From positions 124,001 through 188,000 of the forward strand of contig JAESPD010000001.1 of the NCBI GenBank assembly GCA_016756855.1: a stretch of DNA of 64,000 nucleotides, in the 5' to 3' direction. This document shows positions 1-64,000 of the stretch, one piece after another. The DNA is from a gamma proteobacterium endosymbiont of Lamellibrachia anaximandri (GTDB taxonomy: Bacteria; Pseudomonadota; Gammaproteobacteria; Chromatiales; Chromatiaceae). A program made the translations under genes and the position numbers. Within the stretch, counting starts at the first letter, position 1, and every line of letters starts with the position of its first letter. The notes beneath the pieces were generated by a model. That model was not told the origin of the DNA. It saw only the letters and a program-made list of their open reading frames with translations, and made no database searches.

Positions 1-453
1 GGCATCAACAACCATATGGGCAGCCGAATGACCAGTGACGCGGAGGCGATGCGTTGGCTGATGGCAGCGCTCCGGGATTCTGACCTCTTTTTTATCGATA
101 GTCGCACCACTGACCAGACCCAGGCGGAGACAGTGGCCAGGGAGAATCTGGTGGCCGTCACGCGGCGCAACGTCTTCCTCGACAACGAGAGGGATCCGGA
201 GGCGATCAGGATGCAGTTCCAAAATCTGATTCGTCTGGCAAAGAGAGACGGTAGTGCCGTTGGCATCGGTCATCCGCATCCGGAGACCCTGGAGATTCTG
301 GCGGAGATGATACCGCTGCTCGAACGCGAGGGGGTGCAGCTTGTGCCGGCCTCGCATCTGACAAACCAGGAGAGAAGATTATGGCACGCGTCCTCGTCCC
401 CCTCGCCCAAGGCTGTGAAGAACTCGAAGCCGCCACCATCACCGATCTACTGA
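1..453 (+). CDS. Divergent polysaccharide deacetylase (DUF610/YibQ family), 3' part
   Basis: The reading frame is open from the first base, so the 5' part of the gene lies outside the window; about 150 residues remain. The visible text includes NNHMGSR near the start, then FFIDSRTT and AVGIGHPHPETLEIL, which fit the divergent polysaccharide deacetylase (YibQ) family. These are NodB-like fold proteins of the cell envelope, often found near murein hydrolase activator (EnvC) and carboxyl-terminal protease genes. The family is recognised from memory; the exact substrate is not established. The last 73 bases overlap the following DJ-1 gene in another frame, and the extreme C-terminus (proline and serine rich) looks unconserved. 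The internal ATG at 16 is not the true start. Confidence 0.75.
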   Translation, partial: GINNHMGSRMTSDAEAMRWLMAALRDSDLFFIDSRTTDQTQAETVARENLVAVTRRNVFLDNERDPEAIRMQFQNLIRLAKRDGSAVGIGHPHPETLEILAEMIPLLEREGVQLVPASHLTNQERRLWHASSSPSPKAVKNSKPPPSPIY

Positions 454-929
454 GCCGCGCCGGGGTGGAAGTGGTGACGGCAGGCCTCGACGATCAACCG
501 GTCAAGGCCGCCAGAGGGTTGACCCTCCTGCCTGATACCACCCTCGACGCCGTTGTGGATGAGTCGTTCGATATGATCGTACTGCCCGGCGGCCTGCCCG
601 GTGCAGACTACCTGGATCAGGATCCGCGCATCCACCGTCTGCTGCAGCGCCTTGCGGGGGAGGGGGGTTACACTGCGGCAATCTGCGCCGCCCCCAAGGT
701 GCTGGCCAGCGCGGGACTGCTGGAGGGCCGTTCCGCCACCAGCTATCCCGGTGTGCTGGACGGGATGGATCTGCCGGGCGTGGATGTGGATCTGCGGCCG
801 GTGATCGCGGACGGAAAGGTAATCACCTCCCGTGGGCCGGGGACGGCAATGGACTTTTCCCTGGCGCTGATCGAAGCACTTGAAGGCAAAGCCAAGCGGG
901 ATGAGGTGGAGGCCGGTCTGGTTCGCTGA
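381..929 (+). CDS. DJ-1/YajL/PfpI family protein
   Basis: A complete 182-residue protein of the DJ-1/ThiJ/PfpI superfamily, a cytoplasmic family linked to protein and nucleotide deglycation, chaperone activity and oxidative-stress protection. The sequence starts MARVLVPLAQGCEELEA, with the conserved glutamate near residue 14 and the nucleophile-elbow cysteine at about 102 (AAICAAP), the equivalents of human DJ-1 Glu18 and Cys106. A purine-rich AGGAGAG ribosome site precedes the ATG. It overlaps the upstream deacetylase gene by 73 bases, so the two are probably co-transcribed and translationally linked. The length matches YajL. The family is secure; the cellular role cannot be read from the sequence. 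Confidence 0.9.
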   Translation: MARVLVPLAQGCEELEAATITDLLSRAGVEVVTAGLDDQPVKAARGLTLLPDTTLDAVVDESFDMIVLPGGLPGADYLDQDPRIHRLLQRLAGEGGYTAAICAAPKVLASAGLLEGRSATSYPGVLDGMDLPGVDVDLRPVIADGKVITSRGPGTAMDFSLALIEALEGKAKRDEVEAGLVR

Positions 930-972
930 TTTCACGCATGGACGAGTTTCAGATCATTCACCATGGAGCGAC

Positions 973-1060
973 GTAGGTCGGTTTAAGCGCAGCGGAACCG
1001 GCGGGACAGTGTTTCGCTTCGACCCCAAACTGCCCGATCCGCAAGCTTGATCGGGTCTAC
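973..1060. repeat. REP-like palindromic pair (copy 1)
   Basis: Two small palindromes face each other: CGGTTTAAGCGCAGCGGAACCG on the left and CCCGATC-CGCAAGCTT-GATCGGG on the right, with outer ends CGTAG and CTACG. The same core (AAGCGYAGCGGAACCGGC) recurs at 27932-28018 and 51702-51731. It lies between the DJ-1 gene and the end of the convergent dehydratase gene, a typical place for REP/BIME elements that form stem-loops in mRNA 3' ends. No REP-associated transposase is in the window. Confidence 0.75.
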
Positions 1061-1088
1061 GTTGTTTGCTGGAAAATATCAGTAGCGG

Positions 1089-3068
1089 TTATTTATTCAG
1101 ATAGATAACATCCGCCCCGTTGCTGCTGGATTGCCCGTTCGGTTGGGGGCCGTGCTCCGGTACCAGGGAGTGCAGCGCCTCGTCCAGTCGTTGGATGTCC
1201 ATGGATTTACAGGCTTCGGCAACCGTTTTCATGGTCTCATTGAGACCGTCCCAGTCCACCTTGCGGTGGCGTGCGAGAAACACCTTTTCGTGCCGGGTCT
1301 TGTCGAGCGCCTCTTTTTCGTGAAACAGCTCCTCGAACAGCTTCTCTCCAGGGCGCAGGCCAATGTACTCGATTTCGATATCCTCTCCCGGCTTTTTACC
1401 GGATAGGTGGATCATCTGTTCAGCCAGATAGCTGATCTTCACCGGTTCGCCCATGTCCAACACAAAGATCTCGCCGCCAACCCCGAGCACCACCGTCTGC
1501 ATGATCAACTGGCAGGCCTCCGGGATAGTCATGAAGTAACGTTCCATGCGGGGGTCAGTCACGGTGACCGGCCCGCCTGCGGCGATCTGCTTGCGGAAGA
1601 GGGGAATCACGCTACCCGCTGAGCCGAGCACATTTCCGAACCGGGTAGTGATAAACCGGGTGTTGGAGTGCGCGTTGAGATTTTGGCAGAAGATCTCCGC
1701 CGCGCGCTTGCTCGCGCCCATGATATTGGCCGGGTTGACCGCCTTGTCGGTAGAGACCAGTACGAAGACGCTGCTGTTGAACTGGTTTGCCGCTTCAGCC
1801 ACATTACGGGTGCCGAGCACATTATTACGCATCGCCTGACGTAGCTGGGGTTCCAGCATGGGAACGTGTTTGTAGGCGGCTGCGTGGAAGATGACATCGG
1901 GGCGGTGCCGGGTGAAAACATCGTCGACATAGGGACGGTCGGTGACGTCGCCAAGGTGGCACTCCAGTTCCAGGTCGGGAAAAGCCTTCTGCAGTTCCAT
2001 CTCGATGGAGTAGAGATTGAATTCACTCTGTTCCAGGATCACCAGCCGTGTTGGTTTTAGCCGGGCCAGTTGACGGCAGAGCTCCGAGCCGATGGAACCT
2101 CCACCGCCGGTGATCAGCACGGTTTTGTTCGACAGGGCCCGATCGATGGCGGGCCAGTCAAGCGAGACCGGTTCGCGTCCCAGCAGGTCCTCGATGGAGA
2201 CCTCACGGAGGTCGTTGATCCGCACATTGCCGGACATCAGGTCGTTGAGCTGTGGTACCGCCTGGAAGGGTATGTGGGCCTGTTCACAAAACTCGACCAC
2301 CCTGCGCATCTGAGAGGAAGTGGCCGACGGCAGGGCGAGCATGATGATGTCGATTTCGTATTGCTCGGTTAATGCCGGGATCTCATCGCAGCCACCGGCG
2401 ACGGGTATGCCGTGGATGTCCCGTCCCAGGTGTCGCGGGTTGTCGTCGGCAAATGCCATGGGCTGAAAGGCGTCGTGGCGGTTGCGCAGAATGTCTCTGG
2501 CCAGCATCTCCCCCGCCTTTCCTGCGCCAACGATGAGTACGCGCTGACCGGAAGAGAGATAGAGCTGGTTGTCCTTCAGCCAGCGGTAGAGCATTCGCGG
2601 GCCGCTGAGCAGCAGCAGCAGAAGCAGGGTGTAGATGACGGGAACGGAGCGGGGTATCTCCTCTGCCCGGGTGATCACAAAGAGCAGGGCCATGCCGATG
2701 GCGCTGCCAACCGCAACCGCTTTGAGGATTCTGAGAAGATCCGGTAGAGAGGCAAAACGCCAGATTCCCCGGTAGAGTCCGAAAGCGATAAATGCGCCAA
2801 GTTGTACCGGAAGTATGATCAGCAGGGCCTTTAAGCCCTCATCGAAAAATTCAACCGGCAGCAGGTCAAGGTTGTACCTCAGCCAGAATGCAAGGGTCCA
2901 GGCGATGGGCACCATCAGAGTGTCATGAATCAGAGCCGTGCCCTGGGACTGGAATCGAGCAGGAATGATGTTTTTTCGCATGTCCTTGTCTGGCGCTTCT
3001 CTTTGTAGAAGAGTGATTCTATCATGGTCGGTTTCGCGACCCCTATCTGGAGCATTTGAACGAATCAT
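1089..3068 (-). CDS. Membrane NDP-sugar 4,6-dehydratase, WbpM/FlaA1/CapD family
   Basis: A 659-residue inner-membrane protein matching WbpM-type dehydratases (about 660 aa). The N-terminus has four hydrophobic segments (about residues 50-165), followed by a CoA-binding-like domain (RVLIVGAGKAGEML) and a C-terminal extended SDR domain with the NAD motif TGGGGSIGSE. The catalytic region reads VSTDKAVNPANIMGASK, with Met where most SDRs have Tyr, as is usual in this family. Members convert UDP-GlcNAc to the 4-keto-6-deoxy sugar, the entry to QuiNAc, FucNAc and bacillosamine-type sugars. The first ATG (3068) overlaps the start codon of the divergent ligase gene; a later Met at 2981 (MRKNIIPAR) is an equally reasonable start. 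Family certain, substrate inferred. Confidence 0.92.
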   Translation of the reverse strand: MIRSNAPDRGRETDHDRITLLQREAPDKDMRKNIIPARFQSQGTALIHDTLMVPIAWTLAFWLRYNLDLLPVEFFDEGLKALLIILPVQLGAFIAFGLYRGIWRFASLPDLLRILKAVAVGSAIGMALLFVITRAEEIPRSVPVIYTLLLLLLLSGPRMLYRWLKDNQLYLSSGQRVLIVGAGKAGEMLARDILRNRHDAFQPMAFADDNPRHLGRDIHGIPVAGGCDEIPALTEQYEIDIIMLALPSATSSQMRRVVEFCEQAHIPFQAVPQLNDLMSGNVRINDLREVSIEDLLGREPVSLDWPAIDRALSNKTVLITGGGGSIGSELCRQLARLKPTRLVILEQSEFNLYSIEMELQKAFPDLELECHLGDVTDRPYVDDVFTRHRPDVIFHAAAYKHVPMLEPQLRQAMRNNVLGTRNVAEAANQFNSSVFVLVSTDKAVNPANIMGASKRAAEIFCQNLNAHSNTRFITTRFGNVLGSAGSVIPLFRKQIAAGGPVTVTDPRMERYFMTIPEACQLIMQTVVLGVGGEIFVLDMGEPVKISYLAEQMIHLSGKKPGEDIEIEYIGLRPGEKLFEELFHEKEALDKTRHEKVFLARHRKVDWDGLNETMKTVAEACKSMDIQRLDEALHSLVPEHGPQPNGQSSSNGADVIYLNK

Positions 3069-4281
3069 GATGACTTGGCGTCAATGGCAGCAGCGGTTTG
3101 ATCTGGCTGCCCGGGGCATGGCGGTGTTCGCCGCTTTTAGCGTGCCGATGCCGACCGCATGGCTCACAGTCGCGATGGGCCTGCTTCTGATTTTCTGGCT
3201 GCTGGGTGGCGGCTACAGCAACAAATGGCGGAGGATGCGGGAAAATCCACTGACTCGCTGGTCGCTTCTTCTGCTGCTGGCATTTGCTCTGGGGCTGCTC
3301 TACAGCAGTGCCGGGATGGATGAGGCGTTGGACAAATCGGGCAAGTATCTCAAGCTGCTCTATATCCCCCTGTTGATTTCGCTGCTCGACAGCCGCCTTT
3401 GGCAAAAGCGTGCGGCCAACGGCTTTCTGTTGGCGATGCTGCTTACCCTGGTCGCCTCTTGGGGCATGTATGCTGATCTGATTCCCCAGGCGACAAAGCT
3501 GTTCCCGAATACAGTGTTCAGAGGGCGCATTGCACAGAATTTCTTTATGGCCTTCACCGCCTACCTGCTGTTTGATCGATTTATGCGGGATAGTGGTCGT
3601 TGGCGCTGGTTTTGGGGTTTGTTGTTTGGTCTGGCACTGATCAATGTGTTGGTGTTGGTTGGGGGGCGCACTGGCCAACTGGTTCTGCTGGTGCTGGTTC
3701 TGCTGGCCGCCGTGCAGTATCTGAACTGGCGAGGCCTGCTTGCTGGAGGGCTGGTCATTGTGTTGATCACTCTGCTCTCCTACCAGTTCTCGGAGAACTT
3801 CAGTAATCGGGTCGATCTGACCCTGCAGCGTTTGGGCGCGTTCAGTGAAGATTCCCGAGATCATGATCAGGTGGGTAATCGCCTGGAGATGTATGGCAAC
3901 TCACTGGAGCTGATTGGCCGTCATCTGCTGATCGGTACGGGCAGTGGCAGTTTTTCGGTTGAGTATGCCGAACTGGCACGGCAAAAGGGGTTGGAGTTGT
4001 TGTCCGACAATCCCCACAACGAGTATCTGAATATCACGGTGCAGCTGGGGCTGGTGGGTCTGCTGCTCTTCCTGCTGCTGCTTTACAATCACTGGCGCCT
4101 CTCCGCGCAGGTTGATCCGCTCTTCCGTGGATCCTCCCAGGCCCTGCTGGTGGCGATGGCTGCGGGCTGTCTCTTCAACTCCTTCCTGATGGACAGGGGG
4201 GAAGGCAGCTTCTATGTCGTTCTGACGGCGGTCTATCTGGCTGGCCTCAGCCACGCCCGTCTGCGGGAGAGGGAAGGTTGA
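3067..4281 (+). CDS. O-antigen ligase / polymerase (Wzy_C, WaaL-like) membrane protein
   Basis: About 404 residues with ten or more predicted membrane spans. The key motif SDNPHNEYLNITVQLG, in a periplasmic loop near the C-terminus, is the hallmark of the Wzy_C/O-antigen ligase superfamily (conserved HN pair and following Leu). Such proteins move polymer from undecaprenyl pyrophosphate to lipid A core, polymerise repeats, or glycosylate pilin (PglL). The reading frame extends upstream to 2938, but that part is hydrophilic and overlaps the divergent dehydratase gene, so I chose the MMTWRQ start at 3067. It is followed 27 bases later by a glycosyltransferase gene on the same strand. Ligase versus polymerase cannot be decided from sequence alone. 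Confidence 0.85.
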   Translation: MMTWRQWQQRFDLAARGMAVFAAFSVPMPTAWLTVAMGLLLIFWLLGGGYSNKWRRMRENPLTRWSLLLLLAFALGLLYSSAGMDEALDKSGKYLKLLYIPLLISLLDSRLWQKRAANGFLLAMLLTLVASWGMYADLIPQATKLFPNTVFRGRIAQNFFMAFTAYLLFDRFMRDSGRWRWFWGLLFGLALINVLVLVGGRTGQLVLLVLVLLAAVQYLNWRGLLAGGLVIVLITLLSYQFSENFSNRVDLTLQRLGAFSEDSRDHDQVGNRLEMYGNSLELIGRHLLIGTGSGSFSVEYAELARQKGLELLSDNPHNEYLNITVQLGLVGLLLFLLLLYNHWRLSAQVDPLFRGSSQALLVAMAAGCLFNSFLMDRGEGSFYVVLTAVYLAGLSHARLREREG

Positions 4282-4308
4282 CGACTACTCGCTGGATGTG
4301 TAATCCAG

Positions 4309-5379
4309 ATGTCTAGACTCTTCGTTGCAGTCTCTGCCCACGGTTATGGACATCTCGCACAGATTGCGCCGGTGATCAACGGATTGCGCCGCGATCTACC
4401 CGGGCTTCAGGTAGTGATTCAGGGCGATCTGTCGGCGGAATTTATCTGCAGCAGAATAGATGGTCCCTTCGAACTGCTGGCCGAGGCCTGTGATGTGGGC
4501 ATGGTGATGGAAAATCCATTGACCGCCGACTGGCTGGCCACCCATGAGGCCTATCGGCTTTTTCATCGGGATTCCGCGGCAAGACTGAAGCGGCAACGGG
4601 CCTTGCTGGAGTCGGCGGCGCCGGATCTTCTGCTCGCCGATGTACCCTGGTTACCTCTGGTTGCGGCAAAGGATCTGGGCATCCCTGCGGTGGGACTCTG
4701 CTCACTGACCTGGTTTGATATCCTTCATGAAGGCCCAATGACGGCTCTCCCCCTGGAAGATTGCCTGCGGGATATGAAGCGGGCCTATCAGCAGGCTGAT
4801 CTGTTTTTGCGGCCAGCGCCTTCGATGCCGATGGCGTGGCTGCCCAATAGTCATCCGATCGGCCCCTTGGCAATCAAGGGCAAGCCGTGCCGAGAAGAAA
4901 TTATGGTGCATCTTGCTCTACCCAGCGAGAGTCGTATCGGCCTTTTGCAGTTTGGGGGCGTGAGCGGAGTAGTCGCTGCCGACGCGCTCCCTCTGCTTGA
5001 AGGGCTGGTCTGGCTGGTGCCCGAGGCTATTGAGGCCGAACGTTGCGATTTTTTTACCGTTCCCGAGGGGATAGCATTCATCGACCTGATGGCATCCTGC
5101 GACCTGATGATCACCAAGCCGGGTTACAACAGCTTTACCGAGGCGGCGGCGAATGGTTTACCACTGCTCTCGGCGGCGAGAAATGAGTGGCCGGAGAGCC
5201 GCTGGCTGGTTGACTGGGTGGCTGAACGGATTCCATTCAGGCAATTGACCCAGGCTGAGTGGCGGCCGGAACCACTGAAATCGGCGATTGAGTTGATGCT
5301 GGAGGCATCAAGACCAGAGCCCACTCCTGCTACGGGAGTGGAGGATGCGCTTGCGCTGTTGCGGCCCTGGTTCAGCTAA
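4309..5379 (+). CDS. GT-B fold glycosyltransferase (GT1/GT28-like)
   Basis: A soluble 356-residue protein with two Rossmann-like halves. The N-terminus VAVSAHGYGHLAQIAPVI resembles the acceptor domain of MurG/UGT-like enzymes (glycine-histidine loop), and the C-terminal stretch ITKPGYNSFTEAAANGLP resembles the nucleotide-sugar binding region of GT1/GT28 enzymes and of the glycosyltransferase-like domain of L-arabinokinase. Nothing reveals donor or acceptor. It lies between the ligase and the first aminotransferase on the same strand and is probably part of that transcription unit, acting on the cytoplasmic face of the membrane. Confidence 0.75.
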   Translation: MSRLFVAVSAHGYGHLAQIAPVINGLRRDLPGLQVVIQGDLSAEFICSRIDGPFELLAEACDVGMVMENPLTADWLATHEAYRLFHRDSAARLKRQRALLESAAPDLLLADVPWLPLVAAKDLGIPAVGLCSLTWFDILHEGPMTALPLEDCLRDMKRAYQQADLFLRPAPSMPMAWLPNSHPIGPLAIKGKPCREEIMVHLALPSESRIGLLQFGGVSGVVAADALPLLEGLVWLVPEAIEAERCDFFTVPEGIAFIDLMASCDLMITKPGYNSFTEAAANGLPLLSAARNEWPESRWLVDWVAERIPFRQLTQAEWRPEPLKSAIELMLEASRPEPTPATGVEDALALLRPWFS

Positions 5380-5467
5380 TGGGTTTTGCGAGAAATGACA
5401 ATCAGCCTGCGCTTGCATAAGATGGCGCCATTTTTTCGCACCCACCCCAGTAACAGGTTTTGATTGG

Positions 5468-6640
5468 ATGAACAGAGACGATTTCCTGCCTTTTGCTCTG
5501 CCCAGCGTCAGCGAAGATGAGATAAAGGAGGTGGTGGACACCCTGCGTTCCGGCTGGTGGACCACGGGCGCCAAGGCGAAAAGATTCGAGGCCGATTTCG
5601 CAACATTTGTCGGTGCCCGCCACGCCATCGCGGTCAACTCAGCTACGGCCGGTCTGCACCTGGCTCTGGAGGCGATCGGCATAGGTCCGGGGGATAAGGT
5701 GATTACCACCACCTTTACCTTTACCGCTACGGCCGAAGTGATCCGCTACCTGGGGGCTGATCCGCTGCTCGTCGATATCGATCCACAGACCCTCAATATC
5801 TCGGTGGATCAGGTGGAAGATGCCTTGAAAAACCACCCGGAGGTAAAGGCGATAATGCCGGTCCACTTTGCCGGTCAGGCCTGCGAGATGGATGAACTGC
5901 TGGCGCTGGCTGAACAGTATGGCGTCAGGCTGGTTGAGGATGCAGCCCATGCACTGCCGGCGACCTACAAAGGCCGCAATATCGGTACCCTGGGGGATGC
6001 CACGGTCTATAGTTTCTACGTGACCAAGACCATAGCCACCGGTGAAGGCGGCATGGTGGTGACCGACGACGATGCCATCGCCGAGCGGGTGCGGGTGATG
6101 CGCCTGCACGGTATCAGCAGGGATGTCTTCGACCGCTATACCTCAGATAAACCCGCTTGGTATTACGAAGTGATTGCGCCCGGTTATAAATACAATATGA
6201 CCGATATCGCTGCCTCTTTGGGGTTGCATCAGCTGAAGCGGGCCGAGGCATTCCGTCAGCGGCGTGAACTGATGGCACAGCGTTACGATGTTGCCTTTGT
6301 CGATCTGCCGGTGCGGCTGCCTTTCGTCAAACGTCCCGATGATCTCCACGCCTGGCACCTCTATGTGCTGCGTCTGCAGACGGGGGAGCTGACCATCGAC
6401 CGCAACCGATTTATCGAACTGATGGCCGAGCGGGGCATAGGCACCAGCGTGCATTTTATCCCGCTCCATCGCCACCCCTATTGGCGCGATACTTACCAGC
6501 TAGATGCCGCCAACTTTCCCGTTGCTGAACAGGTCTTCGCTGAATGTGTCAGCCTGCCGCTATTCCCGGCCATGAGTGATGCGGACCAGCATCGGGTGAT
6601 CGAGGCGGCAACGGCCATTCTGCTGGACGCCTGCCGGTGA
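5468..6640 (+). CDS. DegT/DnrJ/EryC1/StrS-family sugar aminotransferase
   Basis: A 390-residue fold-type I PLP enzyme. It shows the phosphate-binding [11 protein letters not shown], the LVEDAAHA aspartate motif (about residues 155-161), the Schiff-base lysine at about 187 in [15 protein letters not shown], and [13 protein letters not shown] near residue 235. Such enzymes aminate keto-deoxy NDP-sugars. It overlaps the next gene (PglC-like transferase) by four bases (GTGA), and the WbpM-type dehydratase is 2.4 kb away, so a likely substrate is UDP-4-keto-6-deoxy-GlcNAc, as in the PglF-PglE-PglC set. That substrate is inference; ArnB- or PseC-like roles are possible. The start follows an 88-base gap after the glycosyltransferase. 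Confidence 0.88.
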
Positions 6641-7236
6641 TCGCCAAGCGTCTCTTCGATCTGCTACTGACTCTGCCGGGGTTGTTGTTGCTGCTGCCGT
6701 TGATGGCAGTGATCGCACTTTGGGTGCGGCTCGATAGTCCAGGGCCGGTGCTGTTTCGCCAGCAGCGGGCGGGTCGTGATGGTGTCTCCTTCGCACTGCT
6801 GAAATTTCGCAGTATGCGAGTCGATGCCGAGAAGCTGGGACCGAAGGTGACAGTGGGGGCCGACCCGCGCATCACCCGCAGCGGGCAGTTTTTGCGCAAG
6901 TCGAAGCTGGATGAACTGCCCCAGCTCTTCAACGTGGTGATGGGGCAGATGAGTCTGGTGGGGCCGCGTCCAGAGGTGCCGGAGTATGTGGCCCACTACC
7001 CGGCAGAGATCCACGATAAGGTGTTCTCGGTGCCCCCGGGTATTACCGATCTTGCGTCCATCGAGTTCCGCAATGAGAACGCTATGCTGGAGGGGGCAGA
7101 CGATCCGGTTGCCACCTACCTCAACGAGATTATGCCGATCAAGCTCGACTACTATGTCTCTTACGTGGAGCAGCGCAGCTTATGGCTCGACCTGAAGATT
7201 ATCTTCAGAACCTTCTGGGCGGTCGTTTCACATTGA
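6637..7236 (+). CDS. Undecaprenyl-phosphate sugar-1-phosphate transferase (PglC-like)
   Basis: A 199-residue bacterial sugar transferase: one N-terminal hydrophobic re-entrant segment (residues 8-30), then KFRSMR (56-61), the catalytic Asp-Glu pair at about 92-93 in KLDELPQL, and GPRPE. Length and motifs match minimal monotopic phosphoglycosyl transferases such as C. jejuni PglC. The enzyme starts repeat-unit assembly by moving a sugar-1-phosphate from a UDP-sugar to undecaprenyl phosphate. It starts with GTG overlapping the aminotransferase stop (GTGA), which implies translational coupling and suggests that its substrate is the amino sugar made by that neighbour. It converges with the minus-strand aminotransferase gene downstream. 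Confidence 0.9.
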
Positions 7237-7279
7237 TGGATTGTTGGGGATCCTGGGTCACTCCGATCCCTTGTGATAA

Positions 7280-8425
7280 TCACCCGCTGGTTGGGTACGT
7301 TTTGACTGCCTCTATCACCCGCTTTTGGCTGGCCTCATCCATATCGGTATAGAAAGGCAGGCGCACCAGCTGGTCGGCCACATCACGGGTAACCGGGCAG
7401 CCGAGGGGCGCACGTCCTTCGGCCTGTCCCATATCCGAGTCGTGCAGCGGCAGATAGTGGAAGACGGCGGAGATCTGCTGCGCCTTGAGATGCTGGATGA
7501 AGGCGCTGCGTGCTTCCAGCGACGGCATCAGCAGGTAGAACATGTGGTAGGCCTGCTCGCAATGGGCGGGGATGGTGGGCATGCCGGTCCGCCGGTCTGT
7601 AGCCCAGCCGGTCAGCCCTTCACGGTAGTTTTCCCAGACCTGCTTGCGGCGGGCCTGAATCGAATCGACGTGGGAGAGCTGGCCGAAGAGGAAGGCGCTC
7701 AGAATGTCGGAGATGACATAGCTCGATCCCCTGTCCACCCAAGTATATTTATCGATCTGGCCACGGAAGAAACGCGCCCGGTTGGTGCCTTTTTCACGGA
7801 TGATCTCAGCCCGCTCGATATAGGTCGGATCGTTGATGATCAAGGCGCCACCCTCGCCGCAGGTGATGTTCTTGGTCTCATGGAAGCTCTGGGTCGCCAT
7901 GTGACCGATGGTGCCCAGATGACGCCCCTTGTATTTGGCGTAGAGACCGTGGGCGTTGTCCTCGATGACGATCAGGTTATGGGCCTTGGCGATGGCCATG
8001 ATCTCATCCATCTCGCAGCCGACACCGGCGTAGTGAACCGGCACGATGGCGCGGGTGTTGTCGGTAATCAGTGCCTCCAGTTTGGTCTCGTCCATGTTCA
8101 GGGTATCGGGACGGATGTCGGCAAACACGGGGATTGCGCCATGCATCAGGAAGGCCAGTGCGGTGGAGACGAAGGTATAGGAGGGTACGATTACCTCGTC
8201 GCCCGGCTGCAGGTCGAGCAGGATAGCGGCGATCTCCAGCGCATGGGTGCAGGAGGTGGTCAGCAGTACCTTCTCGGTATCGATCAACTGCAGCTCCAGC
8301 ATCGCCTGGACCCGCTTGGTGAATGGGCCGTCTCCAGCCACCCAGCCGTTTTCAAAGGCCTCGGCGATCAGGTCGGTTTCGTTGCCGGCCCAGGCCGGGC
8401 GGTTGAAAGGGATGGGGTTATTCAT
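7280..8425 (-). CDS. wecE: dTDP-4-amino-4,6-dideoxygalactose transaminase-like (WecE/RffA)
   Basis: A 381-residue DegT-family aminotransferase whose N-terminus (IPFNRPAWAGNETDLI, then GWVAGDGPFTKR) closely follows E. coli WecE (RffA), which makes dTDP-Fuc4N from dTDP-4-keto-6-deoxyglucose. The Schiff-base lysine is at about 185 (SFHETKNITCGEGGA). The frame opens at 8440, but the ATG at 8425 overlaps the upstream methyltransferase stop as ATGA, so I use it. No RmlA or RmlB is in the window; the dTDP-sugar must come from elsewhere in the genome. The product is a good candidate substrate for the acyltransferase at 11053. Family firm, exact sugar inferred. Confidence 0.85.
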   Translation of the reverse strand: MNNPIPFNRPAWAGNETDLIAEAFENGWVAGDGPFTKRVQAMLELQLIDTEKVLLTTSCTHALEIAAILLDLQPGDEVIVPSYTFVSTALAFLMHGAIPVFADIRPDTLNMDETKLEALITDNTRAIVPVHYAGVGCEMDEIMAIAKAHNLIVIEDNAHGLYAKYKGRHLGTIGHMATQSFHETKNITCGEGGALIINDPTYIERAEIIREKGTNRARFFRGQIDKYTWVDRGSSYVISDILSAFLFGQLSHVDSIQARRKQVWENYREGLTGWATDRRTGMPTIPAHCEQAYHMFYLLMPSLEARSAFIQHLKAQQISAVFHYLPLHDSDMGQAEGRAPLGCPVTRDVADQLVRLPFYTDMDEASQKRVIEAVKTYPTSG

Positions 8426-9045
8426 AATGGTCCAGTGCACTGCAGAATGGCGTGACTGTATGGGATACGCAGCAGGTCAGTTCGCACCACAAGATCGACC
8501 TGTTTGAAATGTTTCATTGCCAGTTGTCGATAGGCTTCGGGTTTACGAACATTCTGGCCCCGGTCCCTGGATATGACCCAATTGGCCAGCGGGTTACCGC
8601 CATCAAGGTAGCAGGGGTCGAGGGTGACTAAGCGGGTCTCGGGTTTTGCCACCGAGGCGATGTTGGCAAACAGATCCTGGACCTCATCGTCTGAGAGGTG
8701 GTGCAGCAGCCCTTTGGCAACGACTATGTCAGGTTTTCCCAGTGCCGCGTAGTCCAGACCGGCGACATCGGCGCAGACAAAATGGCCCGTATCTCCATGT
8801 TCGTTTCGGGCGGCGGTGATGTAGTCGCTGGAGAGGTCCATGCCCACGTAGTTCACCCCATCCGGTAGATAGTTGAGCAGATTTCCCGTGCCGCAACCGA
8901 CATCCAGCAGCCGGTTGCCAGCCGTCGCCCGAATAAACTGATCAACAAAGATATGGCGGTTCTTTTTGCCCAGCAGATCCTGCAGCCACTGGTAGACGCT
9001 GGCATGGGAGAGAATGGCGCGGATTCCACTGGTTTCTTGAGTCAT
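8422..9045 (-). CDS. Class I SAM-dependent methyltransferase
   Basis: A 207-residue Rossmann methyltransferase. Motif I is LLDVGCGTGNLLNYL (about residues 48-62), followed by VGMDLSSDYI (acidic ribose-binding residue) and VVAKGLLHHLSDDE. It belongs to the small-molecule or sugar methyltransferase group; the target is not evident. It is coupled at both ends: ATGA overlap with the upstream AglD-type membrane protein gene (9042-9045) and with the downstream WecE-like gene (8422-8425), so three genes form a tight minus-strand operon. Methylation of a sugar or lipid-linked intermediate is inference from context. Confidence 0.85.
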   Translation of the reverse strand: MTQETSGIRAILSHASVYQWLQDLLGKKNRHIFVDQFIRATAGNRLLDVGCGTGNLLNYLPDGVNYVGMDLSSDYITAARNEHGDTGHFVCADVAGLDYAALGKPDIVVAKGLLHHLSDDEVQDLFANIASVAKPETRLVTLDPCYLDGGNPLANWVISRDRGQNVRKPEAYRQLAMKHFKQVDLVVRTDLLRIPYSHAILQCTGPL

Positions 9046-9923
9046 CTTGACTGGAGTTGTTCGCTGCTTCGACTGAGATTGAGCATGATACCGCCAATCA
9101 GGCCGACCAGCACCTTGCTCAGATAGACCATGAAGGAGAAGAGGATGGCGGAGGAGGGATCTACGCCGAACAGTGCCAGCACGCCAACCAGGGTGCCTTC
9201 CCGGACCCCAAGTCCCCCCAGAGAGATCGGCAGGAGCGTCGCGATAATCGCCACTGGCATGGCGATCAGCAGCCAGAAGAGAGGGGTCTCAGGGAAAACG
9301 TAGGAGAGAATCAGCCAGGAGAGCAGGGCATCGCTGCCCTGTGCCAGCAGACTGAGCAGAAAGGCGGTGATGGCGGTGTGCAGGGGCAGTCGAAATCTGC
9401 GGGAGGCGAAGATGATTATCAGGCTCAGTAGTACAACCGCAGCAATCAGCAGATGGATCTGATACTGGCCGAAATCGATATGGGGCAGGTTGGCACCCCC
9501 CAACAGAAGACCGATGAGAAACAGGCTGAGCAAGGCGCCGACCCCGAACAGTCGCTCCATAAAGATGATCAGTCCTGAGGTCTTTAGATTGATTCCCGTA
9601 TGCGACATGGCGTAGTTGATGCGCATCAGGTCGCCGCCGATGGCGCCGGGCATGAAGATGTTGAAAAAGGCGCCGAACAGGTAACCCTGGTAGGCCTTTG
9701 CAAAGGAGAGATTTCTGGGGTTTTTCTGGCCGATCAGCAGTCGCCAGCGGGTTGCCATGAACAGGTTGAGGCCCAGTGTGCCGGTCGTACCGATTGCAAT
9801 GTAGAGCAGCGCGTAGGCATCGAGGCTGGCCAAACGTTGCCAGTCGAGCAGGTAGAACAGACCGGCAAGCAGGGTGATCGAAACAGTGGCCTTGACGGAT
9901 TTAGGCAGCTTAATCGGCTTCAT
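9042..9923 (-). CDS. Lysylphosphatidylglycerol synthase TM-region / UPF0104 family membrane protein
   Basis: A 293-residue integral membrane protein with about seven or eight spans, of the LPG_synthase_TM (AglD, UPF0104, YbhN-like) family. Landmarks are TRWRLLIGQ after the second span, FFNIFMPGAIGGDLMR in a re-entrant loop, and LPISLGGLGVREG near residue 240. Family members resemble the flippase half of MprF and often sit next to polyprenyl-phosphate glycosyltransferases. It is first of a three-gene minus-strand unit; the divergent GT2 gene starts at about 10091. A role in moving a lipid-linked sugar across the membrane is suggested by family and neighbours only. Confidence 0.8.
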   Translation of the reverse strand: MKPIKLPKSVKATVSITLLAGLFYLLDWQRLASLDAYALLYIAIGTTGTLGLNLFMATRWRLLIGQKNPRNLSFAKAYQGYLFGAFFNIFMPGAIGGDLMRINYAMSHTGINLKTSGLIIFMERLFGVGALLSLFLIGLLLGGANLPHIDFGQYQIHLLIAAVVLLSLIIIFASRRFRLPLHTAITAFLLSLLAQGSDALLSWLILSYVFPETPLFWLLIAMPVAIIATLLPISLGGLGVREGTLVGVLALFGVDPSSAILFSFMVYLSKVLVGLIGGIMLNLSRSSEQLQSR

Positions 9924-10090
9924 GATGGGGTGACTGGCAGAGTGCTTGCTGAGTTTAGTCCGTTAAGGAGGGGCAGCCCCTATAGTGAGAAGATGATCGA
10001 GTATCCAAAGATGCGGCGGTCTGGATTTGATTGTACCATTGTTCGCATCTGTCTCATGCTCCCTACAGGATGCTGAAAAACCCGGTTTGT

Positions 10091-11053
10091 ATGACAAAGA
10101 TATCGCCCCACCTCTCTGTAGTCTCCCCCGTTTACGGTTGCGCGACGATCCTGCCTGCGCTCTGTGCCGAGCTGGCTGACAGTCTTGCCGCCATTACCGA
10201 AGAGTATGAGATCATCTTCGTTAATGACGCTTCCCCCGATGGTGCCTGGGAGGTGATCCAGCAGTTGGCGGAGGCTGACCCGCGCATCCGCGGGGTCGAT
10301 CTGTCGCGTAACTTTGGCCAGCATGCGGCGATACGCGCTGGCTTGGCGCTGGCCCGGGGCGACTGGGTGGTGGTGATGGATTGCGATCTGCAGGATCAGC
10401 CAGCAGAGATCCCCAAACTTTACGCCAAGGCGATGGAGGGCTATGAGGTGGTTTTCGGTCGTCGGGAAAGTCGGCGGGATTCCCCAGCCAAGGTGCTATC
10501 GGCACGTCTTTATCGCAAGGTTCTAGACTACTTTACCGACAGCAACAGTGACCCTGCCGTGGCCAACTTTGGTATCTACCAGCGCAAGGTGATCGAGGCC
10601 TTCAATGGCATGCAGGAGCAGACCCGCACCCTGCAGTTGACCATCCGCTGGCTCGGTTTTCATGCAACCTCCATCAATATTGAACATGCGCCTCGTAGGG
10701 AGGGGCGCTCCAGTTACAATTTCAGGCGCTTGCTGAGCATGGGCCTGAACATCATTGTCTCCGAGTCGAACAAACCCCTGAAGCTGTCGATCTCCTTCGG
10801 CTTTTTCATGGCTATGATCTCCCTGCTTTACGCCCTCTATCTGGTGGCCCGCTACTTTATCTTGGGAGTCGCTGTAGCGGGCTGGACCAGCGTTATCGTC
10901 TCCATCTATTTTGTTGGCGGTCTGCTGTTTGCCAACCTGGGTATACTCGGGCTCTACCTCGGGAAGGTGTTTGACGAGACCAAGGCGCGTCCGATCTATG
11001 TGGTGAGGGATTGTACCTGGCCAGCGGATAACGGTACGGAGAGTCGTCGCTGA
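10091..11053 (+). CDS. GT2 polyprenyl-phosphate glycosyltransferase (DPM1/ArnC-like) with TM tail
   Basis: About 320 residues. The N-terminal GT-A domain shows LSVVSPVYG, FVNDASPDGAW and VVMDCDLQDQPAEIP (the Asp-x-Asp-type metal motif with the LQDQP signature of dolichol-phosphate-mannose-synthase-like enzymes). Two C-terminal hydrophobic segments (about 235-255 and 270-295) anchor it. Such enzymes make a polyprenyl-phosphate-linked sugar used by periplasmic GT-C transferases. The frame opens at 10031 with other possible Met codons at 10070 and 10091; 10091 fits the family N-terminus best although no clear ribosome site precedes it. Its stop overlaps the next gene by one base (TGATG), placing it in the acylation operon. 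Confidence 0.85.
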   Translation: MTKISPHLSVVSPVYGCATILPALCAELADSLAAITEEYEIIFVNDASPDGAWEVIQQLAEADPRIRGVDLSRNFGQHAAIRAGLALARGDWVVVMDCDLQDQPAEIPKLYAKAMEGYEVVFGRRESRRDSPAKVLSARLYRKVLDYFTDSNSDPAVANFGIYQRKVIEAFNGMQEQTRTLQLTIRWLGFHATSINIEHAPRREGRSSYNFRRLLSMGLNIIVSESNKPLKLSISFGFFMAMISLLYALYLVARYFILGVAVAGWTSVIVSIYFVGGLLFANLGILGLYLGKVFDETKARPIYVVRDCTWPADNGTESRR

Positions 11054-12006
11054 TGGCGCAATACTTTCCTGCTGTAGCAGAGTCCGAATTTGCCTGGACG
11101 GCTTTTGTCGAACGACATGCAGCCCACTTCGGAGTCAGCCGTGTTTTACAGGCAGAGGAAGCAGCCAATCTGCGGCGTACAGGATTTATTTGGTCTGAAC
11201 GACCCTATACTCTCTGCCTGGCGGCAAACCGGCAATATATCGCCCAGGCGCTGGATAACGACAATATCTTGGGACTCATCACCCACAGCCGTTTTATCGA
11301 CAAACTGGCAGGGCATGAACAGAAGATGGTGATCTGCTGCGATGAGCCTGCAGAACTCTTCTATGCCATACATAATCTGGTGATCCACAGGCCTTTCATG
11401 GGGTCGGTGACCACAGAGTCATCAATCGCATCCAGTGCGCAGATCGCCCCAAGCGCAATCATCCATGAAGGCGTGACAATCGGCGAGCGGGTTGTCATCC
11501 ACGATGGTGCTATCATCCTGCCGGGCACGGTGATCGGGGAGGAGAGCGAGATCCATCCGGGGGTGACCCTGGGTACTACTGGCTTCTTCTCAAAACCCAT
11601 CTTCGGCAAAAAGACCCAGGTCGACCATTTTGGTGGTGTGTCAATCGGTTCAAACTGCATCATCCACGCCAGATCCAATATCTCCCGCTCGGTGAATCAT
11701 GATGAACGGACGCTGATTGCAGACAATGTGCATATGGGGATCGGGGTGAATATCGCCCATGACTGCAAAGTGGATGTGGATGCAGATATCTCTGCCCGGG
11801 TGGTACTTGCGGGACGAGTGAAGGTCGGGCGGCGGTGTTGGATCGGTGCGGGCGTGCTGGTCTCCAATGCCCTGACCATCGGTGATGATGCAGAGATCAA
11901 GATCGGCTCAGTGGTAGTCTCCGATGTAGAGCCTGCGACCGTTGTCTCCGGTAACTTTGCTGTCAGCCATAAGCAGCGACTCAAGGCGTATCTTTCAAGG
12001 CGTTAA
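11053..12006 (+). CDS. LpxD-like left-handed beta-helix acyltransferase
   Basis: A 317-residue protein. The C-terminal two thirds (about 115-300) is a run of hexapeptide repeats (IAPSAIIHEGVTIGERVVI and similar) with the signature TTGFFSKP, close in arrangement to the catalytic core of LpxD, the ACP-dependent N-acyltransferase of lipid A. The N-terminal 110 residues are not a clear LpxD uridine-binding domain. The true lpxD normally sits with fabZ and lpxA, so this is probably a paralogue for another amino sugar. It begins one base inside the GT2 stop codon and is followed by an unknown gene, a FabH-like gene and an ACP gene, which would supply its acyl donor. Substrate is inference. Confidence 0.8.
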   Translation: MAQYFPAVAESEFAWTAFVERHAAHFGVSRVLQAEEAANLRRTGFIWSERPYTLCLAANRQYIAQALDNDNILGLITHSRFIDKLAGHEQKMVICCDEPAELFYAIHNLVIHRPFMGSVTTESSIASSAQIAPSAIIHEGVTIGERVVIHDGAIILPGTVIGEESEIHPGVTLGTTGFFSKPIFGKKTQVDHFGGVSIGSNCIIHARSNISRSVNHDERTLIADNVHMGIGVNIAHDCKVDVDADISARVVLAGRVKVGRRCWIGAGVLVSNALTIGDDAEIKIGSVVVSDVEPATVVSGNFAVSHKQRLKAYLSRR

Positions 12007-12011
12007 ACATC

Positions 12012-12566
12012 GTGTCTGAATCTCAAAACTGGTTTGTGTTTCGTGGTCAAAGGGAGTACCTGCACGGAGCGAGTATCTTCGACTTCATCGTTACAGAATT
12101 TGCCCGGAAGCTGGGGGAGCCAGCACAGATAGATTTCATCTTCTTGCACAAGACGACGCACTATTGCAGGGTAGAGTCAGCGAAGCGAGGCAATGCCAGT
12201 CTGGTGGCCAGCTATGCGGATGACCGTGCACAGTATTTTCTGTATGAGACGGATGAGCCGATCACGGAGCGGGTGGCTTATAGTGAGCCTGTCGAGGGTG
12301 AGCATTTCGTGATCGAGGGTAAGCGGGTTTTCATCGGTACTGCGGACAATACCTTTATCGAGCTGGCAGTGGCCGCCTACAAAGGTTTATTGACGGCGAT
12401 TTTCCCGGAGACGAAGGGTAAACATATCCTCTCCAGAATCCAGCTTGAACGGATCCCCACCTCACCCTTTGAGATTCATTATAAAAGAAAGATCGCCAAA
12501 CGATTTTATGAAGGTGAGATCAGTATCGGTGGAGACGCCGTTGGTTTGATCTACTTTGGAGCCTGA
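12012..12566 (+). CDS. Unrecognised 184-aa protein in the acylation operon
   Basis: Starts with GTG five bases after the acyltransferase stop. The protein is soluble, with no signal peptide or membrane segment. Visible features are RGQREYLHGASIFDFIV near the N-terminus, a His-Cys pair (TTHYCRVES, about 50-58) and a basic C-terminal part (FEIHYKRKIAKRFYEGEIS). I do not recognise a family. The position between an LpxD-like acyltransferase and the FabH/ACP pair suggests a part in making or handling the acyl thioester, for example a dehydratase, thioesterase or hotdog-type protein, but no catalytic motif proves this. Codon use looks like that of its neighbours and the gene spacing (5 and 2 bases) argues strongly that it is real. 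Confidence 0.8.
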   Translation: MSESQNWFVFRGQREYLHGASIFDFIVTEFARKLGEPAQIDFIFLHKTTHYCRVESAKRGNASLVASYADDRAQYFLYETDEPITERVAYSEPVEGEHFVIEGKRVFIGTADNTFIELAVAAYKGLLTAIFPETKGKHILSRIQLERIPTSPFEIHYKRKIAKRFYEGEISIGGDAVGLIYFGA

Positions 12567-12568
12567 TA

Positions 12569-13531
12569 ATGGGGAGCGTGAGAGAATCAGCAGTTGGAAT
12601 CAGGACCATCGGCAGCTATCTTCCTGAGGAACGGGTCGATAATCTGGCGCGGATTGCCACATTTGGCAAAGACGAAGTTTTTGTCAAAGAGAAGCTCGGG
12701 TTTACAAAACTGGCGAGAAAATCAACGGATGAAGAGACCTCTGACCTCTGCGTGAAGGCCTGTGAAAATCTGCTGAAACAGGTAGATCTGCCACTTGAGG
12801 AGGTTGATTGTTTGATCGTCTGCACCCAAAATCCTGATGCGGCTGGTTTGCCCCACACATCCGCCATTGTCCATGCCAAATTGGGTCTTGGAACCTCTGT
12901 AGCGGCCTTCGATATCTCGCTGGGTTGCTCTGGTTATGTTTATGGTCTGTCGGTGATTTGCAGTTTCATGGAGATGAATGGCCTCAGCAACGGCCTGTTG
13001 TTCACCGCAGATCCCTACTCTAAAGTGCTCGATTCGGCGGACTACAATACAGAGCTGTTGTTTGGAGATGGTGCCACCGTGACCTGGTTGAGCCGGGATA
13101 AGCCCTGTTACCGGCTGGGTCGCAGCCTCTTCTCCACCAATGGCTCAGGCCAGGGTGCGATTCATGTGGATAGTGAGGAACGTAAGGTGCACATGAAGGG
13201 ACGTTCGGTTTTTACCTTCACCATGAAGGTGGTGCCGCAGCAGATCAAAGCCTGTCTCACAGCCAATGATTGCACGGTTGATGATGTCGATCGTTTTCTG
13301 CTGCATCAGGGTAGTAAGTTTATTGTCGATAATATGACTGCGAGTCTGGGGCTTCCCGTAGAGAAGACGCCGTTCATGGCGGCTGAGTATGGCAACACCA
13401 TCTCTTCCAGTATCCCTATGATGCTGAAAACACTGCTTGATGAGCGGCCTGAAAAGATATTGATAAGTGGCTTTGGCGTCGGCCTCTCCTGGGCCACCTC
13501 ATTGCTGTTCAGAGATCCAGACAATTGTTAA
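12569..13531 (+). CDS. 3-oxoacyl-ACP synthase III (FabH-like)
   Basis: A 320-residue thiolase-fold condensing enzyme with the complete KAS III triad: Cys120 in DISLGCSGYVYG, His246 in LLHQGSK and Asn276 in EYGNTISSSIP. It starts two bases after the preceding stop. FabH-type enzymes condense an acyl-CoA with malonyl-ACP. Here the partner is almost certainly the ACP encoded 13 bases downstream rather than the fatty acid synthesis ACP, so the enzyme probably makes a short 3-oxoacyl-ACP for sugar acylation. Comparable KASIII/ACP genes occur in Pseudomonas flagellin-glycosylation islands together with VioA/VioB-like enzymes, which supports this reading. No ketoreductase is visible in the cluster, so reduction would need an outside enzyme. 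Confidence 0.9.
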   Translation: MGSVRESAVGIRTIGSYLPEERVDNLARIATFGKDEVFVKEKLGFTKLARKSTDEETSDLCVKACENLLKQVDLPLEEVDCLIVCTQNPDAAGLPHTSAIVHAKLGLGTSVAAFDISLGCSGYVYGLSVICSFMEMNGLSNGLLFTADPYSKVLDSADYNTELLFGDGATVTWLSRDKPCYRLGRSLFSTNGSGQGAIHVDSEERKVHMKGRSVFTFTMKVVPQQIKACLTANDCTVDDVDRFLLHQGSKFIVDNMTASLGLPVEKTPFMAAEYGNTISSSIPMMLKTLLDERPEKILISGFGVGLSWATSLLFRDPDNC

Positions 13532-13544
13532 CTGAGAGGAGTCT

Positions 13545-13781
13545 ATGATCCCATTAGAAGAGTTCCATGCCGTTGTCGTGGATGCCCTGAAGGTTGTACA
13601 GAAGAACGATGAAATCAGCCTGTCGGTTGATGAGAGTTTTACCGATTTTGGTATCGATTCCCTTGACAGTATGAGTCTGTTGCTGGAGTTGGAGAAGCGT
13701 CTGTCAATCGAGTTTGACGAAGAGTTCGACCTCTTTGAGCATGACAGCGTGGCCAAACTGCACGCCTCTCTTGCTGAATAG
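13545..13781 (+). CDS. Acyl carrier protein
   Basis: A 78-residue acidic protein with the phosphopantetheine attachment serine at residue 39 in DFGIDSLDSM and the usual helix II pattern LLLELEKRLSIEFDEEF. The length equals that of normal AcpP, but the site reads DSLDS, not the GADSLDTVE of housekeeping AcpP, so it is a dedicated carrier. A GAGAGGAG ribosome site lies 8 bases before the ATG. It is the last gene of the plus-strand acylation operon (GT2, acyltransferase, unknown, KAS III, ACP) and ends 50 bases before the convergent methyltransferase gene. Confidence 0.93.
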   Translation: MIPLEEFHAVVVDALKVVQKNDEISLSVDESFTDFGIDSLDSMSLLLELEKRLSIEFDEEFDLFEHDSVAKLHASLAE

Positions 13782-13831
13782 TTCCTGGTTCGGTGTGCTG
13801 GGGTGAAACAGGAAGCCAAACACACATAAGG

Positions 13832-14698
13832 TTATCTCCCGTTTTTACGCAACTCGAAAACCATGGGCGTAGCCAAAGCGGCTGGGAGCCGTTTGATCAG
13901 ATAGATCAGCCCGGTGATTTTCAGCAGCCTGTATATTGAGGCAATAGCACTACCGGCTTGTCGTCGTCGAAACGCCTCATCTTCATCCAGTCGTTTGAAT
14001 GCCTGGTAGAGTAGCCCTTGGCGGAAGCTGATCTGTAACCCGCCCATTTCAGCAAAACGTTTCACATCGAAGTAACTGATAAAGTTGAGCGACTCCCAAA
14101 TGGCACGCTTTGCCTCGACTTGGTGCCTGAAGACTCTCTCGCTGAGAGTGGGCCAGTTCTTGATGACCGGGATTTGTAGATGGGGTTCGTAGGGGACAAA
14201 ATAGTTGGGGCAACCGTGAATCATGATCCCATCTTCGACGAGGCAACGATTCAGTGCCGCCAGGGCTTGCTCAAAGCCAGGTATATGCTCGACCACGTTG
14301 TTGCTGAAAATCAAATCAAACTGGCCATCCTTTGCAGGATTCAGCGCCTGTGCAGGGCGTTCGATAATTGGCAAAGGAATCGAATGATAGAGATCCAGAA
14401 TGACCCGCTTCGCGATGGTGAAGGCATCGAATCCCCCGGCACCCGGCTCCAGGGCGGTTATCTGATAGCCCTGCTGTTTGAGAAACAGGCTAAACAGGCA
14501 GAGTCCAGCGCCGACTTCCAGTGCCTGTTTGTCTTTTTCCAGGGTGCCTTCTATCAGGCGCAGGGCAACCCGTGTCTCATTGATGTAGGTGTGCAGCACC
14601 TGCTGCGGTGATATATCCGCAGCTTCGCCAATGGCATCAGCCAGGCGTTGCTGTGGGATCTCTTCAATGAATGTTTCGAGTCTCTTCTGCAGGCTCAT
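13832..14698 (-). CDS. Class I SAM-dependent methyltransferase
   Basis: A 288-residue protein with motif I ALEVGAGLCLFSLFL (about residues 60-74), ITALEPG, and a post-motif IFSNNVVEHIPGFEQAL, typical of methyltransferases in polysaccharide clusters. The C-terminal 100 residues contain aromatic-rich segments and may bind an acceptor. GGAGAGG precedes the ATG. It is the last gene of the long minus-strand group and is separated from the GT-C gene by 135 bases, so it may have its own promoter. Substrate unknown; O-methylation of a polymer sugar is a reasonable guess only. Confidence 0.8.
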   Translation of the reverse strand: MSLQKRLETFIEEIPQQRLADAIGEAADISPQQVLHTYINETRVALRLIEGTLEKDKQALEVGAGLCLFSLFLKQQGYQITALEPGAGGFDAFTIAKRVILDLYHSIPLPIIERPAQALNPAKDGQFDLIFSNNVVEHIPGFEQALAALNRCLVEDGIMIHGCPNYFVPYEPHLQIPVIKNWPTLSERVFRHQVEAKRAIWESLNFISYFDVKRFAEMGGLQISFRQGLLYQAFKRLDEDEAFRRRQAGSAIASIYRLLKITGLIYLIKRLPAALATPMVFELRKNGR

Positions 14699-14833
14699 GA
14701 TCCCTCTCCTCCATACATACTGCGACGAGTAATATTGAGTTGGGCCTCAAGGAGGCAAATGACAAACAAAGGGCGCTCTGTTTGTGGGTCATTGATAAAA
14801 GATTTGTGGTGAGAAAACCAGGGCATTGGGCGC

Positions 14834-16435
14834 TTATATATTGCATTTTCCTGTCCGGGTTAATAGAACATATCGCTCGCCCAAAGGTGTGACTTTGTAG
14901 GATTGAGTCAGGTGCTGACGAATTTGAGGCGCATAATTCCGTAAGTTTGAACCCTTTTGGCCCCCTGCTATGAATTGTTTTCGCATGGCGACAAAATAGT
15001 CTATGCAGTGGTTTTCTATCGCTTGAAGTACGGTATGAGGTTCACCAGGCGCGCCGAATTCAGTGGTAAACAGACGATAGAAGGTTGGGTTTTGCAAACC
15101 TGAAAGATAGGACATGGTCGTAGCTTCCGACATTGGGACGAGTGTGGCTGTCTTGTTCTTAGCTGTGAGTTCCATCATGCGGGTGATGTCTGCCTGCTGC
15201 CTGCGGTAGATGTGCATCCCTTTCAAGAGTGGATGTTCCAGTTCGGTCGTTGGGAAAAATCGTGTAGTCAGGCTTCCTGAATAGATGTGTACACGGCAGA
15301 ACCAGATAGCAAATAAGCTAACAATAAAGATGCCGGTAATTGGCACCCATCTCGCAAGCTTGACATGTCCAGAGAGGGAAAATTTGCTATGGATGTCAGA
15401 CAGGATAATGCTCCAGACAATGTAGATTACTGCAAAGCTGGAGAGCATTCTGGAGTTCCAGACAAAGATGTAGGTATAGGTTAGTGTTCCGATGGCAGTT
15501 ACTGCAATGACCAGCCGGAGCTGGTTCTTTGCCCGGTTAGTGTTCGAGAGAAAAAACTTGTACAGATGAGTTAGAAATAGAGTAAATGCGCCTGCAACAC
15601 CGAGTGCGTAAAACCACTGCTCGGCTTGCGGTCTGGTAAAAAGTGAAAATGGGTTGAATCGTGAAATAATTCCCTGCTTTTCCATCACCTCCCTACCATG
15701 ATTTTGCCAGTAATAGAGGTCTATATTGTTGATGAGAGCGACCCACTTGCCGGCAATAATATACGCCAGAGCCATAAGGCCCAATATGATGACGAGCAGA
15801 GAAAGCATGGAGAATAGCTGTTTGCCAAATGTAATCCATATCTCCCTTCTATTGCGAGCGGTCTGATCAAGTTCATTGCCGATGGCCTGACTGAAGAGGG
15901 TGCCAAAACCAAGAATGAGGGTGATGGTTCCAGCCTGATGGCGCGATATAAATGCGATTCCAATCAGTGCGCCAATCAGAGCCGCACGTTTACTATTGGG
16001 TTGTTTCAGGTAGTAGAGCAGGCTAGCCAGTACCCAGATGATTGAGGCGATAAAGATCACCTTGTACCAGGGGCCAGGAGCAAGAGTATAGAGGATAACG
16101 GGTAGTGGAGCCCAGAGCGCAGGCAGGGCAGATCTGGAAATATAGAGCAGCAGTTGTGCATTCAGCAGCAGTATTGATACAAGTAAAATCCGTTCTGTCA
16201 GTACACCTTCGCCAAAAAGCTGGTTAAAGCCAGCAAGCAGAAAGTAGCTCAGCGGTGGGTAGGAGAAAAAGTCTGCAACAGGCCAGGATCCCTCGGCGAT
16301 TGATGAGGCACCCATAAGAAAAAAACCTTCATCATCCAGAACAATGCCGTAATTGAAAAAGGTAAGGTAGTAGAGCAAACCCCCAACAAATAACATGAGT
16401 TGGGGTTTCTCCAGATAGAGATTGCGTAGATGCAC
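14834..16435 (-). CDS. Multi-spanning GT-C type glycosyltransferase-like protein
   Basis: About 530 residues with some ten membrane spans and a C-terminal periplasmic domain. Near the N-terminus, NYGIVLDDEGFFLMG carries an acidic pair in the first loop, as in GT39/GT83-type transferases, which use polyprenyl-phosphate sugars on the periplasmic side. The frame opens with TTG at 16519, overlapping the upstream gene; a GTG at 16435 with AGG before it is a better start, and an ATG at 16396 is also possible. The polyprenyl-phosphate donor could come from the DPM1-like GT2 at 10091. Family assignment rests on topology and the acidic loop rather than a close match. Confidence 0.7.
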   Translation of the reverse strand: MHLRNLYLEKPQLMLFVGGLLYYLTFFNYGIVLDDEGFFLMGASSIAEGSWPVADFFSYPPLSYFLLAGFNQLFGEGVLTERILLVSILLLNAQLLLYISRSALPALWAPLPVILYTLAPGPWYKVIFIASIIWVLASLLYYLKQPNSKRAALIGALIGIAFISRHQAGTITLILGFGTLFSQAIGNELDQTARNRREIWITFGKQLFSMLSLLVIILGLMALAYIIAGKWVALINNIDLYYWQNHGREVMEKQGIISRFNPFSLFTRPQAEQWFYALGVAGAFTLFLTHLYKFFLSNTNRAKNQLRLVIAVTAIGTLTYTYIFVWNSRMLSSFAVIYIVWSIILSDIHSKFSLSGHVKLARWVPITGIFIVSLFAIWFCRVHIYSGSLTTRFFPTTELEHPLLKGMHIYRRQQADITRMMELTAKNKTATLVPMSEATTMSYLSGLQNPTFYRLFTTEFGAPGEPHTVLQAIENHCIDYFVAMRKQFIAGGQKGSNLRNYAPQIRQHLTQSYKVTPLGERYVLLTRTGKCNI

Positions 16436-16475
16436 GATCGATTGCCTATGAGCCAAACAAATATTTTCGGGAATG

Positions 16476-16994
16476 TTATTTTGGAGGTTGAGCTTTTTTC
16501 TTAAGAAATAGCCGGGCAAGAAAGAGGCAGAAAACGATGTTGATCAGTATGCTGACATAATCCAATGTACGGGGCGAATTGACCTGGATGGACTCGACTT
16601 GATTTAGTCTGAAACCATACTGGCGCATGTTCGTCTCTTTCAATGGAAGCAACTCATTAGCAAGGCATTTTATCTGTTTATTCAGGATGTTTTCCAGGTT
16701 TACATAGAAGCCCCTTGGTTTTGAAAGCTCGGGTAGTGATAGATAGAGTTTGTCTGCAAAGCTAGAGATGACGATTTGGCTTGAGGTGATGCCAGGAATG
16801 TCCTTGATCAGGTATTTCTGGAGCCGCTTTTTGGCCTCGAAAGGAAAGCAGTGAGGGGGTAGGTGCTGATGGTACGTCACCCGTACACGATGTGTGCCGT
16901 CTGTCTGTAGATAAACCCAGGTTGACTGGAGTGAGATCATACCGATCAGCAGTAATATCATCAGTTGTAACAGGTGGCGTTGAAGGCCTTTCAT
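16476..16994 (-). CDS. Small protein with Wzz-like topology (TM - periplasmic - TM)
   Basis: A 172-residue protein: TM helix at about 8-30, hydrophilic periplasmic part of about 115 residues, TM helix at about 147-165, and a basic C-terminal tail. This is the topology of polysaccharide co-polymerases (Wzz), although it is much shorter and I see no clear Wzz proline-rich motif, so homology is not claimed. The open frame extends to 17222, but the ATG at 16994 overlaps the preceding stop codon as ATGA, which fixes the start. Coupling to the upstream multi-spanning protein suggests the two products work together. Confidence 0.7.
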   Translation of the reverse strand: MKGLQRHLLQLMILLLIGMISLQSTWVYLQTDGTHRVRVTYHQHLPPHCFPFEAKKRLQKYLIKDIPGITSSQIVISSFADKLYLSLPELSKPRGFYVNLENILNKQIKCLANELLPLKETNMRQYGFRLNQVESIQVNSPRTLDYVSILINIVFCLFLARLFLKKKAQPPK

Positions 16995-18280
16995 CTGAGT
17001 GCTCCCATGCGCTTCATCCAAGGCTTGGCTATCAGCGTGATGGCGATAATTTGCAGCATGAGAGAGGGGAGAATGTCGATGAGCCCTCCCGTGTAACCAC
17101 GCCAAATAGCCAGCCCAACCAGAAGTCCGATAGGAATCCCAACACGCTCTCCTGCCAGTGCGAGAAGAAAGAGAAACAGCACGGCTGAAACGATCCAAAA
17201 GAGAGGTGGAGCTGATGACCATGCGGCCCCTTCTCCAAAAAACAGGCTTGTTGTTTGACCTGCTGGGTGGCTGGGATAGATGGCGTGATAGAGGTGCTCA
17301 TTAAGATTTGGCTGCTCGGATAGACGTAATTTTCTGGCAAGACCGTCCCATGCCGTTGGTGGTGGAACAGTGTCAGCAAGCTTCCTGGCCATGCTTGCAT
17401 GGTAGAGTGGAGACATGATTCGCTGCATAATCTGCCGCTCTCCCAAGCCTGTGGGCAGAAGGGGTTGTTGTGTGATGTTGGGATCAGACGTTTGCAGGGA
17501 AGAGGCAGGCTGTCTGGCTGCAGAGGAGATGTCTGTTGTTGATTGCCCCGACAGGACATAGGCTTTTCTGGATGCCGAGTCAGTTATTACGGCAGGGATC
17601 AGAAGCAACGAAACAACAATGCCGATAATAAGTCGCTCTGTGAGAATTGGTCGGTAGCGTTTCCAGAGATTGCGTCGGTTCAGTATGTGCCAGATGAAAT
17701 CCAGTAGATAGAATCCTATGCCGAAAATTAGTATTAAGAGTGGTGTGCCGCGAAAAAAGGCCAATGAAGCGACTACAAGTAGAAGTGTCAGCGCAAAATA
17801 GCGGCCGATCCTGGATCTATCCGCAACATACAGCTGGAGCAGTATGGGCCAGCATAGGTTTTCCAAAGACGTAAAGAATCCCTCTCGTTCGATCATGGCC
17901 AGGCGGCCAAGCTGATCAGGTCCGGTGATACGGGTAAAAAAATGGGCGCAGAGAAGAGTGATGACTCCGACAATAAACAAACGGTAGAGGATGGAGTGTT
18001 CGAATGTGTTGGGAGGTAGTACCCAACGTTTAGCGTTTTGCCGCTCCTGTGCGAGGAATAGCGTAGTGATTAGCATCAGGGCTGCCAGACAGAGTCCAGC
18101 GAGGGTTTCCCAGCCAACGGCGATAGTATCCAGTCTGCATTGATCCAGCGGTGTGAGGGTCACCTGACAGACTAGTGTGATATCGCCAAACCAGTGTAGA
18201 TCGGTTTGCCAGATGGCAACGCCAAGGGCGGCAGCCGTATAGAGAATGGCGAGAGTAAGACCTCCGAGAACGTAGATCAA
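16991..18280 (-). CDS. Integral membrane protein, possible polysaccharide polymerase (Wzy-like)
   Basis: 429 residues with about nine hydrophobic segments and a large periplasmic loop (about residues 225-345, rich in Ser, Gln and Pro), a layout common in Wzy polymerases, which are poorly conserved in sequence. The start is TTG at 18280, supported by AAGGA nine bases before it and by its position just after the SQD1-like gene (18-base gap). It overlaps the next gene by ATGA. No catalytic motif is visible; the polymerase call rests on topology, size and position between a flippase-containing operon and a GT-C gene. Confidence 0.6.
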   Translation of the reverse strand: MIYVLGGLTLAILYTAAALGVAIWQTDLHWFGDITLVCQVTLTPLDQCRLDTIAVGWETLAGLCLAALMLITTLFLAQERQNAKRWVLPPNTFEHSILYRLFIVGVITLLCAHFFTRITGPDQLGRLAMIEREGFFTSLENLCWPILLQLYVADRSRIGRYFALTLLLVVASLAFFRGTPLLILIFGIGFYLLDFIWHILNRRNLWKRYRPILTERLIIGIVVSLLLIPAVITDSASRKAYVLSGQSTTDISSAARQPASSLQTSDPNITQQPLLPTGLGERQIMQRIMSPLYHASMARKLADTVPPPTAWDGLARKLRLSEQPNLNEHLYHAIYPSHPAGQTTSLFFGEGAAWSSAPPLFWIVSAVLFLFLLALAGERVGIPIGLLVGLAIWRGYTGGLIDILPSLMLQIIAITLIAKPWMKRMGALR

Positions 18281-18298
18281 ATCCCTGATCCTTTTGAG

Positions 18299-19465
18299 TT
18301 ATTTTTTAATCCATTGCGAGCGGGCGAGTATCTTGCTTTTGTCGCAACGGTGGGCATATTTTTTCGAGATCTCCATCACCTCATCCAGCAGCCCTTCTGC
18401 CAGCTTGGTGGGTTTGAGGCCAAGATCGAGCAGACACTTGTTATCGACGACCAAGTCATTTTCGGCTGCCTCGTTGCGCGGGTTGTCGAGATTCTGCATC
18501 TCCACCCCGGTCATGTCAGCGACCAGTTTGGCCAGATCCCGGACCCGGTGGGTCTCGGTCAGCTGGTTGAAGATCTGCACCGGCTGGCCCTTCTCTGGAG
18601 GATTGTTGACCGCAAGTTCTATGCATTTCACCGTATCCTGAATATGGATAAAGGCGCGTGTCTGTCCGCCAGTGCCGTGGATGGTCAATGGATAGTCGAT
18701 GGTCGCCTGCATCAAAAAGCGATTGAGCACGGTGCCGTAATCACCGTCATAGTCAAAACGGTTGATCAGGCGTTCATCCAGACGGGTCTCTTCGGTATTG
18801 GTACCCCAGACGACACCCTGATGCAGGTCGGTAATGCGGACAGCATCGTTTTTGTTGTAGAAATAGAAAACCAGCTGATCCATCGTCTTCGTCGTGTGAT
18901 AGACACTGCCGGGGTCAGCTGGATGCAGGATTGACGTCTCGATGCGTTTTCCGTCGGGCAGCGGGATCTCTACGTCCAGGTAACCTTCCGGGATCATAGC
19001 GCCATGATTTTTGTAGCCGTAGACGCCCATGGTGCCGAGGTGCACGACATGAATGTCGAGTCCCGACTCAACGATGGCGCAGAGCAGATTGTGCGTTGCC
19101 CCCAGATTGTTATCCATCGTATAGCGTTTGTGCTTGGGGGATTTCATCGAATAAGGCGCGGCGCGCTGTTCGGCAAAATGCACCACGCAGTCCGGTTTGT
19201 ACTCTTCGATCAGTCGTTCCAGCCGGTCGTATTCTACGGCGACATCCAGATCGATGAACTCAATGCTCTTGCCGCTGATCTCATTCCAGGCCGCAAGTCG
19301 GATCGACATTGGGGCAATTGGCGTCAGGGAGTCGACCTCGAGCTCTACATCGATCTTCCGCCGGGAGAGGTTATCGACAATCAGGACATCGTGTCCCTGC
19401 TGAGACAGATGGAGCGAGGTAGGCCAGCCGCAAAAACCGTCGCCACCGAGAATCATAGTCTTCAT
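18299..19465 (-). CDS. UDP-sulfoquinovose synthase family enzyme (SQD1/SqdB/Agl3-like)
   Basis: A 388-residue extended SDR. It follows plant SQD1 throughout: GGDGFCGWPTSLHLS (NAD-binding), SLTPIAPM, VVHFAEQRAAPYSM, HLGTMGVYG, the YxxxK pair at Tyr189/Lys193, ITDLHQGVVWG and GGQTRAFIHIQDTVKCIELA. SQD1 makes UDP-sulfoquinovose from UDP-glucose and sulfite, the head group of sulfolipid; archaeal Agl3 uses it for glycans. One oddity: where I recall Glu in the SQD1 segment LGTMGEYG, here it is Val, so the exact reaction may differ. The cluster location favours a polysaccharide role over sulfolipid. Family membership is strong, activity inferred. Confidence 0.85.
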   Translation of the reverse strand: MKTMILGGDGFCGWPTSLHLSQQGHDVLIVDNLSRRKIDVELEVDSLTPIAPMSIRLAAWNEISGKSIEFIDLDVAVEYDRLERLIEEYKPDCVVHFAEQRAAPYSMKSPKHKRYTMDNNLGATHNLLCAIVESGLDIHVVHLGTMGVYGYKNHGAMIPEGYLDVEIPLPDGKRIETSILHPADPGSVYHTTKTMDQLVFYFYNKNDAVRITDLHQGVVWGTNTEETRLDERLINRFDYDGDYGTVLNRFLMQATIDYPLTIHGTGGQTRAFIHIQDTVKCIELAVNNPPEKGQPVQIFNQLTETHRVRDLAKLVADMTGVEMQNLDNPRNEAAENDLVVDNKCLLDLGLKPTKLAEGLLDEVMEISKKYAHRCDKSKILARSQWIKK

Positions 19466-19564
19466 GGTATACGCTATCTTCTTGAATAATGAACTGTTTA
19501 TGTCAGCTGCCAGCGAATCATCAATAGTCTGGCAGGAACGATAAAGAAGGGAATTATAGCGTAT

Positions 19565-20785
19565 TTAGCCTTTTTTTTGTGTCGATGGGTTGGGGAATTT
19601 GTGAGGTGAAGAGACTCCCGATTGATAGACGACAATCTGCTGGCCACGGAGTGCTTTCCAAAGGCCGATGGAAAAACCGGTGTTAGCAAGAAAAAAGCTG
19701 AAAACAGCACCAACAACCGGGATGTTATGTTCTCTGCCTTCCAGACGCCAGCCGATCATGCCTGCAAGGCAGAAAAGCAGTGCAACGATAGCGGCAGGGA
19801 GATAGGCATCGATTCTCAAACCCAGCCAGAGGCTTAATATCAGCAGTGCAAACAGGGCTGGTCCCCCAAGCCACCGAAGCAGTTTATGAGACCAGAGGGT
19901 GAAAGCATATCCTGGATGGCGAAAGGGGTTGAGAAGGTTTGGACGCAACCAGGTGCCAACCCAGTTTCTCAGCGTCATGCGTACCCGTGTGTGGAACTCG
20001 CGACGGCTTTCATGCTCCATAATGTCATAGGCAATAGCTTTCTCGACATGCTTTATCTTTGCATTCTGCAGTACTGTGTCGAGTGGAATGATGCAGTCGT
20101 CACCCACATTGAGGGGCAGTTCAACAAAGTAATCTTTTCGGAAGGCCATGGCCTGTCCGCTGCAAACGGCGAGTAGACCCAGTCTGCTTTCCAGTTTGCG
20201 GAGCTTGAGTTCATAGGACCAGTAGTATCCCTGACTTTGAGAGACGCCGCCGCCTACATCCTTGAACTGCAGATTGGCCGTAACACAGCCGACTTCGGGT
20301 ATTAGAAACGCCTCTCCAATATGGCGTAAATAATCCACTTCGAAGCGGGTGTCGGCGTCGGTAAGGACAACAATTCCATGTGCTATCGTGCCAATAGCCA
20401 GGTTCTGAGTGCCGGATTTTCCAAGACGGCCACCTGACTGGATGAGTCGTATGCAGGCGTGTTTTTCTGCGTATGCCTGGATGATTGGCTCCGTACCGTC
20501 ATCTGAACCATCGGATGCGATTAAGATTTGAAGGCGGTCAGATGGATAATCCTGTGCCAGCAGATCATCAAGCCTGGCAGCGATCTTGCTCTCTTCATTG
20601 TAGACAGTCAGCGGCAGTGTAATGAAAGGCAGAGTGACCTCATCATCAAGGGACTTCTTATGTTTTTTTTCAGACAGAATTGCCGCAAGCGCGCCAAGCA
20701 GCCAGCCGTAACCTGCATAGACATATATCAACAGAAACAGAAACAGCCAGAAAAAAATTGCAGCAATCGTATCGAGCGGAGACAT
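19565..20785 (-). CDS. Membrane-anchored GT2 glycosyltransferase (processive-type fold)
   Basis: About 406 residues: N-terminal TM (about 8-35), GT-A domain with VYNEESKIAARLDDLL, ASDGSDDGTE and VVLTDADTRFE, then RMTLRNWVGTW, and three or four C-terminal TM helices. This layout matches BcsA/NodC/HAS-like and other membrane GT2 enzymes. The frame extends to 20923, but the ATG at 20785 lies two bases after the upstream methyltransferase stop and fits the family N-terminus. Donor and acceptor unknown. A 99-base gap with a TATAAT-like box separates it from the SQD1-like gene. Confidence 0.82.
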   Translation of the reverse strand: MSPLDTIAAIFFWLFLFLLIYVYAGYGWLLGALAAILSEKKHKKSLDDEVTLPFITLPLTVYNEESKIAARLDDLLAQDYPSDRLQILIASDGSDDGTEPIIQAYAEKHACIRLIQSGGRLGKSGTQNLAIGTIAHGIVVLTDADTRFEVDYLRHIGEAFLIPEVGCVTANLQFKDVGGGVSQSQGYYWSYELKLRKLESRLGLLAVCSGQAMAFRKDYFVELPLNVGDDCIIPLDTVLQNAKIKHVEKAIAYDIMEHESRREFHTRVRMTLRNWVGTWLRPNLLNPFRHPGYAFTLWSHKLLRWLGGPALFALLILSLWLGLRIDAYLPAAIVALLFCLAGMIGWRLEGREHNIPVVGAVFSFFLANTGFSIGLWKALRGQQIVVYQSGVSSPHKFPNPSTQKKG

Positions 20786-20787
20786 CT

Positions 20788-21498
20788 TCAGGGTTTCCGA
20801 ATCAGCGCCAGATAGTGGGTTCGAAGAAGAGGGACGCGTTCGAGCAGGCGGCAGAGTGTAAACGAGAGTTTTGCAATGCGTCTTGTCAGGGGAGGCGCGA
20901 GCGTTACCGATTTTATTTTGCAATCACAGCCGTCAAAGAGTAACTTGATCTCCTTTTTTTCCACAGGCCAGACATCCTTGTTTTTCGGGTTGGGATAGCG
21001 AAAGTCGTACCAGAGAATCAGGCCGCCTGGTTTTAAAGTTCTCATCATTTCACTGGCAATGGCTTGTCGCAGGCCGCTATCATTGATTGAGGTGAAAACC
21101 GTTTGTTGCACGACAATATCGAAGCTGTTGTCAGGATAGGGGATAGCGTCACCGCTACCCACAATCAACTCTGCAGCAGGCAGGTAGGCTTTGGTTGCAT
21201 CTATGAAAGCGGGCATTAGATCCAGACCTGTGAGGTTAACCTGTTGTGCGCCCCAGCGCAGCCAGTCGGCAAGACGTATGCCACGCCCGCAGCCGACCTC
21301 GAGAATCCGGCTTTCACTTAAATCGGTACAGCCGGCAGATCGCAACATCGACAGAATGTCCTCTTCCCTGTGTTGCAGCATGTAGAGTTCACCGGGATAG
21401 AAGAGACTGTACTTGTCGAACAGCTTGTTATCGATTCGCTTTTGGTAAGTATCGAGGATGCGCTGGGTCTCTTTCCTGTTGCTTTCCATATCTGACAC
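20788..21498 (-). CDS. Class I SAM-dependent methyltransferase
   Basis: A 236-residue methyltransferase with RILEVGCGRGIRLADWL (motif I, about residues 45-61), LTGLDLMPAFI, and DIVVQQTVFTSINDSG. It starts with GTG immediately after the flippase stop codon (TGA then GTG), implying translational coupling, and ends two bases before the GT2 start. The segment LKPGGLILWYDFRYPNP is typical of cluster-encoded sugar or lipid methyltransferases. Target not identifiable. Confidence 0.83.
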   Translation of the reverse strand: MSDMESNRKETQRILDTYQKRIDNKLFDKYSLFYPGELYMLQHREEDILSMLRSAGCTDLSESRILEVGCGRGIRLADWLRWGAQQVNLTGLDLMPAFIDATKAYLPAAELIVGSGDAIPYPDNSFDIVVQQTVFTSINDSGLRQAIASEMMRTLKPGGLILWYDFRYPNPKNKDVWPVEKKEIKLLFDGCDCKIKSVTLAPPLTRRIAKLSFTLCRLLERVPLLRTHYLALIRKP

Positions 21499-23037
21499 TC
21501 AGACGATCTCCGCTGATTTTTTTAAATGAAAAAAACGCATTAATCGATGCCGCTGTTCAGGAAATGTCCAGAGCAGTATGCCCCAAAAGAGAGAGGGCAG
21601 CGTAATGCCGCGAACCATTGCCGACAGGAGGTCCGTGCCGCTGGTCGTGGAGAGATAATGCCAGACATATGCAATTCCCGCACCTGTGAGAAAAAGCCAA
21701 ATGGCCTCACGGAAGTCAGGCAGAACATCAGCTTCAGCAATACGATGGATAAAGAAAAAGACAGCGACACTGGCGGCAAAGAAGCTGATGGACAGAGTGA
21801 GAGAGGTACTTTCCACCGTGCTATTGGCGCCTTGGATCTGCAAGGCAGCAAATAGAATGGTCAATGAGATCAGGCTGATGATGATGGGTATTTGGGGTCT
21901 GTGAAGCGCATAGAATATTCTGTAATAGACGACAAATACGGCTTCAAAAACAATCGCGGGAGCAAAGCCGCGCAGGGCGCTGGCGGTCAATGCTGAATCC
22001 TCTGCGGTAAAGTTTTTTCTCTCAAGAAGCAGGCGCACGAGAATATCGGCTTCAAAAAAGATCAGCATGCTGGCCGGGATCAGCAGCATGGCGCCCCAGA
22101 AAACGAGTTGGCGCGATAGCAGGGCGATCTGGACCCAATTTTTTTCGGCGTAGTATTTGACCATGACGGGTAATATGAGTGTGCCGGCCACATGGGCAGC
22201 CAATGTCAAAGGGACTTCATAGATGCGGAAGGCATAGGTCAGGGCCGAGACGGAGCCGGTGCCGTTGAAAGAGCCGTATCCCCGTACGGCCAAGTGGGAG
22301 ATCATCAGAAGGCCAAGGCTGCTGCCAACCCCCAATGACATAATGACAGGTCGCGCAAGTTTCCAGGCATGCTGAACGGGTGCTGCGGAAAGGCTTACCA
22401 GAGAAGGCGTAATACCTATCTGTCGCATAACAGCTATGCCCAACAGTGCTGCCATAAGCATGGGCCCGGTCATAACGCCAACCAGCAGAGATTTATCTCC
22501 CAGTTGATCGGCAGTTGAAACGACAACAATGGTGAATATTACATTAATGCCCAGCCAGGCAAGTCCAGGTGCGATAAAGCGATGTCCGGCATTGAGCGTG
22601 AGACTGAAGAGAAAATACAAACTGTAAGCAGGCAGTAGCCAGACTAGCCAGCGGCCATGAAATGTTGCACTGGTAAGTTCTGCTTCCCCCAGTCCCGGGA
22701 CAAGTTTTGCAATGATTAGAGGGAAGAGAGTGCTTAGCAGCAGTGCGAGAAGGGTGGAGGCAGAGACTACGATAGTCAATGCTGTGGAGAGAAGTTGACC
22801 CTGCTTTTTGAGTTGTTCCCCAAAGTGTCCGAGTGACGGGATGATGGCAGCTGTCAGGGCGGCGGTGATCAGGAGATCATTGACAGTCATGACAAATGCG
22901 TAGCTGCTGAAAAAAGCGTCAGTAACAGATCCCGCGCCAAATGATGCAGCCACAACGATCTCGCGCAGATAGCCTGCAATCGAGTTCATGATGCTGAGTA
23001 CAACCAGCACTATGGATGCTTGTTTTAACCCTGGCAT
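21499..23037 (-). CDS. MurJ/Wzx-family (MVF) lipid-linked oligosaccharide flippase
   Basis: About 512 residues with 13-14 predicted TM helices. The N-terminus (SIMNSIAGYLREIVVAASFGAGSVTDAFFSSY) is the MurJ/MviN signature region with the conserved Arg-Glu and Gly-Ala-Gly stretch. In this setting it is more likely the repeat-unit flippase of the polysaccharide than the essential lipid II flippase, since the housekeeping murJ normally lies near rpsT-ribF; this is inference. The frame can start with TTG at 23055, but the ATG at 23037 is taken. It heads a minus-strand operon (flippase, methyltransferase, GT2) and is 137 bases downstream of the WbpE-like gene. Confidence 0.82.
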   Translation of the reverse strand: MPGLKQASIVLVVLSIMNSIAGYLREIVVAASFGAGSVTDAFFSSYAFVMTVNDLLITAALTAAIIPSLGHFGEQLKKQGQLLSTALTIVVSASTLLALLLSTLFPLIIAKLVPGLGEAELTSATFHGRWLVWLLPAYSLYFLFSLTLNAGHRFIAPGLAWLGINVIFTIVVVSTADQLGDKSLLVGVMTGPMLMAALLGIAVMRQIGITPSLVSLSAAPVQHAWKLARPVIMSLGVGSSLGLLMISHLAVRGYGSFNGTGSVSALTYAFRIYEVPLTLAAHVAGTLILPVMVKYYAEKNWVQIALLSRQLVFWGAMLLIPASMLIFFEADILVRLLLERKNFTAEDSALTASALRGFAPAIVFEAVFVVYYRIFYALHRPQIPIIISLISLTILFAALQIQGANSTVESTSLTLSISFFAASVAVFFFIHRIAEADVLPDFREAIWLFLTGAGIAYVWHYLSTTSGTDLLSAMVRGITLPSLFWGILLWTFPEQRHRLMRFFHLKKSAEIV

Positions 23038-23173
23038 TTTTTTAGGTATCAGCAAAAGTGCCCGTTGTCACCCTGCTTGGTATAACAATCAAAGAAGAAG
23101 CGAGAAAAACGAATAGAAAAATTCGAGGTGTTAAGAGGTAGCATTCAAGTGTTCGGGGACTCATTTGTGCGGT

Positions 23174-24280
23174 TTATTCCAATCGGTTCTCTATCTCTTT
23201 TAGTGTCAGAGCGATTTTTTTCTGGTCTTCAGCCTCAAGATAAGGATGCATTGGCAGACTGATCACGCGAGCAGCGACGGCCTGGCTGACAGGTGTGTCT
23301 GCTGGATTGCAGTGCGCGGAGAATATCGGTTGTGCATTGAGCGGTACGGGATAGTGAATTGCCGTTGGTATCTCTGAATTCGACAGCATCGACTGGACCT
23401 TTTCCCGGTTTTTCACCTGAATCGTGTACTGTGCATAGACACTGCTATTCCCCTTCGAGACTGTCGGGGTGATGATGTTGCTGCAGTGCTCGTTGATGAG
23501 GGTTGTATATCTGTCCCCGATGGTCTGTCTAAGTTCAACCTCTTTATAGAATTGTTCCAGTTTTGCCAGCAATACTGCCGCCTGCAGGCTGTCCAGTCGC
23601 CCGTTGATGCCCAGTCGCGGGTGATGGTAGCGACGGTCTTGGCCGTGATCACGGATCTCCCTGAGGGTCTTGGCCAATGCTTCATCGTTGGTGAAGAGTG
23701 CGCCGCCATCCCCGTAGCCCCCCAGGGGTTTGGAGGGGAAGAAGCTGGTGCAGCCGATGGTGGACAGGCCGCATGAGTGCTTGCCTTTATAGGTGGCGCC
23801 AAAGCTCTGTGCGCCGTCTTCGATTACCGGTAGTCCGTGGCGGTGGGCAATGTCGTTGATCGCGTCCATGTTGGCGCATTGCCCATAAAGGCTGACAGGC
23901 ATGATGGCCCGGGTTTTAGGTGTGATCGCCTCCTCGATAAGATCCGGATCGATGTTGTAGGTGGCTGGATCGATATCAACAAAGACCGGTGTGGCGCCAA
24001 GCAGGGCGATGGTCTCTCCAGTTGCGATAAAGGTGAAAGGTGTGGTGATGACCTCGTCGCCAGGTAGGATATTGAGTGCCATCATTGCCATCAGCAGGGC
24101 ATCGGTGCCGCTGGATACGCCGATACAGTGATTGACGCCGACGTAGGCGGCAAGCGCCTCCTCGAGTTCCGTCACCTCAGGCCCCATGATGTAACGGCCA
24201 TGCTCGAGCACCGTCTGGATACGCCGGTTCACATCCTCTTGGATAAATCGGTACTGGGCTTTGAGATCAATAAATTGCAT
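23174..24280 (-). CDS. wbpE: UDP-2-acetamido-2-deoxy-3-oxo-glucuronate aminotransferase (WbpE/WlbC-like)
   Basis: A 368-residue DegT-family enzyme matching Pseudomonas aeruginosa WbpE nearly along its whole length: FIDLKAQYRFI, GRYIMGPEVTELE, MPVSLYGQCANMDAIN, the Schiff-base lysine at 184 in SFFPSKPLGGYGDGGA, and GQDRRYHHPRLGINGRLDSLQAA. WbpE makes the 3-amino sugar in the UDP-GlcNAc(3NAc)A pathway. The dehydrogenase/oxidoreductase (WbpA/WbpB) and acetyltransferase (WbpD) partners are not in the window. The gene follows ubiB by only 23 bases on the same strand, so it may be transcribed from the ubiquinone operon. Confidence in family and likely reaction is high. Confidence 0.88.
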   Translation of the reverse strand: MQFIDLKAQYRFIQEDVNRRIQTVLEHGRYIMGPEVTELEEALAAYVGVNHCIGVSSGTDALLMAMMALNILPGDEVITTPFTFIATGETIALLGATPVFVDIDPATYNIDPDLIEEAITPKTRAIMPVSLYGQCANMDAINDIAHRHGLPVIEDGAQSFGATYKGKHSCGLSTIGCTSFFPSKPLGGYGDGGALFTNDEALAKTLREIRDHGQDRRYHHPRLGINGRLDSLQAAVLLAKLEQFYKEVELRQTIGDRYTTLINEHCSNIITPTVSKGNSSVYAQYTIQVKNREKVQSMLSNSEIPTAIHYPVPLNAQPIFSAHCNPADTPVSQAVAARVISLPMHPYLEAEDQKKIALTLKEIENRLE

Positions 24281-24303
24281 TGGTGTGCCTTGTTAATAGG
24301 AGT

Positions 24304-25962
24304 TCAGTCGATGGATTTCAACCAGCCGCGCAGGATGACCAGGGCACCTCCTGCCCCCAGGCCGCTGCCGATAAGCAGGGTTGCCGTGGCGGGAATGAGT
24401 GCGCCGCTGCCGAATACCAGCAGCAGCGAGCCGCTGAGCAGCATGGCGCTGCCTGAGATTACGGAGAGAGTGCTGCGATGGTTCTGTCGCAGCATCTGCT
24501 GCATCTGTACGAGCTCATCCGATTTCCATTTTATTTCCAGGCGGCCGGCGGCGGCATCTTCCACTATTTTGTTGATCTGCACAGGCAGGTCGGGCAGATG
24601 CTCGACGATAAACGGCAGGTTTTCCTTCATCTTGCGCAGCAGCGCGCGGTGGCCGATCTGCTCGCTCATCCAGCGTTCGAGAAAGGGCTTGGCGGTGGTC
24701 CACAGGTCGAGCTGTGGGTAGAGCATGCGCCCAAGACCTTCGATATTGAGCAGGGTCTTTTGCAGCAGTACCAGCTGGGGTTGCACCTCCATGTCGAAGC
24801 GGCGCGCGGTCTGAAACAGGCGCAGCAGGAAGTGGCCGAAAGAGATTTCGCTCAGGGGTCTCTCGAAGATCGGTTCGCAGACGGTGCGGATTGCCGCCTC
24901 GAACTCCTCAACCCGGGTGCTCTTCGGCACCCAGCCGGACTGAACATGTAGTTCGGCAACACGCTTGTAGTCACGGTTGAAGAAGGCCAGAAGATTCTCT
25001 GCAAGGTAGCGTTTGTCGGCCTCGGTTAGGGTGCCCATGATGCCGAAATCGACAGCGATATAGCGGCCGTTGGGTTCTACGAAGATGTTGCCGGGATGCA
25101 TGTCGGCATGAAAAAAGTTGTACTGGAAAACCTGGGTAAAAAAGATCTCGACCCCGCGCTCTCCCAGCAGTTTCATGCTGATGCCCTGACGCCGAAGTTC
25201 CTCCACGTCACCCACTGGTGTGCCGTGGATGCGTTCCATGACCAGTACATTCTGACGTGCGAGATCCCAGTAGATCTCGGGCACGTAGAGCACCTTGCTG
25301 TCGAGAAAATTGCGCCGGAGCTGGGAGGCGTTGGCGGCCTCACGCATCAGGTCGAGTTCATCGAAGATGGTCTTCTCATACTCCGCGATTACTTCCACCG
25401 GTCGCAGGCGATGCCCCTCTTTCCAGTATTTCTCCGCCAGGCGGGCGATGGTGAAGAGCAGGTCCACGTCGCGGCGGATGATCTTCTCGATCCCGGGACG
25501 CAGCACCTTCACCACCACTGGCGTGCCGTTTTTCAGCTGCGCAGTATGGACCTGGGCGACGGAGGCGGAGGCGAGTGGTTGTTCATCGAAGACGTCGAGC
25601 AGTTCGCCAACGGGCTGGCCGTAAGCCTTCTCGATGATGGCCCGGGCCTGGTCTCCGGGAAATGGCGGCACGCGATCCTGCAATTTTGCCAACTCATTGG
25701 CAAGATCGTCCGGTAGCAGGTCACGCCGGGTGGAGAGTATCTGCCCGAACTTGATGAAGATGGGGCCGAGATCCTCCAGTGTGCGTCTGATGCGCTCGGG
25801 ATAGGTGCCTCGATCGCGCCGAAGCCAGTACCAGGGCGATAGATAGATGAGGAAGCGGAGCGGGCGAAAAAGGTGGGTGGCCAGCACCACCTCGTCGAGA
25901 CCATGGCGCAACAGCACCAGGTTGATATGTGCAAGCCGGAGCGCCTGGGAGGGGCGGATCAT
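24304..25962 (-). CDS. ubiB: Ubiquinone biosynthesis regulatory kinase-like protein UbiB
   Basis: A 552-residue member of the ABC1/ADCK/UbiB atypical kinase family, needed for ubiquinone synthesis in vivo. Signs: [16 protein letters not shown] (KxGQ motif), [14 protein letters not shown] (Ala-rich nucleotide loop), [12 protein letters not shown] (catalytic loop) and VDFGIMG (metal-binding). Two hydrophobic helices at the C-terminus (about 500-545) anchor it to the inner membrane, as in E. coli UbiB (546 aa). The ATG overlaps the ubiJ stop (ATGA). Order ubiE-ubiJ-ubiB is the standard gammaproteobacterial operon. Confidence 0.97.
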
Positions 25963-26573
25963 GAAGCCGCCTTGTCGCGCAGGCGCTGCAGCCTGGCTGC
26001 CAGGCGTTCCACATCATCGCGCAGGGCGTCGATGCCTGCCAGGAACGGCTCGATTTCGTAGCGGCTGGGCAGCAGGCGCAGCTCCTCTTGCAGATACTCC
26101 TGCAGGTTCTGTCCTGAGGTTCGGCGCAACTTCTTCCCCCAGCCAAACAAACTGCGGGCGGCATTGCCCACTTCATGGGCGATGAGATCGCCGGTGAGAC
26201 GGGATAGCTGCTCCTCCCAGTCGATATCGAGTGCTGAGAGGAAGTCGCCGAAACGGTGGGCCAGGGCAGAATCGCCCTCGATCTCCACGGCACCGCTGAA
26301 GAGCTGGTCGGCGCTTTTACGCTTACCGCGCATGGCGGCCAGGTCGAGGGGGGCGCCGCGCAGGGCGCAGTCAGGTTCTCCCTCGAAGTCACTCAGCAGT
26401 TGTATGCCACCGGGCTCCGGGATCAGGTAGAGCGATAGGCCAAATCCCAGCAGGTCGAGCCGGATGACCCGTCCATACATGGGCGCCAGGCGCGCCGGCG
26501 CCTCCGGGTCGAGCCGGATGGCTTGGTTGATCAGCTGTTCAAGGGTGGCGAAGGCAGCCGCGCTAACAGTCAT
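25959..26573 (-). CDS. ubiJ: Ubiquinone biosynthesis accessory factor UbiJ
   Basis: A 204-residue SCP2-domain protein (residues about 15-115: [35 protein letters not shown] in pieces), with the C-terminal helical region seen in UbiJ (YigP). UbiJ binds ubiquinone intermediates and, with UbiK, helps the soluble Ubi complex. It lies six bases after ubiE and overlaps ubiB by four bases. Sequence conservation in this family is modest, so the call rests on domain plus operon position, which together are convincing. Confidence 0.93.
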
Positions 26574-26579
26574 GTTTGA

Positions 26580-27329
26580 TCAAAGTTTATAACCCCGATG
26601 GATTGCTACCACGCCACCGGTTTCGTTGAAGTAGTCGCAACGCTCGAAACCGGCATGTTCCATCATCCCTTTCAGGGTCTCCTGGTCGGGGTGCATGCGA
26701 ATCGACTCCGCCAGATAGCGGTAGCTATCCTCGTCGTTGGTTACCAGCTTGCCGATCTTGGGCAGCAGGGAGAAGGAGTAGAAGTCGTAGATCTTCTCCA
26801 GCGGTTTGATGGTCGGCTTGGAGAACTCAAGCACCAGCATGCGACCGCCGGGGCGGACAACGCGGAAGATGGCGTCCAGCGCTCGCTGTTTGTCGGTGAC
26901 GTTGCGTAGACCGAAAGCGATGGTGACGCAGTCGAAATAGTTGTCGGGGAAGGGCAGATACTGGGCATCGACCTGGGCGTATTGCAGATTGCCGACACGC
27001 CCTTCGTCCAGCATGCGTTCACGGCCCTGCTCCAGCATGGCGGCATTGATGTCGGTAAAGACCACCTGTCCATCAGGTCCCACCAGTCCGCTGAAGCGGG
27101 CGGAGAGGTCGCCGGTGCCCGCTGCCAGATCGAGTACCCGCTGGCCACGACGTACGCCGGAGATCTCGATGGTGTGGCGCTTCCACAGGCGATGGACGCC
27201 GAACGACATCAGGTCGTTCATCAGGTCGTATTTATTGGCGACCGAGTCGAAGACGGCGCGTACCCGCCCTGCCTTCTCCCCGACGTTAACCTGTTCATAA
27301 CCGAAATGCGTGGTCTTGTCGTCACTCAT
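26580..27329 (-). CDS. ubiE: Ubiquinone/menaquinone C-methyltransferase UbiE
   Basis: A 249-residue methyltransferase. It begins [14 protein letters not shown] and has [25 protein letters not shown], motif [16 protein letters not shown], and the family signature [16 protein letters not shown]. It adds the C-methyl group to demethylmenaquinone or the ubiquinone precursor DDMQ. The frame continues to 27380, but the ATG at 27329 matches the known N-terminus and family length (251 aa in E. coli). First gene of the ubiE-ubiJ-ubiB operon. Confidence 0.97.
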
Positions 27330-27367
27330 GTTTCGTCTGCCTGCAGTGTAGGGTGCCGGTGAGCTTG

Positions 27368-27420
27368 CGAACCGCATCATTCACGATCGATGCGGTTCGT
27401 ATCTCACTTCATCCTGCATC
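27368..27420. repeat. Short intergenic palindromic repeat (copy A)
   Basis: An 11-bp perfect inverted repeat, CGAACCGCATC (27368-27378) and GATGCGGTTCG (27389-27399), followed by a tail TATCTCACTTCATCCTGCAT. The right arm and tail recur at 30952-30990 (GATGCGGTTCATACTTCACC). It lies between DUF971 and ubiE. It resembles other dispersed repeats of gammaproteobacteria; it may also act as a stem-loop in the mRNA. Confidence 0.6.
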
Positions 27421-27430
27421 GTGGTTCTTC

Positions 27431-27799
27431 TCAGTTCGCCAGCTCTTTACGTTTATATCCGGCGGCTTCGAGCCGTGCCAGGTAGCCCTTCCAGTTGGCG
27501 TTCAGATTGGCCCCCAGTTTGTAGAGGGTCTCCCAAGAGTAGATGCCGGTGTTGTGTTCGTCATCGAAATGGAGGCAGATGGCGTAATTTCCCACAGGAT
27601 CGATATGGAGAATGTTCACCTCTTCCTTGCCGGTCTGCAATACCTCCTGACCCGGGCCGTGTCCCTGTACTTCGGCGGAAGGGGAGAATACCCGCAGGTA
27701 CTCTGCCGGATAGGTAAATTTGTTGCCATCGTCGAAGGTGATCTCGAGTACCTTGGATTGACGGTGCAGATGGATCTCGGTGGGATTGGGGTGTGACAT
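27431..27799 (-). CDS. DUF971 / gamma-butyrobetaine hydroxylase-like N-terminal domain protein
   Basis: A 122-residue protein with the GBBH-like N-terminal domain: IHLHRQSKVLEITFDDGNKF, the LRVFSPSAEV core and NYAICLHFDDEHNTGIYSW. In the eukaryotic hydroxylase this domain binds zinc; stand-alone bacterial forms are small cytoplasmic proteins of unknown role that often sit beside hslVU and ubiE, as here. A TTG at 27817 opens the frame, but the ATG at 27799 has AGAGAAGAG directly upstream and matches the family start. Function not known. Confidence 0.88.
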   Translation of the reverse strand: MSHPNPTEIHLHRQSKVLEITFDDGNKFTYPAEYLRVFSPSAEVQGHGPGQEVLQTGKEEVNILHIDPVGNYAICLHFDDEHNTGIYSWETLYKLGANLNANWKGYLARLEAAGYKRKELAN

Positions 27800-27931
27800 C
27801 TCTCTTCTCTCTCTCAAACTTGATTCAAAGATGCAATTTTAAGCACTTGCCCGGCGGCAGAAACCCGGTAGCAAGACGGGTTGGTGCATCCATTGAGTAA
27901 AATCAGTTATTTGCTTGGTTACTGTGTCGGA

Positions 27932-28018
27932 GTAGGCCGGTTCAAGCGTAGCGGAACCGGCAACCTATCATCTTCGTCAAATCAGGGAAGCCCGTCCGCT
28001 ACGCTTGATCGGGTCTAC
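27932..28018. repeat. REP-like palindromic pair (copy 2)
   Basis: Same build as the copy at 973-1060: left half GTAGGCCGGTTCAAGCGTAG then CGGAACCGGC; right half CCCGTCCGCTACGCTTGATC then GGGTCTAC, the two halves in opposite orientation. It fills most of the gap between hslU and DUF971, on the 3' side of hslU, and may stabilise or terminate that transcript. Confidence 0.75.
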
Positions 28019-28051
28019 ACACTGTTTCGTGTCGAAATTCAACATGGGATA

Positions 28052-29392
28052 TTAAAGAATGTACTGACTCAGATCCTCGTCCGCTGCAAGCTCCGCCAGA
28101 TGATCGTCCACATAGGCGGAGTCGACCGTAAAGCTCTCGCCGGTATGTTCGGTCGCTTCGAAGGAGACCGTCTCCAGCAGACGCTCCATTACCGTGTGCA
28201 GGCGCCTTGCGCCGATGTTTTCGGTGCGCTCATTGACCTGCCAGGCGGTCTCGGCGATGCGTCGTATACCATCCGGGGTAAATTCCAGTTTTACCTGCTC
28301 GGTGGCCATCAGTGCCTGGTATTGCTCGGTCAGTGAGGCGTCCGGTTCGGTCAGTATGCGGGTGAAGTCTTCGGTACTCAGGGCTCCCAGTTCCACGCGA
28401 ATCGGCAGACGTCCCTGTAGCTCCGGGATCAGATCGGATGGCTTGGAGAGGTGGAAGGCGCCCGAGGCGATGAAGAGGATATGGTCGGTCTTAACCATGC
28501 CGTGCTTGGTGGAGACGGTGCAGCCTTCCACCAGTGGCAGCAGATCGCGCTGTACCCCTTCGCGGGAGACATCGGGGCCGCCATGGTCGGAACGGCTTGC
28601 CACCTTGTCCAGTTCATCGAGAAAGACGATGCCCTGTTGTTCCACCATGTCGAGGGCGCGCAGTTTTAGATCCTCTTCGTTGATCCGCTTCTGCGCCTCT
28701 TCGTCCTGCAATATCTTGAAAGCGTCCTTGATGCGCAGTTTGCGCCGCCGGGTGCGGCCGGAGCCCATGTTGGAGAACATGCCCTGCAGCTGATTGGTCA
28801 TCTCCTCCATGCCGGGTGGAGCCATGATCTCAACACCCATGGGCGAGGCGCTGACCTCGATCTCTATCTCCTTGTTATCCATTTCACCGCTGCGGATCTT
28901 CTCCCGGAATCGTTCACGGGTGGAGCTGGAGACGCCGCTGTCGGAGCCGCTGTCATCACCCCAGTCACTCGCTTTGGGGGCAGGCAGCAGGGCGTCGAGA
29001 ATGCGCTCTTCTGCGGCATGGTGGGCGGCGTCCGCCTCTTTTTCCATCTCGGTTTCGCGCACCATTTTCACAGCGGAATCGGCAAGATCGCGAATGATGG
29101 AGTCGACTTCGCGTCCAACGTAGCCAACTTCAGTGAATTTTGTCGCCTCGACCTTCATGAAGGGGGCGTTTGCCAGTTTCGCCAGACGGCGGGCGATCTC
29201 GGTCTTGCCCACGCCGGTGGGGCCGATCATGAGGATGTTTTTCGGCGTGATCTCGTTACGCAGTTCCTCGGGCACCTGGGATCGCCGCCAGCGGTTACGC
29301 AGGGCAATGGCCACGGCCCGCTTGGCTTCCGCCTGACCGATGATGTGTTTGTCGAGTTCAGCGACGATCTGCTGGGGAGTGATTTCCGACAT
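28052..29392 (-). CDS. hslU: ATP-dependent protease ATPase subunit HslU
   Basis: 446 residues (E. coli 443). AAA+ ATPase of the HslUV (ClpYQ) protease: Walker A GPTGVGKT at 57-64, [14 protein letters not shown] pore and sensor region, an I-domain insertion (about 130-240), Walker [11 protein letters not shown], and the C-terminal tail EDLSQYIL that docks into HslV. It unfolds substrates for the HslV peptidase. It lies eight bases after hslV, forming the usual two-gene operon. Confidence 0.98.
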
Positions 29393-29400
29393 GATAACGG

Positions 29401-29940
29401 TTATTGCTCGCAGTCGAGTTCTTCAAGAACGATGTTGTGGTTGGTATAGATGCAGATGTCTGCCGCGATGGAGAGGCCTTTGTTGACCACCTCTGCAGCG
29501 CTTAGCTCGGTATTCTCCAGCAGGGCGCGGGCAGCAGCCTGCGCAAAAGCGCCGCCGGAGCCGATCGCCATCAGGCTGTTTTCCGGCTCGATTACATCGC
29601 CGGTGCCGGAGATGATCAGGGATGCCTTGGCGTCAGCGACACAAAGCAGCGCTTCCAGACGCCGCAGAGAGCGTTCGGTGCGCCAGTCTTTTGCCAGTTC
29701 AACGGCCGCCCGGGTCAGGTTTCCATGATGTTTCTCCAGCTTGCCCTCGAAGCGCTCAAAGAGGGTGAATGCGTCAGCCGTGGCGCCTGCAAAGCCGGCA
29801 ATCACGCCGCCTTTGTAGAGGCGGCGCACCTTGCGGGCGTTGCCCTTCATCACTGTGTTGCCGAGGGAGACTTGGCCGTCTCCGCCGATCACCACCTTAC
29901 CGTTACGGCGTACTGAGAGGATTGTTGTGCCTTTAAACAT
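29401..29940 (-). CDS. hslV: ATP-dependent protease peptidase subunit HslV
   Basis: 179 residues with the proteasome-beta-like core. The start [20 protein letters not shown] implies a four-residue propeptide, with Thr5 becoming the N-terminal nucleophile, rather than the Met-Thr start of E. coli Hsl[21 protein letters not shown] is diagnostic. The frame opens at 30057, but the ATG at 29940 is fixed by family alignment; the extra upstream codons are not conserved. Forms dodecamers capped by HslU. Confidence 0.97.
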
Positions 29941-30022
29941 TGTTACGGAGATCCGCACTATTACTACAAAGGGGCGATTGTACCTGAGCGGAGGCGTTGT
30001 TAGAAATTGATGATTGAGATAG

Positions 30023-30937
30023 TCATTTCTTGCGGGCGCGGGGGTGGGCCTTGTCATAGACCTCCGCCAGGCGCTGGAAGTCGAGATGGGTGTAGATTTG
30101 GGTAGTGCCGATGTCGGCGTGACCCAGCAGTTCCTGCACCGCCCTCAGGTCGCCGGAGGATTCCAGCAGGTGGCTGGCGAAGGAGTGGCGCAGCAGATGG
30201 GGGTGGACGTTTCTGGGTACCCCCTGTTCGATGGACCAGTGCCGCAGACGTTGCTGGATGGTGGAGCGGCTGATGCGTTTGCCCCGTACCCCGACGAACA
30301 GGGCACACTCTCCGGCACCGGCAAGTTGGCTTCGTACCCTGAGCCAGCGGCCGAGCGCCGCCAGCGCTTTTCGCCCGACGGGAACCCGGCGGGTCTTGGC
30401 GCCCTTGCCGGTGACCTCCACCATGGCGTCGGCGATATCGATATCGCCGAGATTGAGGCTGATCAACTCTGCCAGACGCAGGCCGGAGGAGTAGAAGAGC
30501 TCCATGATAGCCAAGTCCCGGATGGCAACGGGGTCGTCGTCCCGGATATCGAGCAGATGGCTGATCTGGTCCGCATCAAGGGTGACCGGCATTTTGCGCC
30601 GAACCTTGGGGGCGCGGACACCCAGCGCCGGGTTGGCCTCGGCAACACCTTCCCGCAATAGGTAACGGAACAGGCTGCGCAGACTGGAGAGCTCCCGCTG
30701 CAGGCTCTTGGGATCCAGCCCCCGGCGGTGGCGTTGGGCGATGTAACTTCTGATCTGGTGCTGGCCAAGCTGTTGCCAGGCAGTGATCTTTTCTGTTTCC
30801 AGCCAGTGGGTGGCTTGGTTGAGATCCCGGGCGTAGCTCTCCAGGGTGCGGGGGGAGAGGCGGCGTTCGAGACGCAGATGACCGAGAAAACGCTCTACCC
30901 ACTCCTGCGGATCATCGGGTGGTGGCATGTGAGACAT
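30023..30937 (-). CDS. xerC: Tyrosine recombinase XerC
   Basis: 304 residues. N-terminal SAM-like core-binding domain (about 8-100) and C-terminal catalytic domain with Arg154 (GLRLAEL), Lys178 (GKGAKTR), His247 and Arg250 (HLLRHSF), His273 ([10 protein letters not shown]) and the nucleophile Tyr282 (IYTH). With XerD it resolves chromosome dimers at dif during division. The gene sits in the conserved neighbourhood dapF-DUF484-xerC, which supports XerC rather than a mobile integrase. All catalytic residues are intact. Confidence 0.96.
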
Positions 30938-30951
30938 TCCGTGACCTGTCG

Positions 30952-30990
30952 CGATTGATGCGGTTCATACTTCACCACATCCTACACCCT
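30952..30990. repeat. Short intergenic repeat (copy B)
   Basis: CGATTGATGCGGTTCATACT followed by TCACCACATCCTACACCC between DUF484 and xerC. It matches the right arm and tail of the repeat at 27368-27420 with a few changes, but lacks its left arm, so it is probably a truncated copy of the same family. Confidence 0.5.
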
Positions 30991-31003
30991 GTTTTATTGC
31001 GGG

Positions 31004-31702
31004 TTAGATACCAGGCAGCGAGACCGCTTGCAGGGTGCGGCCGATGACCTCTCCGAGCCGCATCAGGAACTGTGTGCCTTGGTGGGCTGCGAACCGTTTG
31101 GGATCCCGGCTGCCGATGGCGAGCAGACCCAATACGCTATCATTTTTCAGTGGAATCAGCGCAGTGGAGGCGATCTCATCCCCTTCGGTGCCGAAGATGA
31201 AATTGAGCTGGGCGGGTTGCAGGGGGCCGCAGACAGGCACGCTTTCGGCGAAAAACTGCTCGAAGGTGGCGATGTGTTCAGGTTTGTCGTCGAGCAGATG
31301 GTCTTCGAGATGATTGTTGGAGAAGAGCCTCAGTTCCATGGCATCTGCCTTGAAGTCATCGTGCAGTTCATCCTCCAGGGCGTTCATGACCTCATCGAAA
31401 GAGGCGGCGTCGATGAGTGCCAGCGTGAGGCGATGCATTCGCTCCTGCAGCGCCTCGTTCTCCCTGGCCACGTCCACCAGCTCCTCCAGATGTGACTGGT
31501 AGTGATGCACCTGTTCCCGCAGGCTCTCCACCTGGCGCTCGATGAGAGAGACTGCAGCGCCGCTTTCGTGGGGGATCTGCAGGTTGCGCAGCAGTGCTGG
31601 ATGGCGCTCGAAGAAGTCGGGTTGATCGGTCAGGTAGCGGGCGATCTGCGCCTCTCGCTCCTCCAGGCTGGTATTGTCTGACTCTGAAGCTTGTTGACTC
31701 AT
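31004..31702 (-). CDS. DUF484 family protein (GAF-like)
   Basis: 232 residues. Begins with [26 protein letters not shown] (the DUF484 N-terminal motif), followed by a coiled-coil stretch (about 55-95) and a GAF-like domain with [25 protein letters not shown]. The family is widespread in proteobacteria between dapF and xerC; its biochemical role is unknown. The ATG overlaps the end of dapF on the 3' side by four bases, implying co-translation with dapF upstream in the order dapF after DUF484 on this strand. Confidence 0.92.
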
Positions 31703-32529
31703 AGTTCGATTCTACCTTCGAAAACCGTGGCCGCCGGCCCGCTCATCAGTACCGGTTCACTCTCTTTCCGCCACTCTACCACAAGATCGCCGCCGGGGAG
31801 GCTGACCTGTACCTGCGGATTCAGCAATCCCTGTATACGTCCGGCCACCACTGCGGCACAGGCGCCGGTGCCGCAGGCCAGGGTTTCGCCTGTACCCCGC
31901 TCAAAAACCCGCAGCTTGACGTGGTCCTGATCAACGATCTCCATGAAACCGGCATTGACGCGGTTGGGGAAGCGGGCATGGTGCTCGATCAGGGGGCCGA
32001 GCCTTTGAACCGGGGCCTGCGCCACTGAATCGACCTGAACCACCGCATGGGGGTTTCCCATGGAGACGGCTGAGATGGTGAGTCTCTCCGCCCCGACTTC
32101 GAGGTCGTAGGTGGCGTCCTGTCTCTGTGCCTGGAATGGGATATCAGCAGGTTTCAATCGCGGCCGCCCCATGTTCACCTGCACCATCCCATCGGGCAGA
32201 TGTTTGAGCAGAATCTGCCCTGCAGCGGTGCCGACAGGGATCTCTTTCTTGCTACTGAGTCCTTTGTCTCGGACGAAGTGGGCGAAACAGCGGGCGCCAT
32301 TGCCGCACTGTTCCACCTCTGATCCGTCGGGATTGAAGATGCGATAGTGGAAATCGGTCGCCTCGTCCCGGGGGGATTCCACCAGCAGAATCTGGTCGCA
32401 GCCGATGCCGAAGCGCCGGTCGGCGATGAAGCGTAGTTGCTGCTGCGTGAGTTCGAGCTGCTGACTGATGGCATCGATCACCACGAAGTCGTTGCCGAGG
32501 CCGTGCATTTTGGTGAACGTGAATTGCAT
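31699..32529 (-). CDS. dapF: Diaminopimelate epimerase
   Basis: 276 residues. Interconverts LL- and meso-diaminopimelate for lysine and peptidoglycan synthesis. The two catalytic cysteines are Cys75 in [12 protein letters not shown] and Cys219 in [11 protein letters not shown]; the start [17 protein letters not shown] is the family N-terminus, so the ATG at 32529 is used although the frame opens at 32616. It follows the small lptM lipoprotein gene by ten bases and overlaps the DUF484 gene by four, a standard gammaproteobacterial arrangement. Confidence 0.97.
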
Positions 32530-32539
32530 GAGAGCTGGC

Positions 32540-32689
32540 TTATCGCTTCTTCTCTTTGTCCTGCTGGTCCACCACCTCTTCAGCCGGTGGCAGATAGAGG
32601 GGGCCTTTCTGGCCACAGGCGCTGAGCAGGCTGCCGCTGCCGAGCACAGCGATTACCAGCCACAGGAGAGCTTTCGGCCAACAGGTCAT
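32540..32689 (-). CDS. lptM: LPS assembly small lipoprotein LptM (YifL-like)
   Basis: A 49-residue lipoprotein. It begins [17 protein letters not shown], then has the lipobox LLSAC with the lipidated cysteine at 25, followed at once by [10 protein letters not shown], which is the LptM/YifL signature (E. coli CGLKGPLYFPP). LptM helps LptD oxidative folding in the outer membrane. Position directly upstream of dapF agrees (in Pseudomonas lppL-lysA-dapF; lysA is absent here). A good promoter lies upstream at 32734-32762. Confidence 0.9.
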
Positions 32690-32733
32690 AGTGGTGCTCG
32701 ACAATTGAAGGTCAAAGAGAAGAGAGAGCGGGA

Positions 32734-32762
32734 ATTATAGCGTTTAGGCTTCGGCGAGTCAG
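32734..32762 (-). promoter_or_regulatory. Sigma-70-type promoter for lptM-dapF
   Basis: On the minus strand: -35 box CTGACT (32757-32762), exactly 17 bases of spacer, and a perfect -10 TATAAT (32734-32739). It sits between the cyaA stop codon (the -35 box overlaps it) and lptM, so transcription of lptM-dapF-DUF484 does not depend on cyaA. Confidence 0.65.
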
Positions 32763-35584
32763 GGGGCAAGATCAAGCACGCGGTTAAGGCGCTGTTCGAC
32801 ACGCTTTTTCAGCTGCAGCAGCTCCACAGTGCGGGGCTGTTCGATCGTCTGCATCCCGGCAAGTCGTAGGGAGGTGAGATAGATAGGGTAGCGTTGATTG
32901 CCCTCACGCAGGCCCTGTAGATGGATGGCAGTGGCAGTATAGATCTCTTCACCATATTCCAGGCGGCTGAACTCCTGATCACCACAGATCAGGGATTGGG
33001 GGCGGGCAGAGGCATCGAGGGAGTCGGTGACCAGGGAGAGTTCCATATAGTCGTCAGGCCGGGTCAGGGGCACACGGCGAGGTTCGACCCGCCAGTCGCC
33101 GTTTGACGCCTGTTTCAGCTCATAAAACCGAGGCTCTTCGAAGAGATTGACCTCCCCGCCGGGCATCAGACTGCGCAGTTGTTGCAGGCTGTTGAGGAAA
33201 CGCCGTTGCTGCCGCATGAGAAATCTGGGGCTGTCAGCGGGCAGGGTCTGTTGAAAGAGTGCGCCCTGCTCGTCGAGCAGATAGATATGCGTCTGCTGTA
33301 TACCTGCCTGGTAGAAGATCTGGATAAAGTCTCTTCTGCTGTGCTGGAAGAGCGTCGGATAGGGGGTATTGGTAAGAATCCTCGGGTCGAACGTCAGGGG
33401 GCGGAACGTCTGTTGAGGTTGTTCCAACTCCTCCAGCAGGCTCTCGAAGGACTCCAGACTGCGCCACGCAAAGTCTTTGTCGTTCTGCTGCACCATGTAA
33501 AACTCGTGTCCCAGACGGAATGCGAAACGCCCCTCGTGGTTTTCGGACTGCTGAAAGTGGCCGATGATATGTTGGAAGAGTTCGGTGACCCGTGAGGCGA
33601 TCTGGCTGCCACGAATGGAGGAGAAGCTGTAACTGGATATCCTGCTGGGGGTTGTTTTGGCCTGCCCCTGGAGGTTGAGACTTTGACAGAGGGCATCGAG
33701 CAGGCCCTCCGCCCCCTCGCGGCGGGTGATCAGCAGTTCACCCCAGCTTGTCTCCACCAGCTCTTCGAGATTGAGTACCAGGTTGTTGCGGGCGGCGCCA
33801 AAACTGAGGGGGTCATGACGGTCGCTGGTTAGCTGTTTGCCCTCTTTCGCAAGGTGTTGCAGCGGGTCCGTGCCGAGATTGATGAAGAGTGTCAGGGAGC
33901 GCGCATAAGCGGCGCGCGACAGAGTTTTCATTGAGGCGGATGCCGGTTTCCCGCTGGGGAAGAGATTACGCAGACTCTTGTGCAGGGCGAGCAGTTCATC
34001 TCTGTTGACGTGGTCTTCTGCAGGATAGAGGTTGATGATGGTGTCCTTGTCCCACACTTGATTGATGTGGCTCCAAAGCAGAATCTCAATGAGGTTCAGG
34101 GTGATCTTTATCGGTTTGAACTCCAGAACCTCCTCTTCATCAACGGTGCCACGGTAGAGCATCCAGGCGAGGCTGCCATCCCGTGAACGCCGGTGATACA
34201 GCGAGAGGTGGGGTTCGGAGAGATCCTTGGAGATGCCGGGATTGATGCTGTCGACCTTGCCGGGGTGATGATCCAGCGCGGCATAGAGCTTGCGCCCCAG
34301 CAGGTTGAGTTCCATGGGATCGATGCGGCTATGCTCTCCCTGTGCGCGGGCGAAGTCGGTGAGCAGACGGTAACTGCGGGAGAGTACACCCACCAGCACA
34401 TTGCGCTCCCTGATTACCTGGTCGATCTTCCAGTCTGCACGGGTGTCGAGTACCTGCAACTGGGTCTGGCTCCAACCCCACTCCCGCGTCAGCTTGAACA
34501 GCTCGGCGGCGCGCCAGTGCTGCAGGTTGCTGTCCCGGCTCAGAGTCTCGCCGACCTTGAAGTAGAAGCAGCGCCGCGCCAGTTCGAGGCGGTCTTCATC
34601 CTTGAGTTTGATGAGATACTCTTCAACCCGGCGGTAGAGCAGAATATAGGCGTCGAGTTTGTTGAGGTCGTCTTCTCCGGCATAGATGGCGGCCTTGGCC
34701 TGCTGCGCCAGCCAAAGAGGATGGGGGAAGTCGCGACTGTAGGCCTCCATGAGAAAAATCTTGAGGATCGACTTGTAGGGCGAGTCGATGCCTTTGTAGA
34801 GCTGCCACAGCGCCGCGCCGAAGAATTCGTCCGCAGGTGTCTGATCCAGTCCGCCGAAGTCGAGTAGTTCCGCCTTGTTGACGAAGCGGTGATTGATCAG
34901 GTTGTTGGCGTAGTTCCTATAGTCCAGTTCGCGGTCAGGGGGCACCAGCCACCAGAGTGGATAGCGTCCGGCCAGCAACACGGCGCTGCGATAGAACTCC
35001 TCCAGCAGCAGGCTGTGTTGGGTGGTGCCGCTGCTCTCGCGGGAGAGGGCGGCCTTTTTGCCGGCCCTGAAATGTTTCGGGTCGATAAGGAAGATGTGCA
35101 GTTCCAGATCCAGTTCGTCCGCCGCCTTTTCGATCCGTTCAGCCTTCTCCTGCAGGGTTCTGCGTTGATCGCCGGAGAGGGATGGGGCGTGGCAGAGCCA
35201 GACGTCGAAATCACTGCCGGCAGACTGGCCGATGGTGCCGGTACTGCCCATCAGATAGAGGCCCTCCAGCAAAAAGGTACGGTGTGCCCGCTTCTTATAG
35301 CTGAAACTGCGGCTGAGTTTGCGCGCAATGGTGAGGGCCTTCTGCGAGGGGCCAAAATCGGGAATGCCGGCCGGGGATTCGCTGTTGACGAAACCCGGCA
35401 GCATCGGATGGTTGATATGAAACAGCAGCGGCAGCAGAGTGATGAACTCCTGCTGGCTGGGTCTGAGTTCTCCGAGGATGCGCCGCAGTCGCTCCCGGTG
35501 CAGATTCATGAAGCGCCGTCGGATGGTCTTCAGATCTTTGCGGCTGATGCCCTCCTCAAAATTGATTTGCTGGGCTGCGGGCAC
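32759..35584 (-). CDS. cyaA: Class I adenylate cyclase
   Basis: 941 residues. The N-terminal catalytic nucleotidyltransferase domain shows GSTGTIGQSAGSDFDVWLCH (about residues 112-131), matching class I cyclases of gammaproteobacteria; the long C-terminal part is the regulatory region. It makes cAMP for Crp/Vfr-type control. The start is GTG, overlapping the stop of the upstream PAS/GGDEF gene by one base (TAGTG), so the two are translationally coupled. E. coli CyaA is 848 aa and Pseudomonas CyaA about 950, so the length agrees with the latter. Confidence 0.95.
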   Translation of the reverse strand: MPAAQQINFEEGISRKDLKTIRRRFMNLHRERLRRILGELRPSQQEFITLLPLLFHINHPMLPGFVNSESPAGIPDFGPSQKALTIARKLSRSFSYKKRAHRTFLLEGLYLMGSTGTIGQSAGSDFDVWLCHAPSLSGDQRRTLQEKAERIEKAADELDLELHIFLIDPKHFRAGKKAALSRESSGTTQHSLLLEEFYRSAVLLAGRYPLWWLVPPDRELDYRNYANNLINHRFVNKAELLDFGGLDQTPADEFFGAALWQLYKGIDSPYKSILKIFLMEAYSRDFPHPLWLAQQAKAAIYAGEDDLNKLDAYILLYRRVEEYLIKLKDEDRLELARRCFYFKVGETLSRDSNLQHWRAAELFKLTREWGWSQTQLQVLDTRADWKIDQVIRERNVLVGVLSRSYRLLTDFARAQGEHSRIDPMELNLLGRKLYAALDHHPGKVDSINPGISKDLSEPHLSLYHRRSRDGSLAWMLYRGTVDEEEVLEFKPIKITLNLIEILLWSHINQVWDKDTIINLYPAEDHVNRDELLALHKSLRNLFPSGKPASASMKTLSRAAYARSLTLFINLGTDPLQHLAKEGKQLTSDRHDPLSFGAARNNLVLNLEELVETSWGELLITRREGAEGLLDALCQSLNLQGQAKTTPSRISSYSFSSIRGSQIASRVTELFQHIIGHFQQSENHEGRFAFRLGHEFYMVQQNDKDFAWRSLESFESLLEELEQPQQTFRPLTFDPRILTNTPYPTLFQHSRRDFIQIFYQAGIQQTHIYLLDEQGALFQQTLPADSPRFLMRQQRRFLNSLQQLRSLMPGGEVNLFEEPRFYELKQASNGDWRVEPRRVPLTRPDDYMELSLVTDSLDASARPQSLICGDQEFSRLEYGEEIYTATAIHLQGLREGNQRYPIYLTSLRLAGMQTIEQPRTVELLQLKKRVEQRLNRVLDLAP

Positions 35585-36405
35585 TAACGACTCCCGGATG
35601 ATGACTCCAATGCCTCCATGGCGTGGCGAATCAGCAGATGCGGGTCATTACCTCTTTCCCAAGTGACAACGCCGATCCCAATATGGGGTGCGGTTTTATC
35701 TCCCAGTAAGGTCAGGCTGCCATCCTGGCACTCCTGCTGGATCTGTTCCAGCAGGTTGCGGGCATCGGACTCACTGGTCTCGGGCAGCACCAACATGAAC
35801 AGATTCTCTTCGTAATGGCCAATGGTATCGGCCCAGCGAAGCCGGTCACGGAGATATTGGGCGACGGTGACAATCCTGTCACTATCCAGGGGAGCGGATG
35901 GATCGTTCTGATCGCTGATGCGGACCACGGCAAGGGTGAGCGGATTGTTGTAGCGGCGGCTGCGCGTCACCTGCGCCGCCAGTGCCTGCAAGGTTGCGCG
36001 TTGGTTCGCAAGTCCGGTCAATGGGTCGGTTATGGTCAACTCATCCACCTGCTTCTGCAGGGCCTCGCGTTCCATCTGTGCAGCCACCTGTCCGCTGATG
36101 TCCTGGTAGAAATGGAGTTTGAGAGGTGTCTCTACACCATCATTGACCTCACGTACATCCCGCCGCAGCCAGCGTTCATCTGTACCGTCGACGGAGAGGT
36201 GGAGGATCTCCGTGGTTTCGAATAGTGCGTGCAACCCATCCGGGAGTGTTTGCTGATCCTTGCCTACCAGCTCGTTGGCGGACAGATCCAACATGGATTC
36301 AAGAGCTGGGTTGATCCAGCGGATGCGAATATCCTGGTCCACTGCCAAAACGCCTGTCGGGCAGGCCTCCAACAGCGCTTGGTTGAAACTGATTCCATCA
36401 GTCAT
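35584..36405 (-). CDS. PAS domain plus degenerate GGDEF domain protein
   Basis: 273 residues. A PAS domain (about 5-110; VDQDIRIRWINPALESMLDLSANELVGKDQ) precedes a GGDEF-fold domain that begins DPLTGLANQRATLQALAAQ. The active-site loop reads GHYEENLFML instead of GG(D/E)EF, so diguanylate cyclase activity is unlikely; it may bind GTP or a partner only. It is coupled by a one-base overlap to adenylate cyclase, suggesting a sensory input connected with cAMP signalling. That link is inference. Confidence 0.85.
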   Translation of the reverse strand: MTDGISFNQALLEACPTGVLAVDQDIRIRWINPALESMLDLSANELVGKDQQTLPDGLHALFETTEILHLSVDGTDERWLRRDVREVNDGVETPLKLHFYQDISGQVAAQMEREALQKQVDELTITDPLTGLANQRATLQALAAQVTRSRRYNNPLTLAVVRISDQNDPSAPLDSDRIVTVAQYLRDRLRWADTIGHYEENLFMLVLPETSESDARNLLEQIQQECQDGSLTLLGDKTAPHIGIGVVTWERGNDPHLLIRHAMEALESSSGSR

Positions 36406-36527
36406 TCTGATTCCCCACTCAATGATGGCGGCCCAATGTATTTCTCTTCAGACCGGTCTTTGTTTGTTCCTCTGACGGATGGAGAGAGGAACCCGCAAAA
36501 ACCTTAACGGCAGGGGAAGAAGAATCT

Positions 36528-36890
36528 TTAATCTTTATCGTACTCAGATGCCCGGCGGGCGTCGCCGTAGACTTTATCGGTGGGGTAGCGCGCTTCATTG
36601 ATCCCGATCTTGCGGTAAGCAGCGTCGACCAGGTTGATGTCGAGGCGCTCGGCACAGCGGATCAGGTAGATCAGGATGTCGGCCATCTCCAGTGCCACCT
36701 CGTCGTGTTTCTCCGGCGGCAGATTCATGCTCTGCTCCGGCGTCAGCCACTGGAAATGCTCTACCAGCTCCGCGCACTCGGCGATCAGAGCCATCGACAG
36801 ATTCTTGGGGTCGTGGAACTGCTCCCAGTTGCGGGTGACTGCAAAATCCTTGAGACGGATGTTGAGATCTTGGAGAGAGTCTTTGGGCAT
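36528..36890 (-). CDS. MazG-like nucleotide pyrophosphohydrolase (dCTPase/RS21-C6 type)
   Basis: 120 residues. The all-alpha NTP pyrophosphatase core is visible: SMALIAECAELVEHFQWL with the first acidic pair, then EVALEMADILIYLIRCAERL with the ExxD pair, giving the EExxE-12-ExxD metal pattern. Such house-cleaning enzymes hydrolyse dCTP or modified nucleotides. The open frame runs up to 37013, but the ATG at 36890 (MPKDSLQDLNIRLKDF) fits the family. It is the last conserved gene before the accessory island. Confidence 0.88.
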   Translation of the reverse strand: MPKDSLQDLNIRLKDFAVTRNWEQFHDPKNLSMALIAECAELVEHFQWLTPEQSMNLPPEKHDEVALEMADILIYLIRCAERLDINLVDAAYRKIGINEARYPTDKVYGDARRASEYDKD

Positions 36891-37021
36891 GAGGCGAAGT
36901 CTCGAAATATTTTTAAGAGCAGTTAGGTTATAGGCAATAGGGGTTTGAGCCAATGGAGAGGCGGATGTTGTCGTTACTTGAGAGCGAGGTGCGATGCAGA
37001 GCCTTGAAGCCAAGAGAAAAT

Positions 37022-38971
37022 CTATTGGCTTCCGGCACCGAGTATTCGGCGCAGGCTTAGCTCCAGTTCGACATTGCCGGAGTTATGACGGATCGCCTCC
37101 CTCAAGGTAGCCGCTACGGCACTCTGATCGCTTCGAACCGCCTGGATTTTGGCCAGCATCCGCCAGGCGGGGATCAACTGTGGATCCATTTCAACCGCAC
37201 GGCTGAACGCAGTGTAAGCGGCTTCCAGGTTGCGCTGGGTCAAGGCTACACCACCGATTACCATTTGAGTTTCCGGGAAGTCGGCCTTGGCCAGCAGGGA
37301 GCGTTGCAATTCACTCATCGCCCTGCGCAGCGGAATGCGGGCATCCTCCGGGACCTGATGGGGGTTGATCCCAAGGAATTCCTTTGCGGCTTGGATGCGA
37401 ACGCTCTGTGCAGGGTCGTTCAAAAGCGGGGCGAGATGCTGTGCCCGCCGTGCCGTGGGCATGGTCCGGTGCAGAGCAACAGACTCGGCCCGTACCAGGG
37501 CGCTTTGGTCCCTGCTCAGGCCGGTAAGAGCATCATCGGCGATATCGGTAGAAACGGCCGCCAATCGCTGCATGGCACTTGCACGCACGATTGCCGGGAT
37601 CTCTTCATCAGTGGCCAGTTCGTCCAGTTTCTTGGTATCAAGGGTGCCTGTTGATGTGAGCAACTCGGCGAAATGGGGCTCACGCGACCTCCCCTGTGGA
37701 AAACGGGCGCCGATTTCCCCGTCCGCCCACGCCGCGGTCTTGTCCACGTGGCACTGGGTACAGGGGTCCGGAGAGGCGGTTTTCGCAGAGAGAGACGGTC
37801 GTGGTATGCGAAAGCTGTGGTCGCGGCGGCCGTCAACCACCATGTAATTCTTTTCCGGCATATGGCAGTTCCGGCAATCTGCGCCATCGCTGCCTGGCTT
37901 GTGGAAATGGTGGTCAGGATGATCGAAATTTCGCTTGATCAATGTGGGAAAGGCCGGATTCCCTGCTGGATTATGGCACTGGGTGCAAAGTGCGTTTCCC
38001 TGTATTTTCAGCTTCACGCCGTGTGGCTCATGACAGTTCGAGCATACGACACCGCGTGCATGCATCCTGGATTGCAGGAAGGAGCCATAGACATAGACCT
38101 CGTCCCGGATCTGGCCGTCCGGGAAATAGAGATTGTCGCTCAGCAGGGCCAGCCGATAGTGGTCGTCGAAGTCTGCGCCGGGTGGTGGGCTATCGGCACC
38201 CAGCGGTTCGCGTCGGGAATGGCAAGGGGCGCAGAGATTCACCTGGCCTTCGGCAAACGTGTGGAGCAGTCCCAGTTTGCCCGCATTGCGCCACCTTGAG
38301 GGATTGAAGGAATCCGGTGTTGCAGCCCATTCGACATGAGCCTCACCAGGACCATGGCAGGCCTCGCAACCCACGCCGATCTCGGCCTGGGTGCTGTGGT
38401 ATTCATCCTTCAGCGGGTCGTAATGTTTTTCATAAGCGGTAGCGTGGCATTCTGCACAGTGGGAGTTCCAGTTCTTATAGCGGTCGCTCCAGTGCAGACC
38501 GTTGCCGACTGAAGTGTCTGCGTCTGGATAGAGGTGATACCAGCGCTGTTTTTCCGTGTCCCAGGCGACATCCAGTGCCTGCGTCCGACCGGGTTCCACC
38601 TCAACAAGATACTGCTGCAGCGGGGTAACGCCGACGGTGGAATGGACCGGATACTGCGTGGATCTGTTTCCTGGCCCTGTAATGTTGACAGAGTAGCCGC
38701 TTTCTTCGGTTTCAAATCGGAACTGCTCGCCCTGGTGTTCGAACTCGGCATTATCGAAATCGCCCAGAACATTCGCCCCTGTAGGCGCTCTCCATGCCCA
38801 GCTGTGGTGGGAATCTGACCAGGCTGCGTAAGCAGCCTCGTGACAGGCTTTGCATGAAGCTGAGGTCGTGTAACCTGGTGTCTCCTGTTCTGCAACGGCC
38901 TCGGGCAGGGCTATGGCTGTCCAGACAAACAGGCAGAAGGAACATATTGCTTTCGTGAAGATATCATGCAT
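37022..38971 (-). CDS. Secreted octahaem c-type cytochrome with HEAT-like and TPR C-terminus
   Basis: 649 residues with a signal peptide (cleavage near AVA-EQ). Eight CXXCH haem motifs in order: CKACH, CAECH, CEACH, CAPCH, CSNCH, CTQCH, CRNCH, CTQCH, all in the first about 400 residues. The rest is helical: HEAT-like repeats (about 420-560) and a TPR-like segment (AYTAFSRAVEMDPQLIPAWRML). The arrangement resembles cytochrome c554-related multihaem proteins with TPR tails seen in many marine proteobacteria; substrate unknown. The ATG at 38971 is chosen because it starts the signal peptide. It follows the AraC gene by 41 bases and is probably co-transcribed with it. Confidence 0.9.
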   Translation of the reverse strand: MHDIFTKAICSFCLFVWTAIALPEAVAEQETPGYTTSASCKACHEAAYAAWSDSHHSWAWRAPTGANVLGDFDNAEFEHQGEQFRFETEESGYSVNITGPGNRSTQYPVHSTVGVTPLQQYLVEVEPGRTQALDVAWDTEKQRWYHLYPDADTSVGNGLHWSDRYKNWNSHCAECHATAYEKHYDPLKDEYHSTQAEIGVGCEACHGPGEAHVEWAATPDSFNPSRWRNAGKLGLLHTFAEGQVNLCAPCHSRREPLGADSPPPGADFDDHYRLALLSDNLYFPDGQIRDEVYVYGSFLQSRMHARGVVCSNCHEPHGVKLKIQGNALCTQCHNPAGNPAFPTLIKRNFDHPDHHFHKPGSDGADCRNCHMPEKNYMVVDGRRDHSFRIPRPSLSAKTASPDPCTQCHVDKTAAWADGEIGARFPQGRSREPHFAELLTSTGTLDTKKLDELATDEEIPAIVRASAMQRLAAVSTDIADDALTGLSRDQSALVRAESVALHRTMPTARRAQHLAPLLNDPAQSVRIQAAKEFLGINPHQVPEDARIPLRRAMSELQRSLLAKADFPETQMVIGGVALTQRNLEAAYTAFSRAVEMDPQLIPAWRMLAKIQAVRSDQSAVAATLREAIRHNSGNVELELSLRRILGAGSQ

Positions 38972-39012
38972 TTGCTGAAGACAGACCTGTGTGGTTCCAG
39001 GGTAAGGAGTAA

Positions 39013-39996
39013 TCAGGCGAAGCGGATTGTGCCGGATCTGTACAGGGTTTCGGAAGGCAACTCGCCGAAAATGCAGCGATAGTCCTTGGCGAATTGGCCC
39101 ATGTGCCAAAATCCCCATGTATTTGCCACGTCGATAATTTGCGTCTCGAATGGGTTTGACTGCCAGAGTTGCCGGTGGACGCCATACATTCTTTGGCCGA
39201 GCAGATACTTTTTTGGCGTTATACCGAACTCACGGACAAACAGCCGCCGAAGCGTGCGTTCCGAAGTGGCTATGGCAGCAGACAGATCCCTGACATTCAG
39301 GGGTTCTTGATCGTGATCGCCGATGAAATCCAGTGCACGCTTGAGCATACGGTTACGCGCTGCCGCGCTGGGCTCTTCCTGCATCTGTGCTTCCTGCAGG
39401 AGCGCGTCAAACAGATTCTTCAGCACTGCAGATTCGAAGGATTGAACAGGATTGAACCGGCCACGCCAATTGTCAGGGAGCTGAGCCATGGACGACAACT
39501 GTTGTGCCAGAGCTCTCAAATTTGCGGTTATTTCCGGAGGCATGGAAATAATCCGGTCCCAGGACTCCAGTATATTCTCGGCAGGGCGGCCAAATTCAGT
39601 TTCGCAGTACTCATTTAAAACCACGTCCGAGATGCTGAAGGTCGACAACCCATATCCGGGTCTCGCAATGAGATCGAACTCTTGGGCTGCCGGGGAAGCG
39701 ATCAGCTCTGGCCGATCGATTAGATGGCCAAATGCACGGAAATCAGGACATCCTGCGTCCGGCAGGCAGAAAGTGTATCTGTTTTTTGGGGTTTCTCCTG
39801 CATGTGTCGAGAAACAACCGCAGGAAATGTGTGAAAACAGGAGGTTGCCTGCCTGGATCTGCTCTAAGGTGGTGGCAGAGTGGTTTTTACTGACTTGACG
39901 GATGTCGAGATCCCAGGCGACAGCCATCTCCACGAGCTCTTCAAAGCTCGTAAATTGTTTAGACAATAGTAAATGAGGTGAATTGTCTTCGTTCAT
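39013..39996 (-). CDS. AraC-family transcriptional regulator
   Basis: 327 residues. The C-terminal 100 residues form the AraC/XylS double helix-turn-helix: VRDLSAAIATSERTLRRLFVREFGITPKKYLLGQRM and a second helix pair ending GFWHMGQFAKDYRCIFGELPSE. The N-terminal 200 residues are a sensor domain with no close match that I can name. Divergent from the OmpA-like gene and upstream of the cytochrome gene. A 23-base motif just upstream of its start also occurs before the sulfatase gene, which makes it the likely regulator of the island. Confidence 0.92.
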   Translation of the reverse strand: MNEDNSPHLLLSKQFTSFEELVEMAVAWDLDIRQVSKNHSATTLEQIQAGNLLFSHISCGCFSTHAGETPKNRYTFCLPDAGCPDFRAFGHLIDRPELIASPAAQEFDLIARPGYGLSTFSISDVVLNEYCETEFGRPAENILESWDRIISMPPEITANLRALAQQLSSMAQLPDNWRGRFNPVQSFESAVLKNLFDALLQEAQMQEEPSAAARNRMLKRALDFIGDHDQEPLNVRDLSAAIATSERTLRRLFVREFGITPKKYLLGQRMYGVHRQLWQSNPFETQIIDVANTWGFWHMGQFAKDYRCIFGELPSETLYRSGTIRFA

Positions 39997-40009
39997 GCTT
40001 ATGGCGAGT

Positions 40010-40032
40010 CAAACTGTCCGTTTTTTGATGTT
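40010..40032. promoter_or_regulatory. Candidate AraC-regulator operator, copy 1
   Basis: CAAACTGTCCGTTTTTTGAT followed by GTT, 14 bases upstream of the araC start and on the side of the divergent ompA-like gene. A near copy lies at 42047-42068 before the sulfatase (CAAACTGGCCGTTTTTGATA), and a partial one (CTGTCCGTTCATTC) at 40123. AraC proteins bind such asymmetric direct-repeat boxes; the assignment to this regulator is inference. Confidence 0.45.
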
Positions 40033-40245
40033 ACGATTTTTCAGGATAGGCGATGCTGTACGAAAATACTAGCGGGTATCAGTGGAATTCACGCCGAATC
40101 CGTAGAAAAAACACAATGAGATCTGTCCGTTCATTCAGTTCATCCCGGCGTTATCGCTCGGTATTGGCGGCGCAATCAATCCGCTTGTCACTATAAAAAT
40201 GAACATGCGTACTTTACAACAACCATCCCATACAGGATTCACCCA

Positions 40246-40911
40246 ATGAACTTACACATGCTACTACGGGCCACGCTACTCACCGGGTTAATGATTTCAA
40301 CTGCGCCCCTGTTGGCAGACGATATGGTGAGCGGTTACGTCATATCAGCTGGCAAATCTGTTATCACCGACAGTTTTGGAAACTGTGTGCGTACTCCATT
40401 CAGGGACACGACGGAGAAGCTTGAGGCGTGCGGTTATGAGAAGCCGAAGCCGATGGCGGTTGCGGTGGAGACTGAAAAAGTTGAGGCTGGAATGGTTGAG
40501 CTTGTCGTTGCACCTACAGCAGCAACGATTACTGCCATAGTCGCAGAGGAAATCAGTATTGCAGCTGAGATGTTATTTGAGTTCGACAGCGCGAACCTTT
40601 CCGGCGACGCGAAAGCCGTAATTGACGAGCGAATCGAAAGCCTGGGCGGCGCGGCCAAGCTGACCTCCATTATGCGTATCGAGGGACATACTGATAGCAC
40701 AGGACCAGAGATTTACAACCAGAAGCTATCCGAGCGTCGGGCACAAGCAGTAGCGGACTATATTTTGAGCAACAGCTACAACGTCAATACGTCTGAGATT
40801 GAAATTGCCGGCATGGGTGAGTCTAATCCGGTAGCCTCGAATGAAACGCCGGAAGGTCGCTCAGAAAATCGCCGCGTCGTCATTTTTGCCGAAGGCAGGA
40901 TAACGAATTAA
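40246..40911 (+). CDS. OmpA-family outer-membrane/peptidoglycan-binding protein
   Basis: 221 residues with signal peptide (cleaved near LLA-DDM). A short unique N-terminal part (about 25-100) carries a Cys pair, and the C-terminal OmpA domain (about 105-215) has AEMLFEFDSANLSGDAK, RIEGHTDSTGPEIYNQKLSERRAQAVADYI and SENRRVVI, the peptidoglycan-binding core. No beta-barrel is visible, so it is a periplasmic or lipid-free envelope linker. It is 68 bases upstream of a beta-barrel protein gene. Divergent from the AraC gene. Confidence 0.9.
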   Translation: MNLHMLLRATLLTGLMISTAPLLADDMVSGYVISAGKSVITDSFGNCVRTPFRDTTEKLEACGYEKPKPMAVAVETEKVEAGMVELVVAPTAATITAIVAEEISIAAEMLFEFDSANLSGDAKAVIDERIESLGGAAKLTSIMRIEGHTDSTGPEIYNQKLSERRAQAVADYILSNSYNVNTSEIEIAGMGESNPVASNETPEGRSENRRVVIFAEGRITN

Positions 40912-40979
40912 AGCATTGCCAAGCCGTAGAGTACCAAAGCGAAAAAAACATTAACCGTATATTTTTAGAGTGGTGGATC

Positions 40980-41864
40980 ATGCAAAGAACATACTGTCAT
41001 CGGTTGACTTCGACTTTTCTGGGAAGCGCGCTTTTTCTTGGCTCTACCCTTGCCTTGGCAGATGACGGCTTTTTCGGCACCGGTTTTAACAAATCATTCA
41101 ACATACGCCTCTCAGGCTTTATGGCAACGACAAGCACAGAGATCCGGGTTGACTCTGCGGGCGGGGTGATTGGCGAGACACTTTCGTTCGAAGATGACTT
41201 GAATCTGTCCGATCGTGAAATCCTCCCGCTCTTGGATATTACCTATCGCTTCAATCCCCGTCATATGCTGGATTTCTCCTATGTTGATCTCGGGCGTAAC
41301 GGGGCGACCACCTTCACGAAAGGTGGCACGACAACCGATGATATTCAATGGTCGGTCGGAACTGAAATGCAGAGTCGTTTTGAGAGCGAAGTCTATCGCC
41401 TCGCTTATGGATATTCTTTTATTAATGACGGAAAGAAGGAGTTTGGCGTGTTGCTGGGATTGCACGTCACCCGCTTTAATGTGGGCCTTTCAGGCAGAGG
41501 AAGCCTTGTCGCTGTTGATCCAGACACGGGCAATGAAATTGTGGTGGAAGGAGAGGGCGAGCGCAGTTATGACAGCGGGTTTACCGTTCCACTACCGGTA
41601 GTTGGCCTGCACGGCACCTATGCCTTTACACCCAACTTTCGCGTACGCGGCTGGGGACAATTCTTCTCATTGAAATACGACAACTATGACGGAAGCATGA
41701 TCAATGCGTCAGGAATGCTGGAATATGATCTGTTTGAGAACCTGGGAATAGGTGTCGGTTATGCATATTATGGATATGACCTGGATGCTGACAGGGATGA
41801 TTTAAAGGGCGGCTTCTCCTATGATTTCAGTGGTCCAACCGCTTTTTTCTATGCTTCATTCTGA
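40980..41864 (+). CDS. Outer-membrane beta-barrel protein (uncharacterised)
   Basis: 294 residues: signal peptide (cleaved near ALA-DDG), then alternating amphipathic strands with aromatic girdles (FSYVDLGRNGATTF, RVRGWGQFFSLKYDNYDGS, GIGVGYAYYGYDLDADRD), ending FFYASF with a terminal Phe, the usual C-terminal recognition signal for outer-membrane barrels. It may be an OmpW-like or other 8-10-strand barrel; I do not recognise a defined family. Probably co-transcribed with the OmpA-like gene. Confidence 0.8.
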   Translation: MQRTYCHRLTSTFLGSALFLGSTLALADDGFFGTGFNKSFNIRLSGFMATTSTEIRVDSAGGVIGETLSFEDDLNLSDREILPLLDITYRFNPRHMLDFSYVDLGRNGATTFTKGGTTTDDIQWSVGTEMQSRFESEVYRLAYGYSFINDGKKEFGVLLGLHVTRFNVGLSGRGSLVAVDPDTGNEIVVEGEGERSYDSGFTVPLPVVGLHGTYAFTPNFRVRGWGQFFSLKYDNYDGSMINASGMLEYDLFENLGIGVGYAYYGYDLDADRDDLKGGFSYDFSGPTAFFYASF

Positions 41865-42046
41865 TTCTTATCGTCAATATCGCTTTTCTGCAGGGTTAAT
41901 GACAATTCATCCGAATTCCCTATTGATCAGCGGCTCAATGCCTGGCGCCAGCCTATTACTCAGGATGCTCGCTGCGGAACGCGGACACGATCATCCTGCA
42001 AATACCAGTTGTGGAAAATTGTCTCTCTTCATCTCCGTGACGGCAC

Positions 42047-42071
42047 AAACTGGCCGTTTTTGATATTGACA
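42047..42071 (+). promoter_or_regulatory. Candidate AraC-regulator operator, copy 2, with TTGACA box before the sulfatase
   Basis: CAAACTGGCCGTTTTTGATA at 42047, matching the motif upstream of araC. It runs directly into TTGACA (42066-42071), a perfect -35 hexamer; a weak -10 (TACATT) follows after 15 bases. The placement just at or before -35 is where an AraC-type activator would touch RNA polymerase. The 297-base gap 41865-42161 holds no gene. Confidence 0.45.
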
Positions 42072-42161
42072 AATTTATAAATAGCCTACATTGGCATGAA
42101 TAAAATAATGTGTCTTTGTCGGCTTGAAAAAAGTACCTTGAAGAATTTGAAAGAGGATCTG

Positions 42162-43904
42162 ATGAATAGGAAAATCCCTGTGTTTCTTTGTATGGCTGGC
42201 CTGCTTGCTTTTGCTGGAGTGACCAATGCAGAGGATAGTAAACTCTGGAAAGCAAAATCACCCTTTCTAAAGGGGGTGCAGGAGCAACCCCATCTGGAGC
42301 CGGCGATTCCACACCCCGCACGGGAAAAGGGGGCCGGCGCCAAGCTCAAGGCGCTTGAGGCCAAGGCCGGCCAAAAGCCCAATTTTCTGGTGATCTACGT
42401 CGACGATATGGGCTGGGGTGATCCAGGCGTGTATGGTGGTGGCGCCGCCATCGGTGCGCCTACGCCGAACATCGACAGCCTGGCCCACGATGGCCTGATG
42501 ATGACCTCGGCCTACTCCCAGCCTGCCTGTACTCCGACCCGGGCGGCATGGCAGACCGGGCGCCTGCCCCAGCGCTCGGGGCTCACGCGGCCGACCGCGG
42601 CCGGTGAGGAGAGCGGCGGCATGGGTGCTGAGGTCACCATCGCCAAACTGCTCAGCAACGAGGGTTATGTGACCGGCATGACCGGCAAGTGGCACTTGGG
42701 CGAGGCGGAAGGGCAGTGGCCCACCGACGTGGGCTTCGACGAGTACTACGGCAATCTGGGTGTCAACACCATCTATCACGACTGGCGTGATCCTAATTTC
42801 AGCCCGGAAATGGTCTACGACCCTGCACGTACGGAAGCCATGAAGAAAGTGCAGTTTATAAGGACCACCGTCAAATCGGCCAAGGGCGGGAAGAGGGAGT
42901 TCGGAGAGGAAATCAACCTGGAAACCGAGCCGCTTTTGGAGGAGAGGTACCTGGCCTGGTCCAAGGATTTCATGGAACGTGCCACCAAGGCAAAAAAGCC
43001 ATTCCTGCTCTACCACGCCATGAACCGGGTACACACCAAGAACTATCCCAATCCGAAATTCCGGGGAAAGTCACTGGCAAAAACACCGTATAAAGACAGC
43101 ATAGTGGAGGTCGACTCGATTGTAGGGGAACTGGTCGAGACTATCAGAGCGTTAGGGCAGGAGGAGAACACACTGATTGTCTTCACGTCCGACAATGGTG
43201 CCGAGGATGATGTTCATGCCGGTGGCATCAATACCTCTGATGCGGGTCACCAGCCTTGGCGTGGTGCAAAAGGCACTACCTGGGAAGGCGGCGTGCGCGT
43301 CAGCTTTATAACCAGTTGGCCGGGAATGATCAAGAAAGGGCGGGTCTCCGACGGGTTGTTCGATCATATGGACCTGTACAATACTCTGGCGCGCATGGGC
43401 GGCGTCGCTGACAAGATCCCCTCCGACCGATATATCGACGGTATCGATCAAACCGATTGGCTGTTGACCGACAAGGACGATGGCCATGAATCGAACCGCG
43501 AGGCCGTTTTTTACTGGTATGGCCAGGATTTTTACGGCGTACGATGGAACGAATACAAGCGTATGGAGCGCTTCATGACCATTGGCATGAATCCCGGGCC
43601 TTCTACCTCTGGCGGTCTGATGAATGCTTCCAAGTCTGAAACAAGTTCAGATATCGGATGGTATTTCAATCTTTACTCGGATCCCAAAGAGCGGTTGCAT
43701 ACTACAAGAACTTGGGTCGTTGCGCCTATGATCGAACTGTCAATGCGCAACAAACTGAGCTTCCTGCACTATCCGCAAGCCCCGCGCGGGGTGAAGCTGA
43801 ACAACTATCTGCTCGGCGGACCCGCCGGTGGGACCCTGCCCAAGGAAGTGGTGGCAAAGATGCGGACCATGGCGGAGGCCGCGGCGAATGCCCAGAATGA
43901 TTGA
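42162..43904 (+). CDS. Secreted type I sulfatase (arylsulfatase family)
   Basis: 580 residues with a signal peptide (cleaved near TNA-ED). The alkaline phosphatase-fold sulfatase domain starts PNFLVIYVDDMGWGDPG with the metal Asp pair at 81-82; the formylglycine motif is Cys123-Thr-Pro-Thr-Arg (QPACTPTRAAWQTGRLP), then TGKWHLGEAEGQWPTDVGFDEYYG and VFTSDNGAE. It hydrolyses sulfate esters in the periplasm or outside. No formylglycine-generating enzyme or anaerobic maturase is in the window. The ATG at 42162 follows AAGAGG by six bases; an earlier in-frame Met at 42096 lacks this. Followed by a 10-bp stem-loop at 43965-43994. Confidence 0.93.
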   Translation: MNRKIPVFLCMAGLLAFAGVTNAEDSKLWKAKSPFLKGVQEQPHLEPAIPHPAREKGAGAKLKALEAKAGQKPNFLVIYVDDMGWGDPGVYGGGAAIGAPTPNIDSLAHDGLMMTSAYSQPACTPTRAAWQTGRLPQRSGLTRPTAAGEESGGMGAEVTIAKLLSNEGYVTGMTGKWHLGEAEGQWPTDVGFDEYYGNLGVNTIYHDWRDPNFSPEMVYDPARTEAMKKVQFIRTTVKSAKGGKREFGEEINLETEPLLEERYLAWSKDFMERATKAKKPFLLYHAMNRVHTKNYPNPKFRGKSLAKTPYKDSIVEVDSIVGELVETIRALGQEENTLIVFTSDNGAEDDVHAGGINTSDAGHQPWRGAKGTTWEGGVRVSFITSWPGMIKKGRVSDGLFDHMDLYNTLARMGGVADKIPSDRYIDGIDQTDWLLTDKDDGHESNREAVFYWYGQDFYGVRWNEYKRMERFMTIGMNPGPSTSGGLMNASKSETSSDIGWYFNLYSDPKERLHTTRTWVVAPMIELSMRNKLSFLHYPQAPRGVKLNNYLLGGPAGGTLPKEVVAKMRTMAEAAANAQND

Positions 43905-43964
43905 TGGCTCTTAAATATTGCTGCCGTGATTCTGCAGGATAAGGCAGATAATATGTGAACTACG

Positions 43965-43994
43965 CCGATTCCGGTCCGCAGGGGCCGGAATCGG
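43965..43994 (+). terminator. Stem-loop after the sulfatase gene
   Basis: Perfect 10-bp inverted repeat CCGATTCCGG and CCGGAATCGG with a 10-base loop, 61 bases after the sulfatase stop. No U-tract follows, so it could be a Rho-dependent or mRNA-protecting hairpin rather than an intrinsic terminator. Confidence 0.5.
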
Positions 43995-44170
43995 TGCTGA
44001 TCCGATATCCGGCATAGGATTGCATCCACTCTGACAGGGCTTGACGACGAAAGGCGGTAACTACCTTTATGGGAGGGGGTATGGGTGCCACAAGAACCAC
44101 GGCGACTTACGCTTTGGCAGCCAGCATCTTCAGACTACCCGTAGAAGGATATATGGATGAAGAGTAATCG

Positions 44171-44554
44171 ATGCAATCACGAAAGATATTTTTATTTACG
44201 GCTGCAGTCATTGAAAGTACTACTGGTGTGGTTCTAGAGATTGCGCCTACTTTTGTTATGTGGCTGCTGTTTGGAATACAAGAACCTTCACCTGAGGCTC
44301 TTCTTGTGGGTCGAATCGCTGGAATTGCGCTGCTGGCAATCGGTACCGGGTGCTGGATCTCGATCGGCGACAGCGGTAGTCATTCTCAGTACGGTCTATT
44401 ATGGGCGATGTTTATTTACAACGTAGGTGTTTGCGTTGTGCTCGCATGGGCGGGATCAATGACATCGATGATAGGAGTTGTATTGTGGCCTGTGATCGCG
44501 CTCCACGCGCTTATGTCTATCTGGTGCGTGGTAAATCTGCGAACTTTCTCCTGA
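44171..44554 (+). CDS. Small four-TM membrane protein, unknown
   Basis: 127 residues, four hydrophobic helices (about 5-30, 42-62, 72-94, 98-120), little else. SRKIFLFTAAVIESTTGVVL and GRIAGIALLAIGTGCWI are reminiscent of small DUF-type membrane proteins often found near stress genes, but I recognise no family. It stands 266 bases after the sulfatase gene and 125 before the next gene, so it may have its own promoter. Codon use looks normal; probably real. Confidence 0.65.
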   Translation: MQSRKIFLFTAAVIESTTGVVLEIAPTFVMWLLFGIQEPSPEALLVGRIAGIALLAIGTGCWISIGDSGSHSQYGLLWAMFIYNVGVCVVLAWAGSMTSMIGVVLWPVIALHALMSIWCVVNLRTFS

Positions 44555-44679
44555 ATTGACATTTAATTGTTACCGTAGCGGGATAACAGCACATAACAGG
44601 TGAGCGCAATGGTCGATTAATTTGAGGCAGCCACAGACTGTGGATACTCTGTTTTTATTAACTCAGGAGTAAATACCAG

Positions 44680-45351
44680 ATGAAACGATTAACTTCTGCA
44701 AGTTCATTTTCCGTGATATTCAGTGTTGTATTGTTTCTGTTGATATTGCTGGGTAGTCCTGTTTCGTTCAGCGCGGATGCAAAAGCGGAATTTTCACCGG
44801 ATGAAGTCGTTGCTGAACTGAAATCCAAGCTTTCCCTGAATGATCAACAGGTCAAGGGCCTAACTGCGGCCCTAGCGGAACTCGGCGAAAATCTTGATGC
44901 ATTGATCAGCAAACAGGAGACCGCCAAGAAAAAAGATGATCCCACCGAATTCATCAAAGGCGTTAAACAGGCGCAGGCTGACTACCAGAAGAAGCTGAAA
45001 GGAATCCTGGACTCTAAGCAACTGGAAAGCTACAACGCGCTGAAAGAGTCAGCCATCATGGATATGCTGAAGGATCTCGCTGAAATCAAACTGCTTGATA
45101 TCCAGCCGGAGATTGGATTTTCAGATGAGCAGCTGGAACAATTGGCGCCTGTCATGGCTGAAAGCATGCAGGGATTCATGAAAACCGCCTGGGAACACGC
45201 GGGAAAGCGCCTGCGCATGAGGCAGAAGATCAAGGTTGCAAAAATCCTGAAGAGGATCCAGAGCAACGCAAAACAACAAGTGCAGAAAATTTTGACCAGC
45301 AAGCAGTATCAGATCTGGGAAGAGCTCAAGAAGCAGCAACAAGTAAAGTAA
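44680..45351 (+). CDS. Periplasmic helical protein (Spy/CpxP-like architecture)
   Basis: 223 residues: signal peptide (cleaved near FSA-DAK), then an almost wholly alpha-helical, lysine-rich protein with two related halves (LSLNDQQVKGLTAALAEL... and IGFSDEQLEQLAPVMAESM), each followed by a tail like KQLESYNALKE and SKQYQIWEELKK. The pattern of helices and the L-x-x-x-Q-like motif resembles Spy/CpxP periplasmic chaperones or zinc-resistance-associated proteins, but that is only a resemblance. GGAG-like ribosome site upstream. Last intact gene of the island. Confidence 0.7.
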   Translation: MKRLTSASSFSVIFSVVLFLLILLGSPVSFSADAKAEFSPDEVVAELKSKLSLNDQQVKGLTAALAELGENLDALISKQETAKKKDDPTEFIKGVKQAQADYQKKLKGILDSKQLESYNALKESAIMDMLKDLAEIKLLDIQPEIGFSDEQLEQLAPVMAESMQGFMKTAWEHAGKRLRMRQKIKVAKILKRIQSNAKQQVQKILTSKQYQIWEELKKQQQVK

Positions 45352-45417
45352 CGCCTTAAACGCAAAGGAACGACTGATTAATTCTGGAACTGTCATTCCG
45401 GCGAAAGTCGGAGAAGG

Positions 45418-45537
45418 CGTGGCGCAAAAGGCACCACTTGGGAGGGTGGCGTGCGCGTCAGTTACATCGCCACCTGGCCGGGCATGATCAAGGAAGGCCG
45501 GGTCTCCGATGGTCTGTTTGACCACATGGACCTGTGA
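45418..45537 (+). pseudogene. Fragment of a second sulfatase gene
   Basis: Forty codons whose translation [20 protein letters not shown], then [19 protein letters not shown] and a stop, match residues of the intact sulfatase at 43264-43383 ([20 protein letters not shown]). At the end the frame breaks (ctgtacaat versus ctgtgaata, one base lost). About 14 of the codon differences are silent and only four change the amino acid, so the copy diverged under selection before being broken; it is a relic of an older paralogue, not a fresh duplication. Nothing of the rest of the gene is visible nearby. Confidence 0.75.
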
Positions 45538-45785
45538 ATAACAGAGACGTACCTCGGTTTTGCTAAAGGGGGTGCCACAAGATAGGCCGGAGCTTGATGT
45601 GACTGCCCAAGCTGGGAAAGGTACCTGCATTGGGCGTCACCGAGCACATACTTGATTCGCCTGTCAGTACCACATCCTGTTTCGGTGCCATCGGGGTCGT
45701 ATTGGCCTCTGTGCCAGCAGATGCCGGTGGGGTGTGGCTGCTTGCAGCGAGATGACGGGCCGCAGCCGTCCGTTCTTCGCCAGTT
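45538..45785. other. Intergenic debris without recognisable gene
   Basis: About 250 bases between the sulfatase relic and the possible peptidase relic. Open frames on both strands here are short, proline and serine rich and show no family similarity. The upstream bases 45388-45415 (TCATTCCGGCGAAAGTCGG) look like the start of a common dispersed repeat. Confidence 0.4.
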
Positions 45786-45887
45786 CTACCAGACGAGCCA
45801 GCCGCAGAGTCCGCCCAGTGTGACCACCAGTAATAGCGATTGCAGCGCATTGCGAAGCTTGTGGCGGAGGAGCTGGGCCTCATCCAT
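45786..45887 (-). pseudogene. Possible truncated M48 (HtpX-like) peptidase N-terminus
   Basis: A 33-codon frame beginning MDEAQLLRHKLRNALQSLLL and ending GLCGWLVW before a TAG. The pattern (basic RHKLRN then a hydrophobic helix) resembles the first membrane segment of M48-family metallopeptidases. No HEXXH region follows, so if correct it is a remnant. It lies just downstream of argH. Assignment from memory and weak. Confidence 0.3.
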
Positions 45888-45896
45888 TACGATCGA

Positions 45897-47291
45897 TCAG
45901 ACCTGTAGCAGCTCTCTTGCCCGTGTGATGGCCGCCTGCACCTGACTGGGGGCCGTGCCGCCGATGTGATCCCGGGCGGCTACCGAGCCCTCCAGTGTCA
46001 GTACCTCGAAGACGTCGGCCTCAATGATTTCTGAGAAGCCTTGCAACTCCTCCAGGCTCATGGCCGAGAGATCCCGCGCCTCGGCAACGCCGAAGGCCAC
46101 GGCCCGTCCCACCACGTCGTGGGCGTCACGAAAAGGCATTCCCCTGCCCACCAGATAGTCCGCCAGGTCGGTGGCGGTGGCAAAACCCTTCATCGCTGCG
46201 TTGCGCATATTCTCCTTGCGGCAGGTGACGCCCGGCATCATCTCGGCGAAGACCTTGAGCGATCCTTGCAGGTTGTCGATGGTGTCGAACAGGGGCTCTT
46301 TGTCCTCCTGATTGTCCTTGTTGTAGGCCAGGGGCTGGCCCTTCATCAGGGTCAGCAGGCCGATCAGGTGACCGAAGATGCGTCCCGTTTTTCCGCGGAT
46401 CAGCTCCGGCACGTCAGGATTTTTCTTCTGCGGCATGATGGATGAGCCGGTGCAGAAGCTGTCGGAGAGTTCGATAAATCCGAACTGGGCGGAGGACCAG
46501 ATGATCAGCTCCTCGGAGAAGCGCGACAGGTGCATCATCAGGATGCTGGCGTCGGCGGCGAATTCGATGGCGAAGTCCCGATCCGAGACCGAATCCAGCG
46601 AGTTCTCGCTGGGGCGGTCGAAGCCGAGCAGTTCGGCGGTGTAGTGGCGATCGATGGGGTAGGTGGTACCGGCCAGGGCAGCGGCTCCCAGGGGCAATAC
46701 GTTGAGCCGCCGGTTGCAGTCGGCGAAACGCTCCCGGTCCCGCACCAGCATCTCGAACCAGGCCATCATGTGGTGGCCGAAGGTGATCGGCTGGGCGGTC
46801 TGCAGGTGGGTGAAGCCTGGCAGGATGGTGTCGGCCTCCCGTTCGGCGAGGTCGAGCAGGGCCTGCTGCAGGCGTAAAATGCCTTCACGGACCACTTCGA
46901 TCTCGTCGCGCAGCCAGAGGCGGATGTCGGTGGCCACCTGGTCGTTACGGGAGCGGCCGGTGTGCAGCTTCTTGCCGGCATCACCGATGCTCTCGGTCAG
47001 GGCGGCCTCCAGGTTCATGTGGACATCCTCCTGGGCGATTGACCACTCGAAGTCGCCCTGTGCGATAGTTTCGCCTATCGTCTCCAGCCCGCGGATGATG
47101 TCGTCCCGCTCCGTTGCAGTGAGTATGCCCTGTTTCTCCAGCATGGTGGCATGGGCAATGGAGCCCTGGATGTCATGCTGGTAGAGTCGTTGGTCAAACT
47201 CGACAGAGGCGGTGAAGGCCTCCACAAAGGCGTCGGTGGGCGCGTTCAGGCGGGCGGATGAAAGTTTCGCAGACGCGTTGTTTTCGCTCAT
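45897..47291 (-). CDS. argH: Argininosuccinate lyase
   Basis: 464 residues. Last step of arginine synthesis, splitting argininosuccinate to arginine and fumarate. The superfamily signature [19 protein letters not shown] is intact, with [20 protein letters not shown] and [19 protein letters not shown]. Start ATG at 47291. The gene is divergent from algZ, as in Pseudomonas. A TATAAT box on the minus strand at 47329-47334 is the probable promoter. Confidence 0.98.
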
Positions 47292-47328
47292 GAAGGGCTA
47301 TCCTGAAGATGAAAGCGGAAAAACGCGG

Positions 47329-47334
47329 ATTATA
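47329..47334 (-). promoter_or_regulatory. -10 box for argH
   Basis: Perfect TATAAT on the minus strand inside GCTATAATCCGC, 38 bases upstream of the argH start. The -35 is weak (CTGATG at 18 bases). Same GCTATAAT context as the lptM promoter and the box at 19553-19558 before the SQD1-like gene. Confidence 0.45.
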
Positions 47335-47349
47335 GCAGGCGATCGAGAG

Positions 47350-48417
47350 ATGCATCAGGCGGGAAAGGAACGGACGGAGATCGGCGATGGGGGCAGACAG
47401 GAGATCTTTCTGCCCGGCTTTTGCAGTATCCGTGCGGTCTTTGCCGTGGTGGTGACGACAGAGTTGTTGGCGATGGTGCTCACCCTGGCCGACGAGCGCC
47501 CGCTGACGTTGTTCTGGCAGACGCTCAGCGTCAACTCTCTGCTGCTGCAGTGGATCGCCTTGGGTACGGCGGGGATGCTCTGTCTGTTGCGACGCCGCTT
47601 GCCGGGTCTGGGAAATCGGTGGGCCGGGCTGTTGGCCTGGGGGCTGTTGCTCTGCGCCACGGTGGTGGTGATCGAGTTGAGCCAGCTGTTTTCCGGCCAG
47701 GTGCTGTCGTCGGAGCGTCATCTGGAGTTGCTGGCCAAAGGCCTGGGCATCAGCGCCATCGTCGGGGTGGTGGTGCTGCGTTATCTCTATCTGCAATACC
47801 TCTGGCGACAGCAGGTGGAGGCGGAAAACGCTGCCCGGCTGCAGGCGCTGCAGTCCCGCATCCGTCCCCATTTCCTTTTCAACAGCATGAACACCATCGC
47901 CAGTCTTACCCGCAGTAATCCCAGGCTGGCCGAGGAGGTGGTGGAGGATCTGGCCGATCTGTTCCGGGCCTCGTTGGGGGATGTGCGTCGCCTCTCCACC
48001 CTCGGCAGAGAGCTGGAGTTGGCCCGCCAATACCTGAACGTGGAGCGTCAGCGACTTGGAGCGCGCTTGCGCGTGGAGTGGGATCTGGAAGCGCTGCCGG
48101 AGCGTGCGATGCTGCCGTCTTTGATTCTGCAGCCCCTGCTGGAGAACGCGGTCTATCATGGGATCGAACCTGCAGCAGAGGGGGGGGTGGTGCGCATCGT
48201 CGGTCGCTACCGGCGGCGACGGGTTAATCTCAGCATCCGCAATACCCTGCCACCGTCGACCGCCACATCCCAACGCAAGGGTAACAGTCTGGCGCTGGAA
48301 AATGTCCGCCAGCGACTCTCCGGGCTATTCGATACCGAGGCGGGTCTGAGCGAGTCCAAGGTGGAGGGGGAGCACCAGGTACGGCTGTTTTTTCCCCATC
48401 CCTGGAGGCTGGAGTGA
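47350..48417 (+). CDS. algZ: LytS/AlgZ-type sensor histidine kinase
   Basis: 355 residues. Several N-terminal membrane spans (about 25-45, 60-80, 92-112, 130-150), then a His_kinase domain with the phospho-acceptor His174 in SRIRPHFLFNSMNTIASL and the N-box PLLENAVYHGIEP. This is the FimS/AlgZ family, whose members control alginate and twitching motility through AlgR in Pseudomonas. The frame opens at 47212 but overlaps argH; the ATG at 47350 gives the expected start and places His174 as in AlgZ. It overlaps algR by four bases. Confidence 0.92.
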   Translation: MHQAGKERTEIGDGGRQEIFLPGFCSIRAVFAVVVTTELLAMVLTLADERPLTLFWQTLSVNSLLLQWIALGTAGMLCLLRRRLPGLGNRWAGLLAWGLLLCATVVVIELSQLFSGQVLSSERHLELLAKGLGISAIVGVVVLRYLYLQYLWRQQVEAENAARLQALQSRIRPHFLFNSMNTIASLTRSNPRLAEEVVEDLADLFRASLGDVRRLSTLGRELELARQYLNVERQRLGARLRVEWDLEALPERAMLPSLILQPLLENAVYHGIEPAAEGGVVRIVGRYRRRRVNLSIRNTLPPSTATSQRKGNSLALENVRQRLSGLFDTEAGLSESKVEGEHQVRLFFPHPWRLE

Positions 48418-49154
48418 GGATTCTGCTGGTGGATGACGAAGCGCTGGCCAGGGAGCGGCTGGCTGGGCTCATAGCCGAGTTGGGCGCACCCTACCGGGTG
48501 GTGGGAGAGGCCGTCAATGGAGAGGATTCCCTGAAGTTCTGCACAGAACAGGGTGTCGATCTGGTATTGATGGATATCCGCATGCCGGGCATGGATGGGC
48601 TGGAAGCTGCGGGCCTTCTTGCCGGATTTGAAACGCCCCCTGCCGTGATCTTCACCACCGCCTACGAAGAACATGCGCTGGAGGCCTTTGAACGGGAGGC
48701 GCAGGACTATCTGTTGAAACCGGTGCGCCGGGAGCGTCTGCGCAAGGCGCTGGAGCGATCCCGCCGCATCACCCGGCCACAACGCGAAACGCTGGGTCAG
48801 GTGGGGCGAGAGGAGATGCCGCTGCTAAGTGTAACCTATCGTGGCGGCGTGTTGAGTCTCTCCCTCGATGAAGTGATCTACCTGCGGGCCGACAGTAAAT
48901 ATATTGCCGTGCGGCATGGTGAGGGAGAGGCGTTGTTGGAGGATACCCTGAAGTCCCTGGAGGAGCGGTACGCAGATTGGCTGTTGCGCATCCATCGAAA
49001 TGCATTGGTTGTAAGGCGGCGTCTGAAAGGGCTGGAGAGGGGGGCGGATGGGAAGATGCAGGTGGTCTTGAACGGATGCGAGGAACGTCTGGAGGTGAGT
49101 CGCCGCCATCTGCCGGAGGTGCGGCGTTGGTTGAAAAGGGTGCCTGACGGATGA
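48414..49154 (+). CDS. algR: LytTR response regulator AlgR
   Basis: 246 residues. Receiver domain with the phospho-acceptor Asp54 (LVLMDIRMPGMDG), the DD pair at 7-8 and Lys in YLLKPVRRERL; C-terminal LytTR DNA-binding domain (about 135-240: IYLRADSKYIAVRHGEG, LLRIHRNALVVRRRL). It starts with GTG overlapping the kinase stop. Partner of the AlgZ kinase; targets cannot be read here. Confidence 0.94.
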   Translation: MRILLVDDEALARERLAGLIAELGAPYRVVGEAVNGEDSLKFCTEQGVDLVLMDIRMPGMDGLEAAGLLAGFETPPAVIFTTAYEEHALEAFEREAQDYLLKPVRRERLRKALERSRRITRPQRETLGQVGREEMPLLSVTYRGGVLSLSLDEVIYLRADSKYIAVRHGEGEALLEDTLKSLEERYADWLLRIHRNALVVRRRLKGLERGADGKMQVVLNGCEERLEVSRRHLPEVRRWLKRVPDG

Positions 49155-49804
49155 CATTTCGTCTGTGTGCCGTTATCGCTGCACTGTTGCTGCTGACTGC
49201 TTGTAGCGTGCCCCCCAAAGAAGCGCAAAAGCCGTTGCCTGCTGAACCGCAAGGGCACACCGAAACCGCTCCTGATCTGATGGACGGGGCCGATGGCGAA
49301 ACCCTCGCCGGAGGCTGCTTTGGCTGTCATGGCTTCGAGGGCCGCAGTCTTGGTCCGGCCACCCCGTCGATTGCGGGGCTCTCCGAAGGCTATTTCACCG
49401 CAGTGATGGAGGCCTATCGCCGGGGAGATCGGTTCAGTACGGTAATGGGCAGAATCCTGCCGGGATACACGCCGGATGAGGTACGCCGGATGGCTGGTTA
49501 CTTCTCCTCCAGGGAACAGCGTCCGCCGGAGCAAAAGACCGACTGGCGGCTGGCGGACAGAGGAGAGAAGTTGCATCGCCGCTATTGTGAAGAGTGTCAT
49601 GGAGAGGCAGGCAGCGATCCGGAAGATGATGCCGGAAGGCTTGCCGGCCAGTGGAAACTCTATCTGCGCTGGACCTTGAAGGACTATCTGGTTGGCGTCA
49701 ACCGTGCGGAACGGGGCATGTCGGAAAAGTTCACCCAAATGATGCGAAAACAGGGCGTCGAGAGTCTCGAAGCGCTGGTCAACTACTACGCAAGGCAACA
49801 CTGA
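49151..49804 (+). CDS. Dihaem c-type cytochrome lipoprotein
   Basis: 217 residues. Lipobox LLLLTAC with lipid-modified Cys18, then two CXXCH sites at 56-60 (CFGCH) and 146-150 (CEECH), each starting a class I cytochrome c domain; distal Met ligands are possible (VMGRILPGY and MSEKFTQMM). It resembles cytochrome c553/c4-like dihaem proteins used in sulfur or thiosulfate electron transfer, but no partner genes are nearby. The ATGA overlap with algR implies co-transcription with the two-component system, not usual for the algZR-hemCD locus. Confidence 0.85.
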   Translation: MTFRLCAVIAALLLLTACSVPPKEAQKPLPAEPQGHTETAPDLMDGADGETLAGGCFGCHGFEGRSLGPATPSIAGLSEGYFTAVMEAYRRGDRFSTVMGRILPGYTPDEVRRMAGYFSSREQRPPEQKTDWRLADRGEKLHRRYCEECHGEAGSDPEDDAGRLAGQWKLYLRWTLKDYLVGVNRAERGMSEKFTQMMRKQGVESLEALVNYYARQH

Positions 49805-49976
49805 ACCCTGTTGTGGTTATGATGCTTAGGTTGGGATGATTACATAATAAATTGCTTGCAGGCAGGGCAGGCTTTAGCATAGGCGCTGTCTGGGCTGGAT
49901 TTGGCTCTAAGCCCCTCCGGGATCAGACCTTCAGAAAACAATAATACCGGCATTTTTAATATCGAGGCCCCTTTAC

Positions 49977-50906
49977 ATGCCCCAGAAAACCATCCGTATC
50001 GCCACCCGAGTCTCCCCGCTTGCCATGTGGCAGGCAGAACATGTGGCCGCAGAGCTTGGAAAAGCGCATCCCGGCATCGAGGTTGAACTGGTGGGTATGA
50101 AGACCCAGGGTGACAAGATACTGGACACTCCCCTGGCCAAGATCGGCGGCAAGGGGTTATTCGTCAAGGAGTTGGAGCAGGGCATGCTGGAAGACCGGGC
50201 CGATATTGCGGTCCACTCCATGAAGGATGTACCGGTGGAGCTGCCGGAAGGACTGCATCTGCCGGTCATCATGCAGCGCGAGGATCCCCGGGACGCCTTC
50301 GTCTCCAATAACTTCAAGAGCTTCGATGAACTGCCGGAAGGCAGTTGCGTCGGTACCTCCAGCCTGCGCCGTCAGTGCCAGCTCGCCGAGTTGCGGCCGG
50401 ATCTGGTGATCAAGCCATTACGGGGCAACGTCAACACCCGCCTGCGGAAACTCGACGAAGGGGAATACGATGCCATCATCCTCGCCTCGGCGGGATTGAT
50501 TCGTCTCGGTTTCGAGGATCGCATCACCGCCACCATCGGTCCGGAGCAGAGTCTTCCGGCGATCGGTCAAGGGGCGGTCGGGATCGAGTGCCGCAGCGAC
50601 GATGAGCGGATCAACACCCTGCTTGCGCCCCTGCACCATCAGGAGACCGCCTATTGCGTTACTGCGGAAAGGGCGATGAACCAACGCCTGATGGGCGGCT
50701 GCCAAGTGCCCATTGCGGGGTACGCGATGCTTGAGAATGGGGTTCTCTGGTTGCGCGGTCTGGTGGGAGAGCCGGACGGCAGTCGTATTCTCCGGGGAGA
50801 AGTGGAGGGCACCACCGCCGAAGCGGAACAGATGGGGTTTGGGCTGGCGGAAAAATTGCTTGACTGGGGGGCTGATGAGATTCTGGCCACCCTCTATGAA
50901 GACTGA
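49977..50906 (+). CDS. hemC: Porphobilinogen deaminase
   Basis: 309 residues. Joins four porphobilinogens into hydroxymethylbilane for haem and sirohaem synthesis. [37 protein letters not shown] and the dipyrromethane cofactor Cys242 in RLMGGCQVP are clear. It lies 172 bases after the cytochrome gene, so it probably has its own promoter, and is followed by hemD with six bases between. Confidence 0.98.
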
Positions 50907-50912
50907 CTGAAT

Positions 50913-51680
50913 GTGAGTTGCGACCTGCGAGGCATCGGGGTGCTGGTCACCCGGCCTGAGCGTCAGGCGGGGGGGCTGTGCGAACGGATCGAGGCGAGTG
51001 GCGGAATGGCGCTTCCTTTCCCGGCGATCAGGATAGACCCGACAGAAGATGCGGACGCCGCCCGGTTGTTGCTGGGCATGGAGGCTGGGGATACCCTGAT
51101 CTTCGTCAGTCCCAATGCGGTCACCTTCGGGCTGCAGTTGTTGGATGGGGCGCGGTTGCCCGATGGGATCCGGTTGGCATCGGTCGGCAAGGGAACGGCA
51201 CAGGTGCTGATGCAGGCAGGTTATCCACCTGATGTGGTTCCCCCGGCGCGCTTCGACAGTGAAGGGCTGCTGGCAACCCCGGAGCTGCAACAGGTCGTTG
51301 GCAAGCGGGTTGTCATTGTGCGGGGCGTGGGTGGCCGGGCTCTGCTGGGTGAGACCCTGAAGCAGCGGGGGGCTGAGGTGAGCTATGCCGAGGTCTATCG
51401 GAGGCAGCGGCCGGTGGTGGATGTTGCCCCCTTGCTGGCCGGTTGGTCCTGGCGGGTTCAGGTGGTGACGGCCACGAGCAACGATATTCTCGCCAGTCTG
51501 ACGGCGTTGCTGGGAGATGCCGGTCAGCAGAGGTTACGTGCAACCCCGCTGTTGGTGATCAGTCCTCGTATGGTGGAAGAGGCGCAGCGGATGGGATTTG
51601 AACAGATAGTGCTTGCCGATGGCGCGGATGACGAGTCGATTGTCCGGCGGCTCTGTGAGTGGCAGGTGGGGACTCACTAG
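50913..51680 (+). CDS. hemD: Uroporphyrinogen-III synthase
   Basis: 255 residues, two-lobed HemD fold: VLVTRPERQAGGLCERIEASGG, FVSPNAVTFGLQLL, SVGKGTAQVL and ATSNDILASL are the typical poorly conserved landmarks. Closes hydroxymethylbilane to uroporphyrinogen III. GTG start six bases after hemC. Identification is helped by the hemC-hemD-hemX-hemY order. Confidence 0.93.
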   Translation: MSCDLRGIGVLVTRPERQAGGLCERIEASGGMALPFPAIRIDPTEDADAARLLLGMEAGDTLIFVSPNAVTFGLQLLDGARLPDGIRLASVGKGTAQVLMQAGYPPDVVPPARFDSEGLLATPELQQVVGKRVVIVRGVGGRALLGETLKQRGAEVSYAEVYRRQRPVVDVAPLLAGWSWRVQVVTATSNDILASLTALLGDAGQQRLRATPLLVISPRMVEEAQRMGFEQIVLADGADDESIVRRLCEWQVGTH

Positions 51681-51701
51681 TCTGCATCCAGAGTAATATT
51701 C

Positions 51702-51731
51702 GTAGGCTGGATCAAGCGTAGCGGATCCGGC
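51702..51731. repeat. REP-like single palindrome (copy 3)
   Basis: GTAGGCTGGATCAAGCGTAG then CGGATCCGGC between hemD and hemX: one half of the paired REP seen at 973 and 27932, with the same AAGCGTAGCGGA loop region. Confidence 0.65.
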
Positions 51732-51795
51732 AAAAGATAGAGAAACAGCATTGACAAGTGGCCTATGGCCGCATAACAAACGGTATCACTGAGTC

Positions 51796-52974
51796 ATGAC
51801 AGAACAGGAGAAAACGGCAACTGAGCAGAAGCGGGTCGATGCGTCCATCGAGCCGGTTGCCGAGGCCGATAGTGGAGCACAGTCAACAGGCTTGGGATCG
51901 CGCCAATCGTCTGGCAATATCACAAAACTGGCGGTTGTGCTGGCAGTGATTGCGCTGTTGGCTGTCTGTGTCGGGCTATATATTGGTCACAACAATTGGC
52001 AGGAGATGCAGCAGTCGTTGCAGCGGATTGATACAGATCTGTCCCGGAGGGCGCAAGAGCAGTCGACCTTTACCGCCGGCCTGGAAGAGACCCGTCGCGT
52101 CTTTGAACTGCAGCAGCAGCAGATTGAATCCCAGCGCCAGGCACTGGCGGATCAACACCAGCAACTGCAGCAGTCTCACGCTGCCATGCAGGCACAACGC
52201 GTCCAGATGGCCGACTCCCTTTCGGATATGCAACGCAGGCTCGGCAGCGATCAGGGGCAGTGGCGTATATCTGAGGCGGAATACCTGATGCGGGTGGCGA
52301 ACTACCGTCTCACCCTGGAGGGTGATGTGGCCACCAGTATCACCGCGCTGGAGGCCGCAGATTCACGCCTGCGCGCTACGCTCGACCCGGCTTGGAACAG
52401 CGTGCGGGAAGAGGTGGCTCGCGAGATTGCTGCCTTGAAGATAGCGCCCATTGTAGACATGGCTGGCCTGAGTGCCCGTATTGGAGGGTTGATCAAGCAG
52501 GTGGATCAACTGCCGTTGCGGGATCAGGGCGGTTTGGCGCCACGCCCGGTGCAGGCATCTGAGAGTGCTGAGCCATTGACCGCAGAGGGCTTCAACCTGC
52601 GGAAGATTCTCGATGACCTCTGGGAGGGGTTTAAATCGATGATGGTGGTGCGGCATCATGACCGTCCCATTGCCGCTATGTTGCCGCCCAAACAGCGCTA
52701 TTTTCTCTATCAGAATCTGCAGTTGAAACTTGAAGGGGCGAAGGTGGCTCTGCTGGCGCGAGACGCGGGACTCTACCGCGACAGTCTGACAACTGCGGCC
52801 GAATGGATCGAGGGCAATTTTGAGATGCAGGCGGGAGAAGTGCAGGCGTTTATGGCGCAACTGCAAGGTTTGGGCCGGGAGGTGCTGCTGCCTGACCTGC
52901 CGGATATTTCCGGTTCCCTGCGCACCTTGCATGCGCGCCGCGAGATGCTTGAGAAACAGGGAGAGCGGCCGTGA
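51796..52974 (+). CDS. hemX: HemX-like protein (uroporphyrinogen-III C-methyltransferase domain family)
   Basis: 392 residues. Acidic N-terminus, one TM helix (about 45-66), a Gln-rich coiled coil (about 85-150), then the conserved periplasmic region (WRISEAEYLMRVANYRLTLEGD and SMMVVRHHDRPIAAMLPPKQRYFLYQNLQLKLEGAKVALLARD in pieces). The family is called HemX but has no methyltransferase motif; its role in tetrapyrrole metabolism is uncertain. It follows hemD after 115 bases that include a REP palindrome and overlaps hemY by four bases. Confidence 0.93.
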   Translation: MTEQEKTATEQKRVDASIEPVAEADSGAQSTGLGSRQSSGNITKLAVVLAVIALLAVCVGLYIGHNNWQEMQQSLQRIDTDLSRRAQEQSTFTAGLEETRRVFELQQQQIESQRQALADQHQQLQQSHAAMQAQRVQMADSLSDMQRRLGSDQGQWRISEAEYLMRVANYRLTLEGDVATSITALEAADSRLRATLDPAWNSVREEVAREIAALKIAPIVDMAGLSARIGGLIKQVDQLPLRDQGGLAPRPVQASESAEPLTAEGFNLRKILDDLWEGFKSMMVVRHHDRPIAAMLPPKQRYFLYQNLQLKLEGAKVALLARDAGLYRDSLTTAAEWIEGNFEMQAGEVQAFMAQLQGLGREVLLPDLPDISGSLRTLHARREMLEKQGERP

Positions 52975-54248
52975 AGTCCCTCATCGCCGGTTTTGTTGCC
53001 CTGCTGTTCGCCGCCACTTTGACCCTCTGGGTGAAAGAGGACAACGGTTATGTGCTCATCGGCTATGGACATTGGACGATAGAGGGCAGTCTGGCGCTCT
53101 TCGTCCTGGCCGGAGCGCTGTTGTTTCTGCTCTTCTACCTGTTGCTGAGATCTCTCTCCCGGCTCTGGGCATTTCCGGGACAGGTACATGATTGGCGGAG
53201 ACAGCGCCGGACACGCAAGGCTCAGCAGGCTCTGACCCAGGGGTTGGTGGAGCTCTCCGAAGGGCGCTGGGAACCGGCGGAGAAGCATCTGCTGCGTTAC
53301 GCCGCCCAGTCTGAGACCCCGTTGCTCAACTACTTGGCCGCAGCCAGGGCGGCACAGTTGCAGGGGGCTCATGAGCGCCGGGACCACTACCTGAACCTGG
53401 CCCACGAAAGCATGCCGGCGGCAGACGTTGCGGTCGGTCTCACCCAGGCGGAGTTGCAGCTTGCCCATCAGCAATATGAGCAGGCGTTGGCAACGCTCAT
53501 GCATGTGCGCACCCTGGCGCCGAAACACGCCTATGTCCTGAAGTTGTTGAAGAAGCTCTATGAGGACTTGGGTGAGTGGGACAAACTGGAGGGCTTGCTG
53601 CCCGAGTTGCGTCGCCGCAAGGTCATTACTCAGGATGAGCAGCTTGAGTTGGAGAGCCGGGTCTACCTGGAGCGGCTGCGCAAGGCTGCCGGAGAGAGTG
53701 ATCAACTCGTACTGCTGAGAATATGGAATCATCTGCCCCGTTCACTGCGTGGTAACCAAGTGTTGGTGGAGGCCTACTGCGAACTGCAGATAGAGCGGGG
53801 TACGGGTGAACAGGCCGAAAGGATCATCATTGACTACCTCAGACACACTTGGAGTGACCGACTTGTGACGCTGTTCGCTGCGATCGAGGGGGGCGATCCG
53901 GTCCAGCGTCTTGTACTGTCCGAAAGCTGGCTGCCAGCCCATGCTGATGATCCTGTGCTGTTGTTGACGCTTGCCCGCCTCTGTCTTCGCTGCAAACTTT
54001 GGGGTAAGGCGAGGAGTTATCTCGAAGCCAGAATCGGACTGGCGCCGTCACCTGAGGCCTACCGGGAACTCGGGGCATTGCTGGAGCAGATGGACGAATC
54101 AGAGGCTGCGATGGACTGCTATCGCTCCGGATTATCGTTATCGGCAGGCCCGGCGACGTTACAGGATACAGCCAAACAATTACCGGCCTCAGCAGCGACG
54201 GATACTAAACAGCCGTCAGAATTACTCCTGGGCGTGGAGAGTTCTTAG
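52971..54248 (+). CDS. hemY: HemY-family TPR membrane protein
   Basis: 425 residues. Two N-terminal TM helices (about 4-22 and 40-62) followed by TPR-like helical repeats (ALTQGLVELSEGRWEPAEKHLLRYA onward). Gammaproteobacterial HemY is a membrane protein of the hemCDXY operon with an unclear role in haem synthesis, unrelated to protoporphyrinogen oxidase HemY of Bacillus. GTG start overlapping hemX. Confidence 0.93.
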   Translation: MKSLIAGFVALLFAATLTLWVKEDNGYVLIGYGHWTIEGSLALFVLAGALLFLLFYLLLRSLSRLWAFPGQVHDWRRQRRTRKAQQALTQGLVELSEGRWEPAEKHLLRYAAQSETPLLNYLAAARAAQLQGAHERRDHYLNLAHESMPAADVAVGLTQAELQLAHQQYEQALATLMHVRTLAPKHAYVLKLLKKLYEDLGEWDKLEGLLPELRRRKVITQDEQLELESRVYLERLRKAAGESDQLVLLRIWNHLPRSLRGNQVLVEAYCELQIERGTGEQAERIIIDYLRHTWSDRLVTLFAAIEGGDPVQRLVLSESWLPAHADDPVLLLTLARLCLRCKLWGKARSYLEARIGLAPSPEAYRELGALLEQMDESEAAMDCYRSGLSLSAGPATLQDTAKQLPASAATDTKQPSELLLGVESS

Positions 54249-54298
54249 GCGGGAAGGACACTTTGCCTGCCCCGATTATTGAAGAGAGTCCGCACGGG

Positions 54299-54380
54299 TA
54301 GGTTGGGTTAGGCCGTCATTTTGGCCGTAACTCAACAATATGCACCACTCTTGTCGTGTTACGCTACGCTAACACGATCT
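54299..54380. repeat. Palindromic intergenic repeat after hemY
   Basis: Two adjacent imperfect palindromes: GTTGGGTTAGGCC (54302-54314) with GGCCGTAACTCAAC (54322-54335), and CGTGTTA with TAACACG around 54355-54376. They follow hemY by 55 bases and may act as an mRNA end structure. The remaining bases to 54495 hold no gene. Confidence 0.5.
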
Positions 54381-54495
54381 ACTGTTTATGGGTTTAGGTC
54401 AGGTCATTGATAACACGAATATTGTTTCCTTAAGCCAGTGCCATTCCTCCCAGATCCGATTTGTCCCCCTTGTTACTTCCTGATAGAGAATACTT

Positions 54496-55011
54496 GTGAC
54501 CAATAACGATATCTTGCGCCGTATCCGCTATACCTTCGACTTTAACGATTCAAAAATGATTGCTCTATTTGGCTTGGCCGATTGTCAGGTAACGCGGGGG
54601 CAGATTAGCGATTGGTTAAAAAAAGAGGATGATCCTGCGCAGCAGAAATGCAGCGATTCTCAATTGGCGATTTTTCTGAATGGTTTGATCAACGACAAAC
54701 GGGGGAAAAAAGAGGGGGCACAACCTGAACCGGAGCAGCGTTTAACCAACAACATCATTTTTAGAAAATTAAAAATCGCCTTAAACATGAAAAACGAAGA
54801 TGTATTGGAAATTTTGGGGCGGACTGGGGTGCGTATCAGTAAACATGAATTAAGCGCGTTTTTTCGTAAACCAGGTCATAAACACTATCGTGATTGCAAA
54901 GACCAGGTCTTGCGTAATTTTCTAAAAGGGCTGCAGCTTTTATACCGTCCTGGCGCTGAACAGGAAACCGCGTCTGTATGGAAGCCACTCAAAACGCCGA
55001 AACAGGATTAA
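54496..55011 (+). CDS. DUF1456 family protein (YehS-like)
   Basis: 171 residues made of two tandem copies of the about 68-residue DUF1456 domain, each starting with NNDILRRIRYTFDFNDSKMI or NNIIFRKLKIALNMKNEDVL and containing a LxxxxFLNGLI-type end. Matches E. coli YehS in length and layout. Function unknown. GTG start. It may be co-transcribed with dbpA 58 bases downstream. The AT-rich codon choice (AAAA runs) differs from the hem genes before it. Confidence 0.92.
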   Translation: MTNNDILRRIRYTFDFNDSKMIALFGLADCQVTRGQISDWLKKEDDPAQQKCSDSQLAIFLNGLINDKRGKKEGAQPEPEQRLTNNIIFRKLKIALNMKNEDVLEILGRTGVRISKHELSAFFRKPGHKHYRDCKDQVLRNFLKGLQLLYRPGAEQETASVWKPLKTPKQD

Positions 55012-55069
55012 GCTGTTTAAAGCTAAACAGTCGGCATAGTCGCCCCAGCAGCAACACAGGAAAAATACA

Positions 55070-56458
55070 TTGAGCCAAACAGCATTCTCAACGCTTAAGC
55101 TGCATGCCGCACTGCTTAAAAACTTATCCTCCCTTGGTTATGAGGAGATGACACCCATACAAGCAAAGAGCCTGCCGCATATTCTGCTGGGAAAAGATGT
55201 CATTGCACAGGGGAAAACCGGCTCGGGAAAAACCGCAGCGTTCGGTCTTGGCCTGCTGGAAAAGCTCGATGTAAAGCGTTTTCGTGTGCAATCACTGGTG
55301 CTTTGTCCGACCCGTGAACTTGCCGATCAGGTTGCAAAAGAGATTCGAAGACTGGCCCGGGCTATCCACAACATCAAGGTCTTGGCGCTATGCGGCGGTG
55401 TGTCGATCGGTCCTCAGATTGGCTCACTGGAACACGGCGCCCACATCATTGTTGGGACCCCCGGACGCATAGAGGGTCATTTGAACAAAGGTACTCTGAA
55501 GCTGAATAATGTGAATATGCTCATCCTCGATGAAGCCGATCGCATGCTTGATATGGGGTTTCAGGCAGCGCTGGATGCCATCATTGATCAGACTCCCGAT
55601 CAACGCCAAACCCTGTTATTCAGCGCAACTTTTCCAGATCAAATCCAGTCTGTCGCCAAGCGCATCATGGTTAAACCCGTTATGGTGCAAGTGGCCTCCT
55701 CGCACGATAATGCCAGTATCCAGCAGCATTTTTTCAAGGTGGACAATAATGAGCACCGTTTGACCGCTCTGTGTCTGCTGCTTTTGCAACATCGCCCTGA
55801 ATCCACCTTGGTATTTTGCAATACCAAACGGGAGACCCAGGAAGTGGCTGATGAGTTACTTCATTTTGGTTTTAGCGCGCTCGCCTTGCATGGCGATCTT
55901 GAACAGAGAGATCGTGATCAAACACTGGTGCGGTTTGCCAACAAAAGCGTCTCGATTCTTGTCGCTACCGATGTCGCTGCCCGTGGTCTGGATATTGATG
56001 CGCTGGATGCTGTAATTAATTACCACATAGCTCACGAGTCTGAAGGTCATGTTCACCGTATTGGTCGCACGGGTCGAGCTGGAAGCAAAGGAACTGCGTA
56101 CTCTTTGTACAGTGAAAAAGAGAGTTACAAGGTCGCTTCGCTGGATGCAAATGTAGACCCGATTTTAGATAGTGAATCTTTGCCGCCGCTCAGTTTGTTG
56201 GAAGAACCGGCAATGAAACCCTCTATGGCTACCCTGCAAATTGACGGCGGTAAAAAGCAAAAAGTGCGGCCTGGGGATATTCTGGGTGCTTTAACCGGAA
56301 AAAACGGCATTGCAGGGAAACAGGTCGGGAAGATTCAAATTTTTGATAACTGGGCATATGTGGCCGTTAGTCAGGACGTTGTTCAACCGGCACTGAAAAA
56401 ATTAGGCGAAGGAAAATTGAAGGGACGTTCGTTTCGGGTCAGGCTGATTCATGGCTAG
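55070..56458 (+). CDS. dbpA: ATP-dependent RNA helicase DbpA
   Basis: 462 residues (E. coli 457). DEAD-box helicase with Q-motif, Walker A AQGKTGSGKTAAFGLGLL, PTRELADQVA, DEAD in LILDEADRMLDMGFQ, SAT, RGLDIDALDAVINY and HRIGRTGRAG, then the DbpA-specific C-terminal RRM (about 385-460: GDILGALTGKNGIAGKQVGKIQIFDNWAYVAV) that binds 23S rRNA hairpin 92 in large-subunit assembly. TTG start supported by AGGA upstream; no ATG occurs before the Q-motif. Confidence 0.97.
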   Translation: MSQTAFSTLKLHAALLKNLSSLGYEEMTPIQAKSLPHILLGKDVIAQGKTGSGKTAAFGLGLLEKLDVKRFRVQSLVLCPTRELADQVAKEIRRLARAIHNIKVLALCGGVSIGPQIGSLEHGAHIIVGTPGRIEGHLNKGTLKLNNVNMLILDEADRMLDMGFQAALDAIIDQTPDQRQTLLFSATFPDQIQSVAKRIMVKPVMVQVASSHDNASIQQHFFKVDNNEHRLTALCLLLLQHRPESTLVFCNTKRETQEVADELLHFGFSALALHGDLEQRDRDQTLVRFANKSVSILVATDVAARGLDIDALDAVINYHIAHESEGHVHRIGRTGRAGSKGTAYSLYSEKESYKVASLDANVDPILDSESLPPLSLLEEPAMKPSMATLQIDGGKKQKVRPGDILGALTGKNGIAGKQVGKIQIFDNWAYVAVSQDVVQPALKKLGEGKLKGRSFRVRLIHG

Positions 56459-56493
56459 TCGGCAGGGTATTGGCGGAGTGACCCAATCTCTCC

Positions 56494-56769
56494 TCAGGCG
56501 ACCTTGATCCTTACCACATTCATCACTTCAAGCTCTATTCCGGCAACTATCTTGATTCCCGGGTAGTAGGTCAGGTTGACCTGTTGGCCGGCGATGTTCT
56601 TGTATCTCCGTTTGCGTTTGTAGCTGAAGGGAACCTCATGTCCCTCCACCATCAGCGTGTTGATAATCCACTCACCCTCGTCCCGCTGCACATGAGAGAC
56701 CACCTTGAGCATATCGGAGTGAACGAGCTTTGCGTGCCGCTTGAGCAGTTTTTCCGGATCGGATTGCAT
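56494..56769 (-). CDS. Conserved hypothetical protein, about 91 aa
   Basis: About 91 residues, basic and beta-rich (HVQRDEGEWIINTLMVEGHEVPFSYKRKRRYKNIAGQQVNLTYYPG). No signal peptide or membrane segment. I recognise it only as a type of small proteobacterial protein of unknown role. The frame opens at 56811; the ATG at 56769 (MQSDPEKLLKRHAKLVH) is the better start. It is convergent with dbpA, with 35 bases between the stops. Confidence 0.75.
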   Translation of the reverse strand: MQSDPEKLLKRHAKLVHSDMLKVVSHVQRDEGEWIINTLMVEGHEVPFSYKRKRRYKNIAGQQVNLTYYPGIKIVAGIELEVMNVVRIKVA

Positions 56770-56944
56770 GAGGTTTCTCCTCCATAGCCGGCAAGGCCGG
56801 ATTCCGTCCACTATTATCCGCTATGAAACGCAGGAGTCACTATATACTTGCCAGGTGTGGACGCCTTGAATTTCCTGTCTACACTTAACCTACAGGAAAG
56901 TCATTCACGCCTTTTTCCCGCTCGTCACAAGGAGTCTGTTGGTT

Positions 56945-58246
56945 ATGGGTGGATCATTCAGTCACTCTCATACTCGAATCGTCATCGGACTCTATCTGGT
57001 CTCCTGGTATATCGCCGCCTGCGTGTTTGGAGTGATGTATGCGGGTGGCGCCTTTGTGAGCAAAATGGCCGACACACCGGTTGCCCAGGTAGTGGTATCC
57101 GATCAGGCCAAGAATCAGGGGAGTGTTGTTACAGACCAGGGTAAAGATAGCGAAAATACAAGAATGATGAGTGCCGTACTGGGCGTTGTGCTTTTTGGCG
57201 CCTTGGGCAGTGTGGTCACTGCAACCATAGAATTTACCAAGACCAGTCATATGAGCCGCACGGCATCCTGGTACTACCTTTCCCCCTTCATGGGAATGTT
57301 TCTCGCCGGTTTTTTCTTTATCGGGATACGGGCCGGACTGCTAACTTTGGCGGGTGCCGAAAGCCAGAAGGATCAGATCACCAACATGAATTTTTATTTC
57401 TTTGTTGCAGTGGTATCGGGGCTTTTTTCGGAAACCGCCTACCGGAAGCTGGAGGATGTGGCAAATACCCTATTCTCTCTTTCTAATGGATCCGCAGCGG
57501 AGATGGCAAGGCAGCAACCCGTTCAGGCTCAGAGAATGAACAGTTATGAGATGGTGGTGGCTGATCACGGCAAACTGCAGGAGATCTTCAGGTTGAGATA
57601 CGAATCATTGGTCAGTTTTAAGGGGATAGATGTTCTGGGGGCAGACCATGAAGCGAAGATCCTGACAGACGATCTGGATGCCGTGTCGATTAATTTTGCC
57701 AGTTATCGGGGTGATCGGCCCCTTGCCTCCCTGAGAAATACGGCTTACAGCCAACCGGTGTTCATGCTCCATTCGGGTTGTACCCTGACGAGCCTGTTTC
57801 GCCGCTTGGAATTGCCCCTGCCACCTGCGGAACTTATGCTGAAGTCCAGCTCAACCTCCAGGTTAGCGGTGACTGCGGATGATGAGTTTTCCACCGCTCA
57901 GAAATGGCGATTGATCGAAAAGCTTGCGGTCTACACTTACTGTTTTTCGATAAAGACAGCCACCTGTGTGGACTGGATTACCGTGGCTGACAAGCATCTC
58001 TCCCGTGTCTTTCAGAAATATGGGTACAGGGTGCTTGCCACGGAAATCTATAATGCTGAGACAAAACAGGACGTTGAGCTCCTCTACCTGTTGTTGCGGG
58101 ATTTCGCTTATCTGCGAGACAAGAATTCGATTTTTATCGAATGCATGCATGAAGATGTGCAGCAGGATGATCAACTGGATCAACTGAAGGCGTTGATCGG
58201 TGACTACGGCAAGGCGCTACAGCAGGCAGGCTATCAGGTCCCTTGA
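56945..58246 (+). CDS. Membrane-anchored protein with FeeM/LuxI-like N-acyltransferase domain
   Basis: About 433 residues. N-terminal half has four hydrophobic helices (about 12-38, 70-95, 108-132, 142-160). The C-terminal half (about 190-430) has the layout of N-acyl amino acid synthase FeeM and autoinducer-synthase-like GNAT proteins: KLQEIFRLRYESLVSFKGI, SRLAVTADDEFSTAQKWRLI and DWITVADKHLSRVFQKYGYRV. Such enzymes use acyl-ACP or acyl-CoA. The membrane part is unusual. TTG at 56939 opens the frame; the ATG at 56945 has AAGGAG ten bases before it. The catalytic assignment is inferred from pattern, not proven. Confidence 0.7.
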   Translation: MGGSFSHSHTRIVIGLYLVSWYIAACVFGVMYAGGAFVSKMADTPVAQVVVSDQAKNQGSVVTDQGKDSENTRMMSAVLGVVLFGALGSVVTATIEFTKTSHMSRTASWYYLSPFMGMFLAGFFFIGIRAGLLTLAGAESQKDQITNMNFYFFVAVVSGLFSETAYRKLEDVANTLFSLSNGSAAEMARQQPVQAQRMNSYEMVVADHGKLQEIFRLRYESLVSFKGIDVLGADHEAKILTDDLDAVSINFASYRGDRPLASLRNTAYSQPVFMLHSGCTLTSLFRRLELPLPPAELMLKSSSTSRLAVTADDEFSTAQKWRLIEKLAVYTYCFSIKTATCVDWITVADKHLSRVFQKYGYRVLATEIYNAETKQDVELLYLLLRDFAYLRDKNSIFIECMHEDVQQDDQLDQLKALIGDYGKALQQAGYQVP

Positions 58247-58276
58247 AACCCGACAGCCCTCTCAGGATCGCGCCTC

Positions 58277-59305
58277 TTAACCCTTTTCCAACCGCCGTTT
58301 TTTTGCTGCGGCGCCATACTCGAAAGAGTCTGAAAAGAGGTGCTCTTCACTCAGTCCGTGTGCGAGGAAGGTCTCCTTTCCCGCCTGGATCATGGGTGGT
58401 GGACCGCTCATGTAGAGTTCGTGGCCGCTCAGATCCGGGGTGTCCCTGATTACCTGGTCATGTACCCAGCCGTTTTTTCCTTCCCAATCCGTATCGGGTT
58501 CAGAGAGGACCGGTGTGTAGCTGAAGTTGGCATGCTCCCGCGCCCAGGCTTCCGGCATCTCAGGCAGATAGAGATCCTGTTTGGCGCGAACCCCCCAGTA
58601 GAGGTGCATGGGTCGATCGATGCCGATCTCGAAGGCGTGTTCGATAATGCCTTTCAACGGCGCAAAGCCGGTACCACCCCCCATGAAGATAATGGGTCGG
58701 GATGACTCCTCGCGCAGAAAGTAACTGCCCAGGGGGGCCTCCAGCCGCAAAATGGTCTTCTCCTCCATGCCGTCGAAGAGGAAATCGGTGAAAGAGCCAC
58801 CAGCAATATGGCGAATGTGCAGTTCGATATAGTCGTCGTTGTGCGGTGCATTGGCGATGGAGAACGCCCGTTTGCTACCATCTTCAAGAATGAAATTGAG
58901 ATATTGTCCGGCCAGAAACTGCAGTCGCTCGCCTTCCGGAAGTTTAAGGTAGAGACGGATCACGTCATCGTTCAGATGCTCGATCTTATCCACTCGGCAG
59001 GGAAACTCGCGAATTTCGATATCCGCCGCCTCGACGATCTCTTTTGACTCCAGACGGATATCAGTGGAAGGTATCGCCTTGCAGGTCAGGCAGCTGTTTT
59101 CAGGCAGTTCCTCCAGTGCCGGCGGGGTGCCGTCTGCATAGCTCACGTCACCTTCGAGCAGCGTACTTTTGCACTCTCCGCAAAAACCGTTACGGCAGCC
59201 GTATGTGAGGTTGACCCCCTGTCTTACGGCTGCGTCCAGGATGCTTTCGTCAGCATCCACGCTGAATTCGTGACCGCTGGGCTCGACGTGAACTTTGAAA
59301 CTCAT
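58277..59305 (-). CDS. 2Fe-2S ferredoxin-NAD(P)H reductase (CDP-6-deoxy-delta-3,4-glucoseen reductase-like)
   Basis: 342 residues. Plant-type ferredoxin domain with Cys37, Cys42, Cys45 and Cys75 (YGCRNGFCGECKST ... CLTC), then an FAD-binding domain (GQYLNFILEDGSKRAFSIANAP) and an NAD-binding domain (IIFMGGGTGFAPLKGI). Databases often label this group AscD/RfbI-like; in proteobacteria it commonly occurs near ubiD and is a general flavin reductase. Electron acceptor unknown. Confidence 0.9.
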   Translation of the reverse strand: MSFKVHVEPSGHEFSVDADESILDAAVRQGVNLTYGCRNGFCGECKSTLLEGDVSYADGTPPALEELPENSCLTCKAIPSTDIRLESKEIVEAADIEIREFPCRVDKIEHLNDDVIRLYLKLPEGERLQFLAGQYLNFILEDGSKRAFSIANAPHNDDYIELHIRHIAGGSFTDFLFDGMEEKTILRLEAPLGSYFLREESSRPIIFMGGGTGFAPLKGIIEHAFEIGIDRPMHLYWGVRAKQDLYLPEMPEAWAREHANFSYTPVLSEPDTDWEGKNGWVHDQVIRDTPDLSGHELYMSGPPPMIQAGKETFLAHGLSEEHLFSDSFEYGAAAKKRRLEKG

Positions 59306-59418
59306 GGGATTCCTTGGTATTGAGTAGAGCCTGAATCTACGAATTCAGGCAAGAAAACAGTGAACAAATAATTCTCGCCTATTTTAGTCAGGAATTAAAC
59401 CTGAGAGTTGATTGGGTA

Positions 59419-60312
59419 ATGCAGAAAGTCACAATTGTGGGTTGCGGAGACATTGGTCACCGGGTTGCGCTTCGTTTGCCGGTGCAGGGGTCGAGTCTCT
59501 CCTGTTGGGTGAGGAGCCGTGCCAGTGCCCGGAAGCTTCAGGGGTTGGGGTTGGCTTCCGTGGCAGTTGATCTGGATGATCCTGCGATTTCCCTTCCTGT
59601 CGTTGCGGGCCATTCACTTTTCTATTTTGCCCCTCCGCCGGGTAGCGGTGTCGAAGATATGCGGGTGGCGGCGCTGATTCGGGCACTGACTGATAGCGGG
59701 CATCCACAACGGGTGGTCTACCTGAGCACCTCAGGCGTTTATGGTGACTGTGATGGGGAGTGGGTGGATGAACAGCGCCCCCCCTCACCCAGGGCCGAGC
59801 GGGCCTGGCGTCGACTGGATGCTGAACGGCGCTGGCGTGAATGGAGTCTATCGAGTGGTGGCGAACTGGTGATTCTCCGGGTGGCCGGGATCTACGGTTC
59901 GGGCAAACTGCCGCTAAAGCGGTTGCAGTCAGGGGCGCCGATGGTGGCGGAAACTGACTCGCCCATAACCAACCACATCCATTCCCTGGATCTGGTGGCT
60001 GTCTGCCTGGCGGCAATGGCGCGGGGACGTTCTGGTGAGGTCTACAATGTCAGTGATGGTCACCCCGGCACTATGGCTGCCTACTTTAACCAAGTGGCGG
60101 ACTTTCTTGGGCTTGCCCGCCCTCCGACTATCTCTCTGGCAGAGGCGAAGCGGCGGTTGTCCCCTGGCATGCTCTCCTATCTGGCAGAGTCCCGACGGCT
60201 GAGTAATCGCAAAATGGTCGAGGAGTTGGATGTCAGCCTGCGCTACCCCACTCTGGCAGAGGGGTTGCCTGCCTCGCTGGATGACAAGGAAGCTGGTAAT
60301 AATCAGGGCTGA
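59419..60312 (+). CDS. SDR-type NAD(P)-dependent epimerase/dehydratase family protein (YeeZ-like)
   Basis: 297 residues. Extended SDR Rossmann start VTIVGCGDIGHRVALRL, then YLSTSGVYGDCDGEWVDE, and VLRVAGIYGSGKLPLKRL. No classical YxxxK catalytic pair is obvious (the region has AERAWRRLDAER), as in the atypical YeeZ group. Substrate unknown. Divergent from the reductase gene with 113 bases between. Confidence 0.82.
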   Translation: MQKVTIVGCGDIGHRVALRLPVQGSSLSCWVRSRASARKLQGLGLASVAVDLDDPAISLPVVAGHSLFYFAPPPGSGVEDMRVAALIRALTDSGHPQRVVYLSTSGVYGDCDGEWVDEQRPPSPRAERAWRRLDAERRWREWSLSSGGELVILRVAGIYGSGKLPLKRLQSGAPMVAETDSPITNHIHSLDLVAVCLAAMARGRSGEVYNVSDGHPGTMAAYFNQVADFLGLARPPTISLAEAKRRLSPGMLSYLAESRRLSNRKMVEELDVSLRYPTLAEGLPASLDDKEAGNNQG

Positions 60313-60688
60313 AAAACGTTGTCAGGATACTTTACAGTCGTTCGAACCCCCTGAGTTTACCTGTCATTGCTCTAACGTATTAATAAACAAGGACTTGATG
60401 TTTTTTTCCGTAGAAAGCCCTCAAGCCTTCTCTATGGTTTCCCCCGAAAAAACTGTCGGATTCTTTTACACGTTTGCTTGCCAGTCCAGTGCTGAAATCC
60501 ATAACCGTTTGAATAAAAAAGAAAATAATTATATGGCATGGTGCTTGCTGATAGTTATGTCAAGGCTTTTAGCCGAGTTTGGATAGACAATCTGAATCGT
60601 TATCCAAATGAAGTGACGGAAAGCATTAGGCCGCCGACCCGCCGTTTCAGATGGTTTGAATTGGAATTGTGCTTGAAAAAATAATAAT
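60313..60688. other. AT-rich intergenic region without clear gene
   Basis: About 375 bases after the SDR gene. One open frame (60401-60586, MFFSVESPQAFSMVSPEKTV) could be translated but shows no family similarity or ribosome site; I do not call it. AT-rich composition and several TTGAAT-type boxes (60656-60666) suggest promoter sequence for the leader that follows. Confidence 0.4.
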
Positions 60689-60752
60689 CCGTCGGAGGAC
60701 GGGATCTACGTAGTAAACTACAGCTATACGGTTTCCGTATAGCTTTTTTTTT
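60689..60752 (+). ncRNA. Structured leader or small RNA ending in a strong intrinsic terminator
   Basis: Three adjacent hairpins on the plus strand: CCGTC-GGAG-GACGG (60689-60702), GTAGT-AA-ACTAC (60710-60721) and AGCTATACGG-TTT-CCGTATAGCT (60722-60744), the last followed by eight T. Only 30 bases separate the terminator from the ATG of the next gene, with the ribosome site in between, so no independent promoter fits there. Either the gene is controlled by attenuation or the region ends a small RNA. No known riboswitch class is recognised. Confidence 0.55.
60722..60752 (+). terminator. Rho-independent terminator within the 60783 gene leader
   Basis: Perfect 10-bp stem (AGCTATACGG / CCGTATAGCT), three-base loop and a T8 tract: the strongest intrinsic terminator in the window. 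Confidence 0.85.
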
Positions 60753-60782
60753 GTCCGATTATTCGTTAGGAGTAGAAACGCG

Positions 60783-61394
60783 ATGTTAAACAAGTGGATC
60801 GCCACCGGCGTGTTGCTTATGGGGATGGTCCAGTCCCAGGCATGGGCGGCTGATAGTGAAGGGAAGTTTTCTGTCAGAAGTATGGGTTTGGCTACCTGCA
60901 GTCAATATGTAGAGGAGAAGGCCAAAGCCGAGGGTAAATACGCTGCATTTTTGGGTTGGATGGAGGGATATCTGACGGCGACCAGCCAATATGCCAAAGA
61001 TACCTACGATGTCGTTCCCTGGGGCAATGCCGTCTATCTTGGCACGATGCTGGCAGTGCATTGCAAAGCCAATCCGGAGCAGCGTTTCTATGTGGCGGTA
61101 GCCAGTCTGGCCAGAGCCATGCAGAGTAATCGCATCGTCTCCCTGTCACCGGTGGTGGAGGCAAAGAATGGTGAGCACAAGGCTTATCTTTATAAAGAGG
61201 TTTTGGAGAGGTTGCAGACCTGGCTGAAAGAGAACAAATACTACGATGGGGCCATTGATGGCGCATACGGAAACAAGATGCGGGATGCGATCATCAAGTT
61301 CCAGAAGACAATCGGGCTGGATGAGACCGGCGTGCCTGATCAGCTGCTATTACACAGAGCCTTACTGCAGAGCCAGGCAGAGAAGGCTAAATAG
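60783..61394 (+). CDS. Secreted peptidoglycan-binding-domain protein
   Basis: 203 residues: signal peptide (cleaved near AWA-AD), an N-terminal domain (about 30-130) with two cysteines (ATCSQYVEEK and AVHCKANPE) and GWMEGYLTATSQYA, similar in layout to small Rap1a/Tai- or HdeA-like periplasmic domains, and a C-terminal PG_binding_1 domain (about 140-195: LQTWLKENKYYDGAIDGAYGNKMRDAIIKFQKTIG). Likely periplasmic, bound to peptidoglycan. TTAGGAG precedes the ATG. Its leader holds an intrinsic terminator, so expression may be attenuated. The stop codon is part of an inverted-repeat element. Confidence 0.82.
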   Translation: MLNKWIATGVLLMGMVQSQAWAADSEGKFSVRSMGLATCSQYVEEKAKAEGKYAAFLGWMEGYLTATSQYAKDTYDVVPWGNAVYLGTMLAVHCKANPEQRFYVAVASLARAMQSNRIVSLSPVVEAKNGEHKAYLYKEVLERLQTWLKENKYYDGAIDGAYGNKMRDAIIKFQKTIGLDETGVPDQLLLHRALLQSQAEKAK

Positions 61395-61537
61395 TGTCTA
61401 TCCGGAAACCAATAACCGTAGCCCGGATGGAGCTTGCGTAATCCGGGAACAGACGATGAATTAGCCACTTATCTCCCCGGATTCCGCTGCGCTTCAGCCG
61501 GGCTACAATTATTCATCTGTTTTCCGGACGGACACTA
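61392..61537. repeat. MITE-like inverted-repeat element 1 with nested REP
   Basis: Outer ends TAGTGTCTATCCGGAAAC (61392-61409) and GTTTTCCGGACGGACACTA (61519-61537) are inverted copies. Between them lies a second palindromic pair, GTAGCCCGGATGGAGCTTGC ... GCTTCAGCCGGGCTAC (61418-61506), of the common REP type. The left end supplies the stop codon of the peptidoglycan-binding protein. A related element with the same ends is at 62309-62482. Confidence 0.65.
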
Positions 61538-61626
61538 AATAACCCGTTTTTTCTGTTTGGATGAGCGCTGGTTAGCGAGAGCCGGTATTGCCGCCCCGAT
61601 GGCTGTAGCTTCGGGGCGGTTCTATA

Positions 61627-62259
61627 TCAGATCTCGATATCGAGCCAGTCGAGCAAATCATCCCACAGGATGACATCCTGATAGACCTGTGAGGGCGCCA
61701 GTTCGAAAATGCCCAAACCCCGCTCAGCCGACTGGATGTAATTTTTGCTCTCTCGCAGATGGGTGATCACCGGCACTTTGAGGTGGCCGAGAAATTTTTC
61801 CAATTCATGGTAGATGATGGTCTTTTCATGTACCCGGTTGGCGACGATACCGATTCGGGTCTGATGCCGGGAGACACGACCGCTGCTCAGGAGTTCTTCC
61901 AGAAAGCGGCTGCAGGCCCGGATGTCGATGGGTGAGGGCAGTACCGGCAGGACCAGGGTATCCACTCGCTTCAACATCTTGTTGATCGCCTTGCCATGGG
62001 TGCCGGCCGGGGCGTCCATGATCAGCAGGTCGGTTCCTTTCTTTGTCCTGATGGGTTCGCCGGTGGCATCGATCGCCTGGATATCAGGGATGCCCTCATA
62101 GTCCTGACGCGCCTCCAGCCAGTCCAGGGAGGATCTCTGGGGATCGAAATCGGCTAGCGCCACCTTGAGGCCTTCGTCGGCGTACCAAGTGGCGAGATTG
62201 GTGGCCAGTGTGGTTTTGCCACATCCACCCTTGGCATTCATCAGCATGACGGTGCGCAT
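61627..62259 (-). CDS. ParA/MinD-family ATPase (orphan)
   Basis: 210 residues. Deviant Walker A KGGCGKTT (MNAKGGCGKTTLATNLA), switch I LADFDPQRSSLDWLEAR and LLIMDAPAGTHG. Similar to small ParA-like proteins of the VirC1/ParF or cellulose-associated type that act alone or with a distant partner. No ParB or centromere-like repeats are nearby. The frame opens at 62295; the ATG at 62259 gives the normal N-terminus. It is flanked on both sides by related inverted-repeat elements. Confidence 0.87.
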   Translation of the reverse strand: MRTVMLMNAKGGCGKTTLATNLATWYADEGLKVALADFDPQRSSLDWLEARQDYEGIPDIQAIDATGEPIRTKKGTDLLIMDAPAGTHGKAINKMLKRVDTLVLPVLPSPIDIRACSRFLEELLSSGRVSRHQTRIGIVANRVHEKTIIYHELEKFLGHLKVPVITHLRESKNYIQSAERGLGIFELAPSQVYQDVILWDDLLDWLDIEI

Positions 62260-62308
62260 GGCGAGTTTCCTAATGGTCGTTGGACGGATTACCACTTCGA
62301 ATTGTAGC

Positions 62309-62482
62309 TAGTGTCTGTCCAGAAACCCATATCTAACCACAAAGATCACGAAGAGCATGAAGGTAACAAATTGATTAACAATAAATTATCTTTCGGCAAC
62401 TGCTCCTTGCGTTGCTCTACCTCCTGCATCCATGCAGTCGTGTGTGCTTCGTGGTTAAAACAGTGTTTCTGGACGAACACTT
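62309..62482. repeat. MITE-like inverted-repeat element 2
   Basis: Outer ends TAGTGTCTGTCCAGAAAC (62309-62326) and GTTTCTGGACGAACACTT (62465-62482), matching element 1 in inverted orientation. Inside are AACCACAAAGATCACGAAG and GTGCTTCGTGGTTAAAA, a second inverted pair of a type common in gammaproteobacterial intergenic repeats. No gene within. Confidence 0.65.
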
Positions 62483-62505
62483 GCTAATCCTGGGAAGGTC
62501 GGCAG

Positions 62506-63978
62506 TCAGGGTGAGTCGATGCCGAGTTCGCCCCAGATGTCGTCGACCCGCTGCTTGATCGCTTCGTTCATGAGAATTGGCGTGCCCCACTCCCGGTTTG
62601 TCTCTCCAGGCCATTTATTGGTGGCATCGAAACCGATCTTTGAACCCAGTCCAGAGACCGGCGAAGCGAAATCGAGATAGTCGATAGGGGTGTTTTCGAT
62701 CAGCGTGGTGTCCCGCACGGGATCCATACGGGTGGTCATGGCCCAGATGACGTCGTTCCAGTCGCGGGTGTTGATGTCATCGTCCACCACGATGACGAAC
62801 TTGGTGTACATGAACTGGCGCAGGAAGGACCAGACCCCCATCATCACCCGCTTGGCGTGCCCCGGATACTGCTTTTTCATGCTCACCACTGCCATGCGGT
62901 AGGAGCAGCCCTCCGGCGGCAGGTAGAAGTCGATGATCTCCGGGAACTGTTTCTGCAGGATCGGCACGAAGACCTCGTTCAGCGCCACCCCGAGGATTGC
63001 CGGTTCATCCGGTGGCCGCCCGGTATAGGTGCTGTGATAGATGGGGTCCTCACGGTGGGTAATACGCTCGATGGTGAAGACCGGAAAGCTTTCCACCTCA
63101 TTGTAGTAACCGGTGTGATCGCCGAAAGGCCCTTCGGACGCCATATCGTCCGGATGGATATGACCTTCCAGCACAAACTCTGCCGAGGCGGGTACCTGCA
63201 GGTCGGAGCCGATACACTTCACCACATCTGTGCGGCTGCCCCGCAGTAGCCCGGCGAAGGCGTATTCTGAAAGTGTGTCGGGCACCGGCGTTACCGCAGC
63301 CAGAATGGTGGCAGGATCTGCGCCCAGTGCCACGGCAATAGGGAAAGGTTCTCCCGAATGACGCTCCTGCCACTCCCGAAAATCCAGGGCGCCGCCGCGG
63401 TGGGCCAGCCAGCGCATGATGACCCGGTTGCGCCCGATGACCTGCATCCGGTAGATGCCGAGGTTCTGGCGTGACTTGTTGGGCCCACGGGTCACCACCA
63501 GTCCCCAGGTGATCAGCGGGCCGACGTCACCAGGCCAGCAGGTCTGCACCGGCAGGTCAGCCAGGTCGACGGCGTCGCCTTCAATGACCTGCGCCTGGCA
63601 GGGGGCATTGCGCTGCTCCTTCGGTGCCATATCCAATACCTTCCGGAAGATTGGCAGTTTCTGCCAAGCGTCCTTCATCCCTTTTGGCGGGTCGGGCTCT
63701 TTCAGAAAAGCCAACAGTTTGCCGACCTCCCGTAGCGCCTCAACATCATCTTCGCCCATGCCCATGGCGACCCGGTGCGGGGTGCCGAAAAGGTTTCCCA
63801 GCAGCGGATGGCGCGAGCCTTTTACATTTTCGAACAGCAGAGCAGGCCCACCAGCCCGCAGGGTGCGGTCGCAGATTTCGGTGATTTCGAGGTTGGGGTC
63901 AACCTCCAGCTGAATGCGTTTCAGTTCGCCACGGGATTCAAGTTGCCGGATAAAGTCGCGCAGATCCTGGTATTGCAT
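62506..63978 (-). CDS. ubiD: UbiD-family prenylated-FMN-dependent decarboxylase
   Basis: 490 residues (E. coli UbiD 497). Removes the carboxyl group of 3-polyprenyl-4-hydroxybenzoate in ubiquinone synthesis. [57 protein letters not shown] and [16 protein letters not shown] are the family landmarks. UbiX (prFMN synthase) is not in the window. Complete; its start is 22 bases from the right edge. It ends at 62506, next to the inverted-repeat element. Confidence 0.97.
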
Positions 63979-64000
63979 GGGTTATATAGCTATCTCCATT

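Follow-up and report, generated by a model that had tools for sequence, protein, structure and literature searches.

The locus lies in a 64,000-nt stretch of the genome of a gammaproteobacterial endosymbiont of Lamellibrachia anaximandri, referred to here as the window. Five plus-strand ORFs at positions 10091-13781 form one compact operon, in which consecutive genes are set apart by a 1-base overlap and then by 5, 2 and 13 bases, all as described in an earlier note on this DNA. Beyond a divergent operon that includes a WecE-type aminotransferase gene, the left flank encodes a sugar-phosphate transferase along with a PseC-like aminotransferase and a WbpM-like dehydratase, and the wider region also encodes a Wzy_C-type protein, a MurJ-type protein, methyltransferases and a GT2 enzyme. 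The region as a whole is thus a locus for surface polysaccharide, with the following features.

1089..3068, minus strand: WbpM/FlaA1-like UDP-sugar 4,6-dehydratase (PF02719, 389 bits)
5468..6640, plus strand: PseC/ArnB-like sugar aminotransferase (TIGR03588, 409 bits, below the cut-off of 423.5)
7280..8440, minus strand: WecE-type sugar 4-aminotransferase (NF008687, 559 bits, cut-off 375)
8422..9045, minus strand: small methyltransferase of the divergent WecE operon (Methyltransf_25/12/11)
9042..9923, minus strand: LPG_synthase_TM (flippase-like) membrane protein of the divergent WecE operon (PF03706)
10091..11053, plus strand: GT2 glycosyltransferase of the ArnC/PgfS (polyprenyl-phosphate sugar transferase) type (PF00535; PgfS 215 bits and ArnC 171 bits, both below cut-off)
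11053..12006, plus strand: LpxD-like left-handed beta-helix acyltransferase (TIGR01853, about 108-109 bits, cut-off 242.5)
12012..12566, plus strand: 184-aa protein outside known families, GTG start, predicted double hotdog (AlphaFold2 and structure comparison)
12569..13531, plus strand: KAS III of a FabH-related clade (PF08541/PF08545; FabH profile about 168-169 bits, cut-off 292)
13545..13781, plus strand: ACP with attachment Ser39 (PF00550, E 6.8e-12; motif GIDSLD)

The mechanical ORF of the GT2 gene opens further upstream, at 10031. The small methyltransferase may serve in sugar methylation. The WecE-like assignment made in the earlier note holds at the curated cut-off, and the other aminotransferase that it placed nearby is the PseC/ArnB-like one.

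The catalytic residues Cys120, His246 and Asn276 proposed earlier for the KAS III are in place and invariant in 24/24 sequences, and the ACP has its proposed Ser39 within GIDSLD. The KAS III shares the Cys-His-Asn triad and its overall alignment with FabH but scores below the FabH cut-off, has the motif HQGS where FabH has HQAN, and has Leu/Ile aligning near the primer-gate residue. LpxD, the UDP-3-O-acylglucosamine N-acyltransferase of lipid A synthesis, is acyl-ACP dependent. The profile of the LpxD-like protein matches both the N-terminal and the beta-helix domain of LpxD, with the N-terminal part aligning in 2iu8 and 4e75, and its invariant His236 falls at the position of the conserved LpxD His (structure model pLDDT 74.6). 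Both enzymes thus have an N-terminal domain, a left-handed beta-helix and a conserved His, but the module enzyme lies far below the LpxD cut-off and in an amino-sugar context.

The 184-aa protein had no match in Pfam, NCBIfam or PDB sequences, whether single sequences or a profile were used, and none among the plasmids searched. Modelling of this product, as proposed in the earlier note, gave an AlphaFold2 prediction (11 natural sequences; pLDDT 88.7, pTM 0.85), in which helices 19-34 and 115-130 are each followed by four strands. Foldseek and VIA-align matched the model to PKS dehydratase (DH) domains, a trans-AT PKS enoyl-isomerase and TesB thioesterases, with Z of about 9-11 (maximum 11.1), rmsd 3.2-4.7, about 160 residues and about 10% identity; these Z values exceed the background described for the tool by a modest margin only, but the matches span residues 1-184 and are consistently double hotdogs. 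We therefore predict a double hotdog fold for the product of 12012-12566. R14, E92, K124 and F182 are invariant in 14 members of the family, and Y16 and E117 nearly so. While the predicted fold is like that of PKS DH domains and TesB, the protein is shorter (184 aa) and has an invariant set of its own (R14, E92, K124). In the 11- and 14-member alignments, no conserved His was found to correspond to the HxxxGxxxxP catalytic His of the first DH hotdog, which sets the protein apart from standard dehydratases. DH domains also have an acidic residue on the helix of the second hotdog; E117, replaced by D in one member, is at the start of that helix in the model and may be its counterpart.

We investigated the distribution of these genes in other genomes by a KAS III alignment scan of genome contigs, which yielded at least 18 loci, and by profile searches. 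The order 184-aa protein, KAS III, ACP is intact in at least 15 loci, the window counted: in the named hosts Oleiagrimonas (L005), Lysobacter (L006), Alloalcanivorax (L011), Legionellales (L013) and Legionella wadsworthii (L015), in metagenome-assembled genomes of beta/rhodocyclales (L008, L010, L014), of a lineage labelled Thermoplasmata (L016) and of a proteobacterium (L020), in genomes G046, G191, G116 and G528, and in the window itself. Cultured environmental carriers include Oleiagrimonas soli and Alloalcanivorax mobilis. The three genes are mostly joined by overlaps of 4-14 bases or by short gaps and are usually translationally coupled; in most triads the overlap between the hotdog gene and the KAS III gene is 4 bases, and the ACP gene follows KAS III in every intact one. 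Since identical order recurs in distantly related genomes, the arrangement is not due to chance. In the six genomes found through the 184-aa protein alone (G000, G046, G191, G359, G116, G528) the KAS III gene lies directly downstream in 6/6, a result which avoids the bias of a KAS III search because these genomes were first found through the other protein. Every locus that pairs KAS III with ACP has the hotdog gene, although one copy, that of L052, is partial; in G359 KAS III and ACP are kept with the hotdog protein reduced to its C-terminal half.

Relatives of the KAS III without an adjacent ACP were also found (L003, L004, L007 and L017 of SAR324, as well as L018, L019 and L009), and at these seven loci, of which L007 and L009 begin at or near a contig end, no recognisable copy of the hotdog gene was detected; the copy at L012 is damaged. 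The KAS III clade stands alone in SAR324 and Legionella steelei, with no ACP, hotdog or sugar genes, which counts against the acyl-supply reading set out below. The 184-aa protein used as a query against 91 other genomes of relatives gave a single match, in G046, which repeats the order aminotransferase, LpxD-like, 184-aa protein, KAS III, ACP. In a phylum-wide profile survey of 398 genomes the sole match was the genome of the window itself, and so the module is sparse.

Triad loci with informative flanks mostly have amino-sugar genes alongside. A WecE and GT2 context is found in the window, Oleiagrimonas, Lysobacter and the Legionellales locus, the latter three having a WecE near the triad with 46-55% identity to that of the window; GT2 homologues adjoin the triad in these three and in Legionella wadsworthii, where an LPG_synthase_TM protein (27% identity to the window's) directly follows the GT2. 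FdtA (dTDP-sugar 3,4-ketoisomerase family) and an aminotransferase accompany the triad in L050 and L051, the second of which additionally has RmlB/RmlD, an RmlA-like gene and RmlC. In L014, L052 and L053 the neighbours are pseudaminic acid synthase or NeuB together with PseG-like genes. In L008, L010 and L054 the gene immediately before the triad encodes a PseC/ArnB-like aminotransferase, which in L008 and L010 is 42-45% identical to the product of window 5468..6640. Most triads adjoin a gene of N-acyltransferase type, but its family is not constant: ten loci have an LpxD-like partner, L010 has a short hexapeptide protein, L053 a PglD/NeuD-like enzyme and L052 an AAC(3)-like one, and in some triad loci, such as L020, no acyltransferase was recognised. 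The constant core is thus the 184-aa protein, KAS III and ACP, while the acyltransferase is exchangeable and the amino sugar differs between loci. The co-occurrence in other genomes on which the earlier note made its reading depend is borne out: the genes are found together elsewhere, beside amino-sugar genes and across many lineages, although the acyltransferase that joins them varies. A constant triad with changing sugar and transferase is the pattern that would be expected of a portable acyl-donor module.

In the window, the WecE-type enzyme (7280..8440) is the likely source of the amino group, the PseC/ArnB-like enzyme (5468..6640) being the alternative. The WecE score is above the curated threshold of the dTDP-4-amino-4,6-dideoxygalactose transaminase family (559 vs 375 bits), which suggests dTDP-Fuc4N as the sugar. 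No RmlB was found at cut-off in the genome (best 125 bits vs 365; draft assembly of 205 contigs), and the substrate of WecE, hence the exact sugar, is therefore uncertain. The WbpM-like dehydratase (1089..3068) could act at an earlier step towards a UDP-amino sugar; together with the PseC-like aminotransferase it would offer a UDP-linked route like that outlined for Acinetobacter baumannii (PMC3628348).

From gene order, conservation, protein families, catalytic residues and predicted fold we infer a series of reactions, and consider it likely that the operon works as a dedicated module which supplies acyl-ACP for the N-acylation of an amino-deoxy sugar linked to a nucleotide. The KAS III would join an acyl-CoA primer to malonyl carried by the ACP of the module, giving 3-ketoacyl-ACP, a step we regard as highly probable; comparison with VioS and its ACP in the Pseudomonas viosamine island leads us to propose that it starts a short chain on a dedicated ACP. 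The double hotdog would then process the ACP-bound chain in the manner of a dehydratase, hydratase or isomerase. That it acts on an ACP-bound acyl chain is probable, but a dehydratase-type activity is put forward only tentatively, and dehydration is not assured because the DH catalytic His is absent. A motif scan detected no SDR-like ORF in 24 loci, although divergent reductases can escape such a scan; as no reductase was recognised nearby, keto reduction may be borrowed from housekeeping FabG, or the keto group may be kept. The LpxD-like enzyme would move the acyl group from ACP to the amino group set by the WecE-type or PseC-like aminotransferase, and we have good confidence in this N-acylation from ACP. 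Finally, the GT2 would transfer the N-acylated sugar to a glycan or to a polyprenyl carrier. A 3-hydroxybutyryl type of acyl group, or a derivative of it, is a possible product, towards which we do not lean. Thus, the proposal of the earlier note that a special acyl-ACP is built and put on an amino-deoxy sugar is supported, whereas acyl identity and the N-acylation step are still deduced.

The hotdog may contribute less than this. In a plain relative of the viosamine island, acetoacetyl-ACP, formed by KAS III and ACP, would be reduced by FabG to 3-hydroxybutyryl-ACP and transferred by the LpxD-like enzyme, with the hotdog being a proofreading thioesterase or structural partner that does not shape the product. 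The roles match those of VioA, VioS, VioB, ACP and VioM, TesB-type thioesterases are among the structural matches of the hotdog, and N-(3-hydroxybutyryl) is reported on Fuc3N and QuiNAc4N. However, the hotdog gene always occurs with KAS III and ACP and in most cases overlaps the KAS III gene, suggesting that its role is obligatory, and the viosamine island carries a reductase and no hotdog gene; we find this version rather unlikely. A malonyl-ACP decarboxylation of the YiiD/MadA kind, an activity known for hotdog proteins (PMC8666670), was considered as well, and the present results speak neither for nor against it.

The two-hotdog enzyme AfsA uses beta-ketoacyl thioesters, and the hotdog could similarly be an acyl transferase moving a beta-ketoacyl group from ACP to a hydroxyl or amine, with acylation by the LpxD-like enzyme being independent; the varying acyltransferase partner, not recognised at loci such as L020, would fit this, but no member of the 184-aa family matched the AfsA Pfam family and a separate acyltransferase adjoins the triad in most loci, making such a role improbable. 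That the operon duplicates a set for lipid A synthesis or for the initiation of fatty acids, the first of which the earlier note named as a refuting outcome, would fit the LpxD-like, KAS III and ACP families that it shares with them, but is rejected as very improbable, since canonical LpxD (contig C2, 377 bits, cut-off 242.5, beside LpxA) and FabH (contig C177, 468 bits, TIGR00747 cut-off 292, with its ACP) are encoded elsewhere in the genome, the module proteins score far below the curated cut-offs, and relatives of the operon sit in sugar loci.

We return to the acyl-supply reading, under which the product of the triad is probably a special acyl group, put onto a sugar of the cell surface by an enzyme encoded next to it. 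N-acyl groups of surface sugars determine serotype and influence recognition by phages, hosts and antibodies; to our knowledge, synthesis of the less common ones is understood for few systems. Reuse of one acyl-supply cassette of three genes in three sugar pathways would provide a genomic marker for unusual N-acyl sugars, and the unnamed enzyme family at its centre poses a testable enzymatic question. More speculatively, and on balance doubtful, the 184-aa family could be a new double-hotdog enzyme class which, with KAS III and ACP, makes an undescribed N-acyl group (e.g. an unsaturated or remodelled short chain), the cassette moving among 4-amino, 3-amino and nonulosonic acid pathways with unrelated acyltransferases.

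The module was compared with known systems; a literature search for KAS III/ACP with 3-hydroxybutyryl sugars returned only viosamine, Acinetobacter and Aeromonas leads. The viosamine island of Pseudomonas syringae pv. tabaci comprises vioA, vioM, vioT, vioS, vioB, vioR and acp, and its KAS III, ACP, acyltransferase, aminotransferase and methyltransferase lead to N-(3-hydroxybutyryl)viosamine; deletion of the reductase gene vioR causes loss of modified viosamine from flagellin (PMC3927599). Aminotransferase, KAS III, ACP, acyltransferase and methyltransferase genes are clustered there and in the glycosylation island of P. aeruginosa PAK as they are in the window, and the role proposed for the acyl-ACP of the viosamine island is likewise N-acylation of a dTDP-amino sugar destined for a surface glycan (PMC3927599). 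The relation to viosamine islands and the departure from them, both pointed out before, are borne out: the island has the 3-oxoacyl-ACP reductase VioR and no hotdog gene, whereas the module has a hotdog fixed upstream of KAS III and no counterpart of VioR was found, and the short VioB acyltransferase contrasts with the LpxD-like enzyme of the window. In the A. baumannii QhbA/QhbB pathway, which gives a 3-hydroxybutyryl derivative of UDP-QuiNAc4N, a 4,6-dehydratase, 4-aminotransferase and acyltransferase similarly produce an N-(3-hydroxybutyryl) amino sugar, but the pathway as described in the excerpted account includes no KAS III or ACP (PMC3628348). We conclude that the parts are ordinary and their combination conserved: this is a system of the viosamine-island kind that includes an unnamed family with a newly predicted fold.

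The endosymbiont genome carries the sugar 4-aminotransferase WecE, which matched its curated profile with full score, and at the curated cut-off no RmlB, the dTDP-glucose 4,6-dehydratase that supplies the WecE substrate, was detected in this assembly, rated 100% complete. Inspection by eye revealed a GDP-mannose 4,6-dehydratase-like protein on contig C124 of the same genome (locus L039). Further genes of the window's polysaccharide locus and of two related loci are as follows.

Window 14834-18280, minus strand: three ORFs (561, 248 and 429 aa), of which two, membrane proteins as judged by eye, partly overlap
Window 18299-19465, minus strand: UDP-sulfoquinovose synthase-like protein within the polysaccharide locus (348 bits, cut-off 575)
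L006 3645-3971, minus strand: small EamA-like membrane protein adjoining WecE (weak match, below cut-off)
L052 (genome G359, contig C42) 6628-6981: C-terminal half only of the unknown family, upstream of KAS III

None of the three ORFs had a Pfam match; they are candidates for a GT-C transferase or polymerase. The half-length gene of L052 may encode a form with one hotdog only, or it may be damaged.

A complete triad of hotdog, KAS III and ACP genes, with an LpxD-like gene also present, was found in a MAG labelled as a Thermoplasmata archaeon (L016); this contig is likely misbinned bacterial sequence, or else reflects transfer. At four SAR324 loci (L003, L004, L007 and L017), KAS III of the module's clade, with the HQGS-type motif, is solitary: no ACP, hotdog or sugar genes lie beside it, and its neighbours, assigned by eye, are nucleoside-type ABC transporter genes on one side and a tsaD-like gene on the other.

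The weakly matching EamA-like protein of L006 recalls the ArnE/ArnF flippase subunits.
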